Source: Umezawaea endophytica
Lineage (GTDB): Bacteria > Actinomycetota > Actinomycetes > Mycobacteriales > Pseudonocardiaceae
Assembly: GCF_025061645.1 (NCBI RefSeq)
Contig: NZ_JANYMP010000035.1
Span: 24,923-88,922, forward strand
Length of the DNA stretch: 64,000 nucleotides
Direction of reading: 5' to 3'
The notes under the pieces were generated by a model. That model was not told where the DNA came from. It made no database searches and saw only the letters and a list, made by a program, of their open reading frames with translations. A program made the position numbers and the translations under genes. This document shows positions 1 through 64,000 of this stretch, piece after piece. Positions within the stretch are counted from its first letter, which is position 1. Each line of letters opens with the position of its first letter.

Positions 1-25
1 GGTGCCCTGGCGGCACCCCGCGCCG

Positions 26-766
26 TCACTCCTCGATGCCCATGGGGATGAAGATGCTCCCCAGCATCGCGTCGAACATCGGCTCCGGGTCGGACACGGC
101 GAACGGGAAGCGCCCGAACACCTCCAGCGCCACGTGCCCGTAGAGCCGCACCCACGCCTGGAGCAGGTGGAAGATCTCGCCCAGGTGCAGTGATTCCTCG
201 TCCACCGGTACGCCGCGAGCGGTCACCGTCTTGATCAGCACCTGCTGGAACGCCCGCAGGTCGGCGTGCAGCACCTCCGGCGGTTCCGGCGCCGCGAGAC
301 CGTGCGGGTGCTCGTGCTTGAGGATCAGCCTGCTGGCGACGTCCAGGAAGACCTTGCCGAACTGGTCGCCGACCCGCGGTTCCCCGTCGGTGTCGCGCCG
401 TCCGATGACGTTCTCGGTCGAGGCGAACACCAGGGAGAACTCCTGCGGGTGCGCCAGCGCCCACCTGCGGAAACCCCGGCACACCGCGTAGACCTGCTCG
501 GTGCCGGCGTCCCCGCCCAGTGGTTCGAGCGCCGAGTTCAGCTCGGCCTCCAGGTCCTGGCAGATGTCGTCGCACAGGTGGCGCAGCAGGTCTTCGCGCG
601 AGTCGTAGTAGCGGTACAGCGCCGGGGCGGTGATGCCGACCTCTCGGGCGATGGCACGCAGCGTCACGGCTTCGCGGCCGTGGTTCACCAACAGGGCGCG
701 TGCCTGCCGTCGAATGTCACGCTCGGTCTCCGCACGGAGCCGTTCGCGGCGAGTGGCCTGGGTCAT
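26..766 (-). CDS. TetR/AcrR family transcriptional regulator
   Basis: A 246-residue regulator. Residues about 8-60 form a TetR-type helix-turn-helix: RERLRAETERDIRRQARALL leads into a second helix with VTLRAIAREVGITAPALYRY, and Y-D-S-R-E-D-LL follows. The C-terminal two thirds resembles the TetR_C_33/WHG ligand-binding type (A-L-A-H-P-Q-E-F-S-LVF). It is transcribed divergently from the MMPL exporter across a 115-bp gap holding an imperfect inverted repeat, so it probably represses that exporter and itself, as is usual for TetR-transporter pairs. The ATG at 766 is the only start that keeps the full DNA-binding helix. The ligand cannot be predicted. Confidence 0.9.
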   Translation of the reverse strand: MTQATRRERLRAETERDIRRQARALLVNHGREAVTLRAIAREVGITAPALYRYYDSREDLLRHLCDDICQDLEAELNSALEPLGGDAGTEQVYAVCRGFRRWALAHPQEFSLVFASTENVIGRRDTDGEPRVGDQFGKVFLDVASRLILKHEHPHGLAAPEPPEVLHADLRAFQQVLIKTVTARGVPVDEESLHLGEIFHLLQAWVRLYGHVALEVFGRFPFAVSDPEPMFDAMLGSIFIPMGIEE

Positions 767-813
767 ATGTCACCCCATCGGGTTGTTCACGTCTGTACCG
801 TCGGCCAAGTTCA

Positions 814-828
814 GTGAACGGTGTTTAC
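814..828. promoter_or_regulatory. Candidate TetR operator between the divergent TetR and MMPL genes
   Basis: GTGAAC-GGT-GTTTAC is an inverted repeat with 5 of 6 paired bases, in the middle of the divergent intergenic region. A TTGACG hexamer follows at 833-838 and could be a -35 element for the exporter. Function is inferred from position and symmetry only. Confidence 0.45.
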
Positions 829-881
829 GAAGTTGACGCTGTTTGCAGAACCGTAACGCCATTCAGCCTAGGAGGACGAAC

Positions 882-3056
882 TTGTTCGCGAAGTGGGGCT
901 CGTTGGCCTACCACCGCCGTTGGGTGGTGTTGGTCGCGATCGTGCTGCTCTCCGTCGGAGGCGGCATCTGGGGACTCGGAGTCTTCGACAGGCTGAGCCA
1001 GGGCGGCTACGACGCGCCGGGCAGCGAGGCGGCGCGGGCCACCCAGGTCGCGCAGGACGCGTTCGGCCGCCAGGGCGGTGACGTCATCGTCATCTACACG
1101 GCGCCGCAGGGGACGACGGTCGACTCGCCCGAGGTCGCGGCCAAGATCGCCAAGCAGCTCGACGGGCTGCCCAGCGACGCGGTCAAGCAGGTGGCCTCCT
1201 ACTGGAACACCCAGCTCCCGACGTTCAGCACGGCCGACAAGACCAAGGCGCTGGCCGCGCTCACCCTCCAGGCCGGTGACTCGAACGCCCAGATCAAGCA
1301 GTACCAGCAGATCGCCGACCAGCTCGCGGTCGACGGGGTCGAGTCGCAGGTCGGCGGCCTGATCCCGACCCAGAAGGCGATCAACGACATCACCGCGTCG
1401 GACCTGACCAAGGCCGAGGCCGTGTCGCTGCCGATCGTGCTGGTCCTGCTGATCATCATCTTCGGCGGACTGGTCGCCGCCACGCTGCCGGTGCTCGTCG
1501 GCGGCCTGTCGATCATGGGCTCGCTGGGGGTGCTGCACCTCGTCTCGCTCGGCGCCGACGTGAACTCGTTCGCCGTCAACGTCGCCAGCCTGCTCGGCCT
1601 GGGCATGGCCATCGACTACGGGCTGTTCATGGTCGGCCGGTTCCGCGAGGAGTTGGCCGCCGGGCGCACCGTCGAGGACGCCGTGCGCCGCACGGTCACC
1701 TCCGCGGGCCGCACGGTGGCGTTCTCCTCCACGATCCTGGTCATCGCGCTCGCGGGCCTGCTGCTGTTCCCGCAGGGCTTCCTCAAGTCGCTGAGCTACG
1801 GCGGCATGTCGTCCGTCGCCATCGCCGCGGTCGTCTCGCTCACGCTGCTGCCCGCGCTGCTCGGCATCCTCGGCCACCGCGTCGACAAGTTCGCCATGCC
1901 GTGGCGCAAGCGCGCCGCCAAGGGCGAGGAGGGGCGCGGCTGGGAGACCCTCGGCAGGCGCGTCATGAAGCGGCCGGTCCTGGTCGCCGTGCCGATCATC
2001 GGTGTCCTGCTCGCGCTCGGCGCGCCGTTCCTCGGCGTGAAGTTCGGCGAGGTCACCGAGAAGGTGCTGCCGGAGGGCAACTCCGCCCGCGTCGCCGCCG
2101 AGACGATCAACTCCGACTTCAAGGCGCTGGGCGGCAACGGCTTCAAGGTCGTGATCTCCGGCAACCCGGACGCGGCGGCCGTGCAGGCGTACGCGGCGGA
2201 GATCGGCGACGTGCCCGGCGTCGACACCGCCCAGATCACCTCGGAGCCGAAGGACGGCGTCTGGGCGCTGGCCGCGGGCCTCGACGGCGGTGACGCGCAC
2301 TCCGACCAGGCCAAGCAGGCGCTGAAGGACGTGCGCGCGCTGGCCGTGCCGGACGGCTCCGAGGTGCTCGTCGGCGGTCCGACCGCGCTCGTGTCCGACA
2401 GCCTGGACGCCATCGCCGCGAACCTGCCGTGGATGGCGCTGCTGCTGATCGGCGCGACGTTCGTGCTGATGTTCCTGGCGTTCGGGTCGCTCGTCCTGCC
2501 GATCAAGGCCATGGTGATGAGCGCGCTGAGCCTGTCCGCCACCTTCGGCGTGCTGGTGTGGATCTTCCAGGACGGTCACGGCGCCTCGCTGCTCGGCGTC
2601 ACGCCCGCGCCGCTGGAGTCCGGCATCGTCGTGTTGATGGCGGCCATCGTGTTCGGCCTGTCGACGGACTACGAGATCTTCCTGCTGTCGCGCATGGTCG
2701 AGGCCAGGAGCAAGGGCGCGAGCACGGAGGACGCGGTCGCGACCGGTCTCGCCAAGACCGGTCGGGTGATCACCGCCGCCGCGCTGCTGCTGAGCGTGGT
2801 GATCGGGGCGTTCGCGTTCTCGCAGATCACGATCATGCGGTTCGTCGGGGTCGGCATGATCCTGGCGCTCGTGCTGGACGCCACGGTCGTCCGGATGCTG
2901 CTCGTGCCCGCCGTGCTCAAGCTCCTCGGCAACGCGGCGTGGTGGGCGCCCGGTCCGCTGCGCAAGGTCCAGGAGCGGATGGCGATCCACGAGGGCGGCG
3001 ACGTGGACGACGAGGACGAGCCCGTCCGGGAGCGTGAACCGCAGCCGGTGGGCTGA
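882..3056 (+). CDS. MMPL/RND family membrane transporter
   Basis: A 724-residue exporter with two repeats of a large extracytoplasmic loop followed by a bundle of membrane helices, the standard MMPL layout (actinobacterial SCO/YdfJ-like MMPL). The first helical bundle (about residues 170-340) contains GLGMAIDYGLFMVGRFREEL, and the second (about 515-690) contains GLSTDYEIFLLSRMVEA. These two conserved segments carry the intramembrane Asp-Tyr pairs thought to relay protons. The start chosen is TTG at 882, because AGGAGG sits at 870-875, six bases upstream; the open frame reaches back to 843 without a ribosome site. The C-terminus is short and acidic. Its likely role is efflux of a lipid or hydrophobic drug, controlled by the adjacent TetR. 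Confidence 0.92.
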   Translation: MFAKWGSLAYHRRWVVLVAIVLLSVGGGIWGLGVFDRLSQGGYDAPGSEAARATQVAQDAFGRQGGDVIVIYTAPQGTTVDSPEVAAKIAKQLDGLPSDAVKQVASYWNTQLPTFSTADKTKALAALTLQAGDSNAQIKQYQQIADQLAVDGVESQVGGLIPTQKAINDITASDLTKAEAVSLPIVLVLLIIIFGGLVAATLPVLVGGLSIMGSLGVLHLVSLGADVNSFAVNVASLLGLGMAIDYGLFMVGRFREELAAGRTVEDAVRRTVTSAGRTVAFSSTILVIALAGLLLFPQGFLKSLSYGGMSSVAIAAVVSLTLLPALLGILGHRVDKFAMPWRKRAAKGEEGRGWETLGRRVMKRPVLVAVPIIGVLLALGAPFLGVKFGEVTEKVLPEGNSARVAAETINSDFKALGGNGFKVVISGNPDAAAVQAYAAEIGDVPGVDTAQITSEPKDGVWALAAGLDGGDAHSDQAKQALKDVRALAVPDGSEVLVGGPTALVSDSLDAIAANLPWMALLLIGATFVLMFLAFGSLVLPIKAMVMSALSLSATFGVLVWIFQDGHGASLLGVTPAPLESGIVVLMAAIVFGLSTDYEIFLLSRMVEARSKGASTEDAVATGLAKTGRVITAAALLLSVVIGAFAFSQITIMRFVGVGMILALVLDATVVRMLLVPAVLKLLGNAAWWAPGPLRKVQERMAIHEGGDVDDEDEPVREREPQPVG

Positions 3057-3067
3057 GGCTCAGGGCG

Positions 3068-3113
3068 TTGAATCCTCAACTACCACGGGGTATTGTGGTA
3101 GTTGAGGATTCAA
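3068..3113. promoter_or_regulatory. Perfect 19-bp inverted repeat, candidate MarR-type operator
   Basis: TTGAATCCTCAACTACCAC at 3068-3086 is repeated exactly in inverted form at 3095-3113, separated by 8 bases (GGGGTATT). Each arm holds a TTGA-N4-TCAA half (3068-3079 and 3102-3113), and the right one extends to TAGTTGA-N4-TCAACTA (3099-3116), a shape typical of MarR-family operators. It lies between the MMPL stop and the VOC ribosome site. Without a T-tract it is unlikely to be only a terminator, although the RNA would fold strongly. Confidence 0.55.
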
Positions 3114-3128
3114 CTATAGGAGCCCGCC

Positions 3129-3644
3129 ATGCCGATCCAGCGCCTGAACCACGCCGTGCTCTACGTCCGGGACGTCCCGAAGGCGGTCGCGTTCTACAGC
3201 GACGTGCTCGGCTTCAAGGTGATCACCGAGATGGCGGGCCAGGCGGCGTTCCTCCAGGCCGCGGGCTCCACCAACGACCACGACCTCGGCCTGTTCGCCA
3301 TCGGCCCCCAGGCGGTCGACTCCCCCGCGGGCCGCACGTCCGTCGGCCTCTACCACCTGGCGTGGGAGGTCGACACGCTCGGCGAGCTGCGGGCCACCCG
3401 CGCCAGGCTGGTCGAGCACGGCGCGCTCGTCGGCGAGTCCGACCACGGCACGACCAAGGCGCTCTACGCCCGCGACGTCGACGGCATCGAGTTCGAGGTC
3501 TGCTGGCTCGTGCCCGCCGACCGGCTCACCGACGAGCTGAAGGCCTTCAAGGGCTCCCGGCGGCTCGACCTGGACGCGGAGGTCGAGGCGTACGGCGCCG
3601 ACCGCCGCGGCGGTGTCGGGGTGTCAGTTCCCGCGCTGGGCTGA
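3129..3644 (+). CDS. VOC family (glyoxalase/extradiol dioxygenase-like) metalloenzyme
   Basis: A 171-residue vicinal-oxygen-chelate fold protein. The first beta-alpha-beta unit is L-N-H-A-V-L-Y-V-R-D with the ligand-type His8, and the second contains Y-H-L-A-W-E-V (His76) and D-G-I-E-F-E-V (Glu123). His/His/Glu is the usual metal-binding triad of glyoxalases and extradiol dioxygenases. Length and motifs fit a one-subunit VOC of the catechol 2,3-dioxygenase/glyoxalase superfamily, but the substrate cannot be read from sequence. The ATG has TAGGAG (3117-3122) just upstream. The gene follows a remarkable inverted repeat that probably controls it. Its 3' end overlaps the convergent propeller gene by 21 bases. 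Confidence 0.85.
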   Translation: MPIQRLNHAVLYVRDVPKAVAFYSDVLGFKVITEMAGQAAFLQAAGSTNDHDLGLFAIGPQAVDSPAGRTSVGLYHLAWEVDTLGELRATRARLVEHGALVGESDHGTTKALYARDVDGIEFEVCWLVPADRLTDELKAFKGSRRLDLDAEVEAYGADRRGGVGVSVPALG

Positions 3645-4709
3645 GTCCGGCGCGAAAGCGACCATCGTCGCCTCGAACTCGGTGGCCGTCCCGGTGATCC
3701 CCGGCAGGACGACCTCCTCCAGCTCGAACGTCGCCAGCTCGGCGTCGTCCGACCCGTCCAGCACCGTCGTCGAAGACCCGGTGGCCAGGAAGATCCGCCG
3801 GTCACCGGGCGCGTTCGACAGCCCCCGCGCGTCGTACGGCAGCGTCCGCAGCAGCGCGCGGGTCGCCGCGTCCACGACCGCGACGGCCCGCTGCCTGGTC
3901 AGCGCCACGTACACGCGCGTCCCGTCCGGCGTGACGGCCACGGCCCCGGCGCCCCTGCCGACCTCGACGGACCCGACCACCTCGCGCGCCTGGGCGTCGA
4001 TGACCGCGAGCGTGGCGCGCGGCTCCCGGCCGAGGTGCAGGACGCTCGCGTAGACGGTCCGGCCGTCCGGGCTCACGGCGAGGTGCTGCGGCATCCCGCC
4101 CACCTCGATGACGGCCTGCCGGGTGAGGGTCCGGGCGTCGACCACGGTCACCGTGCCGTCCTGGCTGCCCGCGACGTACAGCAGCCGCCCGTCCGGGCTG
4201 ATCGTGATGCCCTGGACCTGCCCGCCGACCCTGATCAGGGCCGTGAGGTGGAACTTCCGCGGATCGACCACGGCGATCACGCCGCCGTCCGAGGCGCCGG
4301 TCACGTAGAGCCGCGCGCCGTCCGGGGTCATCACGGCCTGCGCGAGCTGGATGCCGGTGCTCAGCCGGTCCACGACGGCGCCGGTGGCCGAGTCGATCGC
4401 GCTGATCACGCCCGTCCAGCCGTTGACCACGTAGACGAGGCGGCCGTCCGGGGCGACGGCGGCACCGGTCGTCCGCCCACCGGTGCTGGCGGTGGCGAGG
4501 ACCTTCCCCCCGACCGTGTCGACGACCTGGACCTGGCCCTCCCTGCCGACCACGTACGCGTGCGGCGAGCGGCCGCTGGACGCCGGGTCGACGGCGGGCG
4601 GGGGACCTTCGGCGAACGCTGCGGGCACCGCGGACACCACGACCAACGCGGCGAGGGAGAAGACCGCCGTACCGAATCGGCGGGGTCCGCCCGTGCTCTG
4701 CGCCCACAT
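3624..4709 (-). CDS. Secreted YVTN-type beta-propeller protein
   Basis: A 361-residue protein starting with a signal peptide (M-W-A-Q..., hydrophobic FSLAALVVVSAVPAAFA, cleavage near A-F-A-E). About seven blades follow with YVTN-like repeats such as V-S-P-D-G-R-T-V-Y, I-S-P-D-G-R-L-L-Y-V-A, T-P-D-G-T-R-V-Y-V-A and T-V-V-D-A-R-T, which pack as a surface-exposed beta-propeller. The frame runs upstream to 5030 but has no signal-like or conserved sequence there and would overlap the next gene, so ATG 4709 is preferred; no good ribosome site is visible, so the start is tentative. Function unknown; proteins of this kind bind ligands or cell-wall material. It overlaps the VOC gene tail to tail. Confidence 0.8.
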   Translation of the reverse strand: MWAQSTGGPRRFGTAVFSLAALVVVSAVPAAFAEGPPPAVDPASSGRSPHAYVVGREGQVQVVDTVGGKVLATASTGGRTTGAAVAPDGRLVYVVNGWTGVISAIDSATGAVVDRLSTGIQLAQAVMTPDGARLYVTGASDGGVIAVVDPRKFHLTALIRVGGQVQGITISPDGRLLYVAGSQDGTVTVVDARTLTRQAVIEVGGMPQHLAVSPDGRTVYASVLHLGREPRATLAVIDAQAREVVGSVEVGRGAGAVAVTPDGTRVYVALTRQRAVAVVDAATRALLRTLPYDARGLSNAPGDRRIFLATGSSTTVLDGSDDAELATFELEEVVLPGITGTATEFEATMVAFAPDSAQRGN

Positions 4710-4950
4710 GGCGCGAATGGGAACACCCGCGGGTGGAGCCGTTCCACTTTCGTCCCTCGTCCGGGTGATTTCACAACCCGGACGAGTGGCGAGGACAGAG
4801 GGGTTGGCGGTGCGCCCGACGCCGGTCGCTCGGGGGGCGAAACGACCGACGCCGGACCCCTCCCGATGCGTTGCACCGGTTGGTCGAACCCCGACCAACC
4901 GAGACTTACCACCAGGGATGCGGAAAAGTAGGCATTTCGGCGTCGAACGG

Positions 4951-7188
4951 CTACGAATTCGCCGGAATTCGCCGGATCGCCACCAGTTTGGCGTAACGGG
5001 TGCCCGCCGTGAGGAGGACCAGGCCCGCACCGATGAACGCGGCGACCCTGGCGATCCCGTCGAGCGCCGCGAGGTCGAACAGCACCAGCTTCGCGACGGC
5101 CGCGCCGACCAGCACCAGGCCCGCGATCCGCAGCGGCAGGACGTCGATCCCCCTGACCAGGAGCACCAGCGCGGCGACCGTCCACGACACGGTCACGACC
5201 GTGTGCCCGAACAGGAAACCGCTCGGTGTCTGCGACACCAGCAGCGCGGCGCTGAGCACGAACCCGGCGGCGGCGTAGAGCAGGACCAGGCCCGCGGCGA
5301 CGAGTGCGACGGGGCTCTTCCCCGGATCGGCGAGCACCCCGCGACGGCTGGCCACCCACGGCAGCGCGACCGCGACGAGCGCGAGGACCAGCGCGGTCAG
5401 CATCCCGCCCACCAGCGTGCCCGGCGTGCGGAGGGCGAGCCGCGGAGCCTCGGCGAGCAGGCTCGGCGGGATCGCCTGGCCCGCCAGCAGCAGGCCGAGA
5501 CCGCCGAACACCGCGCCGCCCAGCAGCGGGCCGCGCGAGGCGGTCCGGTCGGCGAGCACGATCAGCAGCAGCGCCTCGAACAGCACGGTGGCCGCTCGCG
5601 CGCTGCCGTCGAGTGCGAGGGCCGTGGTCTGGAACAGGCCGAACACGGCGACGACACCGGCCGCCGTGACGTACGGCGCGGGCAGCGACTTCCGGCCGAC
5701 CGACCACAGGGCGACCATCAGCACGGTGATCGCGCCCGCCATCGCGGTCGCCCACACGCGGTCCAGCAGCGAGGTCGCGAGCAGCGCGGGCACCGGCGAC
5801 GCGGCGACCATGATCACCGACACGACGTCCTCGGGGCGGCGCCGGACCGAGATGAGCGAGCTGAGCACGCCGACCACCGCGGTCAGCAGGATGATCGCCG
5901 CCGTCGGCGCCTGCTCCCCGGCGGGCACCGCGAAGCCGATCGCCAGCACCGAGCCGATCACCGCGGGCGCTCCCGCGGCGATGGCGAGCCACGGCCAGTT
6001 CCGCCGCCACTGCACCGGGGCTGCGGCGGTCTTGAGCACCAGCAGGAAGCCGACCAGCAGCGGGGTGAAGCCGCCTGCCAGTACCGGCGCGAGCACCGCG
6101 CAGGCGACCACGACGCCGATGGCGAACGTCGGCGAGTCCCAGCGCATGGCCAGCAGCAGGCCGCCGAGCGCGACCGCGAGGCCGACGGCGAGTCCGGCCC
6201 ACAACGGCAGGAACGAGTAGATCTTGGTCGCCGCCACCACGTCCAGGTACAGCGCGGCGACACCGGTCGCGGCCAGCGCGAACGCACCCGTGCGCGCGGT
6301 CTCCGTGCGGTGCAGCCGCAGGCCGATCCCGATCAGGACGACCGCCAGCGCGGCACCGCCGATCACGCGGGGCAGCGGGCCGAGGTAGTCGCGCTGCACG
6401 GCCAGTACCAGCAGCAGCACGACGCCGAGCAGCGTCACCACGCCGCCGACCCAGGCGAGCAGCTTGCTGCCCGCGCCGTCCTCGCCCAGCCGCTCGATCA
6501 GCGTCTTGCGGGGTACGGGCGGCGGGGTCGGACGGCCCGGCCACGGCTGCTGCGGCGGCGGCGGCCCGGCTGGTGAACCCCACGGCATCTGGCCGGGCAG
6601 CGGCTGAGCGGGACCGGCGAACGCGTACGCCGGTTCCTGGACCGGCTGCACGGGGTGGAACGGCCGCGGGGGCGTTGACGGCTGCGAGGGCACGCCCTGA
6701 CCAGGCGTGGTCGGCACCTGCGGCTGACCCGGCTGGCCCTGTGGCTGCGGCTGACCGGGCTGGGCCTGCGGCTGGGGTTGACCCGGCTGACCCTGACCCG
6801 GCTGACCCTGCGGCTGCGGCTGCGGCTGACCCGGCTGACCCTGCGGTTGCGGCTGACCCGGCTGGGCCTGGACCTGTGGCTGGGCCTGGGCGGGGGCCTC
6901 GGCCGGGGTCGCCGTCGCGGGCTGGTCGCCCTGGGCGGGTGTGGTCCGGACCTGACCCGGCACGTACGGGGCCTGGGGCTGCGTGGACGCGGCGAGCGCC
7001 GCCTTGGCCGCCTCCAACTGGGCGGCGGCGACCTGGGTCTGCGCCGCCGCGCCGATGCCCTGACCCTCGGGGGCCCCGGTGAGCTCCTTGACCTGGAGCC
7101 TGCGGAGCTCCATGCCGACGTCACCCAGCTTGCGGCCGAGTTCTCCCAGCTCATCGGCTAGGCGCAACAGCGGGTCTGGTCCAGTCAT
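4951..7188 (-). CDS. DUF2339 multi-pass membrane protein with Pro/Gln-rich N-terminal segment
   Basis: About 745 residues. Residues 1-70 are a soluble coiled-coil-like start (L-L-R-L-A-D-E-L-G-E-L-G-R-K-L). Residues about 75-190 are a low-complexity tract of repeated GQPQPQ/GQPGQ units. The rest is some 20 close-packed hydrophobic helices, beginning after the signature G-S-K-L-L-A-W-V-G-G-V-V-T-LLGVVLL, which identifies DUF2339 (predicted membrane protein). ATG 7188 opens directly on the conserved coiled-coil start; an ATG at 7239 would add 17 polar residues, and neither has a convincing ribosome site. Function unknown for the family. It is divergent from the ribose operon. Confidence 0.82.
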   Translation of the reverse strand: MTGPDPLLRLADELGELGRKLGDVGMELRRLQVKELTGAPEGQGIGAAAQTQVAAAQLEAAKAALAASTQPQAPYVPGQVRTTPAQGDQPATATPAEAPAQAQPQVQAQPGQPQPQGQPGQPQPQPQGQPGQGQPGQPQPQAQPGQPQPQGQPGQPQVPTTPGQGVPSQPSTPPRPFHPVQPVQEPAYAFAGPAQPLPGQMPWGSPAGPPPPQQPWPGRPTPPPVPRKTLIERLGEDGAGSKLLAWVGGVVTLLGVVLLLVLAVQRDYLGPLPRVIGGAALAVVLIGIGLRLHRTETARTGAFALAATGVAALYLDVVAATKIYSFLPLWAGLAVGLAVALGGLLLAMRWDSPTFAIGVVVACAVLAPVLAGGFTPLLVGFLLVLKTAAAPVQWRRNWPWLAIAAGAPAVIGSVLAIGFAVPAGEQAPTAAIILLTAVVGVLSSLISVRRRPEDVVSVIMVAASPVPALLATSLLDRVWATAMAGAITVLMVALWSVGRKSLPAPYVTAAGVVAVFGLFQTTALALDGSARAATVLFEALLLIVLADRTASRGPLLGGAVFGGLGLLLAGQAIPPSLLAEAPRLALRTPGTLVGGMLTALVLALVAVALPWVASRRGVLADPGKSPVALVAAGLVLLYAAAGFVLSAALLVSQTPSGFLFGHTVVTVSWTVAALVLLVRGIDVLPLRIAGLVLVGAAVAKLVLFDLAALDGIARVAAFIGAGLVLLTAGTRYAKLVAIRRIPANS
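6720..6900. repeat. Low-complexity tandem repeats inside the DUF2339 gene
   Basis: Short G/C-rich units related to ggctgacccggctgaccctg are repeated many times, encoding GQPQPQ and GQPGQ blocks on the minus strand. The unit length is variable (15-21 bases), always a multiple of three, so changes in copy number would preserve the frame. Confidence 0.75.
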
Positions 7189-7264
7189 GCGCTCAGCTTG
7201 AGGCCTGGATGTCCGTTTTTGATCCGTACCTCTACTCATCCTGATGACGATGTGATTACCGAGC

Positions 7265-7328
7265 TGAATCGATGAACTTGACGAACACCCCTGTGTAACC
7301 GATTAACTGGGTCATGTAATCGATTCCA
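7265..7328. promoter_or_regulatory. Three LacI-family operator-like sites in front of rbsR
   Basis: Three sites share the core AATCGATT or a close variant: TGAATCGATGAA (7265-7276), TGTAACCGATTAAC (7294-7307) and TGTAATCGATTCCA (7315-7328). The central CG pairs of the second and third are 21 bp apart (two helix turns), and the first lies 30 bp further up. A central CG in a palindrome is characteristic of LacI-family operators. TTGACG (7278-7283) and GATTAA (7301-7306), 17 bases apart, may be the promoter, so the sites would overlap the polymerase. Autoregulation by the adjacent LacI protein is inferred. Confidence 0.6.
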
Positions 7329-7349
7329 GTGCACGAGGAGGTGCGCAGC

Positions 7350-8351
7350 GTGACGACGATGAAGGATGTCGCGAGCCACGCCGGGGTGTCCACGGCGACG
7401 GTGTCGCGCGTGCTCAACGGTCACGCCGCTCCGACCCAGGAGACCCGCGCCCGCGTGCTGGCCGCCATCGAGGAGTTGGGCTACCGGCCGAACGCGCTCG
7501 CCCGGTCGCTGCGGACCACCGCGACCAAGACGTTCGGGCTGGTGATCAGCGACCTGGTCAACCCGTTCTTCGCCGAGATCGCCCGCGCCGTCGAGCAGGA
7601 GGCGCGCGCCCACGGCTACTGCGTCGTGCTGGCCAACGCCGACGAGAGCGCCGAGCAGCAGACCACCTACGTGCGCACCCTCCTGGACCGCCGCGTCGAC
7701 GGGCTGCTGGTCTGCCCGGCCACCGACGACGCGGCGTGGATGGACGAGGTCGTCGCGACCGGCCTGCCGCTGGTCCTGCTCGACCGGTCGGTGCCGGGCG
7801 CGGACTGCCCGGTCGTCCGGGTCGACGGTGCGGAGGCGCTCGCCGACCTGGCCGCGACCCTGGTCGGGGCCGGTCACGAGCGGGTCGGCGTGATCGCCGG
7901 TCCGTCGGACACCAGCACCGGTCGGGAGCGGTTGGCCCAGTTCGGCTCCGCGCTCGCCGAACTGGGCCACCCCGTGCACCCGGACCACGTGGTGCACGGC
8001 GACTTCCGCTGGGAGAGCGGCAAGCAGGCCGCGGCGAAGCTCATGGGGCTGCCGGACCGGCCGACCGCGCTGGTCGCGATGGACAACCTGATGGGCCTCG
8101 GCGCGCTGGAGCAGGTCCGCGAACTCGGCCTGTCGGTGCCCGGTGACGTCGGCATCGCCGTCTACGACGACCAGCCGTGGTTCCCGCTGCTCGACCCGCC
8201 GCTCACGGTCATCGCCCAGCCGACGGTGGAGATGGGCCGGGCCGCCGCGCGCTGCCTGATCGCGCTGATCGCGGACGAGCAGCCGCCGGACGTCGACCTC
8301 ACCGCCCGCCTGGTCAAGCGCGGCTCGTGCGGGGAGACCGGTCGTGGCTGA
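7350..8351 (+). CDS. rbsR: LacI-family ribose operon repressor
   Basis: A 333-residue LacI/GalR regulator. The N-terminal helix-turn-helix is M-K-D-V-A-S-H-A-G-V-S-T-A-T-V-S-R-V-L-N-G, and the hinge helix is N-A-L-A-R-S-L. The rest is a periplasmic-binding-protein-like domain (T-F-G-L-V-I-S-D-L-V-N-P-F-F...). GTG 7350 is preferred because AGGAGG is at 7336-7341; an upstream GTG at 7329 precedes the ribosome site. It overlaps rbsA by 8 bases, so regulator and transporter are one transcript. The co-transcribed ribokinase and pyranase indicate ribose as inducer; this is inference from context. Autoregulation through the AATCGATT sites upstream is likely. Confidence 0.9.
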   Translation: MTTMKDVASHAGVSTATVSRVLNGHAAPTQETRARVLAAIEELGYRPNALARSLRTTATKTFGLVISDLVNPFFAEIARAVEQEARAHGYCVVLANADESAEQQTTYVRTLLDRRVDGLLVCPATDDAAWMDEVVATGLPLVLLDRSVPGADCPVVRVDGAEALADLAATLVGAGHERVGVIAGPSDTSTGRERLAQFGSALAELGHPVHPDHVVHGDFRWESGKQAAAKLMGLPDRPTALVAMDNLMGLGALEQVRELGLSVPGDVGIAVYDDQPWFPLLDPPLTVIAQPTVEMGRAAARCLIALIADEQPPDVDLTARLVKRGSCGETGRG

Positions 8352-9795
8352 GCTGCTGAGGGCGACCGGCGTCACCAAGCGCTTCACCGGCGCGCTGGCG
8401 CTGGACGGCGTGGACTTCGACGTCCGCTCCGGCGAGGTCCACGTGCTGCTCGGCGAGAACGGCGCGGGCAAGTCGACGCTGGTCAAGGTCCTCGCGGGCG
8501 TGCACCGCCCGGACTCTGGCGAGGTCGTGCTCGCCGACGGCGTGCGGCTCGCGGTGATCTACCAGGAGCTGACGCTCGTGCCGGAGCTGTCGGTCGCGGA
8601 GAACCTGTTCCTCGGTCGCCCGCCGCGCCGGTTCGGCGTGGTCGACCAGGCCAGGATGCGCCGGGACGCCGTCGCCCTGCTCGACCGGGTCGGGCTGGCG
8701 GTCGACCCGCGGACCAAGCTCAAGCACCTGGGCATCGCCCAGCAGCAGATGGTCGAGATCGCCCGCGCGCTCGACCAGGACGCGGGCGTGCTCGTGCTGG
8801 ACGAGCCGACGGCCGTGCTCACCGACACCGAGACGGACCGGCTGCTGGAGATCATGGCCGAGCTGCGCGACCAGGGTGTCGGGCTCGTGTTCATCACCCA
8901 CCACCTCGACGAGATCCGCCGGATCGCCGACCGCAGCACCGTGCTCCGCGACGGTCGCAGCGTCGGCGTGCTGCCCAGGGGCGCGAGCGTCGAGGAGATG
9001 ATCGAGCTGATGGTCGGCCGGTCGATCTCCGAGCAGTACCCGAGGCACCGGCAGGACCCCGGCGAGGTGCTGCTGAAGATCGACGGCCTGACCCGTAACG
9101 GTGTTTTCCAAGACGTGTCGATCGAGGTCCGCGCCGGTGAGGTGGTCGGCGTCGCCGGCCTCGTCGGAGCGGGCCGCACGGAGGTCGTGCGCGCCGCGTT
9201 CGGTGCGGACCGGTACGACTCCGGGCACGTCGAAGTGGGTGGCAAGCGCTTGGCGGGCGGTGACGTCCAGGCCGCGGTGCGCGCCGGGCTCGGCCTGGTG
9301 CCGGAGGACCGCAAGGGCCAGGGGCTGGTGCTCACGTCCAGCGTCGGCGAGAACCTCGGGCTGGTGACGCTCGGGTCCGCGACCAGGTTCGGGGTCGTCG
9401 ACCGCGGGGGCCAGCGCGAGAAGGCCGCCGGGATGGCGTCGGCGCTGCGGGTCAAGACGTCCGGCCTCGGCCAGGAGGTCCGCGAGCTGTCCGGCGGCAA
9501 CCAGCAGAAGGTCGTCATCGGCAAGTGGCTGCTCGCCGACCCGAAGGTGCTCGTCCTCGACGAGCCGACCAGGGGCGTCGACGTCGGCGCGAAGGTCGAG
9601 ATCTACGAGCTGGTCAACCGGATGACCGCGGCCGGACGAGCCGTGCTGCTGGTCTCCAGCGACCTCCCCGAGGTGATCGGGATGAGCGACCGGATCGTCG
9701 TGATGGCGCACGGCCGCGTGGCGGGCGAACTCCCCGCCGTCGGAACCACCCAGGACCAGGTGATGGCGTTGGCCGTTCAGGAGATCCCCGCATGA
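8344..9795 (+). CDS. rbsA: Ribose ABC transporter, tandem ATP-binding subunit
   Basis: A 483-residue protein with two ABC domains, as in RbsA/MglA. The first half has Walker A (G-E-N-G-A-G-K-S-T, residues about 39-47) and Walker B V-L-V-L-D-E-P-T, with Q-Q-Q-M-V-E-I-A-R-A-L in place of a canonical signature. The second half lacks a true Walker A (G-L-V-G-A-G-R-T-E) but has LSGGNQQKVVIGKWL and L-V-L-D-E-P-T-R-G-V-D, the usual asymmetry of this family. It powers import of ribose through RbsC. Somewhat shorter than E. coli RbsA (about 500). It starts GTG within the end of rbsR and its TGA overlaps the rbsC ATG. Confidence 0.95.
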   Translation: MAELLRATGVTKRFTGALALDGVDFDVRSGEVHVLLGENGAGKSTLVKVLAGVHRPDSGEVVLADGVRLAVIYQELTLVPELSVAENLFLGRPPRRFGVVDQARMRRDAVALLDRVGLAVDPRTKLKHLGIAQQQMVEIARALDQDAGVLVLDEPTAVLTDTETDRLLEIMAELRDQGVGLVFITHHLDEIRRIADRSTVLRDGRSVGVLPRGASVEEMIELMVGRSISEQYPRHRQDPGEVLLKIDGLTRNGVFQDVSIEVRAGEVVGVAGLVGAGRTEVVRAAFGADRYDSGHVEVGGKRLAGGDVQAAVRAGLGLVPEDRKGQGLVLTSSVGENLGLVTLGSATRFGVVDRGGQREKAAGMASALRVKTSGLGQEVRELSGGNQQKVVIGKWLLADPKVLVLDEPTRGVDVGAKVEIYELVNRMTAAGRAVLLVSSDLPEVIGMSDRIVVMAHGRVAGELPAVGTTQDQVMALAVQEIPA

Positions 9796-10739
9796 CGACT
9801 TCGATCAACGCCCGCAAGGTCCTGTCCGACAACGGGGCGCTGGGCGGGCTCCTGGTGCTGGTCGTGGCGCTGTCGGTCCTCGCGCCGTCGTTCCTCAGCA
9901 CCCAGAACCTGCTCAACGTCGGCGTGCAGGCGGCCGTGGTCGCCGTGCTCGCGTTCGGCTCGACGTTCGTCATCGTCTCCGGCGGCATCGACCTGTCCGT
10001 GGGCAGCGTCGCGGCCCTGTCGGCGATGGTCGGCGCGTGGAGCTCGACCGAGGCGGGGCTGCCCGGTCCGCTCGCGCTGCTGCTCGGCCTGGCCACGGGC
10101 GTGGTCGCCGGTCTCGTCAACGGCGCGCTGGTCAGCTACGGCCGGCTGCCCGCGTTCATCGCCACCCTGGCGATGCTCAGCGTCGCCCGCGGCCTGACGC
10201 TGGTCGTCTCGCAGGGCACGCCGCTGGCCACGCCGGACGTCGTCAGCGAGCTGGGCTCCAACCTGACGCCGTTCCTCCCGGTTCCCCTGCTGGTGATGCT
10301 GGTGTTCTTCGGCCTCACCGCGTTCGTGCTGACCCGCACCTACCAGGGCCGCGCGATGTACGTCATCGGCGGCAACGAGGAGGCCGCGCGCCTCTCGGGC
10401 ATCGACGTGCGCAAGCAGAAGCTCGTCATCTACGCGCTGTCCGGCCTGTTCGCGGCCGTCGCCGGGATGCTCCTCGCGGGCCGCCTCGCCTCCGCTGGAC
10501 CGCAGGCCGCGGTCGGCTACGAACTCGACGCCATCGCGGCCGTCGTCATCGGCGGCGCCTCGCTGTCCGGTGGCGTCGGCAGGGCGTCCGGCACGTTGAT
10601 CGGCGCCCTCGTGCTCGCCGTCCTCCGCAACGGGCTCAACCAGTTGCAGGTCTCCCCGTTCTGGCAGCAGGTCGTGATCGGCGTGGTCATCGCACTCGCC
10701 GTGCTGCTGGACACCCTCCGCCGCCGCAGCACCCGCTAG
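9792..10739 (+). CDS. rbsC: Ribose ABC transporter permease
   Basis: A 315-residue membrane protein of the RbsC/BPD_transp_2 family, with about eight to ten hydrophobic helices. Family segments include V-I-V-S-G-G-I-D-L-S-V-G-S-V, F-I-A-T-L-A-M-L-S-V-A-R-G, Y-V-I-G-G-N-E-E-A-A-R-L-S-G-I, and A-A-V-V-I-G-G-A-S-L-S-G-G-V-G near the C-terminus. It forms the membrane channel with RbsA. The ATG at 9792 overlaps the rbsA stop in ATGA, which implies translational coupling. The next gene begins 13 bases after the stop. Confidence 0.95.
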   Translation: MTTSINARKVLSDNGALGGLLVLVVALSVLAPSFLSTQNLLNVGVQAAVVAVLAFGSTFVIVSGGIDLSVGSVAALSAMVGAWSSTEAGLPGPLALLLGLATGVVAGLVNGALVSYGRLPAFIATLAMLSVARGLTLVVSQGTPLATPDVVSELGSNLTPFLPVPLLVMLVFFGLTAFVLTRTYQGRAMYVIGGNEEAARLSGIDVRKQKLVIYALSGLFAAVAGMLLAGRLASAGPQAAVGYELDAIAAVVIGGASLSGGVGRASGTLIGALVLAVLRNGLNQLQVSPFWQQVVIGVVIALAVLLDTLRRRSTR

Positions 10740-10752
10740 GAAAGGAACAACC

Positions 10753-11679
10753 ATGGACTTCCCCCGCAAGGTCGCGGTCGCCGCGCTCTCCGCGTCCGCC
10801 CTCGCCCTCACCGCGGCGTGCGGATCGGGTGCGACCGGCTCGGGCGGCGATGTCACGATCGGTCTCGCCGTGTCGACGCTCAACAACCCCTACTTCGTCG
10901 AGCTGAAGCAGGGCGCCGAGGAGGCCGCCGCCGAACTGGGCGTGAAGCTGACCGTCGTGGACGCGCAGAACGACGCGACGAACCAGGTCAACCAGGTGCA
11001 GACGTTCGCGACCCAGGGCCTGAAGGCGATCATCATCAACCCGGTCGACTCGAAGCAGGCCACACCCGCGGCGAAGGCCGCCGAGAACGCGGGCATCCCG
11101 CTCGTCGCGGTCGACCGCTCGGTCGACGAGGGCAAGGTGGTCTCCGAGGTCGCCTCCGACAACGTCCAGGGCGGCAGCCTCGCGGCCATCGAACTCGGCC
11201 GCGCCACCAGCGGCGAGGTCGTGCACCTCCAGGGCATCCCCGGCGCGTCCGCCTCCCGCGACCGCGGCCGCGGCTTCGAGCAGGGCCTCAACTCCGGCGG
11301 CATCAAGGTCGTCGCGAGCCAGCCGGCCGACTTCGACCGGGCCAAGGGCCTGGACGTGATGACCAACCTGCTCCAGGCGAACGCGAGCATCAAGGGCGTC
11401 TTCGCCGACAACGACGAGATGGCGCTCGGCGCGATCAAGGCGCTCGGCGACAAGGCGGGCACGCAGGTGCAGGTCGTCGGCTTCGACGGCACGCCGGACG
11501 GGCTGAAGGCCGTCGAGGACGGCACGATGACCGCCACGATCGCGCAGCAGCCCAAGGTCCTCGGCCGCAAGGCCGTCGAGCAGGCCGTGAAGGCGGCCAA
11601 GGGCGAGGCCGTCCAGCAGGTGGTCGACGTCGAGGTGAAGGTCGTGACCAAGAAGAACCTGGCAGAGTTCAAGAAGTGA
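10753..11679 (+). CDS. rbsB: Ribose-binding lipoprotein of the ABC transporter
   Basis: A 308-residue solute-binding protein. The N-terminus has a signal peptide ending in a lipobox (A-L-T-A-A-C-G, Cys about residue 23), so it is anchored to the outer face of the membrane. A type 1 periplasmic-binding fold follows: V-T-I-G-L-A-V-S-T-L-N-N-P-Y-F-V, then I-I-I-N-P-V-D-S, D-R-S-V-D, G-A-S-A-S-R-D-R-G-R-G-F, F-A-D-N-D-E-M-A-L-G-A and V-V-G-F-D-G-T-P-D-G, all ribose/galactose-binding hallmarks. AGGAAAGG precedes the ATG. Its stop overlaps the GTG of rbsK. Confidence 0.95.
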   Translation: MDFPRKVAVAALSASALALTAACGSGATGSGGDVTIGLAVSTLNNPYFVELKQGAEEAAAELGVKLTVVDAQNDATNQVNQVQTFATQGLKAIIINPVDSKQATPAAKAAENAGIPLVAVDRSVDEGKVVSEVASDNVQGGSLAAIELGRATSGEVVHLQGIPGASASRDRGRGFEQGLNSGGIKVVASQPADFDRAKGLDVMTNLLQANASIKGVFADNDEMALGAIKALGDKAGTQVQVVGFDGTPDGLKAVEDGTMTATIAQQPKVLGRKAVEQAVKAAKGEAVQQVVDVEVKVVTKKNLAEFKK

Positions 11680-12536
11680 CCTCGGTACTGGTGCTCGGAT
11701 CGGCCAACGCGGACCTCGTCGTGGAGGTCGCCCGGCGGCCCGGTGGTGGTGAGACGGTGCTGGGCGGCGACACCGTCGTGATGCCCGGCGGCAAGGGCGC
11801 GAACACCGCCGTCGCCGCGGCCCGCGTCGGCGCGTCGGTCGACCTGCTCGGCGCGGTCGGGTCCGACCAGTACGGCGAGCTGCTGCGCTCCTCGCTCGCC
11901 TCGTCCGGCGTGCGCACGGCGTTCGTGCGCACGTCAGCCCGGCCGACCGGGATCGCCTACATCACCGTCACGCCGGACGGCGAGAACTCGATCGTCGTGG
12001 CGCCCGGCGCGAACGGCGACGTGGCCCCGTCCGACGTGGACGGCGTGTCGCCGGACGGCGTGTCGGTGCTGGTGTGCTCGCTGGAGGTCCCGGTCCCGAC
12101 CGTTGAGCACGGCGTGGCCTGGGCGGCGCGCCACGGCGTCCGCCCGGTGCTCAACCTGTCGCCGGTCGCGCCGCTGTCGCCGTCGACGCTGGCGCTGCTC
12201 GACCCGCTGATCGTCAACGAGCACGAGGCCGCCCAGCTCGCGCCGACGTTCGAGGCGCTGCTCGACCTGGGGCCGCGGTCCGCCGTGGTCACGCTCGGCG
12301 CGCGCGGTGCGGCCGTCGTCACGCGCGACGGCGTGGTCGAGGTGCCCGCACCGGCCGTGACGCCGGTCGACACGACCGGTGCGGGCGACGCGTTCGCGGG
12401 CGCGCTCGCCGCCCGGCTCGCGGCGGGCGACCAGCTCGTCGAAGCCGCCCGGTACGCGGCGCGCGTGGCCGCGACCTCGGTGACCAGGGCCGGTGCCCAG
12501 CCGTCGTACCCGGCCGCCGCCGACGTGCTGCCGTGA
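11676..12536 (+). CDS. rbsK: Ribokinase
   Basis: A 286-residue PfkB-family sugar kinase phosphorylating ribose at O5. Family signatures are visible: the N-terminal GSANADLV, the substrate-site G-G-K-G-A-N-T-A-V-A-A-A-R-V-G (residues about 34-48), and the C-terminal D-T-T-G-A-G-D-A-F-A-G-A, which holds the anion hole and the catalytic Asp. GTG 11676 overlaps the rbsB stop (GTGA). The protein is slightly shorter than E. coli RbsK (309). Placement between rbsB and rbsD confirms its substrate. Confidence 0.95.
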   Translation: MTSVLVLGSANADLVVEVARRPGGGETVLGGDTVVMPGGKGANTAVAAARVGASVDLLGAVGSDQYGELLRSSLASSGVRTAFVRTSARPTGIAYITVTPDGENSIVVAPGANGDVAPSDVDGVSPDGVSVLVCSLEVPVPTVEHGVAWAARHGVRPVLNLSPVAPLSPSTLALLDPLIVNEHEAAQLAPTFEALLDLGPRSAVVTLGARGAAVVTRDGVVEVPAPAVTPVDTTGAGDAFAGALAARLAAGDQLVEAARYAARVAATSVTRAGAQPSYPAAADVLP

Positions 12537-12922
12537 AGCGGTCGGGCATCCTGCACGCCGAGCTGAGCGGCGCGCTGGCCCGCCTCGGGCACACCGACGA
12601 GCTGGTGGTCGCCGACTGCGGCCTGCCGATCCCGCCCGGTCCGGCGGTCGTCGACCTGGCGTTCACCTTCGGCGTGCCGTCGTTCCTGGAGGTGCTGGAC
12701 GGCCTGCTGGCGGAACTCGTGGTCGAGCGGGCCCTCGTCGCGAGCGAGGTGGACGACGCGAACCCGCTCTGCGCGGCGGCGATCCTCCAGCGGCTGCCGG
12801 ACGTGCAGCGGGTGCCGCACGCCGAGTTCAAGCGCCGCACGGCCGCGGCCCGGCTGGTCGTCCGCACCGGTGAGGCGACGCCGTTCGCGAACGTCCTGCT
12901 CCGGTGCGGGGTGCCGTTCTGA
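12533..12922 (+). CDS. rbsD: D-ribose pyranase
   Basis: A 129-residue RbsD/FucU-family mutarotase that interconverts ribose pyranose and furanose forms so that ribokinase can act. The N-terminus M-K-R-S-G-I-L-H-A-E-L contains the conserved catalytic His, and A-D-C-G-L-P-I-P and V-D-L-A-F-T-F-G-V-P-S-F are typical. The C-terminus T-G-E-A-T-P-F-A-N-V-L-L-R-C-G-V-P-F is the conserved tail. GTG overlaps the rbsK stop. It is the last gene of the ribose operon; no clear terminator hairpin was seen after it. Confidence 0.95.
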   Translation: MKRSGILHAELSGALARLGHTDELVVADCGLPIPPGPAVVDLAFTFGVPSFLEVLDGLLAELVVERALVASEVDDANPLCAAAILQRLPDVQRVPHAEFKRRTAAARLVVRTGEATPFANVLLRCGVPF

Positions 12923-13001
12923 CGTCCGGCTCGGCCGTGCCTGCTGCCGGACACCTGGTGTCCACGTCACACTGGGCGGAATCGCAGCCCACCCGAAGGG
13001 T

Positions 13002-13015
13002 ATGGTCTAGACCAT
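13002..13015. promoter_or_regulatory. DasR-type dre operator overlapping the ptsI start codon
   Basis: ATGGTCTAGACCAT is a perfect 14-bp palindrome identical in its core to the DasR responsive element known from Streptomyces (TGGTCTAGACCA). In those bacteria DasR, a GntR regulator sensing amino-sugar phosphates, controls ptsI, ptsH and crr. Here the last A-T are the first bases of the ptsI ATG, so binding would block initiation directly. The identity with a known consensus is seen; the regulator is not in the window. Confidence 0.85.
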
Positions 13016-14645
13016 GTCGAGCGCGCGCCTGAGCGGTGTCGGTGTCAGTTCCGGTCGGGCTTCCGGCCCCGTTGTCCGAGTCGCCGAACCACTGGGCGAG
13101 CCCCCCGCCACTCCCGCGCCCGCCGACGCGCAGGCCGAGGCCGCGCGCATCCGGCCCGCGGCGGACGTCGTGGTGGAACGGCTGCTCGCCCGCGCCGCGA
13201 CCGTCGAGGGCGACGCGAAGGCGGTGCTGGAGACGACCGCCGCGATGGCATCGGACCCGTCCCTGCTAGCCCAGGCCGAGAAGCTGGTCACCGACGAGTC
13301 GCTGCCCGCCGCCCGCGCGGTCCACCAGGCCGCGGGCGGATTCATCACCATGCTCCAGGCCGCCGGCGGGTACATGGCCGAACGCGCCCGAGACGTCCAG
13401 GACGTCCGCGACCGCTTGGTCGCCGAACTGCTCGGCCTGGCCGCACCCGGAGTCCCCGACCTGGCGGGCCCGAGCGTGCTGGTCGCCCGCGACCTCGCCC
13501 CCGCCGACACCGCCGGTCTCGACCCGACCAAGGTCCTCGCGCTGGTGACCGAGGAGGGCGGCCCCACCTCGCACACCGCGATCCTCGCCCGCTCGCTCGG
13601 CATCCCCGCCGTGGTGGCGGTGCGCGGCGTCCTCGCGCTCGACGTGGCCGCGCTCGCGGTCGACGGCGACACCGGCGACGTGCGCGAGTCCGACGGCACC
13701 GTCCGATCCGCGGGCAACACCGGCAAGCCCACCTGGAACGGCGTCGGCATCCTCCGCGACGGCCACCGCGTCAAGGTCCTCGGCAACGTCGGCTCCCCCG
13801 CCGACGCCGCCGCCGCGGCAGCCGCGGGCGCCGAGGGCGTCGGCCTGTTCCGCACCGAGTTCTGCTTCCTGTCCGCCACCGAGGAACCGACGGTCGAGGA
13901 GCAGCGCAAGGCCTACGCGGCCGTGCTCACGCCGTTCGCGGGCAAGCCCGTCGTCGTCCGCACGCTGGACGCGGGCGCCGACAAGCCGCTCGCCTTCCTG
14001 GAGCCGGAGCCCGAGCCGAACCCGGCGCTCGGCGTGCGGGGCGTGCGCGTGGCATTCGACCGGCCCGAGGTCCTCGACCGCCAGCTCGAGGCCATCGCGC
14101 TCGCCGCGAAGGACAGCGGCGCCGAGGTGTCGGTCATGGCCCCCATGGTCGCCACCGCCGCCGAGGCGTCGTGGTTCGTGGAACGTGCCCGCGCCGCGGG
14201 CATCGCACGGGCGGGCGTGATGATCGAGATCCCGGCCGCCGCGATGACCGCCCGCGAGGTCGCCGCCGTCGTCGACTTCGTGTCGATCGGCACGAACGAC
14301 CTGTCCCAGTACCTGTTCGCGGCGGACCGCCAGGTCGGCGCCGTGGCCGCGCTCAACGACCCGTGGCAGCCCGCGCTGATCCGCCTGATCAAGCTCATCG
14401 GCGACGTCGGCGTGGAAACCGGCACCCCGGTCGGCGTCTGCGGCGAGGCGGCGGCCGACCCGCTGCTGGCGTGCGTGCTCACCGGCATGGGCGTGACCAG
14501 CCTGTCGATGAACCACACCGCGCTCGCCGGCGTGGGCGCGAAGCTCGCCACCACCAGCCTCGACGTGTGCCAGCTCGCCGCGCGCGGCGCACTGGGCGCG
14601 CACGACCCGGCGTCAGCCAAGGTCGCGGCCAGGGCCCCCCACTAG
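13014..14645 (+). CDS. ptsI: Phosphoenolpyruvate-protein phosphotransferase (PTS enzyme I)
   Basis: A 543-residue enzyme I that takes phosphate from PEP and passes it to HPr. The N-terminal swivelling domain has the phospho-His segment G-G-P-T-S-H-T-A-I-L-A-R (about residue 185), and the C-terminal PEP-binding barrel contains G-L-F-R-T-E-F-C-F, L-D-A-G-A-D-K-P and F-V-S-I-G-T-N-D-L-S-Q-Y-L-F-A-A-D-R. The Cys of the active site is in G-V-C-G-E-A-A-A-D. Length is slightly below E. coli (575). ATG 13014 aligns with the family start L-S-G-V-G-V-S-S-G; there is no proper ribosome site between the dre palindrome and the ATG, so the mRNA may be leaderless or nearly so. The 3' end overlaps the convergent LysR gene by 33 bases. 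Confidence 0.95.
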   Translation: MSSARLSGVGVSSGRASGPVVRVAEPLGEPPATPAPADAQAEAARIRPAADVVVERLLARAATVEGDAKAVLETTAAMASDPSLLAQAEKLVTDESLPAARAVHQAAGGFITMLQAAGGYMAERARDVQDVRDRLVAELLGLAAPGVPDLAGPSVLVARDLAPADTAGLDPTKVLALVTEEGGPTSHTAILARSLGIPAVVAVRGVLALDVAALAVDGDTGDVRESDGTVRSAGNTGKPTWNGVGILRDGHRVKVLGNVGSPADAAAAAAAGAEGVGLFRTEFCFLSATEEPTVEEQRKAYAAVLTPFAGKPVVVRTLDAGADKPLAFLEPEPEPNPALGVRGVRVAFDRPEVLDRQLEAIALAAKDSGAEVSVMAPMVATAAEASWFVERARAAGIARAGVMIEIPAAAMTAREVAAVVDFVSIGTNDLSQYLFAADRQVGAVAALNDPWQPALIRLIKLIGDVGVETGTPVGVCGEAAADPLLACVLTGMGVTSLSMNHTALAGVGAKLATTSLDVCQLAARGALGAHDPASAKVAARAPH

Positions 14646-15494
14646 GGCGTCCACCACGGCCTTGATCAGCGGGTGGCCCTCGCTGCCCTGGCGGCAGGCG
14701 GCGTAGACCCGGCGCAGCGGCGGCGTCCCCCGGACGGGGACGACGATCGCGCCGGGCACGTCCGCGAGCGCGTTGCGCGGCACCAGCGCGACCCCCGCGC
14801 CCGCGGCGACCAGCGCGACCACGGCCCGGAAGTCGTCCGAGGTGTGCACGATCCGCGCGTGCGGCACGGCCACCGTGACGACGTCCCGGCACGGGTTCCC
14901 CGGCAACGGCGCCACCCAGTCCTCGTCGGCGAGGTCGCGCAGGTCGATCGTGGTCCGCTCGGCCAACCGGTGGTCGGCGGGCACGACCACGTCGAACGGC
15001 TCGGCGTACAGCGGGAACCGGGTCATCCGCACGTCGTCGGGCCGGTAGTCCTCGGTGATCGCCAGGTCGATCTCGCCGTCCAGCAGCAGCGGCAGGCTGG
15101 CGTGCCCCTCGACGTCCCGGACCACGATCGTCAGCTCCGGCGCGGTCCGCCGCAGCGAGGCGATGGCGGGTGCCACCACCTGGCTGATCGCCGAGGCGAA
15201 ACCGGCGATCTTCACCTGGCCCGCGGCCCCTTCGGCGAACGAGGCCAACGACGCCTTCGCCCGCTCCAGCTCCGCTGCGACGGCGTTGGCGTGCCCGACC
15301 AGCAGCTCACCGGCGGCCGTCAACGACACCCGACGCCCGCGCCGGCGCAGCAGCTCCAGCCCCGTCTCGGCCTCCAGCGCGGCGAGCTGCTGCGACACGG
15401 CGGACGGCGTCAGGTGCAGCGCCCTCCCCGCCGCCGTCACGGTTCCGTGGTCGGCCAGCGCGCGCAGCACCGGCAGCCGTCGAGGATCGATCAC
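14613..15494 (-). CDS. LysR-family transcriptional regulator
   Basis: A 293-residue LysR regulator. The winged helix-turn-helix spans residues about 4-62 (L-R-A-L-A-D-H-G-T-V-T-A-A-G-R-A-L-H-L-T followed by P-S-A-V-S-Q-Q-L-A-A-L-E). A LysR substrate-binding domain follows, with I-A-G-F-A-S-A-I-S and D-L-A-I-T-E-D-Y. It starts with GTG at 15494, only four bases after the stop of the upstream XRE regulator on the same strand, suggesting co-transcription. No obvious target gene is divergent to it. Effector unknown. Confidence 0.9.
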   Translation of the reverse strand: MIDPRRLPVLRALADHGTVTAAGRALHLTPSAVSQQLAALEAETGLELLRRRGRRVSLTAAGELLVGHANAVAAELERAKASLASFAEGAAGQVKIAGFASAISQVVAPAIASLRRTAPELTIVVRDVEGHASLPLLLDGEIDLAITEDYRPDDVRMTRFPLYAEPFDVVVPADHRLAERTTIDLRDLADEDWVAPLPGNPCRDVVTVAVPHARIVHTSDDFRAVVALVAAGAGVALVPRNALADVPGAIVVPVRGTPPLRRVYAACRQGSEGHPLIKAVVDALVGGPGRDLG

Positions 15495-15498
15495 CGGC

Positions 15499-16308
15499 CT
15501 ATCGTGCCCTGACCAGGGTGCCGAGCAGCCGCAGGCGTTCCTCGGACGTCGATCCGGGGTCGGCGTGGTAGGTGATCAGCACCTGCCCGGACTCGGGCAG
15601 CACCAGCTTCTCGTACCGCAGGTCCAGCGGTCCGACCTGCGGGTGCAGCAGTTCCGTCAGCCCGCTCGACTTCTGCCGCACGTCGTGGCGCGCCCACAGG
15701 GTGCGGAAGCGTTCGCTGTGCAGGCTCAGCTCGCCGATCAGGGTGACCAGGCGCGGGTCGTCCACGTCGGAGCCGAGCACGGACCGCAGGTAGGGGACGA
15801 CCTTGGCGGTCATACCGTCCCAGTCGCGGTAGAACGACCGCATCCCCGGTTCCAGGAACGCCGCCCGCAGGGTGTTCACGCCGGGCGCGAAGAACGGTGA
15901 CAGCGCGGTGGCCAGCGGGTTCGCCGCGAGCACGGTCATGGTCCTGCCCTGGACGTACGCGGGGGTGGTGGTCCAGCCGTCGATCAGGTCCCGCACGCTC
16001 GCGCTGACCTTCTCCGCCTTCGGCCGTCGCCGCTTGGCGGGCACGGGGTGGGCGAGGGCGTGCAGGTAGGCCGACGCCTCGGCGTCCAGCCGCAGCGCGC
16101 CCGCGATGCTGTCGAGGACCTGGTCGGACGGGTGCTGGTCGCGGCCCTGCTCCAGCCGCAGGTAGTACTCGGCGCTGATGCCCGCGAGCAGCGCGACCTC
16201 CTCGCGCCGCAGCCCCGGCACCCGGCGCCGCTCCCCCGCGGGCAGCCCGACCTCGCCGGGCCGGACCAGTTCGCGCCGGGCCCTGAGGTAGTCGCCGAGG
16301 TGGACCAT
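15499..16308 (-). CDS. XRE-family regulator with MmyB-like ligand-binding domain
   Basis: A 269-residue protein. Residues about 25-85 are an HTH_31/XRE domain (R-R-V-P-G-L-R-R-E-E-V-A-L-L-A-G-I-S, then Y-Y-L-R-L-E-Q-G-R). The remainder matches the MmyB-like domain common in actinobacteria (Y-V-Q-G-R-T-M-T-V-L-A-A-N-P-L-A, then F-R-T-L-W-A-R-H-D-V and G-S-T-S-E-E-R-L-R-L-L). Such regulators usually sit beside and control an oxidoreductase gene. Here a short-chain dehydrogenase is divergent 102 bp away. ATG 16308 opens on the conserved start; the frame continues upstream but only antisense to that SDR. Confidence 0.88.
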   Translation of the reverse strand: MVHLGDYLRARRELVRPGEVGLPAGERRRVPGLRREEVALLAGISAEYYLRLEQGRDQHPSDQVLDSIAGALRLDAEASAYLHALAHPVPAKRRRPKAEKVSASVRDLIDGWTTTPAYVQGRTMTVLAANPLATALSPFFAPGVNTLRAAFLEPGMRSFYRDWDGMTAKVVPYLRSVLGSDVDDPRLVTLIGELSLHSERFRTLWARHDVRQKSSGLTELLHPQVGPLDLRYEKLVLPESGQVLITYHADPGSTSEERLRLLGTLVRAR

Positions 16309-16410
16309 GCGGTCGACGGTAACCCGGTCGCGCCCGCTCGTCCTGTCCCCGCCGGTACCGGTGTCGGCAGGAGCCTGGTCGCGCTGGTCGGCCCGGCGCA
16401 CGATCGGGCC

Positions 16411-17310
16411 ATGACCACTCCTCTCGGCTTCTCCTCCACCACCGACGACGTCCTGCGGGGCGTCGACCTGACCGGACGGCGGGCGGTGGTGACCGGCGCG
16501 TCGTCCGGCATCGGCCGCGAAACCGCGCGGGCGTTGGCGGGCGCGGGCGCCGAGGTCGTGCTCGCCGTCCGGCGGAACGGCCCCGAGACGGCCGCGCTGA
16601 TCACCGAGCAGACCGGCAACCCGCTGGTCAGCGCCCGTCCGCTGGAGCTGGCCGACCCGGCGTCGGTGGCCGCGTTCGTCCGCGACTGGACCGGACCGCT
16701 GCACGTGCTGGTGAACAACGCCGGGATCATGGCCGTCCCGGACCTCAGGCTCACCCCGCAGGGCCACGAGGTGCAGTTCGCCACGAACTTCCTCGGCCAC
16801 TTCGCCCTGACCACGGGCCTGCGCGCGGCGCTGGCCGAAGCCCGCGGCGCGCGGGTCGTGTCGCTCAGCTCCAACGGCCACCTGTTCTCCGACGTCGTCT
16901 ACGACGACCTCGCGTTCCAGCGCCGCGCGTACGACCCGTGGCTGGCCTACGGCCAGTCGAAGACCGCCGACGTCCTGCTCGCGGTGGGCGTGACCAGGCG
17001 CTGGGCGGACGACGGGGTCTTCGCCAACGCGCTCAACCCCGGCGCCATCGCCACCGGCCTGCAAAAGCACACCGGTGGCCTGCGGACACCCGTGGAGAAG
17101 CGCAAGACCGTGGCGCAGGGCGCGGCCACGTCCGTGCTGCTCGCGGCGTCACCGCTGGTCGAAGGGGTGGGCGGGCGCTACTTCGAGGACTGCGCCGAGT
17201 CGCCGGTGCTGGTCGGCGAACCGGAGGTGTTCGGCGGCGGCGTCGCACCGTGGGCCGTGGACGCCGCCAACGCCGACCGGCTCTGGGACGTGGCCTCCCG
17301 GCTGGTCTGA
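16411..17310 (+). CDS. SDR-family oxidoreductase
   Basis: A 299-residue short-chain dehydrogenase of the extended retinol-dehydrogenase/WWOX-like type. The cofactor motif is T-G-A-S-S-G-I-G-R-E (about residues 31-40), the NNAG strand is V-L-V-N-N-A-G-I-M-A, the catalytic Ser lies in V-S-L-S-S-N-G-H, and the Tyr/Lys pair is Y-G-Q-S-K. The N-F-L-G-H-F-A-L segment is typical. ATG 16411 starts about 30 residues before the glycine motif, as expected. It is divergent from an XRE/MmyB regulator, a pairing often seen in actinobacteria and likely regulatory. Substrate unknown. Confidence 0.88.
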   Translation: MTTPLGFSSTTDDVLRGVDLTGRRAVVTGASSGIGRETARALAGAGAEVVLAVRRNGPETAALITEQTGNPLVSARPLELADPASVAAFVRDWTGPLHVLVNNAGIMAVPDLRLTPQGHEVQFATNFLGHFALTTGLRAALAEARGARVVSLSSNGHLFSDVVYDDLAFQRRAYDPWLAYGQSKTADVLLAVGVTRRWADDGVFANALNPGAIATGLQKHTGGLRTPVEKRKTVAQGAATSVLLAASPLVEGVGGRYFEDCAESPVLVGEPEVFGGGVAPWAVDAANADRLWDVASRLV

Positions 17311-17322
17311 GGCGTGGCCCGG

Positions 17323-18501
17323 CTACATCCGGGCCCGAGCCGCCACGAAGGCGTCCACGGCCCGGTTCACGTCCGCCGTCGAGTGCCCGGCGGACATCTG
17401 GGTGCGGATGCGCGCCTTGCCGTGCGGCACCACCGGGTAGGAGAAGCCGATCACGTACACGCCCTGCTCCAGCAGCAGGTCGGCCATCCTCCCGGCCTCG
17501 GCCGCGTCACCGATCATCACCGGGATGATCGGGTGCGAGCCGGGCAGCAGGTCGAAGCCCTCGTCGGTCATCCGCGCGCGGAACAGCGCCGAGTTGTCCC
17601 GCAGCCTGGTCAGCAGCTCACCGGACGAGCTGATCAGGTCCAGCGCGGCGATCGACGCGGCGGTGATCGACGGCGCCAGCGAGTTGGAGAACAGGTACGG
17701 GCGGGACCGCTGGCGGAGCATCTCCACGATCTCGCGCCTGCCGGACACGTACCCGCCGCTGGCCCCGCCGAGCGCCTTGCCGAGGGTGCCGGTGACGATG
17801 TCGACCCGGTCCTGGACGCCGAACAGCTCGGGCGTGCCGCCGCCGTTCGGGCCGGTGAAGCCGACGGCGTGCGAGTCGTCGACCATGACCAGCGCGTCGT
17901 GCTGCTCGGCCAGGTCGCAGATCTCGTCGAGCGGCGCGAGGTAGCCGTCCATGGAGAACACGCCGTCGGTCGCGATCAGCCGGTAGCGGGCGTCGGCGGC
18001 GTCCTTGAGCTGCCGCTCCAGGTCGTCGAGGTCGCGGTTCCGGTAGCGGAAGCGGCGGGCCTTGCAGAGCCGGACGCCGTCGATGATCGACGCGTGGTTC
18101 AGCTCGTCGGAGATCACCGCGTCCTGGTCGGTCAGCAGCGTCTCGAACAGGCCGCCGTTGGCGTCGAAGCAGGAGCTGTACAGGATGGTGTCCTCGGTGC
18201 CGAGGAACTCCGCCAGCCTGGCCTCGAGCCGCTTGTGCGGTTCCTGCGTGCCGCAGATGAACCGCACCGACGCCATGCCGAAGCCCCAGCGGTCCAGCGC
18301 GTCCTTGGCGGCGTCGACCAGCACGGGGTGGTCGGCGAGACCCAGGTAGTTGTTGGCGCAGAAGTTCAGCACCTCGTCGCCGTCGCCGACCCGCACCTCG
18401 GCGTTCTGCGGGCTGCCGATGACCCGCTCGGCCTTGTACAGACCGGCCGCCCTGATGTCCTCGATCCCCGCGAGCAGGTCGTCCTTCATCGCGCCGTACA
18501 T
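17323..18501 (-). CDS. kbl: Glycine C-acetyltransferase (2-amino-3-ketobutyrate CoA ligase)
   Basis: A 392-residue PLP enzyme of the alpha-oxoamine synthase family. It cleaves 2-amino-3-ketobutyrate with CoA to glycine and acetyl-CoA, the second step of threonine breakdown. Recognisable segments: [34 protein letters not shown], and the PLP lysine in [16 protein letters not shown]. coli Kbl is 398 residues. ATG 18501 shares one base with the tdh stop (TGATG), so the two are translationally coupled. Confidence 0.95.
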
Positions 18502-19547
18502 CAGGCCTCCGTCCAGTCGAGCACGACCTTGCCGCACTTGCCTTCACGGGCTGTCGCGAACGCCAGGGCGTGGTCGCGGTAGCCGAACTTGTGGGTGATC
18601 ACCGGGGTCAGGTCGAGGCCGCGCTGGAGCAGCACGGACATCGAGTACCAGGTCTCGAACATCTCCCGGCCGTAGATGCCCTTGACGTGCAGCATCTTCA
18701 GCACGACGCTGCTCCAGTCGACCGCGAACTCCTCGGCGGGCAGGCCCAGCATCGCGATGCGGCCGCCGTGCGCCATGTTCGCGATCATGTCCCGCATCGC
18801 GATCGGCTTGCCGGACATCTCCATGCCGACGTCGAAGCCCTCGGACATGCCGAGTTCGGCCTGCGCGTCGGCGATGGTGGCCGTGGCGACGTTCAGCGCC
18901 AGGTCGACGCCGACCTTGCGGGCGATGTCCAGCCGGTGCTCGCTGACGTCGGTGATCACGACGTTGCGCGCGCCCGCGTGCTTCGCGACGGCGGCGGCCA
19001 TGATGCCGATCGGGCCCGCGCCGGTGATCAGCACGTCCTCGCCGATGACCGGGAACGACAGCGCGGTGTGCACGGCGTTGCCGAACGGGTCGAAGATCGC
19101 GGCCACGTCCAGGTCGACCCGGTTGCGGTGCACCCAGGCGTTCTCCTGCGGCAGCACCGCGTACTGGGCGAACGCGCCGTCGACGTGGACGCCGAGGCCG
19201 CGGGTGTTCGCGCACAGGTGCCGCCTGCCCGCCTTGCAGTTGCGGCAGGTGCCGCAGACCAGGTGGCCTTCGCCGGAGACCAGGTCGCCGACCCGGACGC
19301 CGGTGACGGCCGTGCCGATCTCGATGACCTCGCCGACGAACTCGTGGCCGAGGACCAGCGGCGCCTTCACGTTGCGCGCGGCCCAGTCGTCCCACGAGTC
19401 GATGTGCAGATCGGTGCCGCAGATGCCGGTCCGGAGGACCCGGACCACCACGTCACCAGGACGTGCGACGGGGTCGGGGACGTCGACGAGTTCGAGTCCC
19501 GGCCCGGAGGCCACCTTGACCAGTGCCTTCATGACGCGCAGTGTCAC
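18501..19547 (-). CDS. tdh: L-threonine 3-dehydrogenase
   Basis: A 348-residue zinc-dependent medium-chain dehydrogenase that oxidises threonine to 2-amino-3-ketobutyrate with NAD. The catalytic zinc motif is G-I-C-G-T-D-L-H-I and G-H-E-F-V-G-E-V, and the structural zinc cysteines are [15 protein letters not shown]. The Rossmann motif is [10 protein letters not shown], and N-R-G...[14 protein letters not shown] matches bacterial Tdh. GTG 19547 has a weak GGAACGG upstream; an internal ATG at 19532 (M-K-A-L-V) is the alternative. Followed directly by kbl, giving the complete threonine-to-glycine pathway. Confidence 0.95.
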
Positions 19548-19591
19548 CCGTTCCAGTTGTGCAGTCCATCAGGACTTCCTGCAATCCCTTG

Positions 19592-21043
19592 TTAGCCCTT
19601 CTTCACAAGGGCGGCGCGCGTGATGTTGCGGACCATGCCGCCGAAGACGACGCCGTGGAACGGCCAGACCAGCCACCAGTACACGTGCCCGGCCAGCCCC
19701 TTCGGCGCGAACACCGCGCGCTGCCGGTAAGTGGAACCTCCCCCGGCGGAAGGCGCCACCCGAAGTTCCAACCAGGCGAGCCCCGGCACCTTCATCTCCG
19801 CCCGCAGCCGCAGCAGCGAGCCGCGCTCGATCTCCTCGACCCGCCACCAGTCCAGCGCCTCGCCGACGTTCAGCCGTCTCGGGTCGCGCCTGCCGCGCCG
19901 CAGCCCGACACCGCCGACGGCCCGGTCCAACCAGCCGCGCACGGCCCAGGCCAGCGGGAACGAGTACCAGCCCGACTCGCCGCCGATGCCCTCGACGACC
20001 TCCCACAGGCGTTCCGGCGACGCCTCGGCGCGGACCTCGCGGTCGTCGGTGTAGATCGACCCGCCGGACCAGTCGGGGTCGCTCGGCAGCGGCTCCGCCG
20101 CCACACCGGGCGTGGAAGCACCCGACCAGCGGGTCTCCACGTCGCCGTCCTTCACCTTCGCCAGCGCCAGTTCGACGGCGCGGGTGTACCCGGTGGTCTC
20201 GCCCGGCAGCAGGTCGAGGATGTCGTGCTCGCGGCACACCACCTCGTGCACCAGCGACTCGATCAGCGGCGCCGCGATCGACCTCGGCACGGGCGTGACG
20301 ACGTTGACCCAGTGCGACGACAGCCGGGGCGTGAGGAACGGGACCGGCAGCACCCGGCGCTTGGGCAGGCCCGCGACCCGCGCGTAGCCCATCATCATGT
20401 CCAGGTAGGTGAGGACGTCCGGGCCGCCGATGTCGAACGTCCGGTTCAGGTCCGCAGGCAGGTCGACGGCGTCGACCAGGTACCGCAGCACGTCCCGCAC
20501 GGCGATCGGCTGGATCCGGTTGTGCACCCACTTCGGCGTGACCATCACCGGCAGCCGCTCGGTCAGGTACCGCAGCATCTCGAAGCTCGCCGACCCGGAG
20601 CCGATGATCACCGCGGCCTGGAGCACCACGGTGGGCACGCCGCTGTCCAGGAACGTCCGGCCGACCTCGGTCCGGGACGCGAGGTGCGGCGACAGCTCCA
20701 CCCCGGTCGGGTGCAGCCCGCCCACGTACACGATCCGCCCGACGCCCGCCCGCTCGGCGGCCTCGGCCGTGTTCCTCGCGGCCCTGCGGTCGGCGTCGGC
20801 GAAGTCCGAGCCGTTCAGCGAGTGCACGAGGTAGTGGACGACGTCGACGTCGGCCATCGCGGGCCCGAGGGTCGGCGCGTCCAGCACGTCGCCGCGCACG
20901 ACCTCGACCTGGTCGACCCACGGGACGTCCCGCAGCTTGCCGGGATCACGCACCAGGCAGCGGACGTCGTGGCCCTCCGCGAGCAGCCGGGGGACGAGTC
21001 TTCCGCCGAGATAGCCGGTCGCACCGGTCACGAGGCAACGCAT
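19592..21043 (-). CDS. NAD(P)-binding SDR-like protein with C-terminal DUF2867
   Basis: A 483-residue two-domain protein. Residues 1-290 are an atypical SDR/NmrA-type fold (C-L-V-T-G-A-T-G-Y-L-G-G-R-L-V, L-V-R-D-P, V-V-H-Y-L-V-H-S-L, R-I-V-Y-V-G-G-L). Residues about 320-480 match DUF2867 (V-E-G-I-G-G-E-S-G-W-Y, L-R-A-E-M-K-V-P-G-L-A-W-L, F-A-P-K-G-L-A-G-H-V-Y-W). The same fusion is widespread in actinobacteria and other bacteria; no reaction is established. GTG or ATG at 21043 opens directly on the dinucleotide-binding strand. It stands between tdh and the DUF1707 gene without tight coupling to either. Confidence 0.85.
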   Translation of the reverse strand: MRCLVTGATGYLGGRLVPRLLAEGHDVRCLVRDPGKLRDVPWVDQVEVVRGDVLDAPTLGPAMADVDVVHYLVHSLNGSDFADADRRAARNTAEAAERAGVGRIVYVGGLHPTGVELSPHLASRTEVGRTFLDSGVPTVVLQAAVIIGSGSASFEMLRYLTERLPVMVTPKWVHNRIQPIAVRDVLRYLVDAVDLPADLNRTFDIGGPDVLTYLDMMMGYARVAGLPKRRVLPVPFLTPRLSSHWVNVVTPVPRSIAAPLIESLVHEVVCREHDILDLLPGETTGYTRAVELALAKVKDGDVETRWSGASTPGVAAEPLPSDPDWSGGSIYTDDREVRAEASPERLWEVVEGIGGESGWYSFPLAWAVRGWLDRAVGGVGLRRGRRDPRRLNVGEALDWWRVEEIERGSLLRLRAEMKVPGLAWLELRVAPSAGGGSTYRQRAVFAPKGLAGHVYWWLVWPFHGVVFGGMVRNITRAALVKKG

Positions 21044-21079
21044 CCCCCGATCCTGCGGCCGGGGGGCCGATCTCGCAGA

Positions 21080-21691
21080 TCAGGCCTTGCGCACCCGGAA
21101 CCCCGGCATCCGCACGAGGTACGGGCCGACGCGCACCATGCGGACCTGCTTGATGTGCACCGAGCCCGCGCGCACCGCGCCGGTCATCACGAAGTGCGGC
21201 CGACCGGACCCACCGGCCGTCTTGTCGGTCACGCTGCCCGCGGCCATCTCGATCTCCTCGGTGTTCGCGGTCGCGCCCTCGGGCAGCAGGATCGACACCG
21301 ACCCGGCCGTCACGTCCAGCTCGATCGTCACCACCGCGTGCGGGATGTCCGCCTCGGAGAAGTCGAGGTCGGTGGACCCCATCCGGTTGCGCACGACCAG
21401 CTCGCGCGGCACCACCCACCTGCCCTTGCGGGACACCGTCGACATGGTGTTCTTGATCTCGACTCGGTCCCTCGGCGCGACGGCCTTGGGCGCCTGCGCG
21501 TTGTGCGTCATGCCGGGCAGGTCGACCAGCACCGCGTTCAGGTCGCCGCGGGTCTTCGCGACCAGCGCCACGTCGGTGCGGGAGGAGAACTCGTCCAACG
21601 TGATCAGGCCCTGGCCGATGGCCTTCTGGAGCAGGCCGATCACGTGTTCGCGCTCGGCGTCCGAGACCCTGAAGTCCTTCGGGTCGGTCAT
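21080..21691 (-). CDS. DUF1707 (SHOCT-like) protein of the two-component operon
   Basis: A 203-residue protein. Residues about 7-58 are a DUF1707 domain (F-R-V-S-D-A-E-R-E-H-V-I-G-L-L and D-E-F-S-S-R-T-D-V-A-L-V-A-K-T), found at the N-terminus of many actinobacterial envelope proteins. The rest resembles a beta-rich DUF2154/LiaF-like C-terminal domain (T-M-S-T-V-S-R-K-G-R-W-V-V-P, V-T-I-E-L-D-V-T-A-G). There is no membrane helix. ATG overlaps the response-regulator stop in ATGA, so it belongs to the same operon and may feed into its signalling. That role is inferred. Confidence 0.8.
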   Translation of the reverse strand: MTDPKDFRVSDAEREHVIGLLQKAIGQGLITLDEFSSRTDVALVAKTRGDLNAVLVDLPGMTHNAQAPKAVAPRDRVEIKNTMSTVSRKGRWVVPRELVVRNRMGSTDLDFSEADIPHAVVTIELDVTAGSVSILLPEGATANTEEIEMAAGSVTDKTAGGSGRPHFVMTGAVRAGSVHIKQVRMVRVGPYLVRMPGFRVRKA

Positions 21692-22347
21692 GTCTGGGCC
21701 TCCGGTTCGGCGTCGAGGCCGTGCTCGATCGCGTAACGGGCCAGCTCGACCCGGTTGTGCAGTTGGAGCTTCCGCAACGTCGACTGCACGTGGTTCTCCA
21801 CAGTCCGGTGCGAGATCACCAGTCTGGTCGCGATCTGCCGCGCTGTCAGGCCTTTCGCCACAAGTCGGAGGACCTCGGTCTCCCGTTCGGTCAACTGCGG
21901 CCGGTCCTCCTCGTCGGGGGTCGCGGCCATTCGGCGGTACTCGCCGAGCACCAGCCCGGCCAGGCCCGCGGTGAACACCGCGTCGCCGACGGCGGTCCGG
22001 TTCACCGCGTCCACCAGTTCCTCCGCCGACGCGGACTTCACCAGGTAGCCCGAGGCGCCTGCTTTCACGGCTTGCAGCACGTCGTCGTGCTCGCCGCTGG
22101 CCGAGAGCACCAGCACCCTGGTCCCCGGCAGCTCGCCGGTGATCATCGCCGTGGCGTCGACGCCGGACAGCTCGCCGAGGTTGAGGTCCATCAGCACCAC
22201 GTCCGGCCGCACCGCGCGGGCGATCCGCATCGCCGAGCCCGCGTCCGCCGCCGTCGCGACCACCTCGAAGCCGCGCTCCGCCAGATCCCTCGCCACGCCG
22301 TCGCGCCACAGCGGGTGGTCGTCGACCACCATCACCGAAACCGTCAC
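21688..22347 (-). CDS. NarL/FixJ-family response regulator (MacR-like)
   Basis: A 219-residue response regulator. The receiver domain (residues 4-120) has V-M-V-V-D-D-H-P at its start, the phosphoacceptor Asp in V-V-L-M-D-L-N-L-G, and the Lys in Y-L-V-K-S-A-S-A. The LuxR-type HTH is residues about 150-210 (L-T-E-R-E-T-E-V-L-R-L-V-A-K-G and V-I-S-H-R-T-V-E-N-H-V-Q-S). GTG 22347 overlaps the kinase stop (GTGA). Partnering with a MacS-type kinase suggests it is the MacR orthologue known from Streptomyces; this is inference. Confidence 0.92.
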   Translation of the reverse strand: MTVSVMVVDDHPLWRDGVARDLAERGFEVVATAADAGSAMRIARAVRPDVVLMDLNLGELSGVDATAMITGELPGTRVLVLSASGEHDDVLQAVKAGASGYLVKSASAEELVDAVNRTAVGDAVFTAGLAGLVLGEYRRMAATPDEEDRPQLTERETEVLRLVAKGLTARQIATRLVISHRTVENHVQSTLRKLQLHNRVELARYAIEHGLDAEPEAQT

Positions 22348-23501
22348 CGGACTCCCCCTACTCGGAACACGCGCACTTCCCACTCCGTGCCCTCGCCGGG
22401 CCCCGTCTGGAGTTCGAGGGTGCCGCCCAGCAGCGCGACCCTCCCCCGGATCGACTTGGCGATCCCCATCCTGCCCTCGGCCTCGGCGGAGTCGATGCGG
22501 CCCTCGGGGATGCCGGGGCCGTCGTCGCGGATGCTCAGCACGACCTCTTCGCCCAGGTCCTCCAGCAGCACCCACGCCTTGGCGTCGACGCCCGCGTGCT
22601 TGTCCACGTTGGACAGCATTTCCCGGACCACCGACGTCAGCTCCAGCGCGACCACGGCGGGCAGCATCACCTGCGTGCCGGGGGTGGACACCTGCACCTT
22701 CTGGGTGGCGAGCAGTTGCAGCGCGGGCCGCAGGTCGGCGTCACCGTCCACTGTGGACTCAACGGGCGAGGCGGCGACCAGCGACCGCAGCGCCACCTCC
22801 TGCTCGCCCGCCAGCTCGGCCAGCTCGGCGGCCTCGCCACCCAGCTCCAGACCGCGCTTGCGCACCCGCGCCAGCACCTGGAGCACGCCGTCGTGGATGG
22901 ACCGGGCCAGCCGCTCGCGCTCCGCCGTCGCCGCCTCGGTCCGCAGAGCCTGCGCCAGCCGCACCGCGGAGCGGCGGGCCGTCGACGAGGCCATGCCGAC
23001 CACGAACCCGGCGCCCGCCAGCAGCACCACGTCCCGCACCAGGTCGATGGTCATCGCGCCGCGGATCAGGTAGGTGGACAGGCCGATGAGCCCGCCCGCC
23101 GCCGCGCCCGCGTACCGGCCGGCGAGCGCGCCCGCCGCCACCGCGGGGCCGCACGCCCAGATCGTGGTGATCAGCGGGACGTTCGCGAGGAGCTGCATCG
23201 GGGTCATGATCAGCACCGACGTGGCCATCAGCCCGCACGCCACCACCAGGTCCGCGACCACGATCCACGGCAGCCTGCCGGACTCCCGGCTGTACGCCTG
23301 GATCGTGAACACCGACCACGCCGCCATCACGCCGACGACCACCCACGCCAGCCACGGCCGGGCGTACCCGCTCGACTGGATGACCGCGTTGCCCAGCGCG
23401 AACAGGAAGGTCACTACGCGTAGAGCGACCGTTCCCCGCCACAGGTGCGCGACGGGGTCTTCGAGCACGGATGGCCCCTCGTCGTCCGACTTGATGTGCA
23501 C
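22344..23501 (-). CDS. MacS-like sensor histidine kinase (DUF5931 N-terminus)
   Basis: A 385-residue membrane kinase. Residues about 15-165 contain five or six hydrophobic helices matching the DUF5931 sensor of MacS-type kinases (L-W-R-G-T-V-A-L-R-V-V-T-F, W-A-C-G-P-A-V-A-A-G-A-L-A-G-R-Y). The HisKA_3 box is E-R-E-R-L-A-R-S-I-H-D-G-V-L-Q-V-L, with the phospho-His in it, and the ATPase domain contains L-S-I-R-D-D-G-P-G-I-P. GTG 23501 is chosen because AAGGGAG precedes it; the open frame upstream lacks a ribosome site. It forms an operon with the response regulator and DUF1707 protein, each coupled by 4-nt overlaps. Confidence 0.9.
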   Translation of the reverse strand: MHIKSDDEGPSVLEDPVAHLWRGTVALRVVTFLFALGNAVIQSSGYARPWLAWVVVGVMAAWSVFTIQAYSRESGRLPWIVVADLVVACGLMATSVLIMTPMQLLANVPLITTIWACGPAVAAGALAGRYAGAAAGGLIGLSTYLIRGAMTIDLVRDVVLLAGAGFVVGMASSTARRSAVRLAQALRTEAATAERERLARSIHDGVLQVLARVRKRGLELGGEAAELAELAGEQEVALRSLVAASPVESTVDGDADLRPALQLLATQKVQVSTPGTQVMLPAVVALELTSVVREMLSNVDKHAGVDAKAWVLLEDLGEEVVLSIRDDGPGIPEGRIDSAEAEGRMGIAKSIRGRVALLGGTLELQTGPGEGTEWEVRVFRVGGVR

Positions 23502-23664
23502 GGTGTGCTCCCTTCGGACCCCATCCTGCCGTGCGGGAGTGGTGCAGCTAACCCCCAGGTGGACGTCTACTGCCTGTGAGAACGATGTGCAAGGCTTGCG
23601 GCCGAGTCTGGTGGCCCGTTGCCGGGTCACCACGTCGGCACTCCCACGGCGGGGGAGGGATGCG

Positions 23665-24861
23665 GTGCGCGACTGGCCCTTGTGGACGTTGCGCTGGCCC
23701 GCGCTCGTCTACTGGCTCGTGGTCGACTTCGCCGCGCTCGGCGTGGTCACCTTCGTGATCGTCGACACCCCGACCCCCACGCCGACGGACATCGGCCGGT
23801 TCGCCGCCGTCGCGGGCACGGCGGGCGCGGTGATCATCGGCAGCTCCATCTACAGCCACCGGCTCGGCGAGACCGAGCGCAACCCGTGGGCGGCGCACCT
23901 CTGCTACCTGACCGCCGGGATCATCGCGCTGCCGCCGAACCTGCTGGTGCTGCTGCTGTTCGGGCCCGCGCTGCACGGGGTGCTGACGCAGCGGCCCGAG
24001 TCGCACCGGTGGCTGTTCACGCTGTGCGCCACGGCGCTGGCCGTGTTCGCCACCCGGTTCGTGTTCGGCTGGAGCGAGCCGTCCGGCGAGCTGCCGATGA
24101 TGTTCCTCGGGGCCGTCGTGCTGCTGCTGCTCCGGTCCGGGCTGATCGCGCTGGGGCTGCACCTGCGCCGTCCGACCGCGCCGCGCGAGGAGGTCGTCGG
24201 GGAGCCGATCGACGTCATCCTGGGGATCGTCGCGGTCAGCCTCGGCGGGCTGATGGGCTGCGTGGCCGCCACGATGGCCATCCACACGCTGATCGCCGGG
24301 CCGCCGATGGCGCTGCTGGAACGCGCGGCCCAGCTACCGCAGTGGCGGCGGTCGGCCCAGCGGGACGCCAAGACCGGGCTCTCCAACGCGGTGCACTGGG
24401 ACAGCCAGGCGCGGGCCGAACTGGGCAAGGGGAGGTCGGACAACCGGTCCATGGCCGTGATGCTGATGGACCTCGACCACTTCAAGCGGGTCAACGACCA
24501 GGTCGGGCACCTCGCGGGCGACGCCGCGCTGGCGGCCATCGCGCTGCTGCTGAGCGCCACGACCCGGCGCGGTGACCTGGTGGGGCGCTTCGGCGGCGAG
24601 GAGTTCGTGGTGCTGCTGCCCGAGGCCTCGCCCGAGGTGGCGGAGGCCGTCGCGCAGCGGATGCGGCACGCGGTCGCCGGGCTCACCGTCCCCACCGTGG
24701 CCACCGACGGGCAGCAGCACGTGCTGTCCGGGCTGACCGTGAGCATCGGGGTCGCGACCACCGAGCGGTTCGGGTACGAGCTGCCGGACCTGCTGGTCGC
24801 GGCCGACGCGGCGCTGCTGGCCGCCAAGGGGTACGGGCGCAACCTGGTCGAGATGGCCTGA
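23665..24861 (+). CDS. Membrane-bound diguanylate cyclase (GGDEF)
   Basis: A 398-residue protein. Residues about 1-215 hold six or seven hydrophobic helices, and residues about 235-395 a GGDEF domain. The active-site loop reads R-F-G-G-E-E-F, preceded by the substrate helix D-L-D-H-F-K-R-V-N-D. The inhibitory site R-x-x-D is present (R-R-G-D five residues before G-G-E-E-F), so it should make c-di-GMP and be product-inhibited. No EAL domain. GTG 23665 follows GGGAGGGA (23653-23660). The sensory signal is unknown. It is divergent from the MacS-like kinase. Confidence 0.9.
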   Translation: MRDWPLWTLRWPALVYWLVVDFAALGVVTFVIVDTPTPTPTDIGRFAAVAGTAGAVIIGSSIYSHRLGETERNPWAAHLCYLTAGIIALPPNLLVLLLFGPALHGVLTQRPESHRWLFTLCATALAVFATRFVFGWSEPSGELPMMFLGAVVLLLLRSGLIALGLHLRRPTAPREEVVGEPIDVILGIVAVSLGGLMGCVAATMAIHTLIAGPPMALLERAAQLPQWRRSAQRDAKTGLSNAVHWDSQARAELGKGRSDNRSMAVMLMDLDHFKRVNDQVGHLAGDAALAAIALLLSATTRRGDLVGRFGGEEFVVLLPEASPEVAEAVAQRMRHAVAGLTVPTVATDGQQHVLSGLTVSIGVATTERFGYELPDLLVAADAALLAAKGYGRNLVEMA

Positions 24862-24903
24862 GCCACCCCCGCCAAAAAGTTTTCGAGGAACTTCCGCCGG
24901 TCG

Positions 24904-24930
24904 TGTCGAGAACCCCGACCCGGCTCCGTC
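24904..24930 (+). promoter_or_regulatory. Candidate ECF42-dependent promoter before the DGPF gene
   Basis: TGTCGA (24904-24909) and CGTC (24927-24930) are separated by 17 bases, about 55 bases before the YCII gene start. ECF42 sigma factors are reported to recognise TGTCGA -35 elements upstream of their linked DGPF genes. The hexamer is seen; its use by the neighbouring sigma factor is inferred. Confidence 0.55.
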
Positions 24931-24983
24931 CCCGCGGTGAAGGCGACCAAGATGGGGTCGCACCGGAACCGAGGAGAACCACG

Positions 24984-25391
24984 ATGGCCAAGTACCTGCT
25001 GCTCAAGCACTACCGCGGCGCCCCGTCGGCAGTCAACGACGTCCCCATGGACAAGTGGACGCCGGACGAGGTCACGGCGCACATCCAGTACATGAACGAC
25101 TTCGCGAAGCGGCTCGAGGGGACCGGCGAGTTCGTCGACGGCCAGGCGCTCGCGCCCGAGGGGACGTTCGTCCGGTACGACGGCGAGGGGCGCCCGCCGG
25201 TCACCGACGGCCCGTTCGCCGAGACCAAGGACCTCATCGCGGGGTGGATGGTGATCGACGTCGACAGCTACGAGCGCGCCGTCGAGCTGGCCGGGGAGCT
25301 GTCGGCCGCGCCGGGCGCGAACGGCGAACCGATCCACGAGTGGCTCGAACTGCGCCCGTTCCTGACCGCGCACCCCAACACCACCGAGTGA
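24984..25391 (+). CDS. YCII/DGPF-domain protein linked to an ECF42 sigma factor
   Basis: A 135-residue protein of the YCII-related DGPF family; the eponymous motif is visible as T-D-G-P-F-A-E-T-K-D. It begins M-A-K-Y-L-L-L-K-H-Y and ends in E-W-L-E-L-R-P-F. GAGGAG precedes ATG 24984. DGPF proteins are the constant neighbours of ECF42 sigma factors and their genes are the usual sigma targets; the molecular function is not established. The stop overlaps the GTG of the sigma factor by 4 bases (GTGA). Confidence 0.88.
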   Translation: MAKYLLLKHYRGAPSAVNDVPMDKWTPDEVTAHIQYMNDFAKRLEGTGEFVDGQALAPEGTFVRYDGEGRPPVTDGPFAETKDLIAGWMVIDVDSYERAVELAGELSAAPGANGEPIHEWLELRPFLTAHPNTTE

Positions 25392-26545
25392 CCTCCCCGA
25401 TCGACGGGGCAGCGCTCCGGAGCCTCACACCGAGCGTGCTCGGGATCCTCGTCCGCCGCGGAGCAGACTTCGCGGCGGCCGAGGACGCCGTGCAGGACGC
25501 GCTGGTCGAGGCGGTCCGAGTGTGGCCGTCCGACCCGCCGCGGGACCCGAAGGGCTGGCTGGTCACCGCGGCCTGGCGCAAGTTCCTCGACGCGACCCGC
25601 GCGAACGCCGCCCGCCGACGGCGTGAGGACCTCGTCGACGAGGAACCGGTGCCGGGGCCCGCGTCGTCGGTGGACGACACGCTCCAGCTCTACTTCCTGT
25701 GCGCCCACCCGTCGTTGACGCCGTCGTCGGCGGTCGCGCTCACCTTGCGCGCCGTCGGCGGGCTGACCACCCGGCAGATCGCCCAGGCCTACCTGGTGCC
25801 CGAGGCGACCATGGCGCAGCGCATCAGCCGGGCCAAGCGCACCGTCTCCGGCGTGCGGTTCGACCAGCCCGGCGACGTCGCCACGGTGCTGCGCGTCCTC
25901 TACCTGGTGTTCAACGAGGGCTACTCCGGGGACGTCGACCTCGCCGCCGAGGCCGTCCGGCTCACCCGGCAGCTCGCGGCGGCGATCGACCACCCCGAGG
26001 TGGCGGGGCTGCTCGCCCTCATGCTGCTGCACCACGCCCGGCGCGCAGGCCGGACCGCGCCGGACGGCAGCCTGGTGCCGCTGGCCGAGCAGGACCGCGG
26101 TCGGTGGGACACCGGCGTGATCGCCGAGGGCGTCGAGGTCCTCCAGGCGGCGCTGGCCCGCGACCGGTTGGGCGAGTTCCAGGCCCAGGCCGCCATCGCG
26201 GCGCTGCACGCCGACGCGCCCACCGCGGCGGAGACGGACTGGCCGCAGATCGTCGAGTGGTACGACGAGCTGGCGGGCCTGACCGACAACCCGGTCGTCC
26301 GGCTCAACCGCGCGGTGGCCGTCGGGGAAGCCGACGGGCCGCGGGCCGGGCTGGCGGCGCTCGCGGAGCTGGACGACTCGCTGCCCAGGTACGCGGCGGT
26401 GGCGGCGTACCTGCGCGAACGGGACGGCGACCCGGTCGAGGCGGCGCGGTTGTACGTGGAGGCGGCGCGGAAGGCGTCCAACGTCGCCGAGCGCGACCAC
26501 CTGACGCGGCAGGCGGCCCGGCTCAACGCCAGGTCTACTCCTTGA
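25388..26545 (+). CDS. ECF42-type RNA polymerase sigma factor with C-terminal TPR-like extension
   Basis: A 385-residue sigma factor, about twice the length of ordinary ECF factors. Region 2 is residues about 10-80 (D-F-A-A-A-E-D-A-V-Q-D-A-L-V-E-A) and region 4 about 110-165 (L-T-L-R-A-V-G-G-L-T-T-R-Q-I-A-Q-A-Y-L-V and A-T-M-A-Q-R-I-S-R-A-K). The C-terminal 200 residues (DUF6596/TPR-like, V-F-N-E-G-Y, W-P-Q-I-V-E-W-Y-D-E-L, L-N-R-A-V-A-V) are the ECF42 hallmark and are needed for activity in studied members. No anti-sigma factor is adjacent. Co-translated with the DGPF protein. Ends 11 bases inside the convergent AI-2E gene. Confidence 0.9.
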   Translation: MTSPIDGAALRSLTPSVLGILVRRGADFAAAEDAVQDALVEAVRVWPSDPPRDPKGWLVTAAWRKFLDATRANAARRRREDLVDEEPVPGPASSVDDTLQLYFLCAHPSLTPSSAVALTLRAVGGLTTRQIAQAYLVPEATMAQRISRAKRTVSGVRFDQPGDVATVLRVLYLVFNEGYSGDVDLAAEAVRLTRQLAAAIDHPEVAGLLALMLLHHARRAGRTAPDGSLVPLAEQDRGRWDTGVIAEGVEVLQAALARDRLGEFQAQAAIAALHADAPTAAETDWPQIVEWYDELAGLTDNPVVRLNRAVAVGEADGPRAGLAALAELDDSLPRYAAVAAYLRERDGDPVEAARLYVEAARKASNVAERDHLTRQAARLNARSTP

Positions 26546-27713
26546 ACTTCCGGACCTCGTCGTCGAAGTCCTCCACGCGGTCGCCGGACCCGTCCTCCGG
26601 GCCGGAGTCCTGCGGGGCGTGGACGTCCACCTCGGACGGTCTGACGTCCGCGTCGGAGTCCGACAGCAGGGAGCGGATGCCGGAGTTCAGCACGGCCAGC
26701 AGCGGCACGGCCAGCAGCGCGCCCGCGATGCCGCCGACGACCAGGCCCGCGGTGATCGCGAGGACCACGGCCAGCGGGTGCAGCTTCACCGCGCGGCCGA
26801 GCAGCAGCGGCTGGAGCACGTGGCTCTCGAGCTGCATCACGCCGATCAGGACGGCGAACACGATCAGCGCGGCGACCGGGCCGTTCGCCACGAGGGCGAT
26901 CAGGACCGCCACCGCGCCGGTGATCACCGCGCCGATGATCGGGATGAACGCGCCGAGGAACACCAGCGCCGACAGCGGCACGACCAGCGGCACGCCGACC
27001 AGCCACAGGCCGATGCCCACGCCGACGGCGTCCACCACGGCCACCGCGGCCGTGGCGCGCACGTAGCTGACCAGGGAGGCGAAGCCGCGCCTGCCCGCGA
27101 CGTCCGCGCGCGCCCGGACGTCGCGCGGCACGGCGCGCACGACGAAGCGCCAGATCCCGTCGCCGTCGTGCAGGAAGAAGATGAGGGTGAACAGGGCCAG
27201 CAGCAGGCCGGTCAGCAGCTCGCCGACGGTCGCCGCGGTGGTCAGCGCGCCCGAGGTGATCTCGGCCTGGTTCTCCTTGATCGTGTTGAGCGCGTTGTCC
27301 AGGTACTGCTGGAGCTGGACGTCGCTCAGGTGCAGCGGGCCGTCCTTGAGCCAGCCGCGGATCGTGTCGAGGCTCGCCGACACCTGCGTCTGGAGCTCCG
27401 GCAGGCCCTTGGAGAACTCGGTGATCACGAACGTGAGCACGCCGCCGACCACGGCGATGCCGCCGATCAGCACCAGGCCCGCCGCGAGGCCGCGCGGCAC
27501 GCGCATCTGGACGAGGCTCGACACCATGGGCGACAGCAGCGCCGCCAGCAGCAGGGCGATGGCCACCGGGATCACGATGGTGGCCAGGAACGACACCACG
27601 TTGGCGACCACGTAGAGGGCCGCGACCACCGCGACGAACCGCCAGCTCAGCGCGGCGCTGACGCGCAGCAGCCTCGGCACGCGGTTGCTGATCTCCGATT
27701 CCGGTCCAGTCAC
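26535..27713 (-). CDS. AI-2E transporter family membrane protein
   Basis: A 392-residue permease of the AI-2E/TerC-like exporter family (Pfam AI-2E_transport). It has an initial helix pair (residues about 20-75), a soluble stretch with D-V-Q-L-Q-Q-Y-L-D-N, and a C-terminal helical bundle containing L-G-A-F-I-P-I-I-G-A-V-I-T-G and E-S-H-V-L-Q-P-L-L-L-G-R-A-V-K-L-H-P, the two best conserved motifs of the family. The last 40 residues are a hydrophilic acidic tail. GTG 27713 is the first start consistent with the family N-terminus. Real substrates of most members are unknown; some are sodium/proton antiporters. Divergent from the beta-helix protein. Confidence 0.88.
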   Translation of the reverse strand: MTGPESEISNRVPRLLRVSAALSWRFVAVVAALYVVANVVSFLATIVIPVAIALLLAALLSPMVSSLVQMRVPRGLAAGLVLIGGIAVVGGVLTFVITEFSKGLPELQTQVSASLDTIRGWLKDGPLHLSDVQLQQYLDNALNTIKENQAEITSGALTTAATVGELLTGLLLALFTLIFFLHDGDGIWRFVVRAVPRDVRARADVAGRRGFASLVSYVRATAAVAVVDAVGVGIGLWLVGVPLVVPLSALVFLGAFIPIIGAVITGAVAVLIALVANGPVAALIVFAVLIGVMQLESHVLQPLLLGRAVKLHPLAVVLAITAGLVVGGIAGALLAVPLLAVLNSGIRSLLSDSDADVRPSEVDVHAPQDSGPEDGSGDRVEDFDDEVRKFKE

Positions 27714-27789
27714 GCTGGTCACCGTATCCCGCAGACCACTGGTCAGCACCGCAGTCGAGGTGATCAGATCTTGTCGGAGGGGGAGGTCG

Positions 27790-30003
27790 ATGGACGACGA
27801 GTTGACCGAGGTGGAGCGCCGGGTGTGCTCGGCGTTCGCGTCCGGCACGCCGATCGACCTGTCCGCGGGCACCAAGGACAGGGCCGAGCGCACCGTCCGC
27901 GGGACCGTGCTGACCGACCTGCTCAACGGCGTGTACCGGGTGGCGGGCCCCGGTGTGCCCGCGCTGCGGCTCACCGGCGCGAACGTCGTGGGCCGGTTCG
28001 CGTTGGAGGGCGCCCGCCTGCGCACCGTGATCGACCTGCGGGAATGCGTGTTCGAGCAGCCGCCGGACCTGCGCATGGCGTACCTGGTCGGCCTGCGGAT
28101 GCGCGGCTGCCGCGTGCCCGGCCTGTGGGCGCGCAACCTCCGGGTCGCCAGCGACCTCGTGCTGGAGGCCGGGTTCACCAGCGACGGCGTGGTCGACCTG
28201 ACCGACGCGACCGTCAACGGCACGCTGCGGCTCGCGGGCGCGGTGCTGCGCAGTCGCGGAGATCACGCCCTGCTCGCCGCGCGCGTCCGCGTGTCCGGCT
28301 CGATCCAGGCCATCGCGCTGCGGGCGAACGGCGAGGTGCGGCTGCGCGGCGCGAACGTCGGCGGCAGCGTCCACCTCGGCGGCGCGCGGCTGGTGAACCC
28401 CGCGCAGGACGCGCTGGAGGCCACGGGCATCGTCATCGCGGGCAACCTGTTCTGCGACGCCGAGGGCGGCCGGTTCACCGCCGAGGGCAGGGTGCTGCTC
28501 GACGGCGCCCGCGTCGGCGGCGACGTCATCTTCTCCGGCGCGCGGCTGCGGTCCACCGTCGCCGTCGACCGGCCGGTGCTGGTGATCCCGCGCGGCACGG
28601 CCGACGAGGCCGCGGCGCTCGTCGCCGACCGGATCAAGGTCGACGGCAACGTCGAGCTGGACGACGGGTTCACCTCGTCCGGCGCGGTCCGGCTGCCGAA
28701 CGCCGACATCGGCGGCTACCTCCGGATGTCCGGCGCGGTCATCGGCCAGCCGGACGTGCTCGAAGAGCTGGAGGACCTGACCGGCGTCGTCGTGCACCGC
28801 ATCCCGGTCGCGCTGCACGCCGACGGCATCCAGGTGCGCGGCGACGTGGAGGCCCGCGGCGCGGTCAACGGCGGGTTCACGGGTGACGGCGCGCACGAGT
28901 CGGCGCTGCGCGCCTACGGGCAGGTGCGGCTGGTCGACGCGCACGTGCGCGGCAGCATGAGCCTGTCCGGCGTGCAGCTCAACGGGCCGGGCATCGACGT
29001 CCTGTTCGCCGACCGGCTCCGCGTCGGCGGCACCCTGTTCCTGCGCGACCTCCGGGCCAAGGGCTCGGTGCGGCTCCAGAACGCGCACATCGGCTCCACG
29101 CTCGACTGCTCGGGCGCGAAGCTGACCCACCCGCGCCGCCGCGCGGACGGCACGGTGAAGCCGTCGCTGGACGCCCGCGTCTCCAGCATCGGCAAGGACC
29201 TCCTGTGCAGCTTCGGCTTCCAGGCGGACGGCGGTGTGCGGATCCGGCTGGCCGAGGTCAGCAAGATGGCGACGTTCGCGGGCGCCAACCTGGGCGGGCC
29301 GGGCAGCGACATCGCGCTCAACGCGTACGGCCTCCAGGTGCACCAGTTGGTGCTGCGGCTCTCCGACAAGCAGGTCCCGGTCGGCCGCGTGGTGCTGACC
29401 AGGGTCAGGGCGACGTCGGTGTCGGACGGGCCGGGGCTGTGGGCGGCGACCGGCGGCGTCGACGTGGAGGACTTCAGCTTCGACTCGATCTCCGCGTCGC
29501 CGGAGGTCGACGTGCGCACCCGGCTGCGGTGGCTGCGGGAGGTGCAGCCGGACTTCGCGCCCGGCCCGTACGAGCAGTTGGCGGCGGTCTACCGGGACGG
29601 CGGCGAGGAGGAGTTGGCGCAGCACGTGCAGTTGGAGAAGCAGCACCGGCGCTACTCCGAGCTGGGCAGGGCGGGCCAGGTCTGGGGGTTCCTCCAGCGG
29701 TGGACGGTCGGCTACGGCTACCGGCCGTGGCTGGCCATCGCGTGGCTCGGCGTGTTCTGGCTCGGCGGGGCGCTCTGGTTCAACTGGCACGAGATGGTCA
29801 GGCTCAACTCCGACGAGGACCCGGTGTGGAACGCCTGGCTGCTGGCGGTGGACCTGCTGATCCCCATCGTCGACCTGGGCCAGGACGGGAAGTGGCAGTT
29901 CGTCGGGGCGTCGCAGTGGATCTCCAGCGTGCTGATCGCGGTCGGCTGGATCCTCGCCTCGACGGCGGCGGCGGGCGCGGCGCGGGTGCTCAAGCGGATC
30001 TGA
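27790..30003 (+). CDS. Beta-helix-like repeat protein with C-terminal membrane helices
   Basis: A 737-residue protein. Residues about 60-560 repeat a unit near 30 residues with regularly spaced hydrophobic strands, for example L-R-L-T-G-A-N-V-V-G-R, V-R-L-R-G-A-N-V-G-G-S-V-H-L-G-G-A-R-L, V-R-L-P-N-A-D-I-G-G-Y-L-R-M-S-G-A and V-R-L-Q-N-A-H-I-G-S-T-L-D-C-S-G-A. This looks like a bactofilin- or pentapeptide-style solenoid. Residues about 575-640 are helical, and two hydrophobic helices at about 655-680 and 705-735 anchor the end. Homologues in Streptomyces are often labelled membrane-associated oxidoreductase without evidence; no redox motif is seen. GGAGGG lies upstream of ATG 27790. Function unknown. 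Confidence 0.75.
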   Translation: MDDELTEVERRVCSAFASGTPIDLSAGTKDRAERTVRGTVLTDLLNGVYRVAGPGVPALRLTGANVVGRFALEGARLRTVIDLRECVFEQPPDLRMAYLVGLRMRGCRVPGLWARNLRVASDLVLEAGFTSDGVVDLTDATVNGTLRLAGAVLRSRGDHALLAARVRVSGSIQAIALRANGEVRLRGANVGGSVHLGGARLVNPAQDALEATGIVIAGNLFCDAEGGRFTAEGRVLLDGARVGGDVIFSGARLRSTVAVDRPVLVIPRGTADEAAALVADRIKVDGNVELDDGFTSSGAVRLPNADIGGYLRMSGAVIGQPDVLEELEDLTGVVVHRIPVALHADGIQVRGDVEARGAVNGGFTGDGAHESALRAYGQVRLVDAHVRGSMSLSGVQLNGPGIDVLFADRLRVGGTLFLRDLRAKGSVRLQNAHIGSTLDCSGAKLTHPRRRADGTVKPSLDARVSSIGKDLLCSFGFQADGGVRIRLAEVSKMATFAGANLGGPGSDIALNAYGLQVHQLVLRLSDKQVPVGRVVLTRVRATSVSDGPGLWAATGGVDVEDFSFDSISASPEVDVRTRLRWLREVQPDFAPGPYEQLAAVYRDGGEEELAQHVQLEKQHRRYSELGRAGQVWGFLQRWTVGYGYRPWLAIAWLGVFWLGGALWFNWHEMVRLNSDEDPVWNAWLLAVDLLIPIVDLGQDGKWQFVGASQWISSVLIAVGWILASTAAAGAARVLKRI

Positions 30004-30136
30004 CGCGCGGTGGATCAGTCACACGATGTGACGAATCATCACGCTGAGACGTGCGGTGCTCCCGTTCTTCCTGGCACGCTCACGACGTCGACTTGACCAC
30101 TGCGGTCGACGACCCAGTCAAGGTGGAGGTACCCAG

Positions 30137-30982
30137 TTGTCTGCTGCGGACCAGCGAGCGGGGATGGGGGCGCGCCGTGTTCGGCGTGCCTTCAGCCGTG
30201 CTCTCCTGGTCCTCGGCGGCGCGGTGGCAGGCACTGCCGCCGCCTGGGTGCTCTCCACGGCAACGGCGGCCGCCGAGGCGCCGGGCCTAGACGTGGTGAC
30301 GGCGGTGACCGCCCAGGCGCCGCAGCACTCGCTCACCGAGCTGCTGCCCGCCCCGGTGAGCACCGCGGTCGCCCCGGTGGTCGCGCCGGTCACCCAGACC
30401 GTGGCTGAGGTCGATCAGGCACTGCGCGTCGAGCAGGAGAAGGCGCGCGCTGCCACCACCCCGAGCATCGACGCCGTCGCAGGCCAACTCCGCGACGGCC
30501 TCGACGGGGTGGGGTCCTGGATCGCGCCGCGTTGGGCGGAAGTCCTCAACCCCGACGCGCCGCTCCCGGTCGGCGGGACCGCGAACACCGTGCCCGAGGC
30601 GTCCTCCCCGATCGGCGACAGCGTCGCCCCGGTTTCGGTGGGCACGCCCGTCGTGGAGGCCTCGGCCACGCCGTACTCGCGGTTCGACGACCAGTGGGCG
30701 CAGCAGTCCTCTCCCCCGCGCACCGCGCCGGGTGACGACTCGCGCCCCGCTTTCCCCGGAGACCGCTCTCCGGTGCCGTTCGCCCCGTTCGTCCCGCCGG
30801 TCAACGTGCCGGTGCACTGCTCTTGCGGTGGCGACGGTTCCGGTTCGGCGGGCAGCAACAACTCGGCCGCTCAGGCCGCGTTCGTCAACGCCTACGACTC
30901 CGCTGTGGCTCGGGCGCTCAAGCCCACCACCGAGCGGATCTCCGTGCTTCCGGGAAAGCAGCCCGGCAGCACCCCTGACTGA
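30137..30982 (+). CDS. Secreted Ala/Pro/Thr-rich hypothetical protein
   Basis: A 281-residue protein not recognised. TTG 30137 is preferred because GGTGGAGGT (30122-30130) sits six bases upstream; ATG at 30164 is possible. The N-terminus is charged (A-R-R-V-R-R-A-F-S-R) then hydrophobic (A-L-L-V-L-G-G-A-V-A-G-T-A-A-A-W-V-L-S), ending A-A-A-E-A, a likely signal peptide or Tat-like leader. The mature part is Pro/Val/Ser-rich and low in structure, with one Cys pair in V-H-C-S-C-G-G-D. It lies 194 bases before a second secreted protein and both may belong to the cell surface. Confidence 0.65.
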   Translation: MSAADQRAGMGARRVRRAFSRALLVLGGAVAGTAAAWVLSTATAAAEAPGLDVVTAVTAQAPQHSLTELLPAPVSTAVAPVVAPVTQTVAEVDQALRVEQEKARAATTPSIDAVAGQLRDGLDGVGSWIAPRWAEVLNPDAPLPVGGTANTVPEASSPIGDSVAPVSVGTPVVEASATPYSRFDDQWAQQSSPPRTAPGDDSRPAFPGDRSPVPFAPFVPPVNVPVHCSCGGDGSGSAGSNNSAAQAAFVNAYDSAVARALKPTTERISVLPGKQPGSTPD

Positions 30983-31000
30983 TCTGAGCGCGCGGTCCTA

Positions 31001-31017
31001 GCAGCGTCCCACGCTGC
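31001..31017 (+). terminator. Weak hairpin after the first secreted protein gene
   Basis: GCAGCGT-CCC-ACGCTGC forms a 7-bp stem with a 3-base loop, 19 bases after the stop. No T-run follows. It could be a partial terminator before the next secreted protein gene. Confidence 0.35.
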
Positions 31018-31176
31018 CTAGGTAATCGACCGGCGCGCTCTTGTTCTGCGCTCCTTTGTTGGTCGAGATGCCCGCGCCTCCAGCCGTCCTCGATCTGGGT
31101 GGCCCGCCTTCGACGCCCTCGCGTCCGGCCATCCGCCTCATCCCCCCGCAAGGGAACAAAGGAAAAAGGAGTCTCA

Positions 31177-33768
31177 ATGCAGACCTGGGCAAAGCGCGGA
31201 ATCCAGTCCGCGCTTGTGACTGGTGGTTTGCTGATGCTCGGAACGGGCATCGCTTCTGCCCAGGAGAACGTCAACCCCGACACTCCGCCGTCGACCATCG
31301 ACGGCGCGGTCGCGGTGCCGCTCGACATCGAGCAGAACTCGTTCAGCTTCCCCGAGGTCCAGTACTACCTGCCCGAGTTCCACGACGGCGCGGAGTCGGA
31401 CCTGTACAACGGCACGAACCCGCTGTTCCGCCAGCCGGGTGACCGCGTCGAAACGAAGTACGCCACCCGCGGCACCGCCACCCCCGACTCGGGTGCGCGG
31501 AGCCTGGACACGTCGACCGGCTCCCCGAAGGCCGTCGACGCCGACTCGGTTCCGACGAACTGGGCACCGTCCGCGGCCGACGGCGGCACCACCCCCGCGT
31601 GGGCGCAGCCCAGCGGCAACCCCGCCACCGCGGCGACCGCGACCAACCCCGCCGCGGGAGTCTCCGCGAACCCGGTCCAGACGTCCGGGTTCGCCCCCGA
31701 CAAGCCCCAGACGCTGGCGGGTGTCGTGGGCGGCGCACTGCCTGTCCCGCTGGCCGGTGACGCGGCGGCGGCGCTCGGTGACACGGCGATCGAGCAGGTC
31801 AACGACGTGGCCGCCGACGCGGCCGACGGTCAGTCGAGCGGTGACGGGTCGGAGCTCGTCGCCAACCCCCTCCAGCTCTCGCCGGAGGAGGAGGTCGAGG
31901 ACGTCGTCTCGGGCGACGCCGTCCAGGACCCCACCGAGACCTTCAGCCTGGTCGGCGAGATCGCCGAGCCGGTGACCAGCGCGGCGGACGAGAGGGTCGC
32001 CGAGACCGACGCCCCGCTGACCGTCGACGACGGCACCACGACGCTGTCGGGCAGCATCTTCGAGGTCCCGACCTCGAACCCCACGCAGGTGTTGGACAAC
32101 GCCTCGTCGAACGTCGAGTCCGCGGTGGACTCCACGCCCGACGAGGCCGAGATCAGCGACGGCGTCGAGAGCGCCGCCGCGGAGGACGCGATGCCGATCC
32201 TGGAAGCGTCGATCGCCCAGGCCTTCGAAGCGCTCGTCGCGGGCGGCGAGGCAGCGGGCGGGTACAGCTCGATCCCCGGTGGTGACCTCACGACCATCAC
32301 CGACGGCGCGGCCGACGCCCCGCTGTCCGGCGACCTGGTCGAAGCCCCGGCCGACCTCGACGCGCGGGCACTGGGCGACCCGGTGCCCGCCGAGACCCTG
32401 AACACCGGCGACGTCACCGCGAGCGACGTCACGGCCCCGGTCCAGTCCGCCGTGCAGGTCTACGACGTGCCGGGCAACGTGCTGGGCGACTCGCTCACCA
32501 ACGTCTACACCAGGGCTCCTCAGCTCACGCCCGAGGAGACCGAGGCGGCCAACCTGGCGCGCGGTGTGCAGATCCCGAAGAGCATCGACAGCCTGCTCGA
32601 ATCGACCGACCTGCCCGGCCTGAGCGGTCTCGGCAGGTTGCCGATCCAGCGCGACACGCTGGCGCCCCGCAACCTCCAGCAGGCGGAGGTCGCCCAGTTC
32701 CCGGAGATCCCGTTCTCCACGATGCGGGGCGGCGTGCCGGTGCCGTCCGACGTGCTCGACTCCGTGCTCCGCACCGCCACCGCCAAGGCCGTCCAGTTGA
32801 CGGCCGAGGAGACCGAGGCGGCCAACCTGGCCCGTGGCGTGCAGATCGCGAAGAGCATCGACAGCCTGCTCGAATCGACCGATGTGCCCAACCTGACCGC
32901 GTTCGAGGTCCCCGCTCCGCGCGGTCCTCTGAGCCCCCGAGTGGAGGCCACGATTCCCGACGCCCCGACGGTGAACGGCGTGCCCGTGCCGGTCGGCCAG
33001 ACCGCGGGCCAGGCGTCCGACGGTGTCAACCAGACCGCCGGTGGCGTGAACGAGGTTTCCGGTGGCGTCGGCCAGGTGTCCGGTGGCACGGGCAAGCTCG
33101 CCCGCGGCATCGGCGAGGCCGACCTGTCCCCGTCGACCCCGCCTTCCGGCCAGTCGATCAGCACCCGCGGTGTGTCCATGACCGGTGACGCCCTGCCCGT
33201 CACGCCCCAGTTCGCGGTCGACCGCGCGTCGGACGCCGCGGCGCTGACCAAGATGGGGCTGCCGACCGGCAGCTACTTCGAGAAGGTCTCCGACACGACC
33301 GGATCCGACCCGGCGGGTCAGGCCGAGCGTGCGGCCAACACCCTGTCCGACACCGCGGCCTCGGTCGCGCCCGCCGTGCCGAACCAGCACGTCAACCTGA
33401 CCGAGGAGCGTTCCTTCAGCGGCTCGCTGCCCGCCGAGGGCGACGCGGGCTTCGGCACGGTCCCGGTCCTCAAGAGCCTGATCCCGCTCGGCTCGTCCGG
33501 TCGCAACCTGACCTCGACGCCGCGGCTCCCGGTGACGGCCCCGGCCGCGCCCGCCGTCGTGCCCGCGGTGCCGGTGTCGCAGCCGCGCGCGATGTCCAGC
33601 GGCGTCCCGCTGGAGGACATCAAGCTCAACCCGACGAGCAGCTACGCCGACGTCCCGATCATCCCGGTCGGGCAGCGCAACTTCCCGGCCTCGGCTCTCG
33701 CAGGCCTGGACACCAGGACGATGTTCGGTTCGCTGGACGACACCGTCCAGTTCGAGCGCGTCAAGTGA
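31177..33768 (+). CDS. Large secreted acidic Ala/Thr/Val-rich protein
   Basis: An 863-residue protein of unknown function. The N-terminal signal peptide is clear (M-Q-T-W-A-K-R-G-I-Q-S-A-L-V, then hydrophobic, A-S-A cleavage before Q-E-N). The mature protein is acidic, low in Cys and Trp, and rich in disordered Asp/Glu/Pro/Thr stretches. Residues about 449-479 (L-T-P-E-E-T-E-A-A-N-L-A-R-G-V-Q and S-I-D-S-L-L-E-S-T) recur nearly unchanged at about 540-570. A short G-G-V-x-x-V/T-S/A-G repeat lies at about 612-650. AAAGGAG precedes ATG 31177. No sortase motif or C-terminal membrane helix, so it is released or loosely held. Possibly a Pseudonocardiales-specific coat or wall protein. Confidence 0.72.
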   Translation: MQTWAKRGIQSALVTGGLLMLGTGIASAQENVNPDTPPSTIDGAVAVPLDIEQNSFSFPEVQYYLPEFHDGAESDLYNGTNPLFRQPGDRVETKYATRGTATPDSGARSLDTSTGSPKAVDADSVPTNWAPSAADGGTTPAWAQPSGNPATAATATNPAAGVSANPVQTSGFAPDKPQTLAGVVGGALPVPLAGDAAAALGDTAIEQVNDVAADAADGQSSGDGSELVANPLQLSPEEEVEDVVSGDAVQDPTETFSLVGEIAEPVTSAADERVAETDAPLTVDDGTTTLSGSIFEVPTSNPTQVLDNASSNVESAVDSTPDEAEISDGVESAAAEDAMPILEASIAQAFEALVAGGEAAGGYSSIPGGDLTTITDGAADAPLSGDLVEAPADLDARALGDPVPAETLNTGDVTASDVTAPVQSAVQVYDVPGNVLGDSLTNVYTRAPQLTPEETEAANLARGVQIPKSIDSLLESTDLPGLSGLGRLPIQRDTLAPRNLQQAEVAQFPEIPFSTMRGGVPVPSDVLDSVLRTATAKAVQLTAEETEAANLARGVQIAKSIDSLLESTDVPNLTAFEVPAPRGPLSPRVEATIPDAPTVNGVPVPVGQTAGQASDGVNQTAGGVNEVSGGVGQVSGGTGKLARGIGEADLSPSTPPSGQSISTRGVSMTGDALPVTPQFAVDRASDAAALTKMGLPTGSYFEKVSDTTGSDPAGQAERAANTLSDTAASVAPAVPNQHVNLTEERSFSGSLPAEGDAGFGTVPVLKSLIPLGSSGRNLTSTPRLPVTAPAAPAVVPAVPVSQPRAMSSGVPLEDIKLNPTSSYADVPIIPVGQRNFPASALAGLDTRTMFGSLDDTVQFERVK
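32521..32886 (+). repeat. Two near-identical 93-bp blocks encoding a duplicated motif
   Basis: The segment 32521-32613 is repeated at 32794-32886, 273 bases downstream. Both encode L-T-x-E-E-T-E-A-A-N-L-A-R-G-V-Q-I and the following S-I-D-S-L-L-E-S-T-D, with only a few substitutions (Pro to Ala twice, Leu to Val). The DNA is as conserved as the protein, suggesting a recent duplication or gene conversion. Confidence 0.75.
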
Positions 33769-33801
33769 TCGACGTCAAGTGATCGCCGTCGAGTGATCGA
33801 C
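33760..33801. repeat. Three tandem 14-bp repeats spanning a stop codon
   Basis: GTCAAGTGATCGAC, GTCAAGTGATCGCC and GTCGAGTGATCGAC follow head to tail at the 3' end of the secreted protein gene. Each holds TGA, and because 14 is not a multiple of 3 the three stops (33766, 33780, 33794) fall in all three frames. Confidence 0.75.
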
Positions 33802-33822
33802 TGAGTCCTCCTCGGAGGAAGA

Positions 33823-33858
33823 CCTGGGCCCCCGGCGCACTCGCGTCGGGGGCCCAGG
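33823..33858. terminator. Bidirectional terminator hairpin
   Basis: CCTGGGCCCCCG (33823-33834) pairs perfectly with CGGGGGCCCAGG (33847-33858) around a 12-base loop. It lies between the convergent secreted-protein and PAS-GGDEF genes and can serve both. Confidence 0.8.
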
Positions 33859-33872
33859 CCCGTTTCCGGGGG

Positions 33873-34715
33873 TCATCCGCGCAGCCGTTCCTCCACGTTC
33901 GCGATGACCGAGTGCATCGGGGCGGCGCCGTCGCTGGTCACCCAGCAGACCCGCACACCGGGCCGGACGCGGGTGTGGGCCATCCGCACGGCCCGGCCCG
34001 CCAGTTCGCGCACGCGTTCCGCGACCGCCTCGCCCGACCCGCACGGGTGCTCGGCGATGACGGCGAACTCGTCGCCCCCGTACCTGGCCACGGTGTAGTC
34101 CTCCCGCAGGCCTTCCCGCAGGCGGCCACCGATGGTGGTCAGCAGTTCGTCGCCCCGGTGGAAACCGTGCTCCGCGTTGACCCCGGCCAGGTGGTGCACG
34201 TCGACCAGCACGAGCGTCACCACCGTTCCGTGGGTGCGCGCCCTGGCCAGGGCCTGGTCGAGCCGGTCGTGCAGGAGAGCCCGACCGGGCAGGCCGGTCA
34301 ACGGGTCCACCAGCCCCCGGCTGTGCGGCACGTCCGTGTGCACCGGCTGGAGGAACGCCACCACCCGCGACTCGCCGCGCACCTCCAGCGGATGGCACTC
34401 GGCCCAGAGTTGGACGTGCGGCAGCCCGGCCCGCACGACGGCGACCGGCAGCGTCAGCACGGACCCGGTCCGCAGCACCTGCGACGCGATCTCCCGCCGG
34501 TTCGGCAGCGGCGCCCCGGAGTCGTCCCGCACGGACCACCCCAGCGGGCGGTGGCCCGACACCAGTTCCTCGGAGCGCAACCCCAGCAGATCAGCGGCCA
34601 ACCGATTTCCCGCCAGCACGTCCCCGAGCGCGTCCATCAGCACGACGCCGACGGGCAACTCGGCGATCAAGTCGTCCCACACCGGGCGGGTGGGGGCTGT
34701 CTGCGCGGTACGCAT
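33873..34715 (-). CDS. PAS-GGDEF diguanylate cyclase-like protein (soluble)
   Basis: A 280-residue protein without membrane helices. Residues about 15-110 form a PAS-like domain (L-P-V-G-V-V-L-M-D-A-L-G-D-V-L-A-G-N-R). Residues about 125-278 are a GGDEF domain (V-D-P-L-T-G-L-P-G-R-A-L-L, then A-R-Y-G-G-D-E-F-A-V). The active-site loop is intact, but the metal/substrate helix reads D-V-H-H-L-A-G-V-N-A rather than the usual D-x-D-x-F-K-x-V-N-D and there is no R-x-x-D inhibitory site, so activity is uncertain and product inhibition unlikely. ATG 34715 is the first start giving the PAS domain. Confidence 0.82.
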   Translation of the reverse strand: MRTAQTAPTRPVWDDLIAELPVGVVLMDALGDVLAGNRLAADLLGLRSEELVSGHRPLGWSVRDDSGAPLPNRREIASQVLRTGSVLTLPVAVVRAGLPHVQLWAECHPLEVRGESRVVAFLQPVHTDVPHSRGLVDPLTGLPGRALLHDRLDQALARARTHGTVVTLVLVDVHHLAGVNAEHGFHRGDELLTTIGGRLREGLREDYTVARYGGDEFAVIAEHPCGSGEAVAERVRELAGRAVRMAHTRVRPGVRVCWVTSDGAAPMHSVIANVEERLRG

Positions 34716-34846
34716 GGGGCTCGTGCCTCCCGCTGGCTGCCATGGCCTGTTCGTGAAGAGCTTCCCCGCAGGTAGCAGCCATTTCAATAGGCCCAATGAC
34801 ACCCAGTTCGGTGATCTTTTGGTCCTGGACGCAGGGGTGTGAGGCG

Positions 34847-35737
34847 TTAGGTCAACCGGGTGAGCATGGAGTCGAAGGCCTGTTCGGTCACGATGGGTAT
34901 CTCGTAGGCGCGGGCTCGGCGGGCCTTGCTGGACAGGGTGAAGGGGTCGGCGGCGACGAGGACCCTTGTTGCTTTGGTGACGTAGCCCTGGATGACGCGT
35001 AGGCCTGCGGCTGATGCGCGGTCGATCCAGACGTCTCGTGGGGATGACATCTGGCCGGTGAAGACGACCGTGTCGCCTCGGGTCAGGGGGATTGTTGTGG
35101 TGGTGATCGGGGGGAGGGTGGCTGGTTGGCCTCGGCGGACGGGGAGGGCGGTGGGGGCTGCGGATGTCGGCCACGGGTCGTTGGTGGCCGAGTTGATCAG
35201 GTGTTGCCAGGGGGTGGGGTGGCCCGCTGTGCGGAGGTAGGTGGTGAAGAGGTGTGCTGCGGCTTGGGCGTCGTGCAGTGCCGAGTGGGCGTTGTGCGGT
35301 GGGATTCCGGCGGCGTCGCAGCAGGCCTGTAGGGATCGGCCGGTGCGGTGGGGGAGGTACTGGTCGGACAGGCGCATCGTGCACAGGCCGGTGGTGGGCC
35401 AGTCGATGCCGAGTCTGCCGAATTCCGCTGAGAGGAAGCGGGCGTCGAAGCTGAGGTTGTGGGCCACTAGTACGCGGTTGCGGAGTTGGGCGGCCAGGGC
35501 TCCGCTGATCTCGGCGAAGGTGGGGGCGTGCCAGATCTCGGCCGCGGTGATGTGGTGGATGTGTTGGGGGCCCAGGTCGCGGGCCGGGTTGATCAGCGTG
35601 CACCACTCGTTGGTGATGGTGCCGGTTTCGTCCAGGTGGACGACGGCTACTTCGACGATCCGATCTCGGCCGCGGGCTGCGAAGCCGGTCGTTTCGGTGT
35701 CCACGACCGCGTATCCAACACCCACCAGGTGATCCAC
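34847..35737 (-). CDS. DnaQ-like 3'-5' exonuclease with C-terminal BRCT domain
   Basis: A 296-residue protein. Residues about 8-165 are a DEDDh exonuclease: Exo I is V-V-D-T-E-T-T-G-F, Exo II is A-H-N-L-S-F-D-A-R-F, and Exo III is A-H-S-A-L-H-D-A-Q-A. Residues about 215-295 are a BRCT domain (D-T-V-V-F-T-G-Q-M, Y-V-T-K-A-T-R-V-L-V-A-A-D), a layout seen in actinobacterial epsilon-like nucleases and related to NAD-ligase BRCT ends. It starts GTG at 35737 with GGCGGA just upstream. Its codon use is less GC-skewed than its neighbours. It probably acts in DNA repair or RNA/DNA processing; it is downstream of dnaB on the same strand but separated by repeat-rich DNA. Confidence 0.85.
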   Translation of the reverse strand: MDHLVGVGYAVVDTETTGFAARGRDRIVEVAVVHLDETGTITNEWCTLINPARDLGPQHIHHITAAEIWHAPTFAEISGALAAQLRNRVLVAHNLSFDARFLSAEFGRLGIDWPTTGLCTMRLSDQYLPHRTGRSLQACCDAAGIPPHNAHSALHDAQAAAHLFTTYLRTAGHPTPWQHLINSATNDPWPTSAAPTALPVRRGQPATLPPITTTTIPLTRGDTVVFTGQMSSPRDVWIDRASAAGLRVIQGYVTKATRVLVAADPFTLSSKARRARAYEIPIVTEQAFDSMLTRLT

Positions 35738-35740
35738 TCC

Positions 35741-35776
35741 GCCGATGACGATGCCGATGACGATACCGATGACGAT
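35741..35776. repeat. Three tandem 12-bp repeats
   Basis: GCCGATGACGAT, GCCGATGACGAT and ACCGATGACGAT lie head to tail immediately upstream of the exonuclease start. On the coding strand this puts an ATCGTCATCGGC repeat into the presumed leader. Confidence 0.85.
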
Positions 35777-35858
35777 CTTCGGAATGTACTCGGATGATCT
35801 CGGTGGGGTGGGGGTGGGTTGGGGGGCCGGTTGGGTGCCGGGGGTGCGTTGGTGGGGT

Positions 35859-35973
35859 GGCCGATTTGACTTGGGGCCCCTAGATTTGCCCCTTGGTCGG
35901 ACGAAAACGGCGGGGAGGTGAAGCCGCCGTCCGACTCGAGTTTAAGGGGCAAATCCCCCAAGTAAAATCGGCC
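35859..35973. repeat. Long imperfect inverted repeat (115 bp)
   Basis: The left arm begins GGCCGATTTGACTTGGGG (35859) and the right arm ends CCCCCAAGTAAAATCGGCC (35955-35973). Inside them GATTTGCCCCTT (35883-35894) faces AAGGGGCAAATC (35944-35955), GTCGGAC (35896-35902) faces GTCCGAC (35929-35935), and CGGCGG faces CCGCCG around a GGAGGTGAAG-type loop. RNA from either strand would fold into a long hairpin. Confidence 0.75.
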
Positions 35974-36014
35974 ACGGTTGCGTAGGCGGCGTGGCGGATC
36001 GTAGGTGGTTGGTG

Positions 36015-36105
36015 GGTCCGGCTGCCGGATTCGTAAGTGGTCGCTGGTCCGGCTGCCGGTTTGGTGGTGGTCGCTGGGTGGCTGCCGGTTTGGTGAGTGG
36101 TCGCC
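36015..36105. repeat. Three imperfect tandem copies of a 30-31-bp unit
   Basis: The unit is approximately GGTCCGGCTGCCGG followed by TTTGGTGGTGGTCGCT, starting near 36015, 36046 and 36077 and ending close to the dnaB stop. Copies differ at several positions, so they are old. No spacer structure or dyad is present, so it is not a CRISPR. Confidence 0.7.
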
Positions 36106-36109
36106 GGTT

Positions 36110-38179
36110 CTACGTGTGTGCTAGGTCGGTGAAGCGGCTGTAGTGGAGTTGGTGGGCCACCACGATTGTTGCTGTGGGGCCTGCGCGGTGTTTGGCGATG
36201 ATGAGGTCTGCTTCGCCTGCTCGTGGGTCGTCTCGTTCCCAGGCGTCTGGGCGGTTGATCATGATGACCATGTCCGCGTCCTGTTCCAGGGAGCCTGATT
36301 CGCGGAGGTCCGAGAGCATTGGCTTCTTGTCGGTTCGTTGTTCCGGGCCGCGGTTGAGCTGGCTGATGGCGATTACCGGTACCTCCAGCTCCTTGGCGAT
36401 GAGCTTGAGGTTTCGGGAGAACTCGGAGACTTCCTGCTGGCGTGATTCGGTGCGTTTGCCGGATGACATGAGCTGGAGGTAGTCGACCACCACTAGCTTG
36501 AGGTCGTGGCGTTGTTTTAGGCGCCTTGCCTTGGCTCGGATTTCCATCATGGTGAGGTTTGGTGAGTCGTCCACGAAGATGGGGGCTTCGCTGATCTCGC
36601 TCATGCGCCTGGCCAGGCGGGTCCAGTCGTCGTCGCTCATGCGGCCACCGCGCATGTCGCCCAGGCGGATCTTGGCTTCTGCGGAGAGCATGCGCATGAC
36701 GATTTCGGTGCGGCTCATTTCCAGCGAGAAGATGGCGCTGGTCAGGCCGTGCTTGATGGAGCACGACCTGGCGAAGTCCAAGCCCAGGGTGGAGTTGTGC
36801 GTGGGGATCATGGTTGGGCCGGCCAGGTACATGTGGTCGTGGTTGTCGACCTCCACGCAGCGCACGGGGATGCTCGTCGTTTGGCGGATGGTGGTGATGT
36901 CGACGCGGTCGCCGCCCATGGTTCGCAGCAGTTCGGCGATGTCCCTTGCCAGGCGGACGAATCGTGTTCCCGAGTGGCCTTCTGCCAGTAGGGCGTTCAG
37001 CAGTTCCTGGCGCTGTGCGCGGCTCGCGCGCAGGTATTCGACGGGGATGTGCGGGTCGTCGGCGAGGCCGAGGTCCTTGGCGGTGTGGATCTCGTCGTCC
37101 GACAGTTCGTCCGACACGGGGCCCAGTTCGCCGACGCCCGCCAGGAACACGCCGAGTGCGCGAGGGGGCAGTGGCAGGGTGGCGGGGGGCAGGTGCCAGC
37201 CGGAGGACAGGCGGACTGAGTGTCGGGCGGTGCTGCGGTGGAGTTGTTCGGTGGTGCGGATCGCCCAGAAGCCGCCGGTGGCGCTGCGCGACTCGGTCAG
37301 CCACTGGTGCTGCGCGTCGGCGGTGATCACGGTGCCGTCGCTGAACTCCACGTCGAAGCACGGGCGGTCGGTCATGACCTCGGTGGCGGCGACGACCCTG
37401 GTGGGCCTGCCGTCGGCGCCCAGCAGGCGGTCGCCGACGCGCACGTCGCCCATGGTCGTCCAGCCGGTCGGCGTGGGCAGCGGGGTGTCGAGCGCCAGCG
37501 CCTTGCCGACACCGGGGCGGGCCGCGACGATGATCATCTGGCCGGGGTGCAGGCCGTTGGTCAGCTCGTCGAGGTCGGCGAAGCCGGTCGGGATGCCGCT
37601 GGAGTTGCCGCCGCGGGAGGCGATGGCGTCGATCTCGTCCATGGTCGGCTGGAGCAGGTCTTCGAGTGCGACGTAGTCCTCGGTCGTGCGGCGGTCGGTC
37701 ACCTCGTAGATGGCGGCCTGGGCGCGGTCGACGACCTCGTCCACGTCGGCGCCCTCGGCACCGTTGTAACCGAGCTGCACGATGCGCGTGCCCGCCTCGA
37801 CGAGCCTGCGGAGGACGGCCTTCTCGGCCACGATCTCCGCGTAGTACCCGGCGTTGGCCGCCGTCGGCACGGTCGCGATCAGCGTGTGCAGGTACGGGGC
37901 GCCGCCGACGCGCAGCAGCTCGCCCCGGCGCTCCAGCTCCGCGGACACGGTGATCGGGTCGGCGGGCTCGCCGCGGCCGTACAGGTCGAGGATGCAGTCG
38001 TACACGGCCTGGTGCGCGGGACGGTAGAAGTCCGTCGGCGCGAGCGCTTCGATGACGTCGGCGATGGCGTCCTTGCTCAGCAGCATGCCGCCCAGGACCG
38101 ACTGCTCCGCGGCCAGGTCCTGTGGGGGCTGCCGTTCGAAGCTGGGTTCGGCCATCCCTCGGTCGTCCACCAGCGCCAC
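36110..38179 (-). CDS. dnaB: Replicative DNA helicase DnaB with an intein
   Basis: A 689-residue precursor; removal of the 236-residue intein gives a 453-residue helicase. The N-terminal DnaB domain starts R-Q-P-P-Q-D-L-A-A-E-Q-S-V-L-G-G-M-L. The P-loop of the RecA-like domain, A-R-P-G-V-G-K/S-T, is split by the intein between Lys and Ser. After it come L-D-F-A-R-S-C-S, Walker B L-V-V-V-D-Y-L-Q-L-M, and S-G-S-L-E-Q-D-A-D near the end. GTG 38179 is preferred: GGAGGTGAGGG precedes it and the start V-A-L-V-D-D resembles the M. tuberculosis start; an ATG at 38212 lies upstream of that ribosome site. It is the hexameric motor of the replication fork. Confidence 0.96.
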   Translation of the reverse strand: MALVDDRGMAEPSFERQPPQDLAAEQSVLGGMLLSKDAIADVIEALAPTDFYRPAHQAVYDCILDLYGRGEPADPITVSAELERRGELLRVGGAPYLHTLIATVPTAANAGYYAEIVAEKAVLRRLVEAGTRIVQLGYNGAEGADVDEVVDRAQAAIYEVTDRRTTEDYVALEDLLQPTMDEIDAIASRGGNSSGIPTGFADLDELTNGLHPGQMIIVAARPGVGKALALDTPLPTPTGWTTMGDVRVGDRLLGADGRPTRVVAATEVMTDRPCFDVEFSDGTVITADAQHQWLTESRSATGGFWAIRTTEQLHRSTARHSVRLSSGWHLPPATLPLPPRALGVFLAGVGELGPVSDELSDDEIHTAKDLGLADDPHIPVEYLRASRAQRQELLNALLAEGHSGTRFVRLARDIAELLRTMGGDRVDITTIRQTTSIPVRCVEVDNHDHMYLAGPTMIPTHNSTLGLDFARSCSIKHGLTSAIFSLEMSRTEIVMRMLSAEAKIRLGDMRGGRMSDDDWTRLARRMSEISEAPIFVDDSPNLTMMEIRAKARRLKQRHDLKLVVVDYLQLMSSGKRTESRQQEVSEFSRNLKLIAKELEVPVIAISQLNRGPEQRTDKKPMLSDLRESGSLEQDADMVIMINRPDAWERDDPRAGEADLIIAKHRAGPTATIVVAHQLHYSRFTDLAHT
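36794..37501 (-). other. Class 3 mini-intein in the DnaB P-loop
   Basis: Residues 227-462 of the precursor (236 aa). It begins with Ala (A-L-A-L-D-T-P-L-P) rather than Cys/Ser, and ends P-T-H-N before Ser+1. The class 3 W-C-T triplet is visible: Trp in block B (T-A-D-A-Q-H-Q-W-L-T), Cys in block F (P-V-R-C-V-E-V-D-N) and Thr in P-T-H-N. Class 3 inteins start splicing from the block F Cys. Between them are remnants of a LAGLIDADG homing endonuclease (L-G-V-F-L-A-G-V-G-E-L, P-V-E-Y-L-R-A-S-R-A-Q-R and L-L-N-A-L-L-A-E-G-H) with acidic residues lost and much of the domain deleted. Splicing is probably intact and homing lost. Confidence 0.9.
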
Positions 38180-38328
38180 CGCGCCCTCACCTCCACGCAT
38201 CGAGCTGTCCAAGGTCCGTTGTACCCCGAGGCACCGACAATTCCTCGCAGCACGGGCTGCAACTCACAGCGAGCACCGGGGTGTGCCACGGACGCTAGAG
38301 CCACCCGACTGGAGCAAGCAAACCTGCC

Positions 38329-38552
38329 TGTGGACAAGTCGGTGGACAGGTTGTGGATGAATCGCGGTATCTGACCACACAGGGTCGAGAAGGTGGGGGC
38401 AACCTGTGCACAACTTGGTGTGTGACAGAAGTAGTCCCAGGTCAAACCCTGTGTACAACTTGTGGAAAAACTTGTTGACCACGGGTGCGGCGTGTCGCGT
38501 GTAACTGGCTTTTCGGCGTGTCGCGCGGCACGTGTCACAGCGGCTGTCCACA
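38329..38552. promoter_or_regulatory. Cluster of DnaA-box-like nonamers upstream of dnaB
   Basis: TGTGGACAA at 38329-38337 is the exact complement of the actinobacterial DnaA box TTGTCCACA. One-mismatch relatives are TGTGGATGA (38352-38360), TGTGCACAA (38405-38413), TGTGTACAA (38450-38458), TGTGGAAAA (38461-38469) and, in the other orientation, CTGTCCACA (38544-38552). Six in 224 bases is unusual. No dnaA or dnaN is present, so this is not assumed to be oriC; DnaA control of dnaB or DnaA titration are alternatives. Confidence 0.5.
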
Positions 38553-38587
38553 GGCTGGTGATTACACCGGCACTACGTCAAACGAGC

Positions 38588-38629
38588 GACAGCGCCGCCT
38601 CCCCGGCCAGCCGGGGGGACGGCGCTGTC
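38588..38629 (-). terminator. Terminator of the rpsF-ssb-rpsR-rplI operon
   Basis: GACAGCGCCG (38588-38597) pairs with CGGCGCTGTC (38620-38629), and the inner CTCCCCGG/CCGGGGGG extends the stem to a CCAG loop. It is 20 bases beyond the rplI stop. No long T-run is present, as is common in actinobacteria. Confidence 0.8.
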
Positions 38630-38648
38630 AGCGGTCGATCTGCGGTGC

Positions 38649-39104
38649 TCAGCTAGCGGAGGACACGTCCACCGAGAGCGAGACCGTGACCTCCGGGTGC
38701 AGCCGGACGGTCACCGCGTGCTTGCCGGTCGTCTTGATGTGACCGGCCAGCTCGATGGCGCGCTTGTCCAGCGTCGGACCACCGGCGGAACGGACGGCGG
38801 ACACCACGTCGGACGTGGTGACCGAGCCGAACAGCTTGCCGGAACCCTTCGCGGACTTGGCCTTCAGCGCCACGGCGCCGAGGCCCTCAAGCGCGGTCTT
38901 GATCTCCTTGGCGTGGTCCAGGTCGCGCACGCGGCGCGTCTCCTGGGCACGGCGGATGACCTCGACCTGCTTGGCCGCACCCTTGGTGGCCACGATGGCC
39001 AGACCGCGGGGCAGCAGGTAGTTGCGTCCGTAACCGTCCTTGACCTCGACGATGTCGCCGGGGCCACCGAGGCCGCTCACGTCAGCAGTGAGGATGAGCT
39101 TCAT
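38649..39104 (-). CDS. rplI: 50S ribosomal protein L9
   Basis: A 151-residue L9. The N-terminal RNA-binding domain is [36 protein letters not shown], containing the L9 signature. A long connecting helix (Q-E-T-R-R-V-R-D-L) and a C-terminal domain with [11 protein letters not shown] follow. It contacts the L1 stalk region of the large subunit. Last gene of the rpsF operon, 25 bases after rpsR, followed by a strong hairpin. Gene order matches M. tuberculosis Rv0053-Rv0056. Confidence 0.98.
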
Positions 39105-39129
39105 GTTCTGGGCTCCGTCTCTCTCTGAG

Positions 39130-39369
39130 TTAGCGGGCGGTCGAGGTGTAGGGCAGCAACGCCATCTCGCGCGAGTTCTTCACGGCGATGGCGACGTCGC
39201 GCTGGTGCTGCGAGCAGTTGCCCGTCACGCGGCGCGCGCGGATCTTGCCGCGGTCGGAGATGAACTTCCGCAGCATGGTGGTGTCTTTGTAGTCGATCTG
39301 AGTGGCGCTCTTGTCCTTGCAGAAGGCGCAGACCTTCTTCTTGGGCTTGCGCACAGGCGGCTTGGCCAT
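39130..39369 (-). CDS. rpsR: 30S ribosomal protein S18 (zinc-ribbon form)
   Basis: A 79-residue S18. It carries V-C-A-F-C-K-D-K near the N-terminus and G-N-C-S-Q-H-Q-R in the middle, the Cys/His set of the zinc-binding (C+) paralogue rather than the cysteine-free form induced under zinc starvation in some actinobacteria. [17 protein letters not shown] is the conserved RNA-binding helix. It binds S6 in the platform of the small subunit; the S6:S18 pair may regulate this operon through the leader at 40310-40351. Confidence 0.98.
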
Positions 39370-39432
39370 GTGTTAGCTCCTGGGTAAACCGGAATGAACG
39401 CGGTGTGGGTTTCTGGGTGACCGGTGCGCGGT

Positions 39433-39936
39433 CTAGAAGGGGGGCTCGTCGGCGAAGCCGCCGCCGCTGTTGCTCGCCGCCGGGGCGGAGCCCCAGGGGT
39501 CGTCAGCGGGAGCGCCGCCACCACGGGGTGCGGAGGAGCCGCCGCCGAAGCCGCCGCCCTCACCCCCGCCACGGCTGACCTTGTTGACCTTCGCGGTCGC
39601 GTAGCGCAGCGAGGGGCCGATCTCGTCGACCTCAAGCTCCACGACGGTGCGCTTCTCGCCTTCCTTCGTCTCGAAGGAACGCTGGCGCAACCGCCCGGAC
39701 ACGAGCACACGCGAACCACGGGTGAGCGACTCGGCCACGTTCTCCGCGACCTGGCGCCACACGTTGCACCGCAGGAACAGCGCGTCGCCGTCCTTCCACT
39801 CGCCCGACGCCTTGTCGAACGTGCGGGGAGTGGACGCCACGGTGAAGCTCGCCACCGCGGCGCCGGACTGGGTGAAGCGCAGTTCGGGATCGGCGGTCAG
39901 GTTTCCGACCACCGTGATCGTCGTCTCGCCAGCCAT
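39433..39936 (-). CDS. ssb: Single-stranded DNA-binding protein
   Basis: A 167-residue SSB. Residues 1-115 are the OB fold ([18 protein letters not shown] and [14 protein letters not shown]). A Gly/Ser/Pro-rich flexible linker (about 118-160, [11 protein letters not shown]) leads to the acidic tail F-A-D-E-P-P-F, close to the canonical D-D-D-I-P-F partner-binding tip. It coats single-stranded DNA in replication and repair and recruits partner proteins through the tail. Located between rpsF and rpsR as in most actinobacteria. Confidence 0.97.
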
Positions 39937-39952
39937 GTCGGGAGCCCCTGCC

Positions 39953-40297
39953 TCAGACCTTGGCCTTGGCGGCGTTCTTGGCCGCCTTCGCCGAAGCCTT
40001 GGTGGACTTCGGGGGGTGGCGCCGCATGACCTTGGTCCGCAGCACGGTCTCCTGCAGGCCGAGCTGGCGGTCCAGTTCCTTCACCGCGTCGGGAGTCGAG
40101 GTCAGGTCGAGGACGGCGTAGATGCCCTCGCTGCTCTTGTTGATCTCGAAGCTCAACCGGCGCTTGCCCCAGACCTCCACCTTCTCCACGTTCCCGCCAG
40201 TGGTGCGGATGACGTTGAGAAAGTTGTCCAGCGACGGTGCGACAGTGCGCTCGTCGAGACTGGGGTCAAGGATGACCATCACTTCGTAATGACGCAT
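39953..40297 (-). CDS. rpsF: 30S ribosomal protein S6
   Basis: A 114-residue S6. The ferredoxin-like fold starts [17 protein letters not shown], and the motif [13 protein letters not shown] is the most conserved part. The C-terminus is an Ala/Lys-rich tail ([14 protein letters not shown]). ATG 40297 matches homologues; a GTG at 40306 would add M-V-L but sits only three bases from AGGAGG. First gene of the operon, preceded by a structured leader that pairs with the Shine-Dalgarno sequence. Confidence 0.96.
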
Positions 40298-40309
40298 GAG
40301 GACCACTCA

Positions 40310-40351
40310 CCTCCTGTGGACTCGCGGCCACGGACTATCCGTGGCAGGAGG
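40310..40351 (-). promoter_or_regulatory. S6:S18-type rpsF leader RNA motif
   Basis: Read 5'-3' on the minus strand: CCTCCTG (40351-40345), then a hairpin CCACGGA-TAG-TCCGTGG (40344-40328), then CCG of CCGCGAGTCCA (40327-40317), then CAGGAGG (40316-40310). CCTCCTG pairs with CAGGAGG, which contains the rpsF Shine-Dalgarno. A stem with an internal CCG next to a hairpin is the described S6:S18-binding rpsF leader. The fold is seen; autoregulation is from the known family. Confidence 0.65.
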
Positions 40352-40410
40352 GTCGTCGCGTCAGCAACCTGTCCAGGGTAACAGCGAGTAGCAGCGGTCC
40401 TCGACCGGGG

Positions 40411-41415
40411 TCAAGCCGCTGAACGGCGGAGCACCCACGTGCGCACGAGCGCGCCGGTCACGCACGAGAGCGCGAGCACCGCGAGCAGCACCGGGGCGGC
40501 CACGCCGCCCATCTTCCCGGTGCCGGGCAGTGCCTGGGCGCGGCCCGCGGTCTGCACGGTGCCGGTGTCCGTCGTGGGCAGCCCGTAACCGGGGGCGTAG
40601 CCGGGCACCTGGCCGCCGTAGCGGACGCCGGGCGACGGCGAGAACAGGCCGGGCGTCGCGAACGGCAGCGAGCCGTAGCCGAACAGCGGGACGCGGCCGA
40701 AGTTCGCGCCGAGCCCCTGCGGGCCGTAGAGCGGCACGTCGCCGGGGCCGACGCCGCCGACCGGGCTGAAGATGCTGCCGGGGCCGGGTTGGCCGGGGGT
40801 GGTGCCGGTTCCGGTGCCGGGCGTGCCGGTGCCCGGCTGCCCCGTGCCCGGCTGGCCGCCGGGCGGGACCTGCGGCTGGTTCGCGCCGGGGACGACCTGC
40901 TCGACGATGCCCTCCGAGGCGTCGGCGATGGCGCTGGTGCCGTCCTGCACGGGGGCCACGACGGCGTTGACGGCCTTCACCGTCACGCCGCAGGTGGCGG
41001 ACAGGGTCTGCTGGACGGAGGCGCCCAGGACGCCGATCACGGGGCCGAGCAGCGGGAGCTTGGACAGCTCGGCGACGACCTTGTTCGCGATCTCGCCGCC
41101 GGTGATGACGCCGGTGCCGGTGGGGATCGCGCCGATCGGGATCGGTGGCAGCGAGGTGAACGCCTGGCGCAGCGGGTCCGCGAGGGGCGGGCCGAGCAGC
41201 GGGATCGCGCGGACGAGGTTGACGACGGGGTCGACCACGGCGCCGGGGCTCAGCGCGACCGGCGTGCCCGGCGCACCCTCGACGGTGGTGCTGCAACTGC
41301 CCACGACCACCGGTTCAGCGGCGGCGGCAGTGCCCTGACCTGCGATGGCGCCCGCGGCGCCGATCACGAGTGCCACGAGTGCCGCTCCGAGCAACCGGGT
41401 GGGTCGGGTGCGCAT
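40411..41415 (-). CDS. Secreted protein with sortase LPGTG anchor
   Basis: A 334-residue protein. Signal peptide at residues 1-33 (hydrophobic A-L-V-A-L-V-I-G-A-A-G-A, cleavage near A-A-A-A-E). Two Cys (V-G-S-C-S and S-A-T-C-G) could pair. A Gly/Pro/Thr-rich tract at about 185-230 (G-T-G-Q-P-G-T-G-T-P-G) is a wall-spanning type stretch. The C-terminus has L-P-G-T-G at residue 296, a hydrophobic segment and L-R-R-S-A-A: a complete LPXTG-type sortase signal. Probably covalently attached to peptidoglycan. It occupies the position after the rpsF operon and before endonuclease IV. Function unknown. Confidence 0.8.
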   Translation of the reverse strand: MRTRPTRLLGAALVALVIGAAGAIAGQGTAAAAEPVVVGSCSTTVEGAPGTPVALSPGAVVDPVVNLVRAIPLLGPPLADPLRQAFTSLPPIPIGAIPTGTGVITGGEIANKVVAELSKLPLLGPVIGVLGASVQQTLSATCGVTVKAVNAVVAPVQDGTSAIADASEGIVEQVVPGANQPQVPPGGQPGTGQPGTGTPGTGTGTTPGQPGPGSIFSPVGGVGPGDVPLYGPQGLGANFGRVPLFGYGSLPFATPGLFSPSPGVRYGGQVPGYAPGYGLPTTDTGTVQTAGRAQALPGTGKMGGVAAPVLLAVLALSCVTGALVRTWVLRRSAA

Positions 41416-41565
41416 GTCCTGCCTCCCCCTCGTTTCCTACTTTCAAGTAACGAGCGTAGGTCCTGGTGGTGACGCAGTCCACGGCTGTTTGCCGATCGTC
41501 TTCCCGACCCCCGTATCGACGGTGGGGCGGCAGGGCCTCACCGAAGCCGACTACCCTGCACGGTC

Positions 41566-42336
41566 ATGCGCATCGGGGCTCATGTCCGCGACGACGACCC
41601 TCTCGGCGCCGCGGCGGACCGTGGCGCGGAAGTCGTCCAGTTCTTCCTGGCCGACCCGCAGGGCTGGAAAGCGCCCAAACCGCACCCGCAGACCGCCGAG
41701 CTGCTCGCCTCGGACATCGCAGTGTTCATCCATTCGCCGTACGTGCTCAACGTGGCGTCCCTCAACAACCGCATCCGGATCCCCTCCCGCAAGGGGGTCG
41801 CCCAGCACGCCGAGGCCGCCAAGGCCGTCGGCGCGCAGGGCCTGGTCGTGCACGGCGGCCACGTCACCAAGGGCGAGGACCCCGCCGAGGGGTTCTCGAA
41901 CTGGCGCAAGCTCTTCGAGCGCCAGGCCGAGTCCGGTGGCTTCGCCGTGCCGATCCTGATCGAGAACACCGCCGGTGGTGACAACGCCATGGCTCGCCGG
42001 TTCGACGCGCTGAAGCGGCTGTGGGACGAGGTCGGCGACTTCGGCGCCGGGTTCTGCCTCGACACCTGCCACGCGTTCGCCGCCGGCGAGGACCTGGTCG
42101 ACATCGTCGAACGGGTCAAGGCCATCACCGGCCGCATCGACCTCGTGCACCTCAACAGCTCGCGCGACGAGTTCGGGTCGTCCCGCGACCGGCACGCGAA
42201 CATCGCGTCCGGCACCATCCCGTCCGACCAGTTGGTCGCCGTTCTGGCGGCCGCCGACGCCCCCGCCGTGGTGGAGACACCCGACGAGGGCCAAGCCGCC
42301 GACATCGCGTTCCTGCGCGAGCACGTCGGCCGGTGA
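41566..42336 (+). CDS. nfo: Endonuclease IV-like deoxyribonuclease (AP endonuclease family 2)
   Basis: A 256-residue TIM-barrel nuclease. Conserved metal-site segments are seen: V-F-I-H-S-P-Y-V-L-N, V-V-H-G-G-H-V, I-L-I-E-N-T-A-G-G, C-L-D-T-C-H-A-F-A-A-G, V-H-L-N-S-S-R-D, R-H-A-N-I-A-S-G and A-V-V-E-T-P, in the order of Nfo. It cleaves DNA 5' of abasic sites using a three-zinc centre. Slightly shorter than E. coli Nfo (285). A small group of GC-rich actinobacterial homologues has this length. Its stop overlaps the GTG of the GT87 gene. Confidence 0.9.
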   Translation: MRIGAHVRDDDPLGAAADRGAEVVQFFLADPQGWKAPKPHPQTAELLASDIAVFIHSPYVLNVASLNNRIRIPSRKGVAQHAEAAKAVGAQGLVVHGGHVTKGEDPAEGFSNWRKLFERQAESGGFAVPILIENTAGGDNAMARRFDALKRLWDEVGDFGAGFCLDTCHAFAAGEDLVDIVERVKAITGRIDLVHLNSSRDEFGSSRDRHANIASGTIPSDQLVAVLAAADAPAVVETPDEGQAADIAFLREHVGR

Positions 42337-43757
42337 GCATGGCTCAGGAAGTGGTGGCCGCAGTGCCCGAGCACGTCGACGGGCCTCGGTCCAACCACTT
42401 CGGGCGTTCCGCCATGGCCGTGCTCGTGCTGCTCTGCGGGCTGACCCTGATGGTCGGCTTCGCGAACAAGGACCGCTGCACGGGTCCGTCGTTCGACCAG
42501 TGGGGCCGCAGCGAGCCGCACTACGAGCAGCGCAACAAGCAGGAGGTCTGCTACTCGGACATCCAGCACCTGTGGATCGGCCGCGACGTCGACCGGCACG
42601 TCTTCCCGTACGTGCACGGCGACATCAACGCCAAGGGCGTGCTGATCGGCGGCAGCGTCGAGTACCCGGTGCTGACCGGTCTGCTCATCTGGGCGGGCGC
42701 GATCTTCACCGACACCGACGCGGGCTTCCTGCTGTTCTCGGCGCTGCTGATGGCGCCGTTCGGCCTGGCGACGGCGTGGCTGCTGGGCAAGCTGTCCCGG
42801 TGGCGGGCCCTGCTGTGGGCGATCGGGCCGCCGATGGTGCTCTACGCGTTCCACAACTGGGACCTGCCGGTCGTGCTGTGCGCGGTCGCCGCGGTCTACG
42901 TGGTGCACCGCGGGTGGGGGAAGCGCGGCGCCGACCGGCCGTTGGTCGACCGGGCGCTGGCCGCGTCCGTGCTGCTCGGCGTCGGGTTCGCGTTCAAGAT
43001 CTACCCGGCGTTGTTCGTGCTGCCGCTGATGCTCTACGTCCTCACGGGCGGCTGGCGCGGCCAGGAGATGCCGGCGGGCAAGCGGTACGACTGGTCCGGG
43101 ATGGTCAAGGTCGCGTTCGCGTCGATCATCACCGTGGTGCTGGTCAACCTGCCGTTCGCGCTCTTCGGCTACAAGGGCTGGCTGGCGTCGTTCGAGTTCC
43201 AGGGCCAGCGCCGGGTCGACATCACGACCAACTCCATCTGGTACTGGGGCATGCGGCCCTTCATGACGGACGACACGATGCAGTCGCTGGTCAGCGTCCT
43301 GTCGCCGGTGTGCATGGCCCTGTCGTTCGCCGCCGCCGCGTGGATCGGCTGGCGCCGGTACCAGCGCGAGGGCGTGTACCCGTGGATCCCGGTGTCCGCC
43401 GCGATGCTGTGCGGGTTCCTGCTGCTGCACAAGGTCCACTCGCCGCAGTACACGCTGTGGCTGGTGCCGATGTTCGTGCTGATGCGCATCCCGCTCGGCT
43501 GGGCGTTCGCGTACTTCGCCGCGGACCTGGCGATGGGGATCGGCATCTTCCGCTGGTACTACGCGATCGAGTTCGGCCAGCCCGCGGGCATCTACGACGG
43601 TTTCTCCGCGCAGGCGGTGGTGATCGGCGTCTGGGGCCGGGCCGCGCTGCTCGTGGTGCTGTTCTACGTCTTCCTGCGGTCCCGCGACACGGTCACGGAC
43701 GACGAGGACGCCCCGGTGTTCGACCGCACCCCCGTGCACGGCGGCCGTCAGACCTGA
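42333..43757 (+). CDS. DUF2029/GT87 family mannosyltransferase-like membrane protein
   Basis: A 474-residue polytopic protein with about ten membrane helices. DUF2029/GT87 signatures: V-C-Y-S-D-I-Q-H-L-W (with the Asp expected in the extracytoplasmic loop), V-E-Y-P-V-L-T-G-L-L-I-W, A-F-K-I-Y-P-A-L-F-V-L-P and H-K-V-H-S-P-Q-Y-T-L-W-L-V-P. Family members such as PimE transfer mannose from polyprenyl-phosphate-mannose to lipids at the outer face of the membrane. GTG 42333 overlaps the nfo stop; ATG 42339 is an alternative. It has a convergent paralogue just downstream, separated by a bidirectional terminator. Confidence 0.85.
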   Translation: MSMAQEVVAAVPEHVDGPRSNHFGRSAMAVLVLLCGLTLMVGFANKDRCTGPSFDQWGRSEPHYEQRNKQEVCYSDIQHLWIGRDVDRHVFPYVHGDINAKGVLIGGSVEYPVLTGLLIWAGAIFTDTDAGFLLFSALLMAPFGLATAWLLGKLSRWRALLWAIGPPMVLYAFHNWDLPVVLCAVAAVYVVHRGWGKRGADRPLVDRALAASVLLGVGFAFKIYPALFVLPLMLYVLTGGWRGQEMPAGKRYDWSGMVKVAFASIITVVLVNLPFALFGYKGWLASFEFQGQRRVDITTNSIWYWGMRPFMTDDTMQSLVSVLSPVCMALSFAAAAWIGWRRYQREGVYPWIPVSAAMLCGFLLLHKVHSPQYTLWLVPMFVLMRIPLGWAFAYFAADLAMGIGIFRWYYAIEFGQPAGIYDGFSAQAVVIGVWGRAALLVVLFYVFLRSRDTVTDDEDAPVFDRTPVHGGRQT

Positions 43758-43760
43758 CGC

Positions 43761-43795
43761 GTCCGGCCCCGGCGGTGCTCCCGCCGGGGCCGGAC
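43761..43795. terminator. Bidirectional terminator between the two GT87 genes
   Basis: GTCCGGCCCCGGCGG (43761-43775) is followed by a 5-base loop TGCTC and its perfect complement (43781-43795), a 15-bp GC-rich stem. It lies between convergent stops at 43757 and 43803. Confidence 0.9.
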
Positions 43796-43802
43796 GACGT
43801 GG

Positions 43803-45365
43803 TCAGGACTTCATCTGGTGCGCGGGTTCGCGCGCCTTCGGGAGCTTCAACACCCTCCGGTCCGGTGCCCCGTCGAGGAACCCGCCCGCGGGGTCGTCCT
43901 CGCCCGCCCGGCGGACCAGGTCGAGCGACGGCCGGTAGATCTCCCGCACGACCAGCACGCACAGCAGGACCACCGCGACGTCGCGCAGCACGACCGTGCC
44001 GAGGAACCAGTCGATCGGCAGTCCCTTGTGGTCGGTGCCCAGGTAGAAGTACATCCGCGGCACCCACACCAGCGCGTCGACCGCCATCCACGCGAACAGC
44101 AGCTTCCACCGCGGGATCGCCAGCACCGCCAGCGGCACCAGCCACAGCGAGTACTGCGGGCTCCACACCTTGTTCGTCAGCAGGAACGCCGCCACCACCA
44201 GGAAGGCCAGTTGCGCCAGCCGGGGTCTCGTCGGCGCGGACAGGCCGATGAACCCGACGCCCGCGCAGCAGAGCACGAACAGCACGGCGCTCACGGTGTT
44301 CAGCACCTCGGGCACCTGGCCCTGCACCAGACCGGGGTCGAAGCCCTGCCAGCCGGTCCACTGCGCCACCACGTTGTACAGCGAGTCCGGGTCGACGCCG
44401 CGCTCGGCGTTGAGCCGGAAGAACTCCTGCCACCCCGGCCGGTAGAGCAGCGCGATCGGCAGGTTCACCGCGGCCCACGTCGCCAGCGTCGCCGCCACCG
44501 TCGTCATGCCCTCGCGCACCCGGTCCGACCGCCAGCACAGGATCAGCAGCGGTCCCAACAGGAACAGGGGGTACAGCTTCGCCGCGCCGCCCAGTCCGAG
44601 CAGCACGCCCGCGAGCACCGGTTTCTTCTTCGCCCAGGCCAACATCCCGGTCGTCGCGAACGCTGCGGCGATCGTGTCGAAGTTCGTGAACGCGTGCACG
44701 ATCACCAGCGGCGACAGCGCCACGACCGCCGCGTCCCACACCCTCCGCCTGGCCAGCCTGGCGACCGCCCACGCCGTCGCCAGCCACGCCAGCGCCAGCC
44801 ACAGCGCGGTCATGTTGAAGTAGACGATCACCGTCATCGGCGCGGGCAGCCACCCCGACTGCGCCAGGGCGATCCACCCCTGCGCCATCCGCGCGTTCAC
44901 CCACTGGAACACGCCGGTGAGCACCGGGTACTCCATGTACCGGATGTGCGCGGTCGGCTTGCCCTCGTCGTCGATCCACGACGTCCGGTACGGGAACGTG
45001 CCGGGCTGGTCCATCCGCTCGGCCGTGTACAGCGGCACGATGTCGGAGTAGCAGAGCGCCACGAACTGGCGGCTGCCCCGCCAGTCGAGCTGCACCTGGC
45101 CCTTCTCGTCCACGTACTGCTGGATGCACGGCGACTTCTGGAGCCACGCCAGCGACAGCGTCACGACCGCCAGCAGCAGCACCACCCGCAGCGGTGTCCA
45201 GAACCAGTGCCGCCCGATCGCGGCGTGCCGACCGACCGGACCGCCGAACGGGCGGCTGGCCTGTTTCGCCAGCGGCTCCGTCCACGTCGGCACGACGCGG
45301 TCGTCCGGACCGAGCGAGTCCGTGTCGTCTGCGTTGGAGTTCTGGACATCCGATGGGCTGGACAC
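43803..45365 (-). CDS. DUF2029/GT87 mannosyltransferase-like membrane protein (Rv0051-type)
   Basis: A 520-residue paralogue of the convergent gene. It shares [34 protein letters not shown] and [14 protein letters not shown], in the same order among ten or so membrane helices. It starts with a 40-residue hydrophilic segment and ends in a cytoplasmic tail. Position after ponA on the same strand matches M. tuberculosis Rv0051. Likely a polyprenyl-phosphate-sugar dependent glycosyltransferase of the envelope; the acceptor is unknown. GTG start at 45365. Confidence 0.86.
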
Positions 45366-45440
45366 CCGCCGGATGCTACGGGTTGCCTGATCACGTCGGG
45401 GTCAACTCGCGGCGACTGCCGCGGTGGGTCTCCCCGGTAC

Positions 45441-45478
45441 GACGAAGGGCCCGACGCCAGTGCGTCGGGCCCTTCGTC
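45441..45478 (-). terminator. Strong terminator after ponA
   Basis: GACGAAGGGCCCGACGC (45441-45457) pairs without mismatch with GCGTCGGGCCCTTCGTC (45462-45478) around CAGT. A 17-bp stem sits 16 bases beyond the ponA stop and separates it from the GT87 gene. Confidence 0.92.
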
Positions 45479-45493
45479 AGATATCGGGGTGGA

Positions 45494-48340
45494 TCAGGGG
45501 TCGTTGGGATTTCGCCCGTTGCCCGGTCCAGGTCCCGCGTTCGTCCCGGTGGGCGAGGAGGGCCCGGTGGGCGGGCAGAGGGCGGGGAGGCAGCCCGGCG
45601 GGTTGCGGGAGGAGGTCGTCTCGGACGTCTCGGACGTCTCCGTCGGCTTCCCCGTCGTCGTCGTCGGCTCGGTCGTCGTCGGATCGGTCGTCTTGGTCGT
45701 GGTCGTCGTCTGGGTGGACGGCTTGGGCGGCTCCGACTGGCCGATCATCTTGGCCTTCTGGAACGCGTCCTTCGGTGCGTTCTCCAGCGCGAGGTCCATG
45801 AACCTCTTCCAGATCTGGCCGGGCAGACCGGAACCGAAGACCGGGGTGTCCTCGGCGTTCCGCAGCGGGACGTTGCCCGCCTCGGTGCCCATGTAGACGC
45901 CCGCCGCGAGGGTCGGCACGTAACCGACCATCCACGCCTTCGAGTTGTCGACGCCGTCGAGCTCGTGCGTGCCGGTCTTGCCCGCGCACTCGCGCCCGTT
46001 CGCGCACTTGGTCCGCTCGGAGGCCTTCGGGATGTCCTTCAGCACGTCGGTGACGTTGTCCGCGATCTGCTCGCTCTTCGCCGGGTCGGCGTCGAACGCG
46101 GACCGGGACTTGTCGGCGTGCTGGTGCAGCAGCTTCCCGTCCGGGCCCTCGATCTTCGTGATGAAGTACGGCTCGTGGTAGGTGCCCCTGGCCGCGAAGG
46201 TCGCGTACGCCGACGTCATGTCGAACGGGCGCACGAGCGTCTTGCCACCGCCGATGGAGATGTTGCCGTCCGGCGCGTCGCCGTTCTCACCGACGAGGAG
46301 CTTCTGCGGGTCGCCACCGGCGATGGCGACCTCCTCGGGGATGCCCGCCTGGTGCGCGGCGTCGGCGACCTTCTGGGTGCCCACCTCGTTGACGGCCATG
46401 TCGTAGAACACGGTGTTCACCGACTTGACCATCGCCTCGCGGACGCTGCACTGCTTGGGGACGGCGCAGGCGACGCCCTGGGCGTTCTTGACCGGGTTGT
46501 TCTCACGGCCGGGGAACTTCCGCGGTGAGCTGCCGTCGTAGACCTCGCCGACGCCCTTGCCCTCCTGGAGCGCGGCGACCAGGTCGAACGGCTTGAACGA
46601 GGAGCCCGGCTCCTGGAGCGTGCCCCGGTTGTAGTCGATGCCGAGGCCGTCGGTGCCCGCCCAGTAGGCGCGCACCGCTCCGGTGCTGGGGTCGATGGCG
46701 GTCAGCGAGTACCGCAGGTTGTCCGGCTGGCCCGCCATGACGTCCTGCACGGCGGTCTCGGAGGCCTGCTGCATGGCGGGGTCGATGGTCGTGTGGACCA
46801 CGATGCCCAGTTTGAGGGCCTTCTCCTCGGTCATGCCGATCTCCGGGCTCGCCATCTCGGCCTCGACCTGGGCCTGGATGTGGGCGCGGACGCCTTCCAA
46901 CGCGTTCTGCTGGACGTCGGCCAGCGGCACGGGCGTCGGGTAGGTCTGGGTGTCGTAGTACTCCTGGGAGATCCACTTCTTGTCGAGCATCTGACCCATC
47001 ACGAACTTCCAGCGCTTGACCGGGTACTCGGCCTCCTCGGACCGGCTGGGGTTCTGGATCATGCCCGCGATGAGGGCCGCTTCGGACGCGGAGAGCTGGT
47101 TGAGCTCCTTGTTGTAGTACATCTTCGCGGCGGCCTTGATGCCGAACGCCGAACGCCCCTGGTAGATGGTGTTCAGGTAGGCCGCGAGGATCTCGCCCTT
47201 GCCCTTCTGGTTGCTCATCTTGTAGGCCTTGACGACCTCGGTGAACTTCCTGGAGAGCGTGGGCGCCTCGTTCTCGGTCGCCTTCTTGATGTACTGCTGG
47301 GTCAGACCGGAACCACCGCTCTCACCGCCGCTGACCTGGATCCAGACGGCGCGCCCGATGGCCTTGAAGTCGAAGCCGGGGTTCGTCTCGAAGGTGGCGT
47401 CCTCGGCCGCGAAGATCGCGTGCTTCACGTCTTCGGTGAGCTGGGGGTCGTCGACCGCGAGGAGTTCCCGGTTCGAGCCCTGCGGCGCGATCTTCGTCAT
47501 CTCGTCGCCGTTGGCGTAGAGGATCGTGACGGCCTTCTGCTGGCCGTCGGCGACCACCGCCGGGTCCGGGACGTCGACGACCTGGTACGCGATGGCGAAG
47601 GCGACGACGGGCGTCAGGATCATCAGGCCCGCGGCGACGTAGGAGATGCGGCGGACGCGCCGCCAGATCTTCTTCTTGCGCAAGCGGCGCTCCTCCTCGT
47701 CCGTCAACTCCTCCTCGTCGTCGTAGTCCTCCTCGAGGGCTTCGTCGCCGTAGAAGATCGCGGGCTCGTCGGGTTCCCGGTGCGTGAGCAGGTCGGGTTC
47801 GCGCTTCGTCGAGGGCTGGACCGGCTGGAGCAGGTCCGTCAGCTCGTCGGGCTTCTTGACGGGCGGCGGCGGCACGCCGGGACGTCCGCCGGGCCCACCG
47901 GGGCGTTGGCCGCCGGGGGGCATGGGGGGACGACCACCGGGCGGCGGCGGTCCGCCCGCGCCGGGGGGCACGGGGGGCCTGCGCGGGCCGCCGGGGGGTG
48001 GCACGGGAGGACGGCCGCCAGGGCCGCCCTGGGGACCGCGCGGGGGCGGGCCCTGGTTCATCGCGCCGGGCGGGGGGCCCTGCGGTGGACGGCCGAAGCC
48101 GCCCGCGGGCCCACCGGGACGCGGTGGGACGCCGCCCTGCGGTGGGCGCGGGAAGCCACCGGGCGGTGTGCCCGGTCGAGGGGGCCGGTTCTCGCCTTGC
48201 GACGGGTTCCGAGCGCCGGTTCGATCATCCGGCTGATCCTGGGCACCGTGACGCCTACCCGCCGCGCCACCGTCCGGGTCGTCCCCGGTCGGCCACTGCG
48301 GCTCTCCGCCACGCTGCCTGTCGTCATGCTGGTCGTTCAC
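45494..48340 (-). CDS. ponA: Class A penicillin-binding protein (bifunctional transglycosylase/transpeptidase)
   Basis: A 948-residue PBP1. Residues 1-200 are a cytoplasmic disordered tract rich in Pro/Gly/Arg; then an acidic stretch (E-E-D-Y-D-D-E-E-E-L), one membrane helix (about 235-260), the GT51 domain (A-A-E-D-A-T-F-E-T-N, G-G-S-G-L-T-Q-Q-Y) and the transpeptidase domain with S-S-F-K, S-V-N and A-G-K-T-G-T motifs. The tail is Thr/Pro-rich. GT51 usually reads E-D-x-x-F-x-x-H; here Asn replaces His. GTG 48340 has GGGAGG nine bases upstream. It builds and crosslinks peptidoglycan. Orthologue of M. tuberculosis ponA1 by synteny. Confidence 0.95.
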   Translation of the reverse strand: MNDQHDDRQRGGEPQWPTGDDPDGGAAGRRHGAQDQPDDRTGARNPSQGENRPPRPGTPPGGFPRPPQGGVPPRPGGPAGGFGRPPQGPPPGAMNQGPPPRGPQGGPGGRPPVPPPGGPRRPPVPPGAGGPPPPGGRPPMPPGGQRPGGPGGRPGVPPPPVKKPDELTDLLQPVQPSTKREPDLLTHREPDEPAIFYGDEALEEDYDDEEELTDEEERRLRKKKIWRRVRRISYVAAGLMILTPVVAFAIAYQVVDVPDPAVVADGQQKAVTILYANGDEMTKIAPQGSNRELLAVDDPQLTEDVKHAIFAAEDATFETNPGFDFKAIGRAVWIQVSGGESGGSGLTQQYIKKATENEAPTLSRKFTEVVKAYKMSNQKGKGEILAAYLNTIYQGRSAFGIKAAAKMYYNKELNQLSASEAALIAGMIQNPSRSEEAEYPVKRWKFVMGQMLDKKWISQEYYDTQTYPTPVPLADVQQNALEGVRAHIQAQVEAEMASPEIGMTEEKALKLGIVVHTTIDPAMQQASETAVQDVMAGQPDNLRYSLTAIDPSTGAVRAYWAGTDGLGIDYNRGTLQEPGSSFKPFDLVAALQEGKGVGEVYDGSSPRKFPGRENNPVKNAQGVACAVPKQCSVREAMVKSVNTVFYDMAVNEVGTQKVADAAHQAGIPEEVAIAGGDPQKLLVGENGDAPDGNISIGGGKTLVRPFDMTSAYATFAARGTYHEPYFITKIEGPDGKLLHQHADKSRSAFDADPAKSEQIADNVTDVLKDIPKASERTKCANGRECAGKTGTHELDGVDNSKAWMVGYVPTLAAGVYMGTEAGNVPLRNAEDTPVFGSGLPGQIWKRFMDLALENAPKDAFQKAKMIGQSEPPKPSTQTTTTTKTTDPTTTEPTTTTGKPTETSETSETTSSRNPPGCLPALCPPTGPSSPTGTNAGPGPGNGRNPNDP

Positions 48341-48433
48341 GAAAAGGCCCTCCCAGACCGGCGCACGCGCGTGCGCGGTTCGGTGGTCATACACCGCCTG
48401 TGTTCGGTCACGGCGATCAGCCGCGGAACGGGT

Positions 48434-48838
48434 TCACTCCGCGGCGGTCCTCCGGCGTGGCTTCTGAGTTTTCAGACCACGCGTTCCCAGGACGTATGAC
48501 TGCACCAGGTGGTTCCAACTACATGTGCGGCAGACTTCTACGACGTACACGGTGAATTCCTCGTAGAGGTTCGACATCCGTCCGAGCTCTTCGGCGGTTC
48601 TCGCTGATCCCGCCGCGTGCTTGAGCTCTTCGCCGTAGACCCAGGACACCAGAGTCAGCGGTTCCTTGCGGCACACCGGGCACGTGACGTCGCTCGGCTG
48701 GCCGTGGAACTTCGCAGCTCGGAGTAGGTATGGACTCGCATCGCAGACTTCCATCGTACCCACACGACCCGAGTGCACGTCAGCGAGCAGCGCACGGCGC
48801 TGCAACGCGTAGTCCACGACCTGTCGCTGGGTCACCAC
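48434..48838 (-). CDS. DUF5318 protein (Rv0049-type)
   Basis: A 134-residue protein of the actinobacterial DUF5318 family. It begins V-T-Q-R-Q-V-V-D-Y-A-L-Q-R-R and holds two Cys pairs (V-T-C-P-V-C-R-K and E-V-C-R-T-C-S-W), suggesting a zinc-binding fold, then ends in a basic K-P-R-R-R-T. It precedes ponA by 93 bases on the same strand as Rv0049 precedes ponA1. Conserved only in actinobacteria; function unknown, a role with the PBP is suggested only by linkage. Confidence 0.85.
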   Translation of the reverse strand: MVTQRQVVDYALQRRALLADVHSGRVGTMEVCDASPYLLRAAKFHGQPSDVTCPVCRKEPLTLVSWVYGEELKHAAGSARTAEELGRMSNLYEEFTVYVVEVCRTCSWNHLVQSYVLGTRGLKTQKPRRRTAAE

Positions 48839-48945
48839 CCGACAAGAGTACGTGGCGACCGCCCGCCACCGGTGGTCCGTTCAGGGCAGCGTCGGTGAAT
48901 CCGATATCACGGTGTGCCACAGCACACACTCAACAGGAGGTGCAG

Positions 48946-48999
48946 ATGTATCGGGCCGATATACTGAGATCACCCATCGGGGCTCAGGTAGGGAGGTGA
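48946..48999 (+). CDS. Possible 17-residue leader peptide before padR
   Basis: ATG 48946 has AGGAGG at 48935-48940, better placed than the ribosome site of many genes here, and opens a 17-codon frame (M-Y-R-A-D-I-L-R-S-P-I-G-A-Q-V-G-R) that ends TGA three bases before the padR GTG. It overlaps the palindrome TATCGGgCCGATA (48949-48961). It might couple translation to padR or be fortuitous; a TATACT at 48960-48965 could instead be a promoter that excludes it. Confidence 0.35.
   Translation: MYRADILRSPIGAQVGR
48949..48961. promoter_or_regulatory. Palindrome upstream of padR, candidate operator
   Basis: TATCGG-G-CCGATA is a perfect 6-bp inverted repeat around one base, directly next to TATACT (48960-48965), which resembles a -10 hexamer. 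PadR-family regulators normally repress their own promoters, so autoregulation is plausible; the motif is not the textbook ATGT/ACAT PadR site. Confidence 0.4.
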
Positions 49000-49002
49000 C
49001 TC

Positions 49003-49548
49003 GTGCTGGACTTCGCCATCCTCGGTCTGCTGCACGAGGCACCCATGCACGGCTACGAGCTCCGCAAGCGCCTGCACGAGCTGCTGGGCGCCTTCCGGGC
49101 GTTCTCCTACGGGACGCTGTACCCGACGCTGGGGCGTCTCCAACGCGCCCACCTCATCGTCGAGGAAGCCCCCGAGGACGACGTCCGGGCCTGGGGACGG
49201 CGGGCCAAGAAGGTGTACAAGATCACCGCCGACGGCAAGGAGCGGTTCGCCGAACTCCTCGTCGACGCGGGGCCGCAGACGTGGGACGACGACTCGTTCG
49301 GCGTCCACATGGCCTTCTTCTCCCGCACCCCCGCCGAGATCAGGATGCGGATCCTGGAAGGCAGGCGCAGGCGCGTCGAAGAACGCCGGGAAGGCCTGCG
49401 CACCACGTTGGGGAGCGCGAGCGACCGGATCGACCGCTACACCCGTGAGCTGCACCGCATGGGGCTGGACACGACCGAGCGCGAGGTGCGGTGGCTCAAC
49501 GAGCTCATCGCCCACGAGCAGGCGGAACAGCGGAAGAACGAAGAGTGA
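49003..49548 (+). CDS. PadR-family transcriptional regulator
   Basis: A 181-residue PadR regulator. The winged helix is residues about 1-80 ([42 protein letters not shown]). A C-terminal coiled helix pair (residues 110-180) forms the dimer interface (Vir_act_alpha_C type). GTG 49003 with GGGAGG at 48988-48993. It sits 50 bases upstream of ino1 in the same orientation, the arrangement of Rv0047c-Rv0046c, so it may regulate inositol synthesis. Confidence 0.92.
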
Positions 49549-49598
49549 CCGCTGCCATCAGGGGCAAAACCACAGCAGAACCAGAAGGAGGACTCGGC

Positions 49599-50690
49599 AT
49601 GGGCGCACAACGCCGCACTGTTCGGGTGGCCATCGTCGGGGTTGGCAACTGCGCGGCTTCGCTGGTGCAGGGAGTCCAGTACTACCGCGACGCCGACCCG
49701 GCCGCCAAGGTGCCAGGGCTGATGCACGTCCAGTTCGGCGACTACCACGTCCGCGACATCGAGTTCGTGGCCGCGTTCGACGTGGACGCCAAGAAGGTCG
49801 GCCACGACCTGTCCGAGGCGATCGGCGCGAGCGAGAACAACACGATCAAGATCGCCGACGTGCCGCCGCTCGGCGTGCCGGTGCGGCGCGGCCACACCTA
49901 CGACGGTCTCGGCCGGTTCTACCGGGAGACCATCGAGGAGTCCGACGAGGAGCCGGTCGACGTCGTCCAGGTCCTCCGCGAGACCGAGGCGGACGTGCTG
50001 GTCGCGTACCTGCCGGTGGGCTCCGAGGACGCGGACCGCTTCTACGCCCAGGCCGCGATCGACGCCGGTGTCGCGTTCGTCAACGCGCTGCCCGTGTTCA
50101 TCGCCTCCGACCCGGTGTGGGCCGAGAAGTTCCGCGCCGCGGGCGTCCCGATCGTCGGTGACGACATCAAGTCCCAGGTCGGCGCCACCATCACGCACCG
50201 CGTGCTGGCGAAGCTCTTCGAGGACCGCGGTGTCCAGTTGGACCGCACCATGCAGCTCAACGTGGGCGGCAACATGGACTTCCTCAACATGAAGGAACTG
50301 GAGCGCCTGGAGTCCAAGAAGGTCTCCAAGACGCAGGCCGTCACGTCCCAGGTGGACCGCGACCTCGGCAAGCGCAACGTCCACATCGGACCGTCGGACT
50401 ACGTGGCGTGGCTGGACGACCGCAAGTGGGCGTACGTCCGCCTCGAAGGCCGCGCCTTCGGCGACGTGCCGCTGAACCTGGAGTACAAGCTCGAGGTGTG
50501 GGACTCGCCGAACTCGGCGGGCATCATCATCGACGCCGTGCGCGCCGCGAAGATCGCGCTGGACCGCGGCATCGGCGGCCCGATCCTGTCGGCGTCCTCG
50601 TACTTCATGAAGTCGCCGCCGGAGCAGTACTCCGACTCCGAGGCGCACCTCGCCGTGGAGGCGTTCATCCGCGGCGACGTGGAGCGCTAG
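49599..50690 (+). CDS. ino1: Inositol-3-phosphate synthase
   Basis: A 363-residue myo-inositol-1-phosphate synthase that converts glucose 6-phosphate using NAD. The N-terminal Rossmann strand is [16 protein letters not shown], and the active-site segments [28 protein letters not shown] and H-I-G-P-S-D-Y-V are conserved. Length is that of M. tuberculosis Ino1 (367). AAGGAGG precedes ATG 49599. The product feeds phosphatidylinositol, PIM lipids and mycothiol; the GT87 proteins nearby may use related lipid substrates. Confidence 0.96.
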
Positions 50691-50708
50691 TCGCACGTTC
50701 TCGGTACA

Positions 50709-50747
50709 CCCCCTGCGCCGCGGGCCACTAGCCTGCGGCGCAGGGGG
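50709..50747 (+). terminator. Terminator after ino1
   Basis: CCCCCTGCGCCGC (50709-50721) pairs perfectly with GCGGCGCAGGGGG (50735-50747) around a 13-base loop; TATTTCT follows. It lies 19 bases beyond the ino1 stop and directly before the start of the next gene. Confidence 0.88.
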
Positions 50748-50755
50748 TATTTCTC

Positions 50756-51163
50756 ATGCTGAAGCCATTGCTGGTGGCCGTGTTCCTGACCGGCCTGCTC
50801 ACGCCCGCCGCCACCGCCGTCCCCGCGCCGACGTGCCTGGAGCCGCCGACGTCGGACAAGACCGAGCTGTGCGTCGAGCTGGTGTCCTACGAGGGCAAGG
50901 AGTTCGCCGCCGACGGCCGCTTCGCGTCCGCCACCCCGACCGCGCCCGCGACGCTCCGGGTCTTCGTGCAGCAGCGGATGGACATGCTGCCGCGCCCGAT
51001 CACCATCACCGAGAAGACCGTGACCGGGACCGGCGAGCTGAAGGCCCTCACCGATCCCGGCCGGTCCATCCCCGACGTGCGCACCGTGCGGGCCTGCGCG
51101 TACGGCTGGACCGACATCGGCGCCCAGCGCCACGAGGTGTGCACGCCCTGGCAGGGCGTCTAG
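50756..51163 (+). CDS. Small secreted hypothetical protein
   Basis: A 135-residue protein with a signal peptide (M-L-K-P-L-L-V-A-V-F-L-T-G-L-L-T-P-A-A-T-A, cleavage before V-P-A-P). The mature part is about 110 residues with four Cys (P-T-C-L-E, L-C-V-E-L, R-A-C-A-Y, E-V-C-T-P), which could form two disulphides, and a beta-rich pattern. ATG is 8 bases after the ino1 terminator, so its own promoter must overlap that hairpin or it relies on read-through. Not recognised. Its stop overlaps the convergent SDR stop by four bases. Confidence 0.7.
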   Translation: MLKPLLVAVFLTGLLTPAATAVPAPTCLEPPTSDKTELCVELVSYEGKEFAADGRFASATPTAPATLRVFVQQRMDMLPRPITITEKTVTGTGELKALTDPGRSIPDVRTVRACAYGWTDIGAQRHEVCTPWQGV

Positions 51164-51897
51164 CGCTTCGACAGCCGCAGCGACTGCCACGACCCGTCGG
51201 CGGTCCACCCGCCGTCGACGGGCAGCGCCACCCCGTTGACGAAACCGCTGCGCTCGGGGTCGGCGAGGAACGCGACGGCCTGCGCGATGTCGTCCGGCAC
51301 CGCGAACCGGCCCGCGGGCACGTGGTCGGTGATGTCCTGGTCGACGTAGTGGCCGCCTGCCTGGGACTCGACGTCCATCTCCGTCTTGACCCAGCCGGGG
51401 CACACCGCGTTGACCCGCACCCCGCGCCCGCCCCACTCGACGGCGAGCGTCCTGGTCATCCCGATCAGGCCGTGCTTGGTGGTGTTGTACGCCGCGCGGT
51501 CGGCCACGCCGGTCAGGCCCGCCACCGAGGCGATGTTGACGATGGACCCGGCGCCCTTGGCGAGCATCATCCGGCCGAACGCCTGGCTGAGCAGGAACGG
51601 GCCGGTGAGGTTGACCTCCATGACGCGCTGCCAGAGTTCGAGCGAGGTGTCCTCGAAGGGCACGATGCCCGCGATCCCCGCGTTGTTGACCAGCACGTCG
51701 ACCCGACCGTGGCGTTCGTGGACGTGCTCCGCCAGCCGCGCCACGTCGGCGGCGTCGGCCACGTCGCCCGCGACCCCGCCGTCGGTGTCCTGGAGGTCGA
51801 AACCGACCACCACGCACCCCTCGCCCCGCAGCACCTCGGCGATCCGCCGCCCCATGCCCTGCGCCGCGCCGGTCACCACCGCAACTCGATCAGTCAT
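51160..51897 (-). CDS. SDR-family oxidoreductase
   Basis: A 245-residue classical short-chain dehydrogenase (FabG-like). The cofactor motif is V-T-G-A-A-Q-G-M-G-R, the NNAG strand is V-L-V-N-N-A-G-I-A-G, catalytic Ser in I-V-N-I-A-S-V-A-G, and Tyr/Lys in A-A-Y-N-T-T-K-H-G. The Asp after the second strand (G-F-D-L-Q) suggests NAD preference. ATG 51897. Substrate not predictable; 3-oxoacyl or sugar alcohol dehydrogenases share this pattern. Confidence 0.88.
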   Translation of the reverse strand: MTDRVAVVTGAAQGMGRRIAEVLRGEGCVVVGFDLQDTDGGVAGDVADAADVARLAEHVHERHGRVDVLVNNAGIAGIVPFEDTSLELWQRVMEVNLTGPFLLSQAFGRMMLAKGAGSIVNIASVAGLTGVADRAAYNTTKHGLIGMTRTLAVEWGGRGVRVNAVCPGWVKTEMDVESQAGGHYVDQDITDHVPAGRFAVPDDIAQAVAFLADPERSGFVNGVALPVDGGWTADGSWQSLRLSKR

Positions 51898-51980
51898 GGT
51901 CCGGACACTAGGTGGGTGGAGGTCCTTTCGGGAGTGTGACGTCTCGAGGTTCCGGGCTCGTCGGCCACTAGCGTGGGTCG

Positions 51981-52562
51981 ATGCACATCCGCACCGCGTT
52001 GGTCGCGCTGCCAGGACTGGTCCTCGCCGCCGTCGGGCTCACGCACCCGCAGTTCCTGGACGCGTCCACCGCCCACCACTGGCGGGACATGCACATCGCG
52101 TTGGCGTTCGTGTTCCCGCTGCTCGCCGCGGCGGTGTGGGTGTTGTTGGACTCCAGCCCGCCCCTGATCCGGTGGGCGGGCCGGGTCGCGGCGTTCGCCT
52201 ACGCGGTGCTCTACGGGGCGTTGGACACAATCGCCGGGGTCGGTGGTGGGGCGATGGCGATCGCGCAGAACGGGAGGACGGCGGTGGTCGACCCGTTGTT
52301 CGACGTCGGCAACGCGTTGGGGACGCCGGGGGCGTGGTGCTTCCTCGTGGCGTCGGTGCTGCTCGTCGTCGGGGTCGCCCTGCGGGTCGGGTGGAAGTCG
52401 GCTCCGGGTGGGGTGGTGCTGGTGTTCGGGGCGTACCTGTTCCTGGACAGCCACATCTACTGGCCCAAGGGGGTCGTGGCCATGACGTGCTTCGCCGTGG
52501 GGTTGGCGGCGTTGAGCTTCGTGGACCCGAAACCGCGGGCCGGAGCCACTCCGCGTAGGTGA
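51981..52562 (+). CDS. Small multi-pass membrane protein, hypothetical
   Basis: A 193-residue protein with five likely membrane helices (about residues 5-22, 38-57, 65-90, 115-135, 143-185). It begins M-H-I-R-T-A-L-V-A-L-P-G-L-V-L-A-A-V and contains G-L-T-H-P-Q-F and S-H-I-Y-W-P-K-G-V-V. Conserved His residues (T-H-P, H-H-W-R-D-M-H) could bind metal or heme but no family is recognised. It stands alone between two divergent minus-strand genes. Confidence 0.65.
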   Translation: MHIRTALVALPGLVLAAVGLTHPQFLDASTAHHWRDMHIALAFVFPLLAAAVWVLLDSSPPLIRWAGRVAAFAYAVLYGALDTIAGVGGGAMAIAQNGRTAVVDPLFDVGNALGTPGAWCFLVASVLLVVGVALRVGWKSAPGGVVLVFGAYLFLDSHIYWPKGVVAMTCFAVGLAALSFVDPKPRAGATPRR

Positions 52563-52624
52563 GCTGGGTCGGGCACCGCGTCGCGCACGAGGTGCCCGAG
52601 CCGATGCACGTGTGCGGACCGGCG

Positions 52625-52638
52625 GTTTCACGTGGAAC
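52625..52638. promoter_or_regulatory. Candidate parS site (ParB binding)
   Basis: GTTTCACGTGGAAC differs at one base from the actinobacterial parS consensus GTTTCACGTGAAAC. It lies in the 104-base gap between the membrane protein and the HAD phosphatase genes. parS sites cluster around oriC, agreeing with the dnaB/rpsF neighbourhood. ParB binding is inferred. Confidence 0.7.
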
Positions 52639-52666
52639 CACGACAACCACCACCGGGTCGAAAGAT

Positions 52667-53302
52667 CTAGCCCAGGGCGTCCGGCAGGGCGGTGATCGAG
52701 GCGACCACGGTCACGGTCGCGAGCACCGCCGGGTCCGGTGGGAAGTGCGGGTTGGGGATGGCGTAGACGGTCATGCCCGCGGCGATGGCCGAGCGGAGGC
52801 CGTTGGTGGAGTCCTCGACGGCGGCGCAGGCGGTGGGGGCTACGCCCAGTGAGCGGGCGGCGGCCAGGTAGACGTCGGGGGCTGGTTTGCCCGCGCCGGT
52901 CTGTTCGCTGGACAGTGCTACCGGCACCAGGCTGGACAGGCCGGTCGCTTCCAGGAAAGCCCTGATCAGGACCGGTGGGGACGAGCTGGCGATGGCGACG
53001 GGGTAGCGGGCCGCCACGGCGCGGACGGCGGCCACGGCGCCGTCGACCACCGGTGGGCCCTGGGCGTAGCGGGCGGCCATCTCGTCGACCACGCCGGACG
53101 CGGTCTCGTCCGGGGTGAGGCGCACGCCGACCTCGGTGACCAGGTAGGACGCCCATTCGGGGGTGCTCATGCCCTGCATGGCCCGTGTCGAGTCGGGCAG
53201 CCACGTGCCGCCGTGCGCGGCGGCGAACGCCTGCCGCACCTCGTCCCACACGCGTTCGGAGTCCACGAGCACGCCGTCGAGGTCGAAAACCACTGCTTCC
53301 AC
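52667..53302 (-). CDS. HAD-superfamily phosphatase/phosphomutase
   Basis: A 211-residue HAD hydrolase of subfamily IA. Motif I is V-F-D-L-D-G-V-L-V-D-S-E, motif II A-I-A-S-S-S-P, motif III K-P-A-P-D-V-Y (Lys) and motif IV V-E-D-S-T-N-G-L-R-S-A. The cap domain is helical (about residues 15-85). It resembles beta-phosphoglucomutase/sugar phosphatase types. GTG 53302 starts exactly at the first strand; the frame continues far upstream only as antisense to the MFS gene. Substrate unknown. Confidence 0.88.
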   Translation of the reverse strand: MEAVVFDLDGVLVDSERVWDEVRQAFAAAHGGTWLPDSTRAMQGMSTPEWASYLVTEVGVRLTPDETASGVVDEMAARYAQGPPVVDGAVAAVRAVAARYPVAIASSSPPVLIRAFLEATGLSSLVPVALSSEQTGAGKPAPDVYLAAARSLGVAPTACAAVEDSTNGLRSAIAAGMTVYAIPNPHFPPDPAVLATVTVVASITALPDALG

Positions 53303-53328
53303 AGCCAGACCGTACCTGTGAGCCACTA

Positions 53329-53347
53329 TACTTAGCTTGGCGAAGTA
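53329..53347. promoter_or_regulatory. Candidate operator/promoter between HAD and MFS genes
   Basis: TACTTAGCTTGGCGAAGTA has TACTT/AAGTA ends in inverted orientation, with ACTTAG facing CGAAGT (one mismatch). It overlaps TATACT (53327-53332), a good -10 hexamer. Similar MarR-family boxes precede MFS genes in actinobacteria, but no regulator is adjacent. Confidence 0.4.
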
Positions 53348-53369
53348 AAAAGGGCTAACGTGGTCGAAC

Positions 53370-54587
53370 GTGAGCGAACACCCGAAACTCCTCGACGCGA
53401 TCAAGGGCCAGCCCCGCCCGGTGTGGATCACCGCGTTCGCCGCGGTGATCGCCTTCATGGGCATCGGCCTGGTCGACCCGATCCTGCTGTCCATCGCGGA
53501 AGGCCTGCGCGCCACGCCCTCCCAGGTGACCCTCCTCTTCTCGTCGTACCTGGGCGTGCAGGTGCTGGCGATGCTGGTCACCGGCGCGGTGGCCGCCCGG
53601 TTCGGCGCCAAGCGCACCGTCCTGACCGGCCTCGTGCTGATCGTCGTGGCGACGCTGGCCTGCGCGCTGGCCGGGTCGATCGGCCAACTCGTCGGCCTGC
53701 GGGCGGTGTGGGGGCTCGGCAACGCGTTCTTCATCGCGACCGCGCTCTCGGTGATCGTCGGCGCCGCGTCCGGCGGCCAGAAGGGCGCGATCCTGCTGTA
53801 CGAGGCCGCGCTCGGCATCGGCCTGTCGGTCGGGCCGCTGCTCGGCGCGCTGCTGGGCAGCATCTCGTGGCGCGGCCCGTTCTTCGGCACGGCCGCGCTG
53901 ATGGCCGTGGCACTGGTGCTCTGCGCGACGATGCTGCCGTCGGACGCCGCCGAGCAGCGGGCCAGGGTCGGGCTGCTCGACCCGTTGCGCGCGCTCGGGC
54001 ACGGTGGCCTGTTCCGCACGTCCGCGGGCGCCGCGCTGTACACCGCCGCGTTCTTCACCGTCCTGGCCTGGTCGCCGTTCGTGCTGCGCTGGGGTGCCGT
54101 CCGGATCGGCCTGATCTTCTTCGGCTGGGGCCTCTGCGTCGCCGTCGCGGGTGTCGTACTGGCCCCCCGCCTCGCCGCGCGGTTCGGCGAACGGCGCGCG
54201 ACGGTGTTCGCGGTCGTCGGCTTCGCCGTCCTGATGCTCGTGATGAGCGTCGACAGCAAGGCCGTGCTGGTCGTCGCCGTGATCCTCAGCGGCGTCGTGT
54301 CCGGTCTGCTCAACACCCTGTTCACCGGTACCGCGATGAGCGTCAGCCCGGCTCCGCGCCCGGTCGCGAGCGCGGGCTACAACTTCCTGCGCTGGCTCGG
54401 AGGGGCCGCCGCCGCGACGCTCGTCGGCCACGTCGCCGAGTGGTTCGGCTCGGACCACGCGCCGTTCATCGCCGCTGCCGCCCTGTGCGCGGTCGCCGCC
54501 GGGCTCCTGTCCCTCGGTGAGGAGCGGCCGGACGTCCAGGCGCTGCCCGCCGAAGCCGTTCTGGTCGGGGACGAGGCGATGGGTTAA
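53370..54587 (+). CDS. MFS transporter
   Basis: A 405-residue major facilitator with twelve hydrophobic helices. The N-terminal half carries F-M-G-I-G-L-V-D-P-I-L-L-S-I-A, then loop 2-3 V-A-A-R-F-G-A-K-R-T-V, and the second half begins near G-L-F-R-T-S-A-G-A. The helix-4 region G-L-G-N-A-F-F-I-A-T-A-L-S resembles drug-efflux (DHA1/ACDE-like) members. GTG 53370. Substrate not predictable. Nine bases before the stop a PHO-box-like element for the next gene begins. Confidence 0.88.
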   Translation: MSEHPKLLDAIKGQPRPVWITAFAAVIAFMGIGLVDPILLSIAEGLRATPSQVTLLFSSYLGVQVLAMLVTGAVAARFGAKRTVLTGLVLIVVATLACALAGSIGQLVGLRAVWGLGNAFFIATALSVIVGAASGGQKGAILLYEAALGIGLSVGPLLGALLGSISWRGPFFGTAALMAVALVLCATMLPSDAAEQRARVGLLDPLRALGHGGLFRTSAGAALYTAAFFTVLAWSPFVLRWGAVRIGLIFFGWGLCVAVAGVVLAPRLAARFGERRATVFAVVGFAVLMLVMSVDSKAVLVVAVILSGVVSGLLNTLFTGTAMSVSPAPRPVASAGYNFLRWLGGAAAATLVGHVAEWFGSDHAPFIAAAALCAVAAGLLSLGEERPDVQALPAEAVLVGDEAMG

Positions 54588-54599
54588 CAAAAGGTGAAC
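54582..54599 (-). promoter_or_regulatory. PHO-box-like direct repeat before the first phoX gene
   Basis: On the minus strand GTTCACC-TTTT-GTTAACC: two copies of the PhoP half-site with the 11-bp period of actinobacterial PHO boxes. The repeat overlaps the MFS stop (54585-54587) and lies 50 bases before the PhoX start. PhoP control is inferred from the motif. Confidence 0.6.
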
Positions 54600-54606
54600 G
54601 GCCCCT

Positions 54607-54637
54607 TACGGTCAGTGGGTTCTCAGGACTGACCGTA
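54607..54637 (+). promoter_or_regulatory. Hairpin adjoining the ribosome site of phoX-1
   Basis: TACGGTCAGT (54607-54616) and ACTGACCGTA (54628-54637) form a perfect 10-bp stem with an 11-base loop. The last base joins AGGAGG (54637-54642), 7 bases before the GTG. It may be a translational control structure or a DNA operator. Confidence 0.45.
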
Positions 54638-54649
54638 GGAGGCGTTCGA

Positions 54650-56686
54650 GTGCGACACCTACCCCTGCTGTCCAACCACGCGAGTAACCGCGCGGCGTTG
54701 ACGTGCGAATACCGGTGCGGCGACGCGTGTTTCCACGACGTGCCCAACACGTCGGCCAACGACTACCTCGGTGACGTGGTCCGGCAGCTCATCAGCAGGC
54801 GGACCGCGATGAAGGCGGGCGCCGTCGTCGCGTTCGGCGCCGCGGCGGGCCTGCCCGCCGTCGCCGTCGCGGACCCGGTCGACCGCGGCGGGAAGGCCCC
54901 GCGGGGCCTGGACTTCACCCCCGTGGCCCCGAACCAGCTCGACGCGGTGGTGGTGCCCGAGGGGTACCAGCAGCACGTCGTGATCAGGTGGGGCGACCCG
55001 CTGTTCCCCGGCGTGCCGGAGTTCGACTTCGACCACCAGACCGCGGCGCTCCAGGAGAGGCGGTTCGGCTTCAACTGCGACTTCGCCGCGCTCCTGCCGC
55101 AGGACCCGCTCGGGCTGGTCAACCTGCTGGTGACCAACCACGAGTACACGACCGAGCCGATGATGTTCCGCGGGTACAGCGCGGACAACCCGACCGAGGA
55201 GCAGGTCCGCATCGCGTGGGCGGCGCACGGCCTGTCGGTGGTGATGGTGAAGCGGACCCCGTTCTCCGGGAAGCTCACGCCGTCGTTCAGCCGGTACAAC
55301 CGCCGGTTCACCATGACCACGCCGTTCGAGGTGCGGGGGCCCGCCGCGGACAGCGACCTGCTCAAGACCTCGGTCGACCCGACCGGCAAGCGCGTGCTCG
55401 GCACGCTGAACAACTGCGCGGGCGGCGTGACCCCGTGGGGCACGATCCTGTCCGGCGAGGAGAACTTCAACCAGTACTTCGGCAACGCGGCCACCCGCAA
55501 CGATCCGAGGCTGACCCGCTACGGCGTCACCGGAACGGCCACCACGCGCAAGTGGGAGCGGTTCGACAAGAGGTTCGACCTCGCCCAGGAGCCCAACGAG
55601 GTCAACAGGTTCGGCTGGGTCGTCGAACTCGACCCGAACGACCCGGACTCCACGCCGGTCAAGCACACCGCGCTCGGCCGCTTCAAGCACGAGTGCGCCA
55701 ACATCCGCGTCGCCGACGACGGCCGGATCGTCGCCTACTCCGGTGACGACGAGCGGTTCGAGTACATCTACAAGTTCATCTCCAACGGCAAGATGCGCAA
55801 GGGCGGCAGCAAGGCCGCGCGGCGGCACAACATGACGCTGCTCGACGACGGCACGCTCTACGTCGGCCGCTTCACCGGCGACAGCCCGCCCGCCGAGATC
55901 GACGGCACCGGCAAGCTGCCGTCCGACGGCAACTTCGACGGCTCCGGCGAGTGGATCCCCCTCGCCGCGGGGAACAGGTCGTTCGTCCCCGGCATGACCG
56001 CCGAGGAGGTCTACGTCTTCACCCGGCTCGCGGGCGACAAGGTCGGCGCCACCAAGATGGACCGGCCGGAGGACATCCAGGCGCACCCGAAGACCGGGGT
56101 CGTCTACTGCGCGTTGAGCAACAACGTCGACCGCGGCAAGCCGGGCAGCAAGGAAGGCGCGACCGAGCCGAACCCGCGCGTCCTCAACAAGCACGGCCAG
56201 GTGCTGGAGCTGACCGAACGCCGGGGCGACGCGCTCGCCCTGACGTTCTCCTGGAACCTGTTCCTGGTGTGCGGCGACCCGGCGGCGCCGGACACCTACT
56301 TCGCGGGTTTCCCGAAGGACCAGGTGTCGCCGATCTCCAGCCCGGACAACGTCGCGTTCGACCCGCACGGCAACCTGTGGATCTCCAGCGACTCGGGGGC
56401 CGCGCTCAACGGCAACAACGACGGCCTGTTCGGCGTCCCGGTGTCCGGTCCGCAGCGCGGCCACCTCAAGCAGTTCCTCACGGTGCCGCGCGGCGCGGAG
56501 ACGTGCGGGCCGGTCATCACCGAGCGCGTGGTGACGGTGTGCGTGCAGCACCCCGGTGAGGTGGACGGGGCGACGGCGGACAACCCGGCGTCGCACTGGC
56601 CGGACGGCGGCACGAGCCAGCCGAGGCCGTCGGTGGTCGCGGTGTGGAAGCAGGGGCGGCGCCAGCCGGACGAGATCGGCTCCTGA
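54650..56686 (+). CDS. phoX: PhoX-family (DUF839) alkaline phosphatase, Tat-exported, copy 1
   Basis: A 678-residue PhoX-type phosphatase. The N-terminus has a conserved Cys segment C-E-Y-R-C-G-D-A-C-F-H-D-V-P-N-T-S, then a twin-arginine signal I-S-R-R-T-A-M-K-A-G and A-V-A-D near cleavage. The propeller body includes N-H-E-Y-T-T-E-P, N-N-C-A-G-G-V-T-P-W-G-T, L-S-G-E-E-N-F-N-Q-Y, H-E-C-A-N-I-R and S-P-D-N-V-A-F-D-P-H-G-N-L-W, all DUF839 marks. PhoX enzymes use calcium and iron to release phosphate outside the cell. GTG 54650 follows AGGAGG. It is duplicated downstream. Confidence 0.92.
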   Translation: MRHLPLLSNHASNRAALTCEYRCGDACFHDVPNTSANDYLGDVVRQLISRRTAMKAGAVVAFGAAAGLPAVAVADPVDRGGKAPRGLDFTPVAPNQLDAVVVPEGYQQHVVIRWGDPLFPGVPEFDFDHQTAALQERRFGFNCDFAALLPQDPLGLVNLLVTNHEYTTEPMMFRGYSADNPTEEQVRIAWAAHGLSVVMVKRTPFSGKLTPSFSRYNRRFTMTTPFEVRGPAADSDLLKTSVDPTGKRVLGTLNNCAGGVTPWGTILSGEENFNQYFGNAATRNDPRLTRYGVTGTATTRKWERFDKRFDLAQEPNEVNRFGWVVELDPNDPDSTPVKHTALGRFKHECANIRVADDGRIVAYSGDDERFEYIYKFISNGKMRKGGSKAARRHNMTLLDDGTLYVGRFTGDSPPAEIDGTGKLPSDGNFDGSGEWIPLAAGNRSFVPGMTAEEVYVFTRLAGDKVGATKMDRPEDIQAHPKTGVVYCALSNNVDRGKPGSKEGATEPNPRVLNKHGQVLELTERRGDALALTFSWNLFLVCGDPAAPDTYFAGFPKDQVSPISSPDNVAFDPHGNLWISSDSGAALNGNNDGLFGVPVSGPQRGHLKQFLTVPRGAETCGPVITERVVTVCVQHPGEVDGATADNPASHWPDGGTSQPRPSVVAVWKQGRRQPDEIGS

Positions 56687-56705
56687 GGTGCCCTGATCGG
56701 CGGGT

Positions 56706-56723
56706 GTTCGTCCTGCGTTCACC
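56706..56723 (+). promoter_or_regulatory. PHO-box-like direct repeat before the second phoX gene
   Basis: GTTCGTC-CTGC-GTTCACC: two half-sites 11 bases apart, the second perfect, 73 bases before the GTG of the second PhoX gene and just after the first gene stops. CTTACGGTC is shared by both promoters (54605-54613 and here near 56755). Confidence 0.6.
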
Positions 56724-56795
56724 TCGATGTCCACTGGACAACCGCTTCTCCTCTTACGGTCGGCCGGTTCCCACCGATCCACCACGGAGGTCCGC

Positions 56796-58880
56796 GTGTC
56801 CGCACCCGCCGATCGGGCTCGTCGCCTGCTCCCACTGCTGCTGCCAAACCACCCGCTGGGTCGGTCGGAGACGACCTGCCTCTACCGCTGCGGCAACGCC
56901 TGCGCGCACGACGCCCCGAACACCTCGGAGAACGCCTACTTCGGCGACGTCGTCCGCGAGGTCGTCAGCCGTCGTGGCGTGCTGAAGGCGGGCGCCGTGC
57001 TCGCGGTGGCGGGTGCGGGCGCGACCGCGCTGGGCACGGGTACCGCCGCCGCCGCTCCGGACGTCACGATCGACGCCGACCTGGGCGGCGGCCGTCGCAA
57101 GGACGGGCTGAACTTCACCGCCGTCGCCCCGAACACCGAGGACCGGATCGTCACGGCCGACGGCTACGAGTCCGCCGTCGTGATCCGCTGGGGCGACCCC
57201 GTCCTGCCGGGCGCGCCCAAGTTCGACTTCGACAACCAGACGCCCGAGGCGCAGGCCGCGCAGTTCGGCTACAACAACGACTTCTGCGGCCTGGTCCCGC
57301 TCGACGGCTGGAACCGCTGGCTCATGGGCAGCAACCACGAGTACACGACCGAGCCGCACATGCACAAGGGCTACGACGCCAACAACCCCACCGAGGCGCA
57401 GGTCAAGATCGGTTGGGCCGGGCACGGCTTCTCCGTCGTCGTGGTCGAGCAGGACCACCGCAGCGGCAAGCTCGTCCCCAAGGTGGACCGCAAGTACAAC
57501 CGCCGCATCACCGTGACCACGCCGTTCACCGTCGACGGTCCGGCCGCGGGCAGCAAGTTCCTCAAGACGTCGACCGACCCGACCGGCAAGCGCGTGCTCG
57601 GCACGTTCGGCAACTGCGCGGGCGGCGTGACGCCGTGGGGCACGATCCTGTCCGGCGAGGAGAACTTCAACGGCTACTTCGCCGGTGGCGCCTCGATCAC
57701 CGACCCGGTCGCCCTCGCCCGCGCCAGCCGCTACGGCCTGCCCGGCGCGACCACCGAGCGCAAGTGGGAGCGGTTCGACAAGCGCTTCGACCTCGCGCAG
57801 GAGCCGAACGAGTTCAACCGGCACGGCTGGGTCGTCGAGATCGACCCGCACGAGAAGGACTCCGCGCCGGTCAAGCACACCGCGCTCGGCCGCTTCAAGC
57901 ACGAGGGCTGCACGATCCGGGTCGCGAAGGACGGCCGGGTCGTGGCGTACATGGGCGACGACGAGCGCTTCGACTACATCTACAAGTACGTGTCGAAGAA
58001 CAAGGTCGTGAAGGGCGACAGCAAGCGCGCCCGCGAGCAGAACAAGAAGCTGCTCTCCGACGGCACGCTGTACGTGGCGAAGTTCAGCGGCAACAGCCCG
58101 GTCGCCGAGATCGACGGCACCGGCAAGCTGCCGTCGGACGGCCACTTCGACGGCACCGGCGAGTGGCTCAAGCTGGTCAGCGGCGACCGGTCCTTCGTGG
58201 ACGGCTTCACCGCCGAGGAGGTGTACGTCTTCACCCGGCTCGCCGCGGACAAGGTCGGCGCCACCAAGATGGACCGCCCCGAGGACATCGAGGCCAGCCC
58301 GCGCACCGGCAAGGTGTACGCGGCGCTGACCAACAACACCGACCGCGGCAAGCCCGGCAAGGAGGCCGGCACCGAGATCAACCCCCGTGTCGGCAACAAG
58401 AACGGCCACGTCCTGGAGTGGGAGGAGCACCGCGGCGACCCGACCGCGACCACGTTCCGCTGGACGCTCCTGCTGGTGTGCGGTGACCCCGCCACCGCCG
58501 ACACCTACTTCGGTGGCTACGACAAGTCGCAGGTCAGCCCCATCTCGTGCCCGGACAACGTGGCGTTCGACAGCAGCGGCAACCTGTGGATCTCCACCGA
58601 CGGCAACGCGCTGGGCTCCAACGACGGCCTGTTCGCCGTGCCCGTCGAGGGCCGCTACCGCGGTCGGGTCAAGCAGTTCCTGACGGTGCCCAAGGGCGCC
58701 GAGACCTGCGGTCCGGTGATCAACGACCGGTTCGTGCTCGTCTCGGTTCAGCACCCCGGTGAGATCACCGGCGCCAGCGCCGACAACCCGCTGTCGCACT
58801 GGCCGGACGGCGGCACGAGCCAGCCGCGCCCGTCCGTCGTGGTGGCGTGGAAGAAGGACAACGGCCGCGTCTGCGGCTGA
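56796..58880 (+). CDS. phoX: PhoX-family (DUF839) alkaline phosphatase, Tat-exported, copy 2
   Basis: A 694-residue tandem paralogue. It keeps the segment C-L-Y-R-C-G-N-A-C-A-H-D-A-P-N-T-S, the Tat motif V-S-R-R-G-V-L-K-A-G and a cleavable hydrophobic stretch. N-H-E-Y-T-T-E-P, N-C-A-G-G-V-T-P-W-G-T, S-G-E-E-N-F-N, H-E-G-C-T-I-R and G-D-D-E-R-F match copy 1. It ends at R-V-C-G, unlike copy 1, which has a basic tail. GTG 56796 has GGAGG at 56786-56790; an ORF upstream to 56727 lacks a ribosome site. Two copies next to each other suggest strong selection for phosphate scavenging. Confidence 0.92.
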   Translation: MSAPADRARRLLPLLLPNHPLGRSETTCLYRCGNACAHDAPNTSENAYFGDVVREVVSRRGVLKAGAVLAVAGAGATALGTGTAAAAPDVTIDADLGGGRRKDGLNFTAVAPNTEDRIVTADGYESAVVIRWGDPVLPGAPKFDFDNQTPEAQAAQFGYNNDFCGLVPLDGWNRWLMGSNHEYTTEPHMHKGYDANNPTEAQVKIGWAGHGFSVVVVEQDHRSGKLVPKVDRKYNRRITVTTPFTVDGPAAGSKFLKTSTDPTGKRVLGTFGNCAGGVTPWGTILSGEENFNGYFAGGASITDPVALARASRYGLPGATTERKWERFDKRFDLAQEPNEFNRHGWVVEIDPHEKDSAPVKHTALGRFKHEGCTIRVAKDGRVVAYMGDDERFDYIYKYVSKNKVVKGDSKRAREQNKKLLSDGTLYVAKFSGNSPVAEIDGTGKLPSDGHFDGTGEWLKLVSGDRSFVDGFTAEEVYVFTRLAADKVGATKMDRPEDIEASPRTGKVYAALTNNTDRGKPGKEAGTEINPRVGNKNGHVLEWEEHRGDPTATTFRWTLLLVCGDPATADTYFGGYDKSQVSPISCPDNVAFDSSGNLWISTDGNALGSNDGLFAVPVEGRYRGRVKQFLTVPKGAETCGPVINDRFVLVSVQHPGEITGASADNPLSHWPDGGTSQPRPSVVVAWKKDNGRVCG

Positions 58881-58894
58881 GTCCACTTGAGACG

Positions 58895-58926
58895 GTGGCC
58901 GCGGGCACCCCTGTGTCCGCGGCCAC
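58895..58926 (+). terminator. Terminator after phoX-2
   Basis: GTGGCCGCGG (58895-58904) pairs with CCGCGGCCAC (58917-58926) around a 12-base loop and GTTTCT follows. It ends the phoX transcript 15 bases after the stop. Confidence 0.85.
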
Positions 58927-59024
58927 GTTTCTCGGTTGAACCACGCCGAACGACCACCCGTGTCATGGGTGGCTGCACCGCGGACAGCCGGTTCCCCTCA
59001 ACGGCCATCCCCCAGGAGTGCACA

Positions 59025-59588
59025 GTGAAGCGTGTCCAGCTCATCGGTCTGACCCTCGGAGCCCTCGCACTGGCGGGCGTGACGTCGGCGTGCGGCAACG
59101 CCACGGCGGGCACCGCCCAGCCCGCCCCGTCCTCCTCCGCTGCGGCGGAGAAGAAGGACATCAAGGTCGCTGACGTGCTGAAAGTCCCCGAGGGCAACAA
59201 GCTCGTCGGCGAGTACGAGGCCAGTGGCGTTCAGGCGTACACCTGCGCCGCCGGGACGTGGAAGCTGCTCGAACCCGCGGCCGTCCTGGTGGACAAGGAC
59301 TCCAAGCCCGTGATGCTGCACTCCCGCGGCCCCGTCTGGGTGTCCACTGTGGACGGCAGTGCGGTCGAGGCCGGCGCGGTCGACGGCGCCAAGGTCGACC
59401 GGCAGGGCGCGATCCCGGAGCTGCTGCTCAAGGCCAAGGCCGTGCGCGGCGACGGCCTGCTCGGCGGCGTGACCTACGTGCAGCGCCTGAACACCGAGGG
59501 CGGCGTCGCCCCAACCGGCGCCTGCCAGGCCAACGCCCAGGTCTCGGTGCCCTACACCGCCCTCTACGCGTTCTACGAGTCGGTCTGA
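59025..59588 (+). CDS. DUF3455 lipoprotein
   Basis: A 187-residue exported protein. Signal peptide with lipobox V-T-S-A-C-G (Cys about residue 22), a disordered Ala/Ser stretch, then a DUF3455 domain: V-Q-A-Y-T-C, G-T-W-K-L-L-E-P-A-A-V-L, H-S-R-G-P-V-W, D-G-S-A-V, A-I-P-E-L-L-L-K-A, V-T-Y-V-Q-R-L-N-T and G-A-C-Q-A-N. Known in fungi, bacteria and some secreted wall proteins; function unknown. GTG 59025 follows CCAGGAG. Its end overlaps the convergent MFS gene by 16 bases. Confidence 0.88.
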   Translation: MKRVQLIGLTLGALALAGVTSACGNATAGTAQPAPSSSAAAEKKDIKVADVLKVPEGNKLVGEYEASGVQAYTCAAGTWKLLEPAAVLVDKDSKPVMLHSRGPVWVSTVDGSAVEAGAVDGAKVDRQGAIPELLLKAKAVRGDGLLGGVTYVQRLNTEGGVAPTGACQANAQVSVPYTALYAFYESV

Positions 59589-60889
59589 TCCCCTGGTCGT
59601 CCTGCGGTTCGGTCGAGCCGCAGGACGACCAGCGCGGCCGTCACCATGCAGACCCCGACCACCCACAGACCGGCCCGCTGCGTGCCGGTCCAGTCGCGCA
59701 GCCACCCCGTCACGTAGGGGCCGACGAACCCGCTGACGTTGCCCAGCGAGTTGATCAGCGCGATGCCGCCCGCCGCGGCCGCGCCGGTCAGGAAGTTCGT
59801 CGGCAGCGCCCAGAACGTCGGCAGCGCCGCGCACACCCCGACCGCGCAGACCGTCACGGCGGCCATCGCCGCGACGGGGTTGCCGAGGTAGAGCGCGATC
59901 GGGATCGCCACCCCGCCCACCAGCACGGGCAGGGCCACGTGCCACGTCCGCTCGCGGGTCCGGTCGCCGTGCCGGGCCCACAGCACCATCACGACGGCGC
60001 CGATCGCGTACGGGACCGCGTTCACCAGCCCGCGCTCCACCACCGACATCGTCGTGCCGAACTGCTGCTCGAAGCCCGCGATGATCGTCGGCAGGAAGAA
60101 CCCCAGCGTGTACAGGCCGTAGACGATGCCGAAGTAGACGAACGCCAGCGCCAGGACCCTCGGGTGCGTCAGCGCCTTCCGCAGCGGCCAGTGGTGCTCG
60201 GCCTCCGTGCGCCGCTGCTCCTCCAGCAGCTCGCGGGCCAGCCACCGCCGCTCGTCCGCGGTCAGCCACTTCGCGTCCGACGGCCGGTCGGTCAGGTAGA
60301 ACCACGTGACCACGGCCAGCACCAGCGCGGGCACGCCCTCGACCAGGAACATCACCCGCCAGCCGGACAGCCCGAACCACCCGTCGCCCGCCTCGATCAG
60401 CAGCCCGGACAGGGTCGCGCCCAGTGCGGACGAGATCGGGATGGCCGCCATGAACAGCGCCACGACCCGCGCCCGCTCCGACGCCGGGAACCAGTACGTC
60501 AGGTACAGGATGATGCCGGGGAAGAACCCCGCCTCGGCGACGCCGAGCAGGAACCGCAGCAGGATCAGCACGGACCCGTTCGGCACGAACGCCATCGCGG
60601 TCGCCAGCACGCCCCAGGTGACCATGATCCGCGCGATCCACCGCCGCGCCCCGAACCGGTGCAGCGCCAGGTTGCTGGGCACCTCCAGCAGCAGGTAGCC
60701 GATGAAGAAGATGCCCGACGCGAACCCGAACGCCGTCGCGGTGAGCTGGAGCTCCTCGCGCATCCCGTTCGGGCCGGCGAACCCGATGTTGACCCGGTCC
60801 AGGTAGTTCACGAAGTACAGCAGGCACAGGTACGGGACGAGTCGGAGCGCGACCTTGCGCACGACGCGGGAGCGCGGTTCGGTGTCCAC
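59573..60889 (-). CDS. MFS transporter of the anion:cation symporter (ACS) type
   Basis: A 438-residue MFS protein with twelve helices. It has ACS-family marks: L-V-P-Y-L-C-L-L-Y-F-V-N-Y-L-D-R-V-N-I-G-F-A in helix 1, L-L-E-V-P-S-N-L-A-L-H-R-F-G-A-R in helix 2, L-L-G-V-A-E-A-G-F-F-P-G-I in helix 4. Members carry sugar acids, phthalate or other organic anions with protons. The stop is 15 bases inside the lipoprotein gene end. Divergent from an SDR 23 bases away, which may act on the imported compound (inference). Confidence 0.9.
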   Translation of the reverse strand: MDTEPRSRVVRKVALRLVPYLCLLYFVNYLDRVNIGFAGPNGMREELQLTATAFGFASGIFFIGYLLLEVPSNLALHRFGARRWIARIMVTWGVLATAMAFVPNGSVLILLRFLLGVAEAGFFPGIILYLTYWFPASERARVVALFMAAIPISSALGATLSGLLIEAGDGWFGLSGWRVMFLVEGVPALVLAVVTWFYLTDRPSDAKWLTADERRWLARELLEEQRRTEAEHHWPLRKALTHPRVLALAFVYFGIVYGLYTLGFFLPTIIAGFEQQFGTTMSVVERGLVNAVPYAIGAVVMVLWARHGDRTRERTWHVALPVLVGGVAIPIALYLGNPVAAMAAVTVCAVGVCAALPTFWALPTNFLTGAAAAGGIALINSLGNVSGFVGPYVTGWLRDWTGTQRAGLWVVGVCMVTAALVVLRLDRTAGRPGDQTDS

Positions 60890-60912
60890 TCACCTGACCC
60901 TAGGGTTCAGGG

Positions 60913-61599
60913 ATGTCTCCTGTCGCTTTGATCACCGGCGCCTCGCGCGGCATCGGCGCGGCCATCGCCCGTTCGCTGTCGGACACCCACGAACTGCTCC
61001 TCGGCGGGCGTGACCCCGACGCGCTCAAGGCCCTGGCCGCCACCCTCCCCAACGCCCGCCCGTGGCAGGTCGACATCACCGACCACGCCGCGCTGGCCGA
61101 GGCCGTCACGTCGATCGACCGCCTCGACGTGCTGGTGCACAGCGCGGGCGTGACCCACCTGGGCCACGTCGCCGACTCGCCGCCGGACCTGTGGCAGCGC
61201 ACGTTCGACCTCAACGTCTTCGCGGTGGCCGAGCTGACCAGGCTGCTGCTCCCGGCGCTGCGCGCCACCAGCGGCCAGGTGGTCCTGATCAACTCCGGCG
61301 CGGGCCTGCGCGCCCACCCGAACTGGGGCGCCTACGCGGCCAGCAAGTACGCCCTCCGCGCGTTCGGCGACTCCCTGCGGGCCGAGGAGGAGCGCGAGCA
61401 CGGCATCCGCGTCACGTCCGTCCACCCCGGCCGCGTCGACACGGACATGCAGCGCGACGTCCGCACCCAGGAGGGCGGCGAGTACGAGCCGCAGTTCTAC
61501 CTGGAGGCCGACTCCGTCGGTCGCGCGGTCGCCGCCGCCGTCCACGCGAGCCCCGACGCGCACCTGACCGAGATCGTCGTCCGGCCGCGGGCGCACTGA
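60913..61599 (+). CDS. SDR-family oxidoreductase (short)
   Basis: A 228-residue classical short-chain dehydrogenase. Cofactor motif I-T-G-A-S-R-G-I-G-A, then V-L-V-H-S-A-G-V-T-H (NSAG-type strand), Ser in V-V-L-I-N-S-G-A-G, and Tyr/Lys in G-A-Y-A-A-S-K-Y-A. D-I-T after the third strand binds adenine. Starts ATG at 60913, 23 bases from the MFS start on the other strand, so the promoters overlap. Followed by a strong inverted repeat that terminates it. Substrate unknown. Confidence 0.88.
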   Translation: MSPVALITGASRGIGAAIARSLSDTHELLLGGRDPDALKALAATLPNARPWQVDITDHAALAEAVTSIDRLDVLVHSAGVTHLGHVADSPPDLWQRTFDLNVFAVAELTRLLLPALRATSGQVVLINSGAGLRAHPNWGAYAASKYALRAFGDSLRAEEEREHGIRVTSVHPGRVDTDMQRDVRTQEGGEYEPQFYLEADSVGRAVAAAVHASPDAHLTEIVVRPRAH

Positions 61600-61608
61600 C
61601 GCTCAACT

Positions 61609-61649
61609 CGGCGGCTTGTCGACACCGGTCGCACGTCGACAAGCCGCCG
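61609..61649. terminator. Bidirectional terminator between the SDR and the small-gene cassette
   Basis: CGGCGGCTTGTCGAC (61609-61623) and GTCGACAAGCCGCCG (61635-61649) form a 15-bp perfect stem with an 11-base loop, 10 bases after the SDR stop. It also separates the cassette at 61696-63125 from it. Confidence 0.88.
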
Positions 61650-61695
61650 TAGTGAGATGACATTCGTGCGGATAGCGGTCGTTGGACCGGATTCT

Positions 61696-62136
61696 CTACT
61701 GTGGTGGACGTGGGTTCTTGGGAGGGAAATACCTGCGCAGTGCTCCCAGAAGGCTCGACACGACAGATGTGTTCTGCCCACTTCGGCTCGGGAACTCCGT
61801 AGTTGGGGATAGTGCTGGTTCAGCTTGTTCAGATTCACCTAGTGGCGTTGTTTTCGACGAGAAAACGGCTGACCTCGCGGAGATCTCCCCGATGAGCCGG
61901 TCGATCTCGTGCTGGTAGTCGGCCAAGAGAGATTTGCGCAGCTCATCGCGCACGCGTGGATCAAAAGTATCGTATTCGGCCAGGACTGCGGCCTTGTACC
62001 GCTCGGCCGAAGTGCTGAACAAGTCGGCATCCGACCGATCCATAATTCCAGAACTCACCATGGCCAAAATTCGGTGGCCTGCCGGCTCCTCGATCTGCGT
62101 TCGGATCAGCGCCTCTAGTTCTGTCCGGTCGCTCAT
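61696..62136 (-). CDS. Hypothetical protein of the small-gene cassette (gene 4)
   Basis: A 146-residue soluble protein, not recognised. Residues 1-80 look helical (S-D-R-T-E-L-E-A-L-I-R-T-Q-I-E-E, then D-E-L-R-K-S-L-L-A-D-Y-Q-H-E-I-D-R). The last 55 residues are Ser/Pro/Thr-rich and disordered, ending L-R-R-Y-F-P-P-K-N-P-R-P-P-Q. ATG overlaps the stop of the preceding gene (ATGA). Base composition is clearly more A/T-rich than the flanking genes, suggesting acquisition. Last gene of the cassette. Confidence 0.6.
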   Translation of the reverse strand: MSDRTELEALIRTQIEEPAGHRILAMVSSGIMDRSDADLFSTSAERYKAAVLAEYDTFDPRVRDELRKSLLADYQHEIDRLIGEISARSAVFSSKTTPLGESEQAEPALSPTTEFPSRSGQNTSVVSSLLGALRRYFPPKNPRPPQ

Positions 62137-62318
62137 TCTCGCTCCAGCCTGTCTTGCTCAACCTCGGCCTCGGCAAGGATCTCCGAAATCTTCATGTCAA
62201 CTCTGGCCTCTTGGTGAATCAGCGCGGCCTTGCGCTCCAAGCTGGTGGCAAGCTCGGCCAGTTTTGCCGGCTTGCTCATGCGATCGCTGGTCGAATTGCG
62301 TTTGGCTATCTCCCCCAT
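62133..62318 (-). CDS. Small coiled-coil hypothetical protein (gene 3)
   Basis: A 61-residue, highly charged, alpha-helical protein (M-G-E-I-A-K-R-N-S-T-S-D-R at the start, E-I-L-A-E-A-E-V-E-Q-D-R-L-E-R-E at the end), predicted as a coiled coil with heptad-like Leu/Ile spacing. AGGAG eight bases before ATG 62318 and 4-nt overlap with gene 4 support its expression. Not recognised. Confidence 0.55.
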   Translation of the reverse strand: MGEIAKRNSTSDRMSKPAKLAELATSLERKAALIHQEARVDMKISEILAEAEVEQDRLERE

Positions 62319-62341
62319 GATGGGACTCCTGTTCCAGGCGG

Positions 62342-62728
62342 TTATTGATCCCGCAATCTGTGCATTTCGCGCACGAGATCGACGAGCAGGTTCTCCTCCA
62401 GCAGCTTCCTGACCTCTGGGTGCCAGGTCTGGTCGGCCTGTACGTGCTGTAGGTAGTCGTTGAACCGCTTCGCGGTGACAACGCTGAGTTCGCAGCGCTT
62501 GATCACCCTCGCGTCCTGCATCTGCACCTCGATCTGGACCCTGAGGTGGTTCACGGTCATGACCACTCCGCGCACCACGGCCGCCACCGGATAGTGCAGT
62601 GCTTGCATCACTGCTTCCACCACGAGCACGCCGACCTCGCGGCCGGAGGTGAACCCGCCACCCTGGTTCCGCAGGGTGAACGGCACTCGCGGAGTAGAGG
62701 GTTCGATCGAATTATCCATGGAATTCAC
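62342..62728 (-). CDS. Hypothetical protein of the small-gene cassette (gene 2)
   Basis: A 128-residue soluble protein, not recognised. The middle reads G-R-E-V-G-V-L-V-V-E-A-V-M-Q-A-L-H, then H-L-R-V-Q-I-E-V-Q-M and a helical C-terminal third (R-F-N-D-Y-L-Q-H-V-Q-A-D-Q and L-L-E-E-N-L-L-V-D-L-V-R-E-M-H). A GTG at 62728 and ATG at 62719 are both possible; GAGG sits before the GTG. Lies 15 bases after the membrane-protein gene and 23 before gene 3. Confidence 0.6.
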   Translation of the reverse strand: MNSMDNSIEPSTPRVPFTLRNQGGGFTSGREVGVLVVEAVMQALHYPVAAVVRGVVMTVNHLRVQIEVQMQDARVIKRCELSVVTAKRFNDYLQHVQADQTWHPEVRKLLEENLLVDLVREMHRLRDQ

Positions 62729-62743
62729 ACCTCACTGATCCGG

Positions 62744-63037
62744 TCACATGTCCGAGACCACGACGCCGATCAATGCGAGCGCCACGGCACAGAACGCTGT
62801 CAGCAGTGTCTGCCAGAATCCTTGGAGCGCCCAACTGATCAGCAAGCCAAACCCGACATCGACGATGAACAACTCGAACTCGCTGTCCGCGTCACCGTGA
62901 CGCGCCTTACGCTGCCTACCGAGTAGAGCGCGCACCGGATATGACAAGATCTGGCGAACCGTTCGAAGAAACCCCTCCTCGCCCGACAGTGCCCGGAATG
63001 CGGTGATCAGCATCAATCGGAGGAGTGGAATGAGCAA
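62744..63037 (-). CDS. Small membrane protein of the cassette (gene 1), start uncertain
   Basis: At least 97 residues: a hydrophobic start (L-L-I-P-L-L-R-L-M-L-I-T-A-F), a basic loop (R-A-L-L-G-R-Q-R-K-A-R-H-G-D-A-D-S-E-F) and two C-terminal helices (F-G-L-L-I-S-W-A-L and L-L-T-A-F-C-A-V-A-L-A-L-I-G-V-V-V). TTG 63037 is the only normal start in frame, but the same frame stays open and strongly hydrophobic upstream to about 63115 (G-S-A-L-W-A-G-F-L-L-L-I-S-V-S-A-A-K-F). An ATG at 63125 with GAGG upstream would connect if one A near 63107 were removed, so a frameshift or non-canonical start is possible. Function unknown. Confidence 0.5.
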   Translation of the reverse strand: MLIPLLRLMLITAFRALSGEEGFLRTVRQILSYPVRALLGRQRKARHGDADSEFELFIVDVGFGLLISWALQGFWQTLLTAFCAVALALIGVVVSDM

Positions 63038-63330
63038 GAATTTTGCAGCGCTGACACTGATGAGTAGCAGAAAACCTGCCCAAAGCGCTGATCCCAGAAA
63101 ATCGAAAATTATCAGCCTCCCGCATCACGCCTCGATACCCGGACATCGGCGCGGCGGGAGTCGGCGTTACGCTCCGTGGGAATAGTCGGCGCCGATTCAC
63201 CCGGTTGAGCGGCGCGGTGCACCCCGATGCCGGCCCCTCGTTCTTTGACGCGGTAAGGGCCAGTCATTGAACGCGCAGAAGTCCGTCGGTTCAGACAGTG
63301 TCGACAGGGTGAGACCCGCGCGTGAGACAG

Positions 63331-63368
63331 GTCGGATGCCCTTCGACGCGCGTCGAAGGGCATCCGAC
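63331..63368. terminator. Perfect 38-bp palindrome, terminator of the amidohydrolase gene
   Basis: GTCGGATGCCCTTCGACGC is followed immediately by its reverse complement, with no loop other than the turn itself. It lies 29 bases beyond the amidohydrolase stop on the minus strand and can act in both directions. Confidence 0.88.
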
Positions 63369-63397
63369 TTCCTACCGGGGTTCGGCCAAGCGGCGGG

Positions 63398-64000
63398 CTA
63401 CGCCCGCAGTCGCGCCGACACGGCGCCGACGGCCGCCTGCGCCTCGGCCCGGTCGACCCGCGTGCTCTCGCCGCCCGCGACGACCTGCTCGCCCGCGACC
63501 CACACGTCGAGCACGCGCCGCGAGCCGGACGCCCACACGAGGTTGGCCAGCAGTTGGTCGTCCGGGGCGTCCACGCCGGTGGCGAAGGCCGGGTCGTCGA
63601 CGTCGATGTGCACCACGTCGGCCCAGCGGCCCGCTTCGAGCACGCCGATGTCGTCGCGGCCGAGTGCCGCCGCGCCGCCGCGCGTGGCGAGCAGCAGGGC
63701 GTCCGACGCGCGGATCACCGACGCGTCCATCGCCGAGACCCTGGCCAGCAGCGCCGCCAGGCGGGCCTCCTCGAACAGGTCCAGGTCGTCGTTGCTGGCC
63801 GGGCCGTCGGTGCCGAGACCGACGGGCACGCCCGCGTCCAGGTAGGCCCGGAGGGGCGCGATGCCGGAGGCGAGCTTGGTGTTGGAGCCGGGGCAGTGGG
63901 CGACGCCGACGCCGTGGCGGGCGTAGATCGCGATGTCCTCCGGCGAGAGGTGGATGGAGTGCGCCGACAGGACCCGCCCCTGGAGGACACCCGCCTGCTC
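63398..64000 (-). CDS. MTA/SAH deaminase-type amidohydrolase (5'-truncated by the window)
   Basis: The C-terminal 200 residues of a TRZ/ATZ-family amidohydrolase; the start is beyond the window. In order: a metal His in S-A-H-S-I-H-L-S, A-H-C-P-G-S-N-T-K-L-A-S-G, the catalytic Asp in G-L-G-T-D-G-P-A-S-N-D-D-L-D-L-F-E-E, A-L-G-R-D-D-I-G-V-L-E-A-G-R-W-A-D-V-V and the C-terminal V-L-D-V-W-V-A-G-E-Q-V-V. The T-D-G-P-A-S-N-D-D-L-D pattern matches 5-methylthioadenosine/S-adenosylhomocysteine deaminases better than guanine deaminase. It ends before a perfect palindromic terminator. Confidence 0.88.
   Translation of the reverse strand, partial: EQAGVLQGRVLSAHSIHLSPEDIAIYARHGVGVAHCPGSNTKLASGIAPLRAYLDAGVPVGLGTDGPASNDDLDLFEEARLAALLARVSAMDASVIRASDALLLATRGGAAALGRDDIGVLEAGRWADVVHIDVDDPAFATGVDAPDDQLLANLVWASGSRRVLDVWVAGEQVVAGGESTRVDRAEAQAAVGAVSARLRA

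Follow-up and report, generated by a model that had tools for sequence, protein, structure and literature searches.

Four small genes on the minus strand of a 64,000-nucleotide stretch of Umezawaea endophytica DNA (the whole of which is referred to here as the window) were found to have homologues, with gene order conserved, in another genus of the same family (g16). Our reading, to which we give a probability of roughly 0.45, is that this cassette is an accessory operon for a small protein complex anchored in the membrane, of a kind not represented in the libraries searched. A lack of conserved linkage in other genomes had been named beforehand, in the initial annotation of this DNA, as a refuting outcome; linkage with the same gene order was found in g16. 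Since the four open reading frames are conserved as proteins, and in order, in another genus, the cassette is not a chance feature, and because the linkage is conserved the finding is sounder than sequence alone could show; the cassette is a good candidate, not yet a system. Judged by sequence comparison, the protein families and the four-gene unit have no counterpart in the family libraries searched; no new mechanism is claimed.

Organization of the four-gene cassette

Open reading frames and their translations placed the four minus-strand genes in an interval bounded on the gene 4 side by an SDR gene (60913-61599, plus strand) and on the gene 1 side by an amidohydrolase gene (minus strand, from 63398 to the end of the window); these two flanking genes face each other around the cassette in convergent orientation. 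Gene 1 (62744-63109), defined by translation, hydropathy and its homologues, encodes a membrane protein of 121 aa (P0001). Genes 2 (62342-62719; P0002, 125 aa) and 3 (62133-62318; P0003, 61 aa) were delimited by translation and by homologues, which were present in L059, L060 and L061 for gene 2 and in L059-L062 for gene 3. Gene 4 (61696-62136) encodes a protein of 146 aa (P0004), as judged from its translation, a structure model and its homologues. The tight packing of four minus-strand genes that had been described earlier was confirmed: gaps of 24 bases between genes 1 and 2 and of 23 bases between genes 2 and 3 are followed by a 4-base overlap of genes 3 and 4 (ATGA). The second protein had been given as 128 aa, a length that is obtained only if translation starts at the GTG at 62728. 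The proposed end of the cassette at 63125 was not upheld, as the ATG at that position lies in another frame than the membrane protein.

The initial annotation had also placed the cassette between two perfect terminator hairpins. One of these is indeed perfect, a 19-bp palindrome at 63331-63368 immediately 3' of the amidohydrolase stop codon; it is possibly the terminator of that gene and would then set it apart from the cassette. The other, located at 61602-61656 between the end of the cassette and the convergent SDR gene, is imperfect (22-nt arms, 86% complementary) and may be a two-way terminator. Both were absent from the six terminator-like sites returned by the T-run scan.

The GC content of the cassette was 58.3%, compared to a window mean of 70.9% (sd 2.8; 1430-bp stretches taken at 50-bp steps). 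This value is about 4.6 sd under the mean and is the lowest of all 1430-bp stretches sampled in the window; the lowest value elsewhere was 62.7%, at 35551. Consistent with the A/T-richer codons reported earlier, the GC3 values of genes 1 to 4 were 0.669, 0.816, 0.721 and 0.623 (0.62-0.82 overall), compared to 0.958-0.977 in the four neighbouring genes checked. A second A/T-rich part of the window, at 34701-37430, contains 1430-bp stretches that go down to 62.7% GC.

The reading frame of gene 1 is preceded by a TGA at 63127-63125 and contains no ATG, GTG or TTG before 63037. In the L060 and L061 homologues, gene 1 has a GTG start six bases past a GAGGGG. A Shine-Dalgarno-like GGGAGG was read from the window sequence at 63116-63121 (minus strand), where it sits 6 nt 5' of an ATT at 63107-63109, with equal spacing in L060 and L061. 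Since the GTG of these homologues aligns with the ATT of the window and the spacing from the ribosome site is equal, gene 1 probably starts at ATT; otherwise, its start codon has probably been lost. An ATT start codon is known from the E. coli infC gene.

The cassette is conserved in a second genus

A search of 390 family genomes with protein 4 yielded, besides its own genome, four strong matches with E values from 5.8e-19 to 2.7e-24, all of them in g16; five weak matches (E 2.6e-4 to 0.008) were set aside. Homologues of all four genes, with the order kept, were present at three g16 loci (L059, L060 and L061). Identity to the window proteins at these loci was 45-48% for protein 1, 35-41% for protein 2 and 42-47% for protein 4; for protein 3 it was 37-48% across four loci (L059-L062). 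All four window reading frames aligned with their homologues over the cores, with no stop and no frameshift. Partial copies of the cassette are present in L062 and L074.

A profile of protein 1 showed that the locus was carried by five of the 80 g16 genomes, that is, the four known carriers and G827. It is intact in three of the five (G823, G824 and G841). In G784 the locus is disrupted by deletions and a stop, and a segment around the end of the regulator gene is inverted; in G827 gene 3 lacks its end and gene 4 is mostly gone. With two of five carriers decaying, the unit is evidently dispensable. The flanking DNA on both sides is common to all five loci, and thus the unit has been inherited at one place in g16. 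In L060 the cassette has as neighbours a GAF-LuxR regulator gene, a TetR regulator gene accompanied by an ABC exporter, and the gene for a 2-oxoacid dehydrogenase E2 protein. Values of dN/dS between L060 and L061 were 0.056, 0.33, 0.28 and 0.37 for genes 1 to 4, respectively; in the comparison of G824 with G841 all four genes show purifying selection, which is strongest on gene 1. The protein 1 profile also gave two weak matches in the 80 g16 genomes (the best, at E 5e-5, lying in a frame of more than 600 residues) and three in 296 genomes of the class; all five were dropped after inspection.

A relative of gene 2 was detected in genus g45 (genome G724, L095 8595-8936; P0007, 35% identity) with the protein 2 profile in 249 family genomes, a sample in which that search did not show the g16 carriers. 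P0007 includes the C-terminal module that is common to proteins 2 and 4 (described below). Genes 1, 3 and 4 were not found in the 18 kb around it, and therefore gene 2 can exist without the others. P0007 was assigned to no family (Pfam E 0.22, NCBIfam E 0.027); it adjoins reading frames that were named by eye as acyltransferase-like and epimerase-like. A match of the same profile in G1009 (E 0.004, one of the 249 genomes) was at chance level.

Searches with single proteins gave the following results. Protein 2 matched only its own genome among 100 relatives, and its 13 further matches in 396 genomes of the phylum (E 0.03-0.1) were taken as noise, as were three further matches of protein 1 among 100 relatives (E 0.015-0.06). 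Four weak matches of protein 4 in 298 genomes of the order (E 0.001-0.003) had alignments that looked like chance. Contig scans with proteins 2 and 4, which need exact 8-residue words, returned no relative; since these scans missed relatives that the other genome searches found, the contig negative is a weak one. Absences in the genome searches hold among the limited set of first-look candidates scored per genome (for example, 26 for the regulator and 10 for protein 4).

A GAF-LuxR regulator accompanies the cassette in g16

In g16 the cassette follows a gene for a protein with GAF and LuxR-type domains, as identified with Pfam. This regulator had matches at E <= 1e-40 in 14 of the 80 g16 genomes. 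The five best matches (63-100% identity, query included) are in the five cassette carriers, with a truncated copy in G784; the other nine had 34-37% identity and no cassette within 1.5 kb on each side. No match to the regulator was obtained in the window genome at E <= 1e-10. Given its presence in all five g16 carriers and the result for the window genome, the link between regulator and cassette is strong in one genus and absent here.

Between the end of the GAF-LuxR gene and gene 1, CATCCTCG / CGAGGATG-like repeats were seen by eye (L074 8090-8150, L059 7605-7670 and L062 6980-7030), and these are possibly a regulator site or a terminator. Between the regulator end and gene 1, L062 carries an inversion of about 114 bp relative to L074.

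Properties of the encoded proteins

Hydropathy analysis of protein 1 revealed two hydrophobic stretches of approximately 40 residues each (about 1-43 and 80-121), separated by a conserved basic loop, RQRKARxGDxDS. By the positive-inside rule basic loops face the cytoplasm, and on this basis protein 1 is predicted to lie in the membrane with two or four crossings and its basic loop in the cytoplasm. The model of protein 2 (a helix, three strands and two helices) was of low confidence (pLDDT 58.7), and its fold was therefore kept out of the evidence. Protein 3 is a charged, probably helical protein of 61 aa. Protein 4 was modelled as a three-helix bundle (residues 2-93) with a disordered tail, with a block pLDDT of 78-94 across residues 1-90; two of the five models reached pLDDT 70 (mean about 71) and the other three were near 43.

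Profile comparison showed that proteins 2 and 4 have a homologous module, encoded on the minus strand at 62348-62524 (the C-terminal part of gene 2) and at 61888-62064 (gene 4). The alignment covered 57 columns with an E value of 1.3e-6 and a probability of 90.6, for profiles built from four sequences each. Its score of 41.4 compares to at most 18.3 in 200 column shuffles, 12.2 for the reversed control, and no more than 16.2 for the five remaining pairings of the four alignments. In addition, the protein 2 and protein 4 profiles detected each other in the three intact loci (E 7e-5 to 6e-4).

The cassette was likely gained by the window strain

Two congeners, G001 and G002, keep the same flanking genes as the window. 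These genes are separated by about 350 bp in G002 and by about 1.5 kb in G001, where the spacer holds an IS4/5-type transposase remnant. By eye, this remnant (DUF4096; L043 2973-3960) lies between two similar stretches of approximately 150 bp. A 24-base sequence is identical in both spacers (L043 4019-4042 in G001, L044 3261-3284 in G002) and does not occur in the window even when three mismatches are allowed; the window spacer thus differs from one that is common to the congeners. Proteins 1, 2 and 4 had no match in G001 or G002 at the thresholds used. The cassette was likely gained by the window strain, since the state of the site in the congeners (a 350-bp spacer or a transposase remnant), together with the base composition, makes gain the simpler reading. 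The site data are also compatible with a cassette that was present ancestrally and was lost twice within the genus, a history that fits the composition less well.

Searches of family, structure, plasmid and virus collections

The earlier statement that no family could be recognised was borne out in Pfam, NCBIfam, PHROGs and PADLOC. For the four window proteins the best matches were CUX1_N in Pfam (E 0.064), cytochrome b562 and a sigma factor in NCBIfam (E 0.13), and matches with E 0.13-0.35 in PHROGs, all of which were taken as chance. PADLOC 2.0.0 returned only GajB against protein 2 (E 0.015, 11.7 bits), likewise taken as chance, and no match to proteins 1, 3 and 4. Pfam gave no credible family for the homologues from L060 and L059 (best E 0.024), nor did NCBIfam for those from L060 (best E 0.023); the PHROGs and PADLOC scans covered the window proteins only, and the L059 homologues were scanned in Pfam only. 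Within that coverage, Pfam and NCBIfam revealed no recognised toxin or antitoxin family in the window proteins or the L060 and L059 homologues, and no recognisable effector or nucleotide-binding domain in the cassette proteins. Profile searches of PDB sequences with proteins 1, 2 and 4 gave no match at E < 0.33.

No relative was found in 72,556 plasmid records with six tblastn queries or in phage records with three, protein 3 being outside both query sets. In viral contigs no relative was confirmed, either by two scans with single proteins or by three with profiles, and two weak IMG/VR matches to protein 4 were dropped, having E values of 0.03 and 4 when inspected. Clear homology to a phage or housekeeping family had also been named in advance as a refuting condition; none was found in PHROGs, Pfam, NCBIfam or the phage records. 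The unit is not described in those parts of the literature on ATT starts, on orphan or anti-phage operons with Amycolatopsis, and on GAF-LuxR orphan genes that were available.

Alternative explanations

The window copy might be a decaying, mostly silent acquisition in which the ATT is a mutated start and protein 1 is no longer made. The GTG that occupies this position in the L060 and L061 homologues points that way, as do the visible decay of two relatives and the lack of any regulator hit at E <= 1e-10 in the window genome. We consider this explanation unlikely, however, because all four window frames align over their cores without a stop or frameshift and the Shine-Dalgarno spacing has been kept. 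Anti-phage defence or abortive infection, in which the soluble partners sense infection and protein 1 opens or damages the membrane, would account for a sporadically occurring membrane protein plus soluble partners that are family orphans and were likely gained laterally. The resemblance to defence modules suggested in the initial annotation was nevertheless not supported: the single weak GajB match (E 0.015) is unconvincing, none of the ten open reading frames at 49.0-61.6 kb, on one flank only, matched a PADLOC defence model at E <= 0.001, the g16 location is fixed with no defence genes among the L060 neighbours scanned, and there is no recognisable effector or nucleotide-binding domain. A defence role has no direct support, and we regard it as quite unlikely. 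The likeness to toxin-antitoxin modules fared no better, given the Pfam and NCBIfam results.

Plasmid spread genes are small and overlapping and include one membrane protein, a layout that the cassette resembles, and this resemblance, together with its character as an A/T-rich insert, might suggest the remnant of an integrative or conjugative element or of a plasmid. Such an origin is very unlikely in view of the stable chromosomal locus in g16, the absence of any tRNA from the window and of any integrase from the five neighbouring window proteins scanned in Pfam, and the lack of a plasmid relative with six queries; the last result also leaves the proposed likeness to conjugation modules unsupported. 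Orphan small proteins and two weak IMG/VR matches to protein 4 are what a prophage fragment might offer, but those matches dissolved on inspection, no PHROG match was under E 0.13, no phage record was matched and the viral-contig scans confirmed nothing, so that this explanation is close to refuted.

Proposed role and comparison with known systems

For the accessory operon proposed here, gene order and the module shared by proteins 2 and 4 suggest that the products form a complex. Protein 1 would be embedded in the membrane, its basic loop facing the cytoplasm; proteins 2 and 4, with their related helical modules, would dock on each other or on that loop, and the helical protein 3 may act as a linker. 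In g16 the GAF-LuxR regulator would switch the unit on upon a small-molecule or redox-type signal, and its output would be to alter the membrane when the cell is stressed or attacked. The window strain would have received the unit without the regulator, with gene 1 apparently translated from a weak ATT start. We infer a signal-controlled role in stress or conflict. A bolder version, which we hold to be decidedly unlikely, is that of a new signal-controlled membrane system in which proteins 2 and 4, derived from a common module, gate or regulate protein 1, and which is switched on in one genus by its own GAF sensor and was carried to another that lacks this sensor; it might be a stress or anti-phage response not yet described. 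If the accessory-operon reading holds, the cassette is a compact four-gene system that has no counterpart in the four protein-family libraries searched, that is found in related actinobacteria and that in one genus comes with a sensor of its own. What is new here are the protein families and the unit, which offer a testable 1.4-kb object and three intact relatives to compare.

The closest counterpart is the g16 locus, in which a GAF-LuxR gene is joined to four genes (intact in G823, G824 and G841, decayed in G784 and G827). The window has the same genes in the same order, whereas GC3 is higher in the g16 copies, the flanking genes differ, and the adjacent regulator of g16 has no equivalent upstream of the window cassette. 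The lone gene 2 relative of g45 is alike in its 35% identity and shared module, and differs in that genes 1, 3 and 4 do not occur within 18 kb. Anti-phage systems in which soluble partners work with a small membrane effector form a general class; the cassette is like them in gene layout only, having no sequence family in common with them and no defence models in the ten open reading frames scanned beside it.
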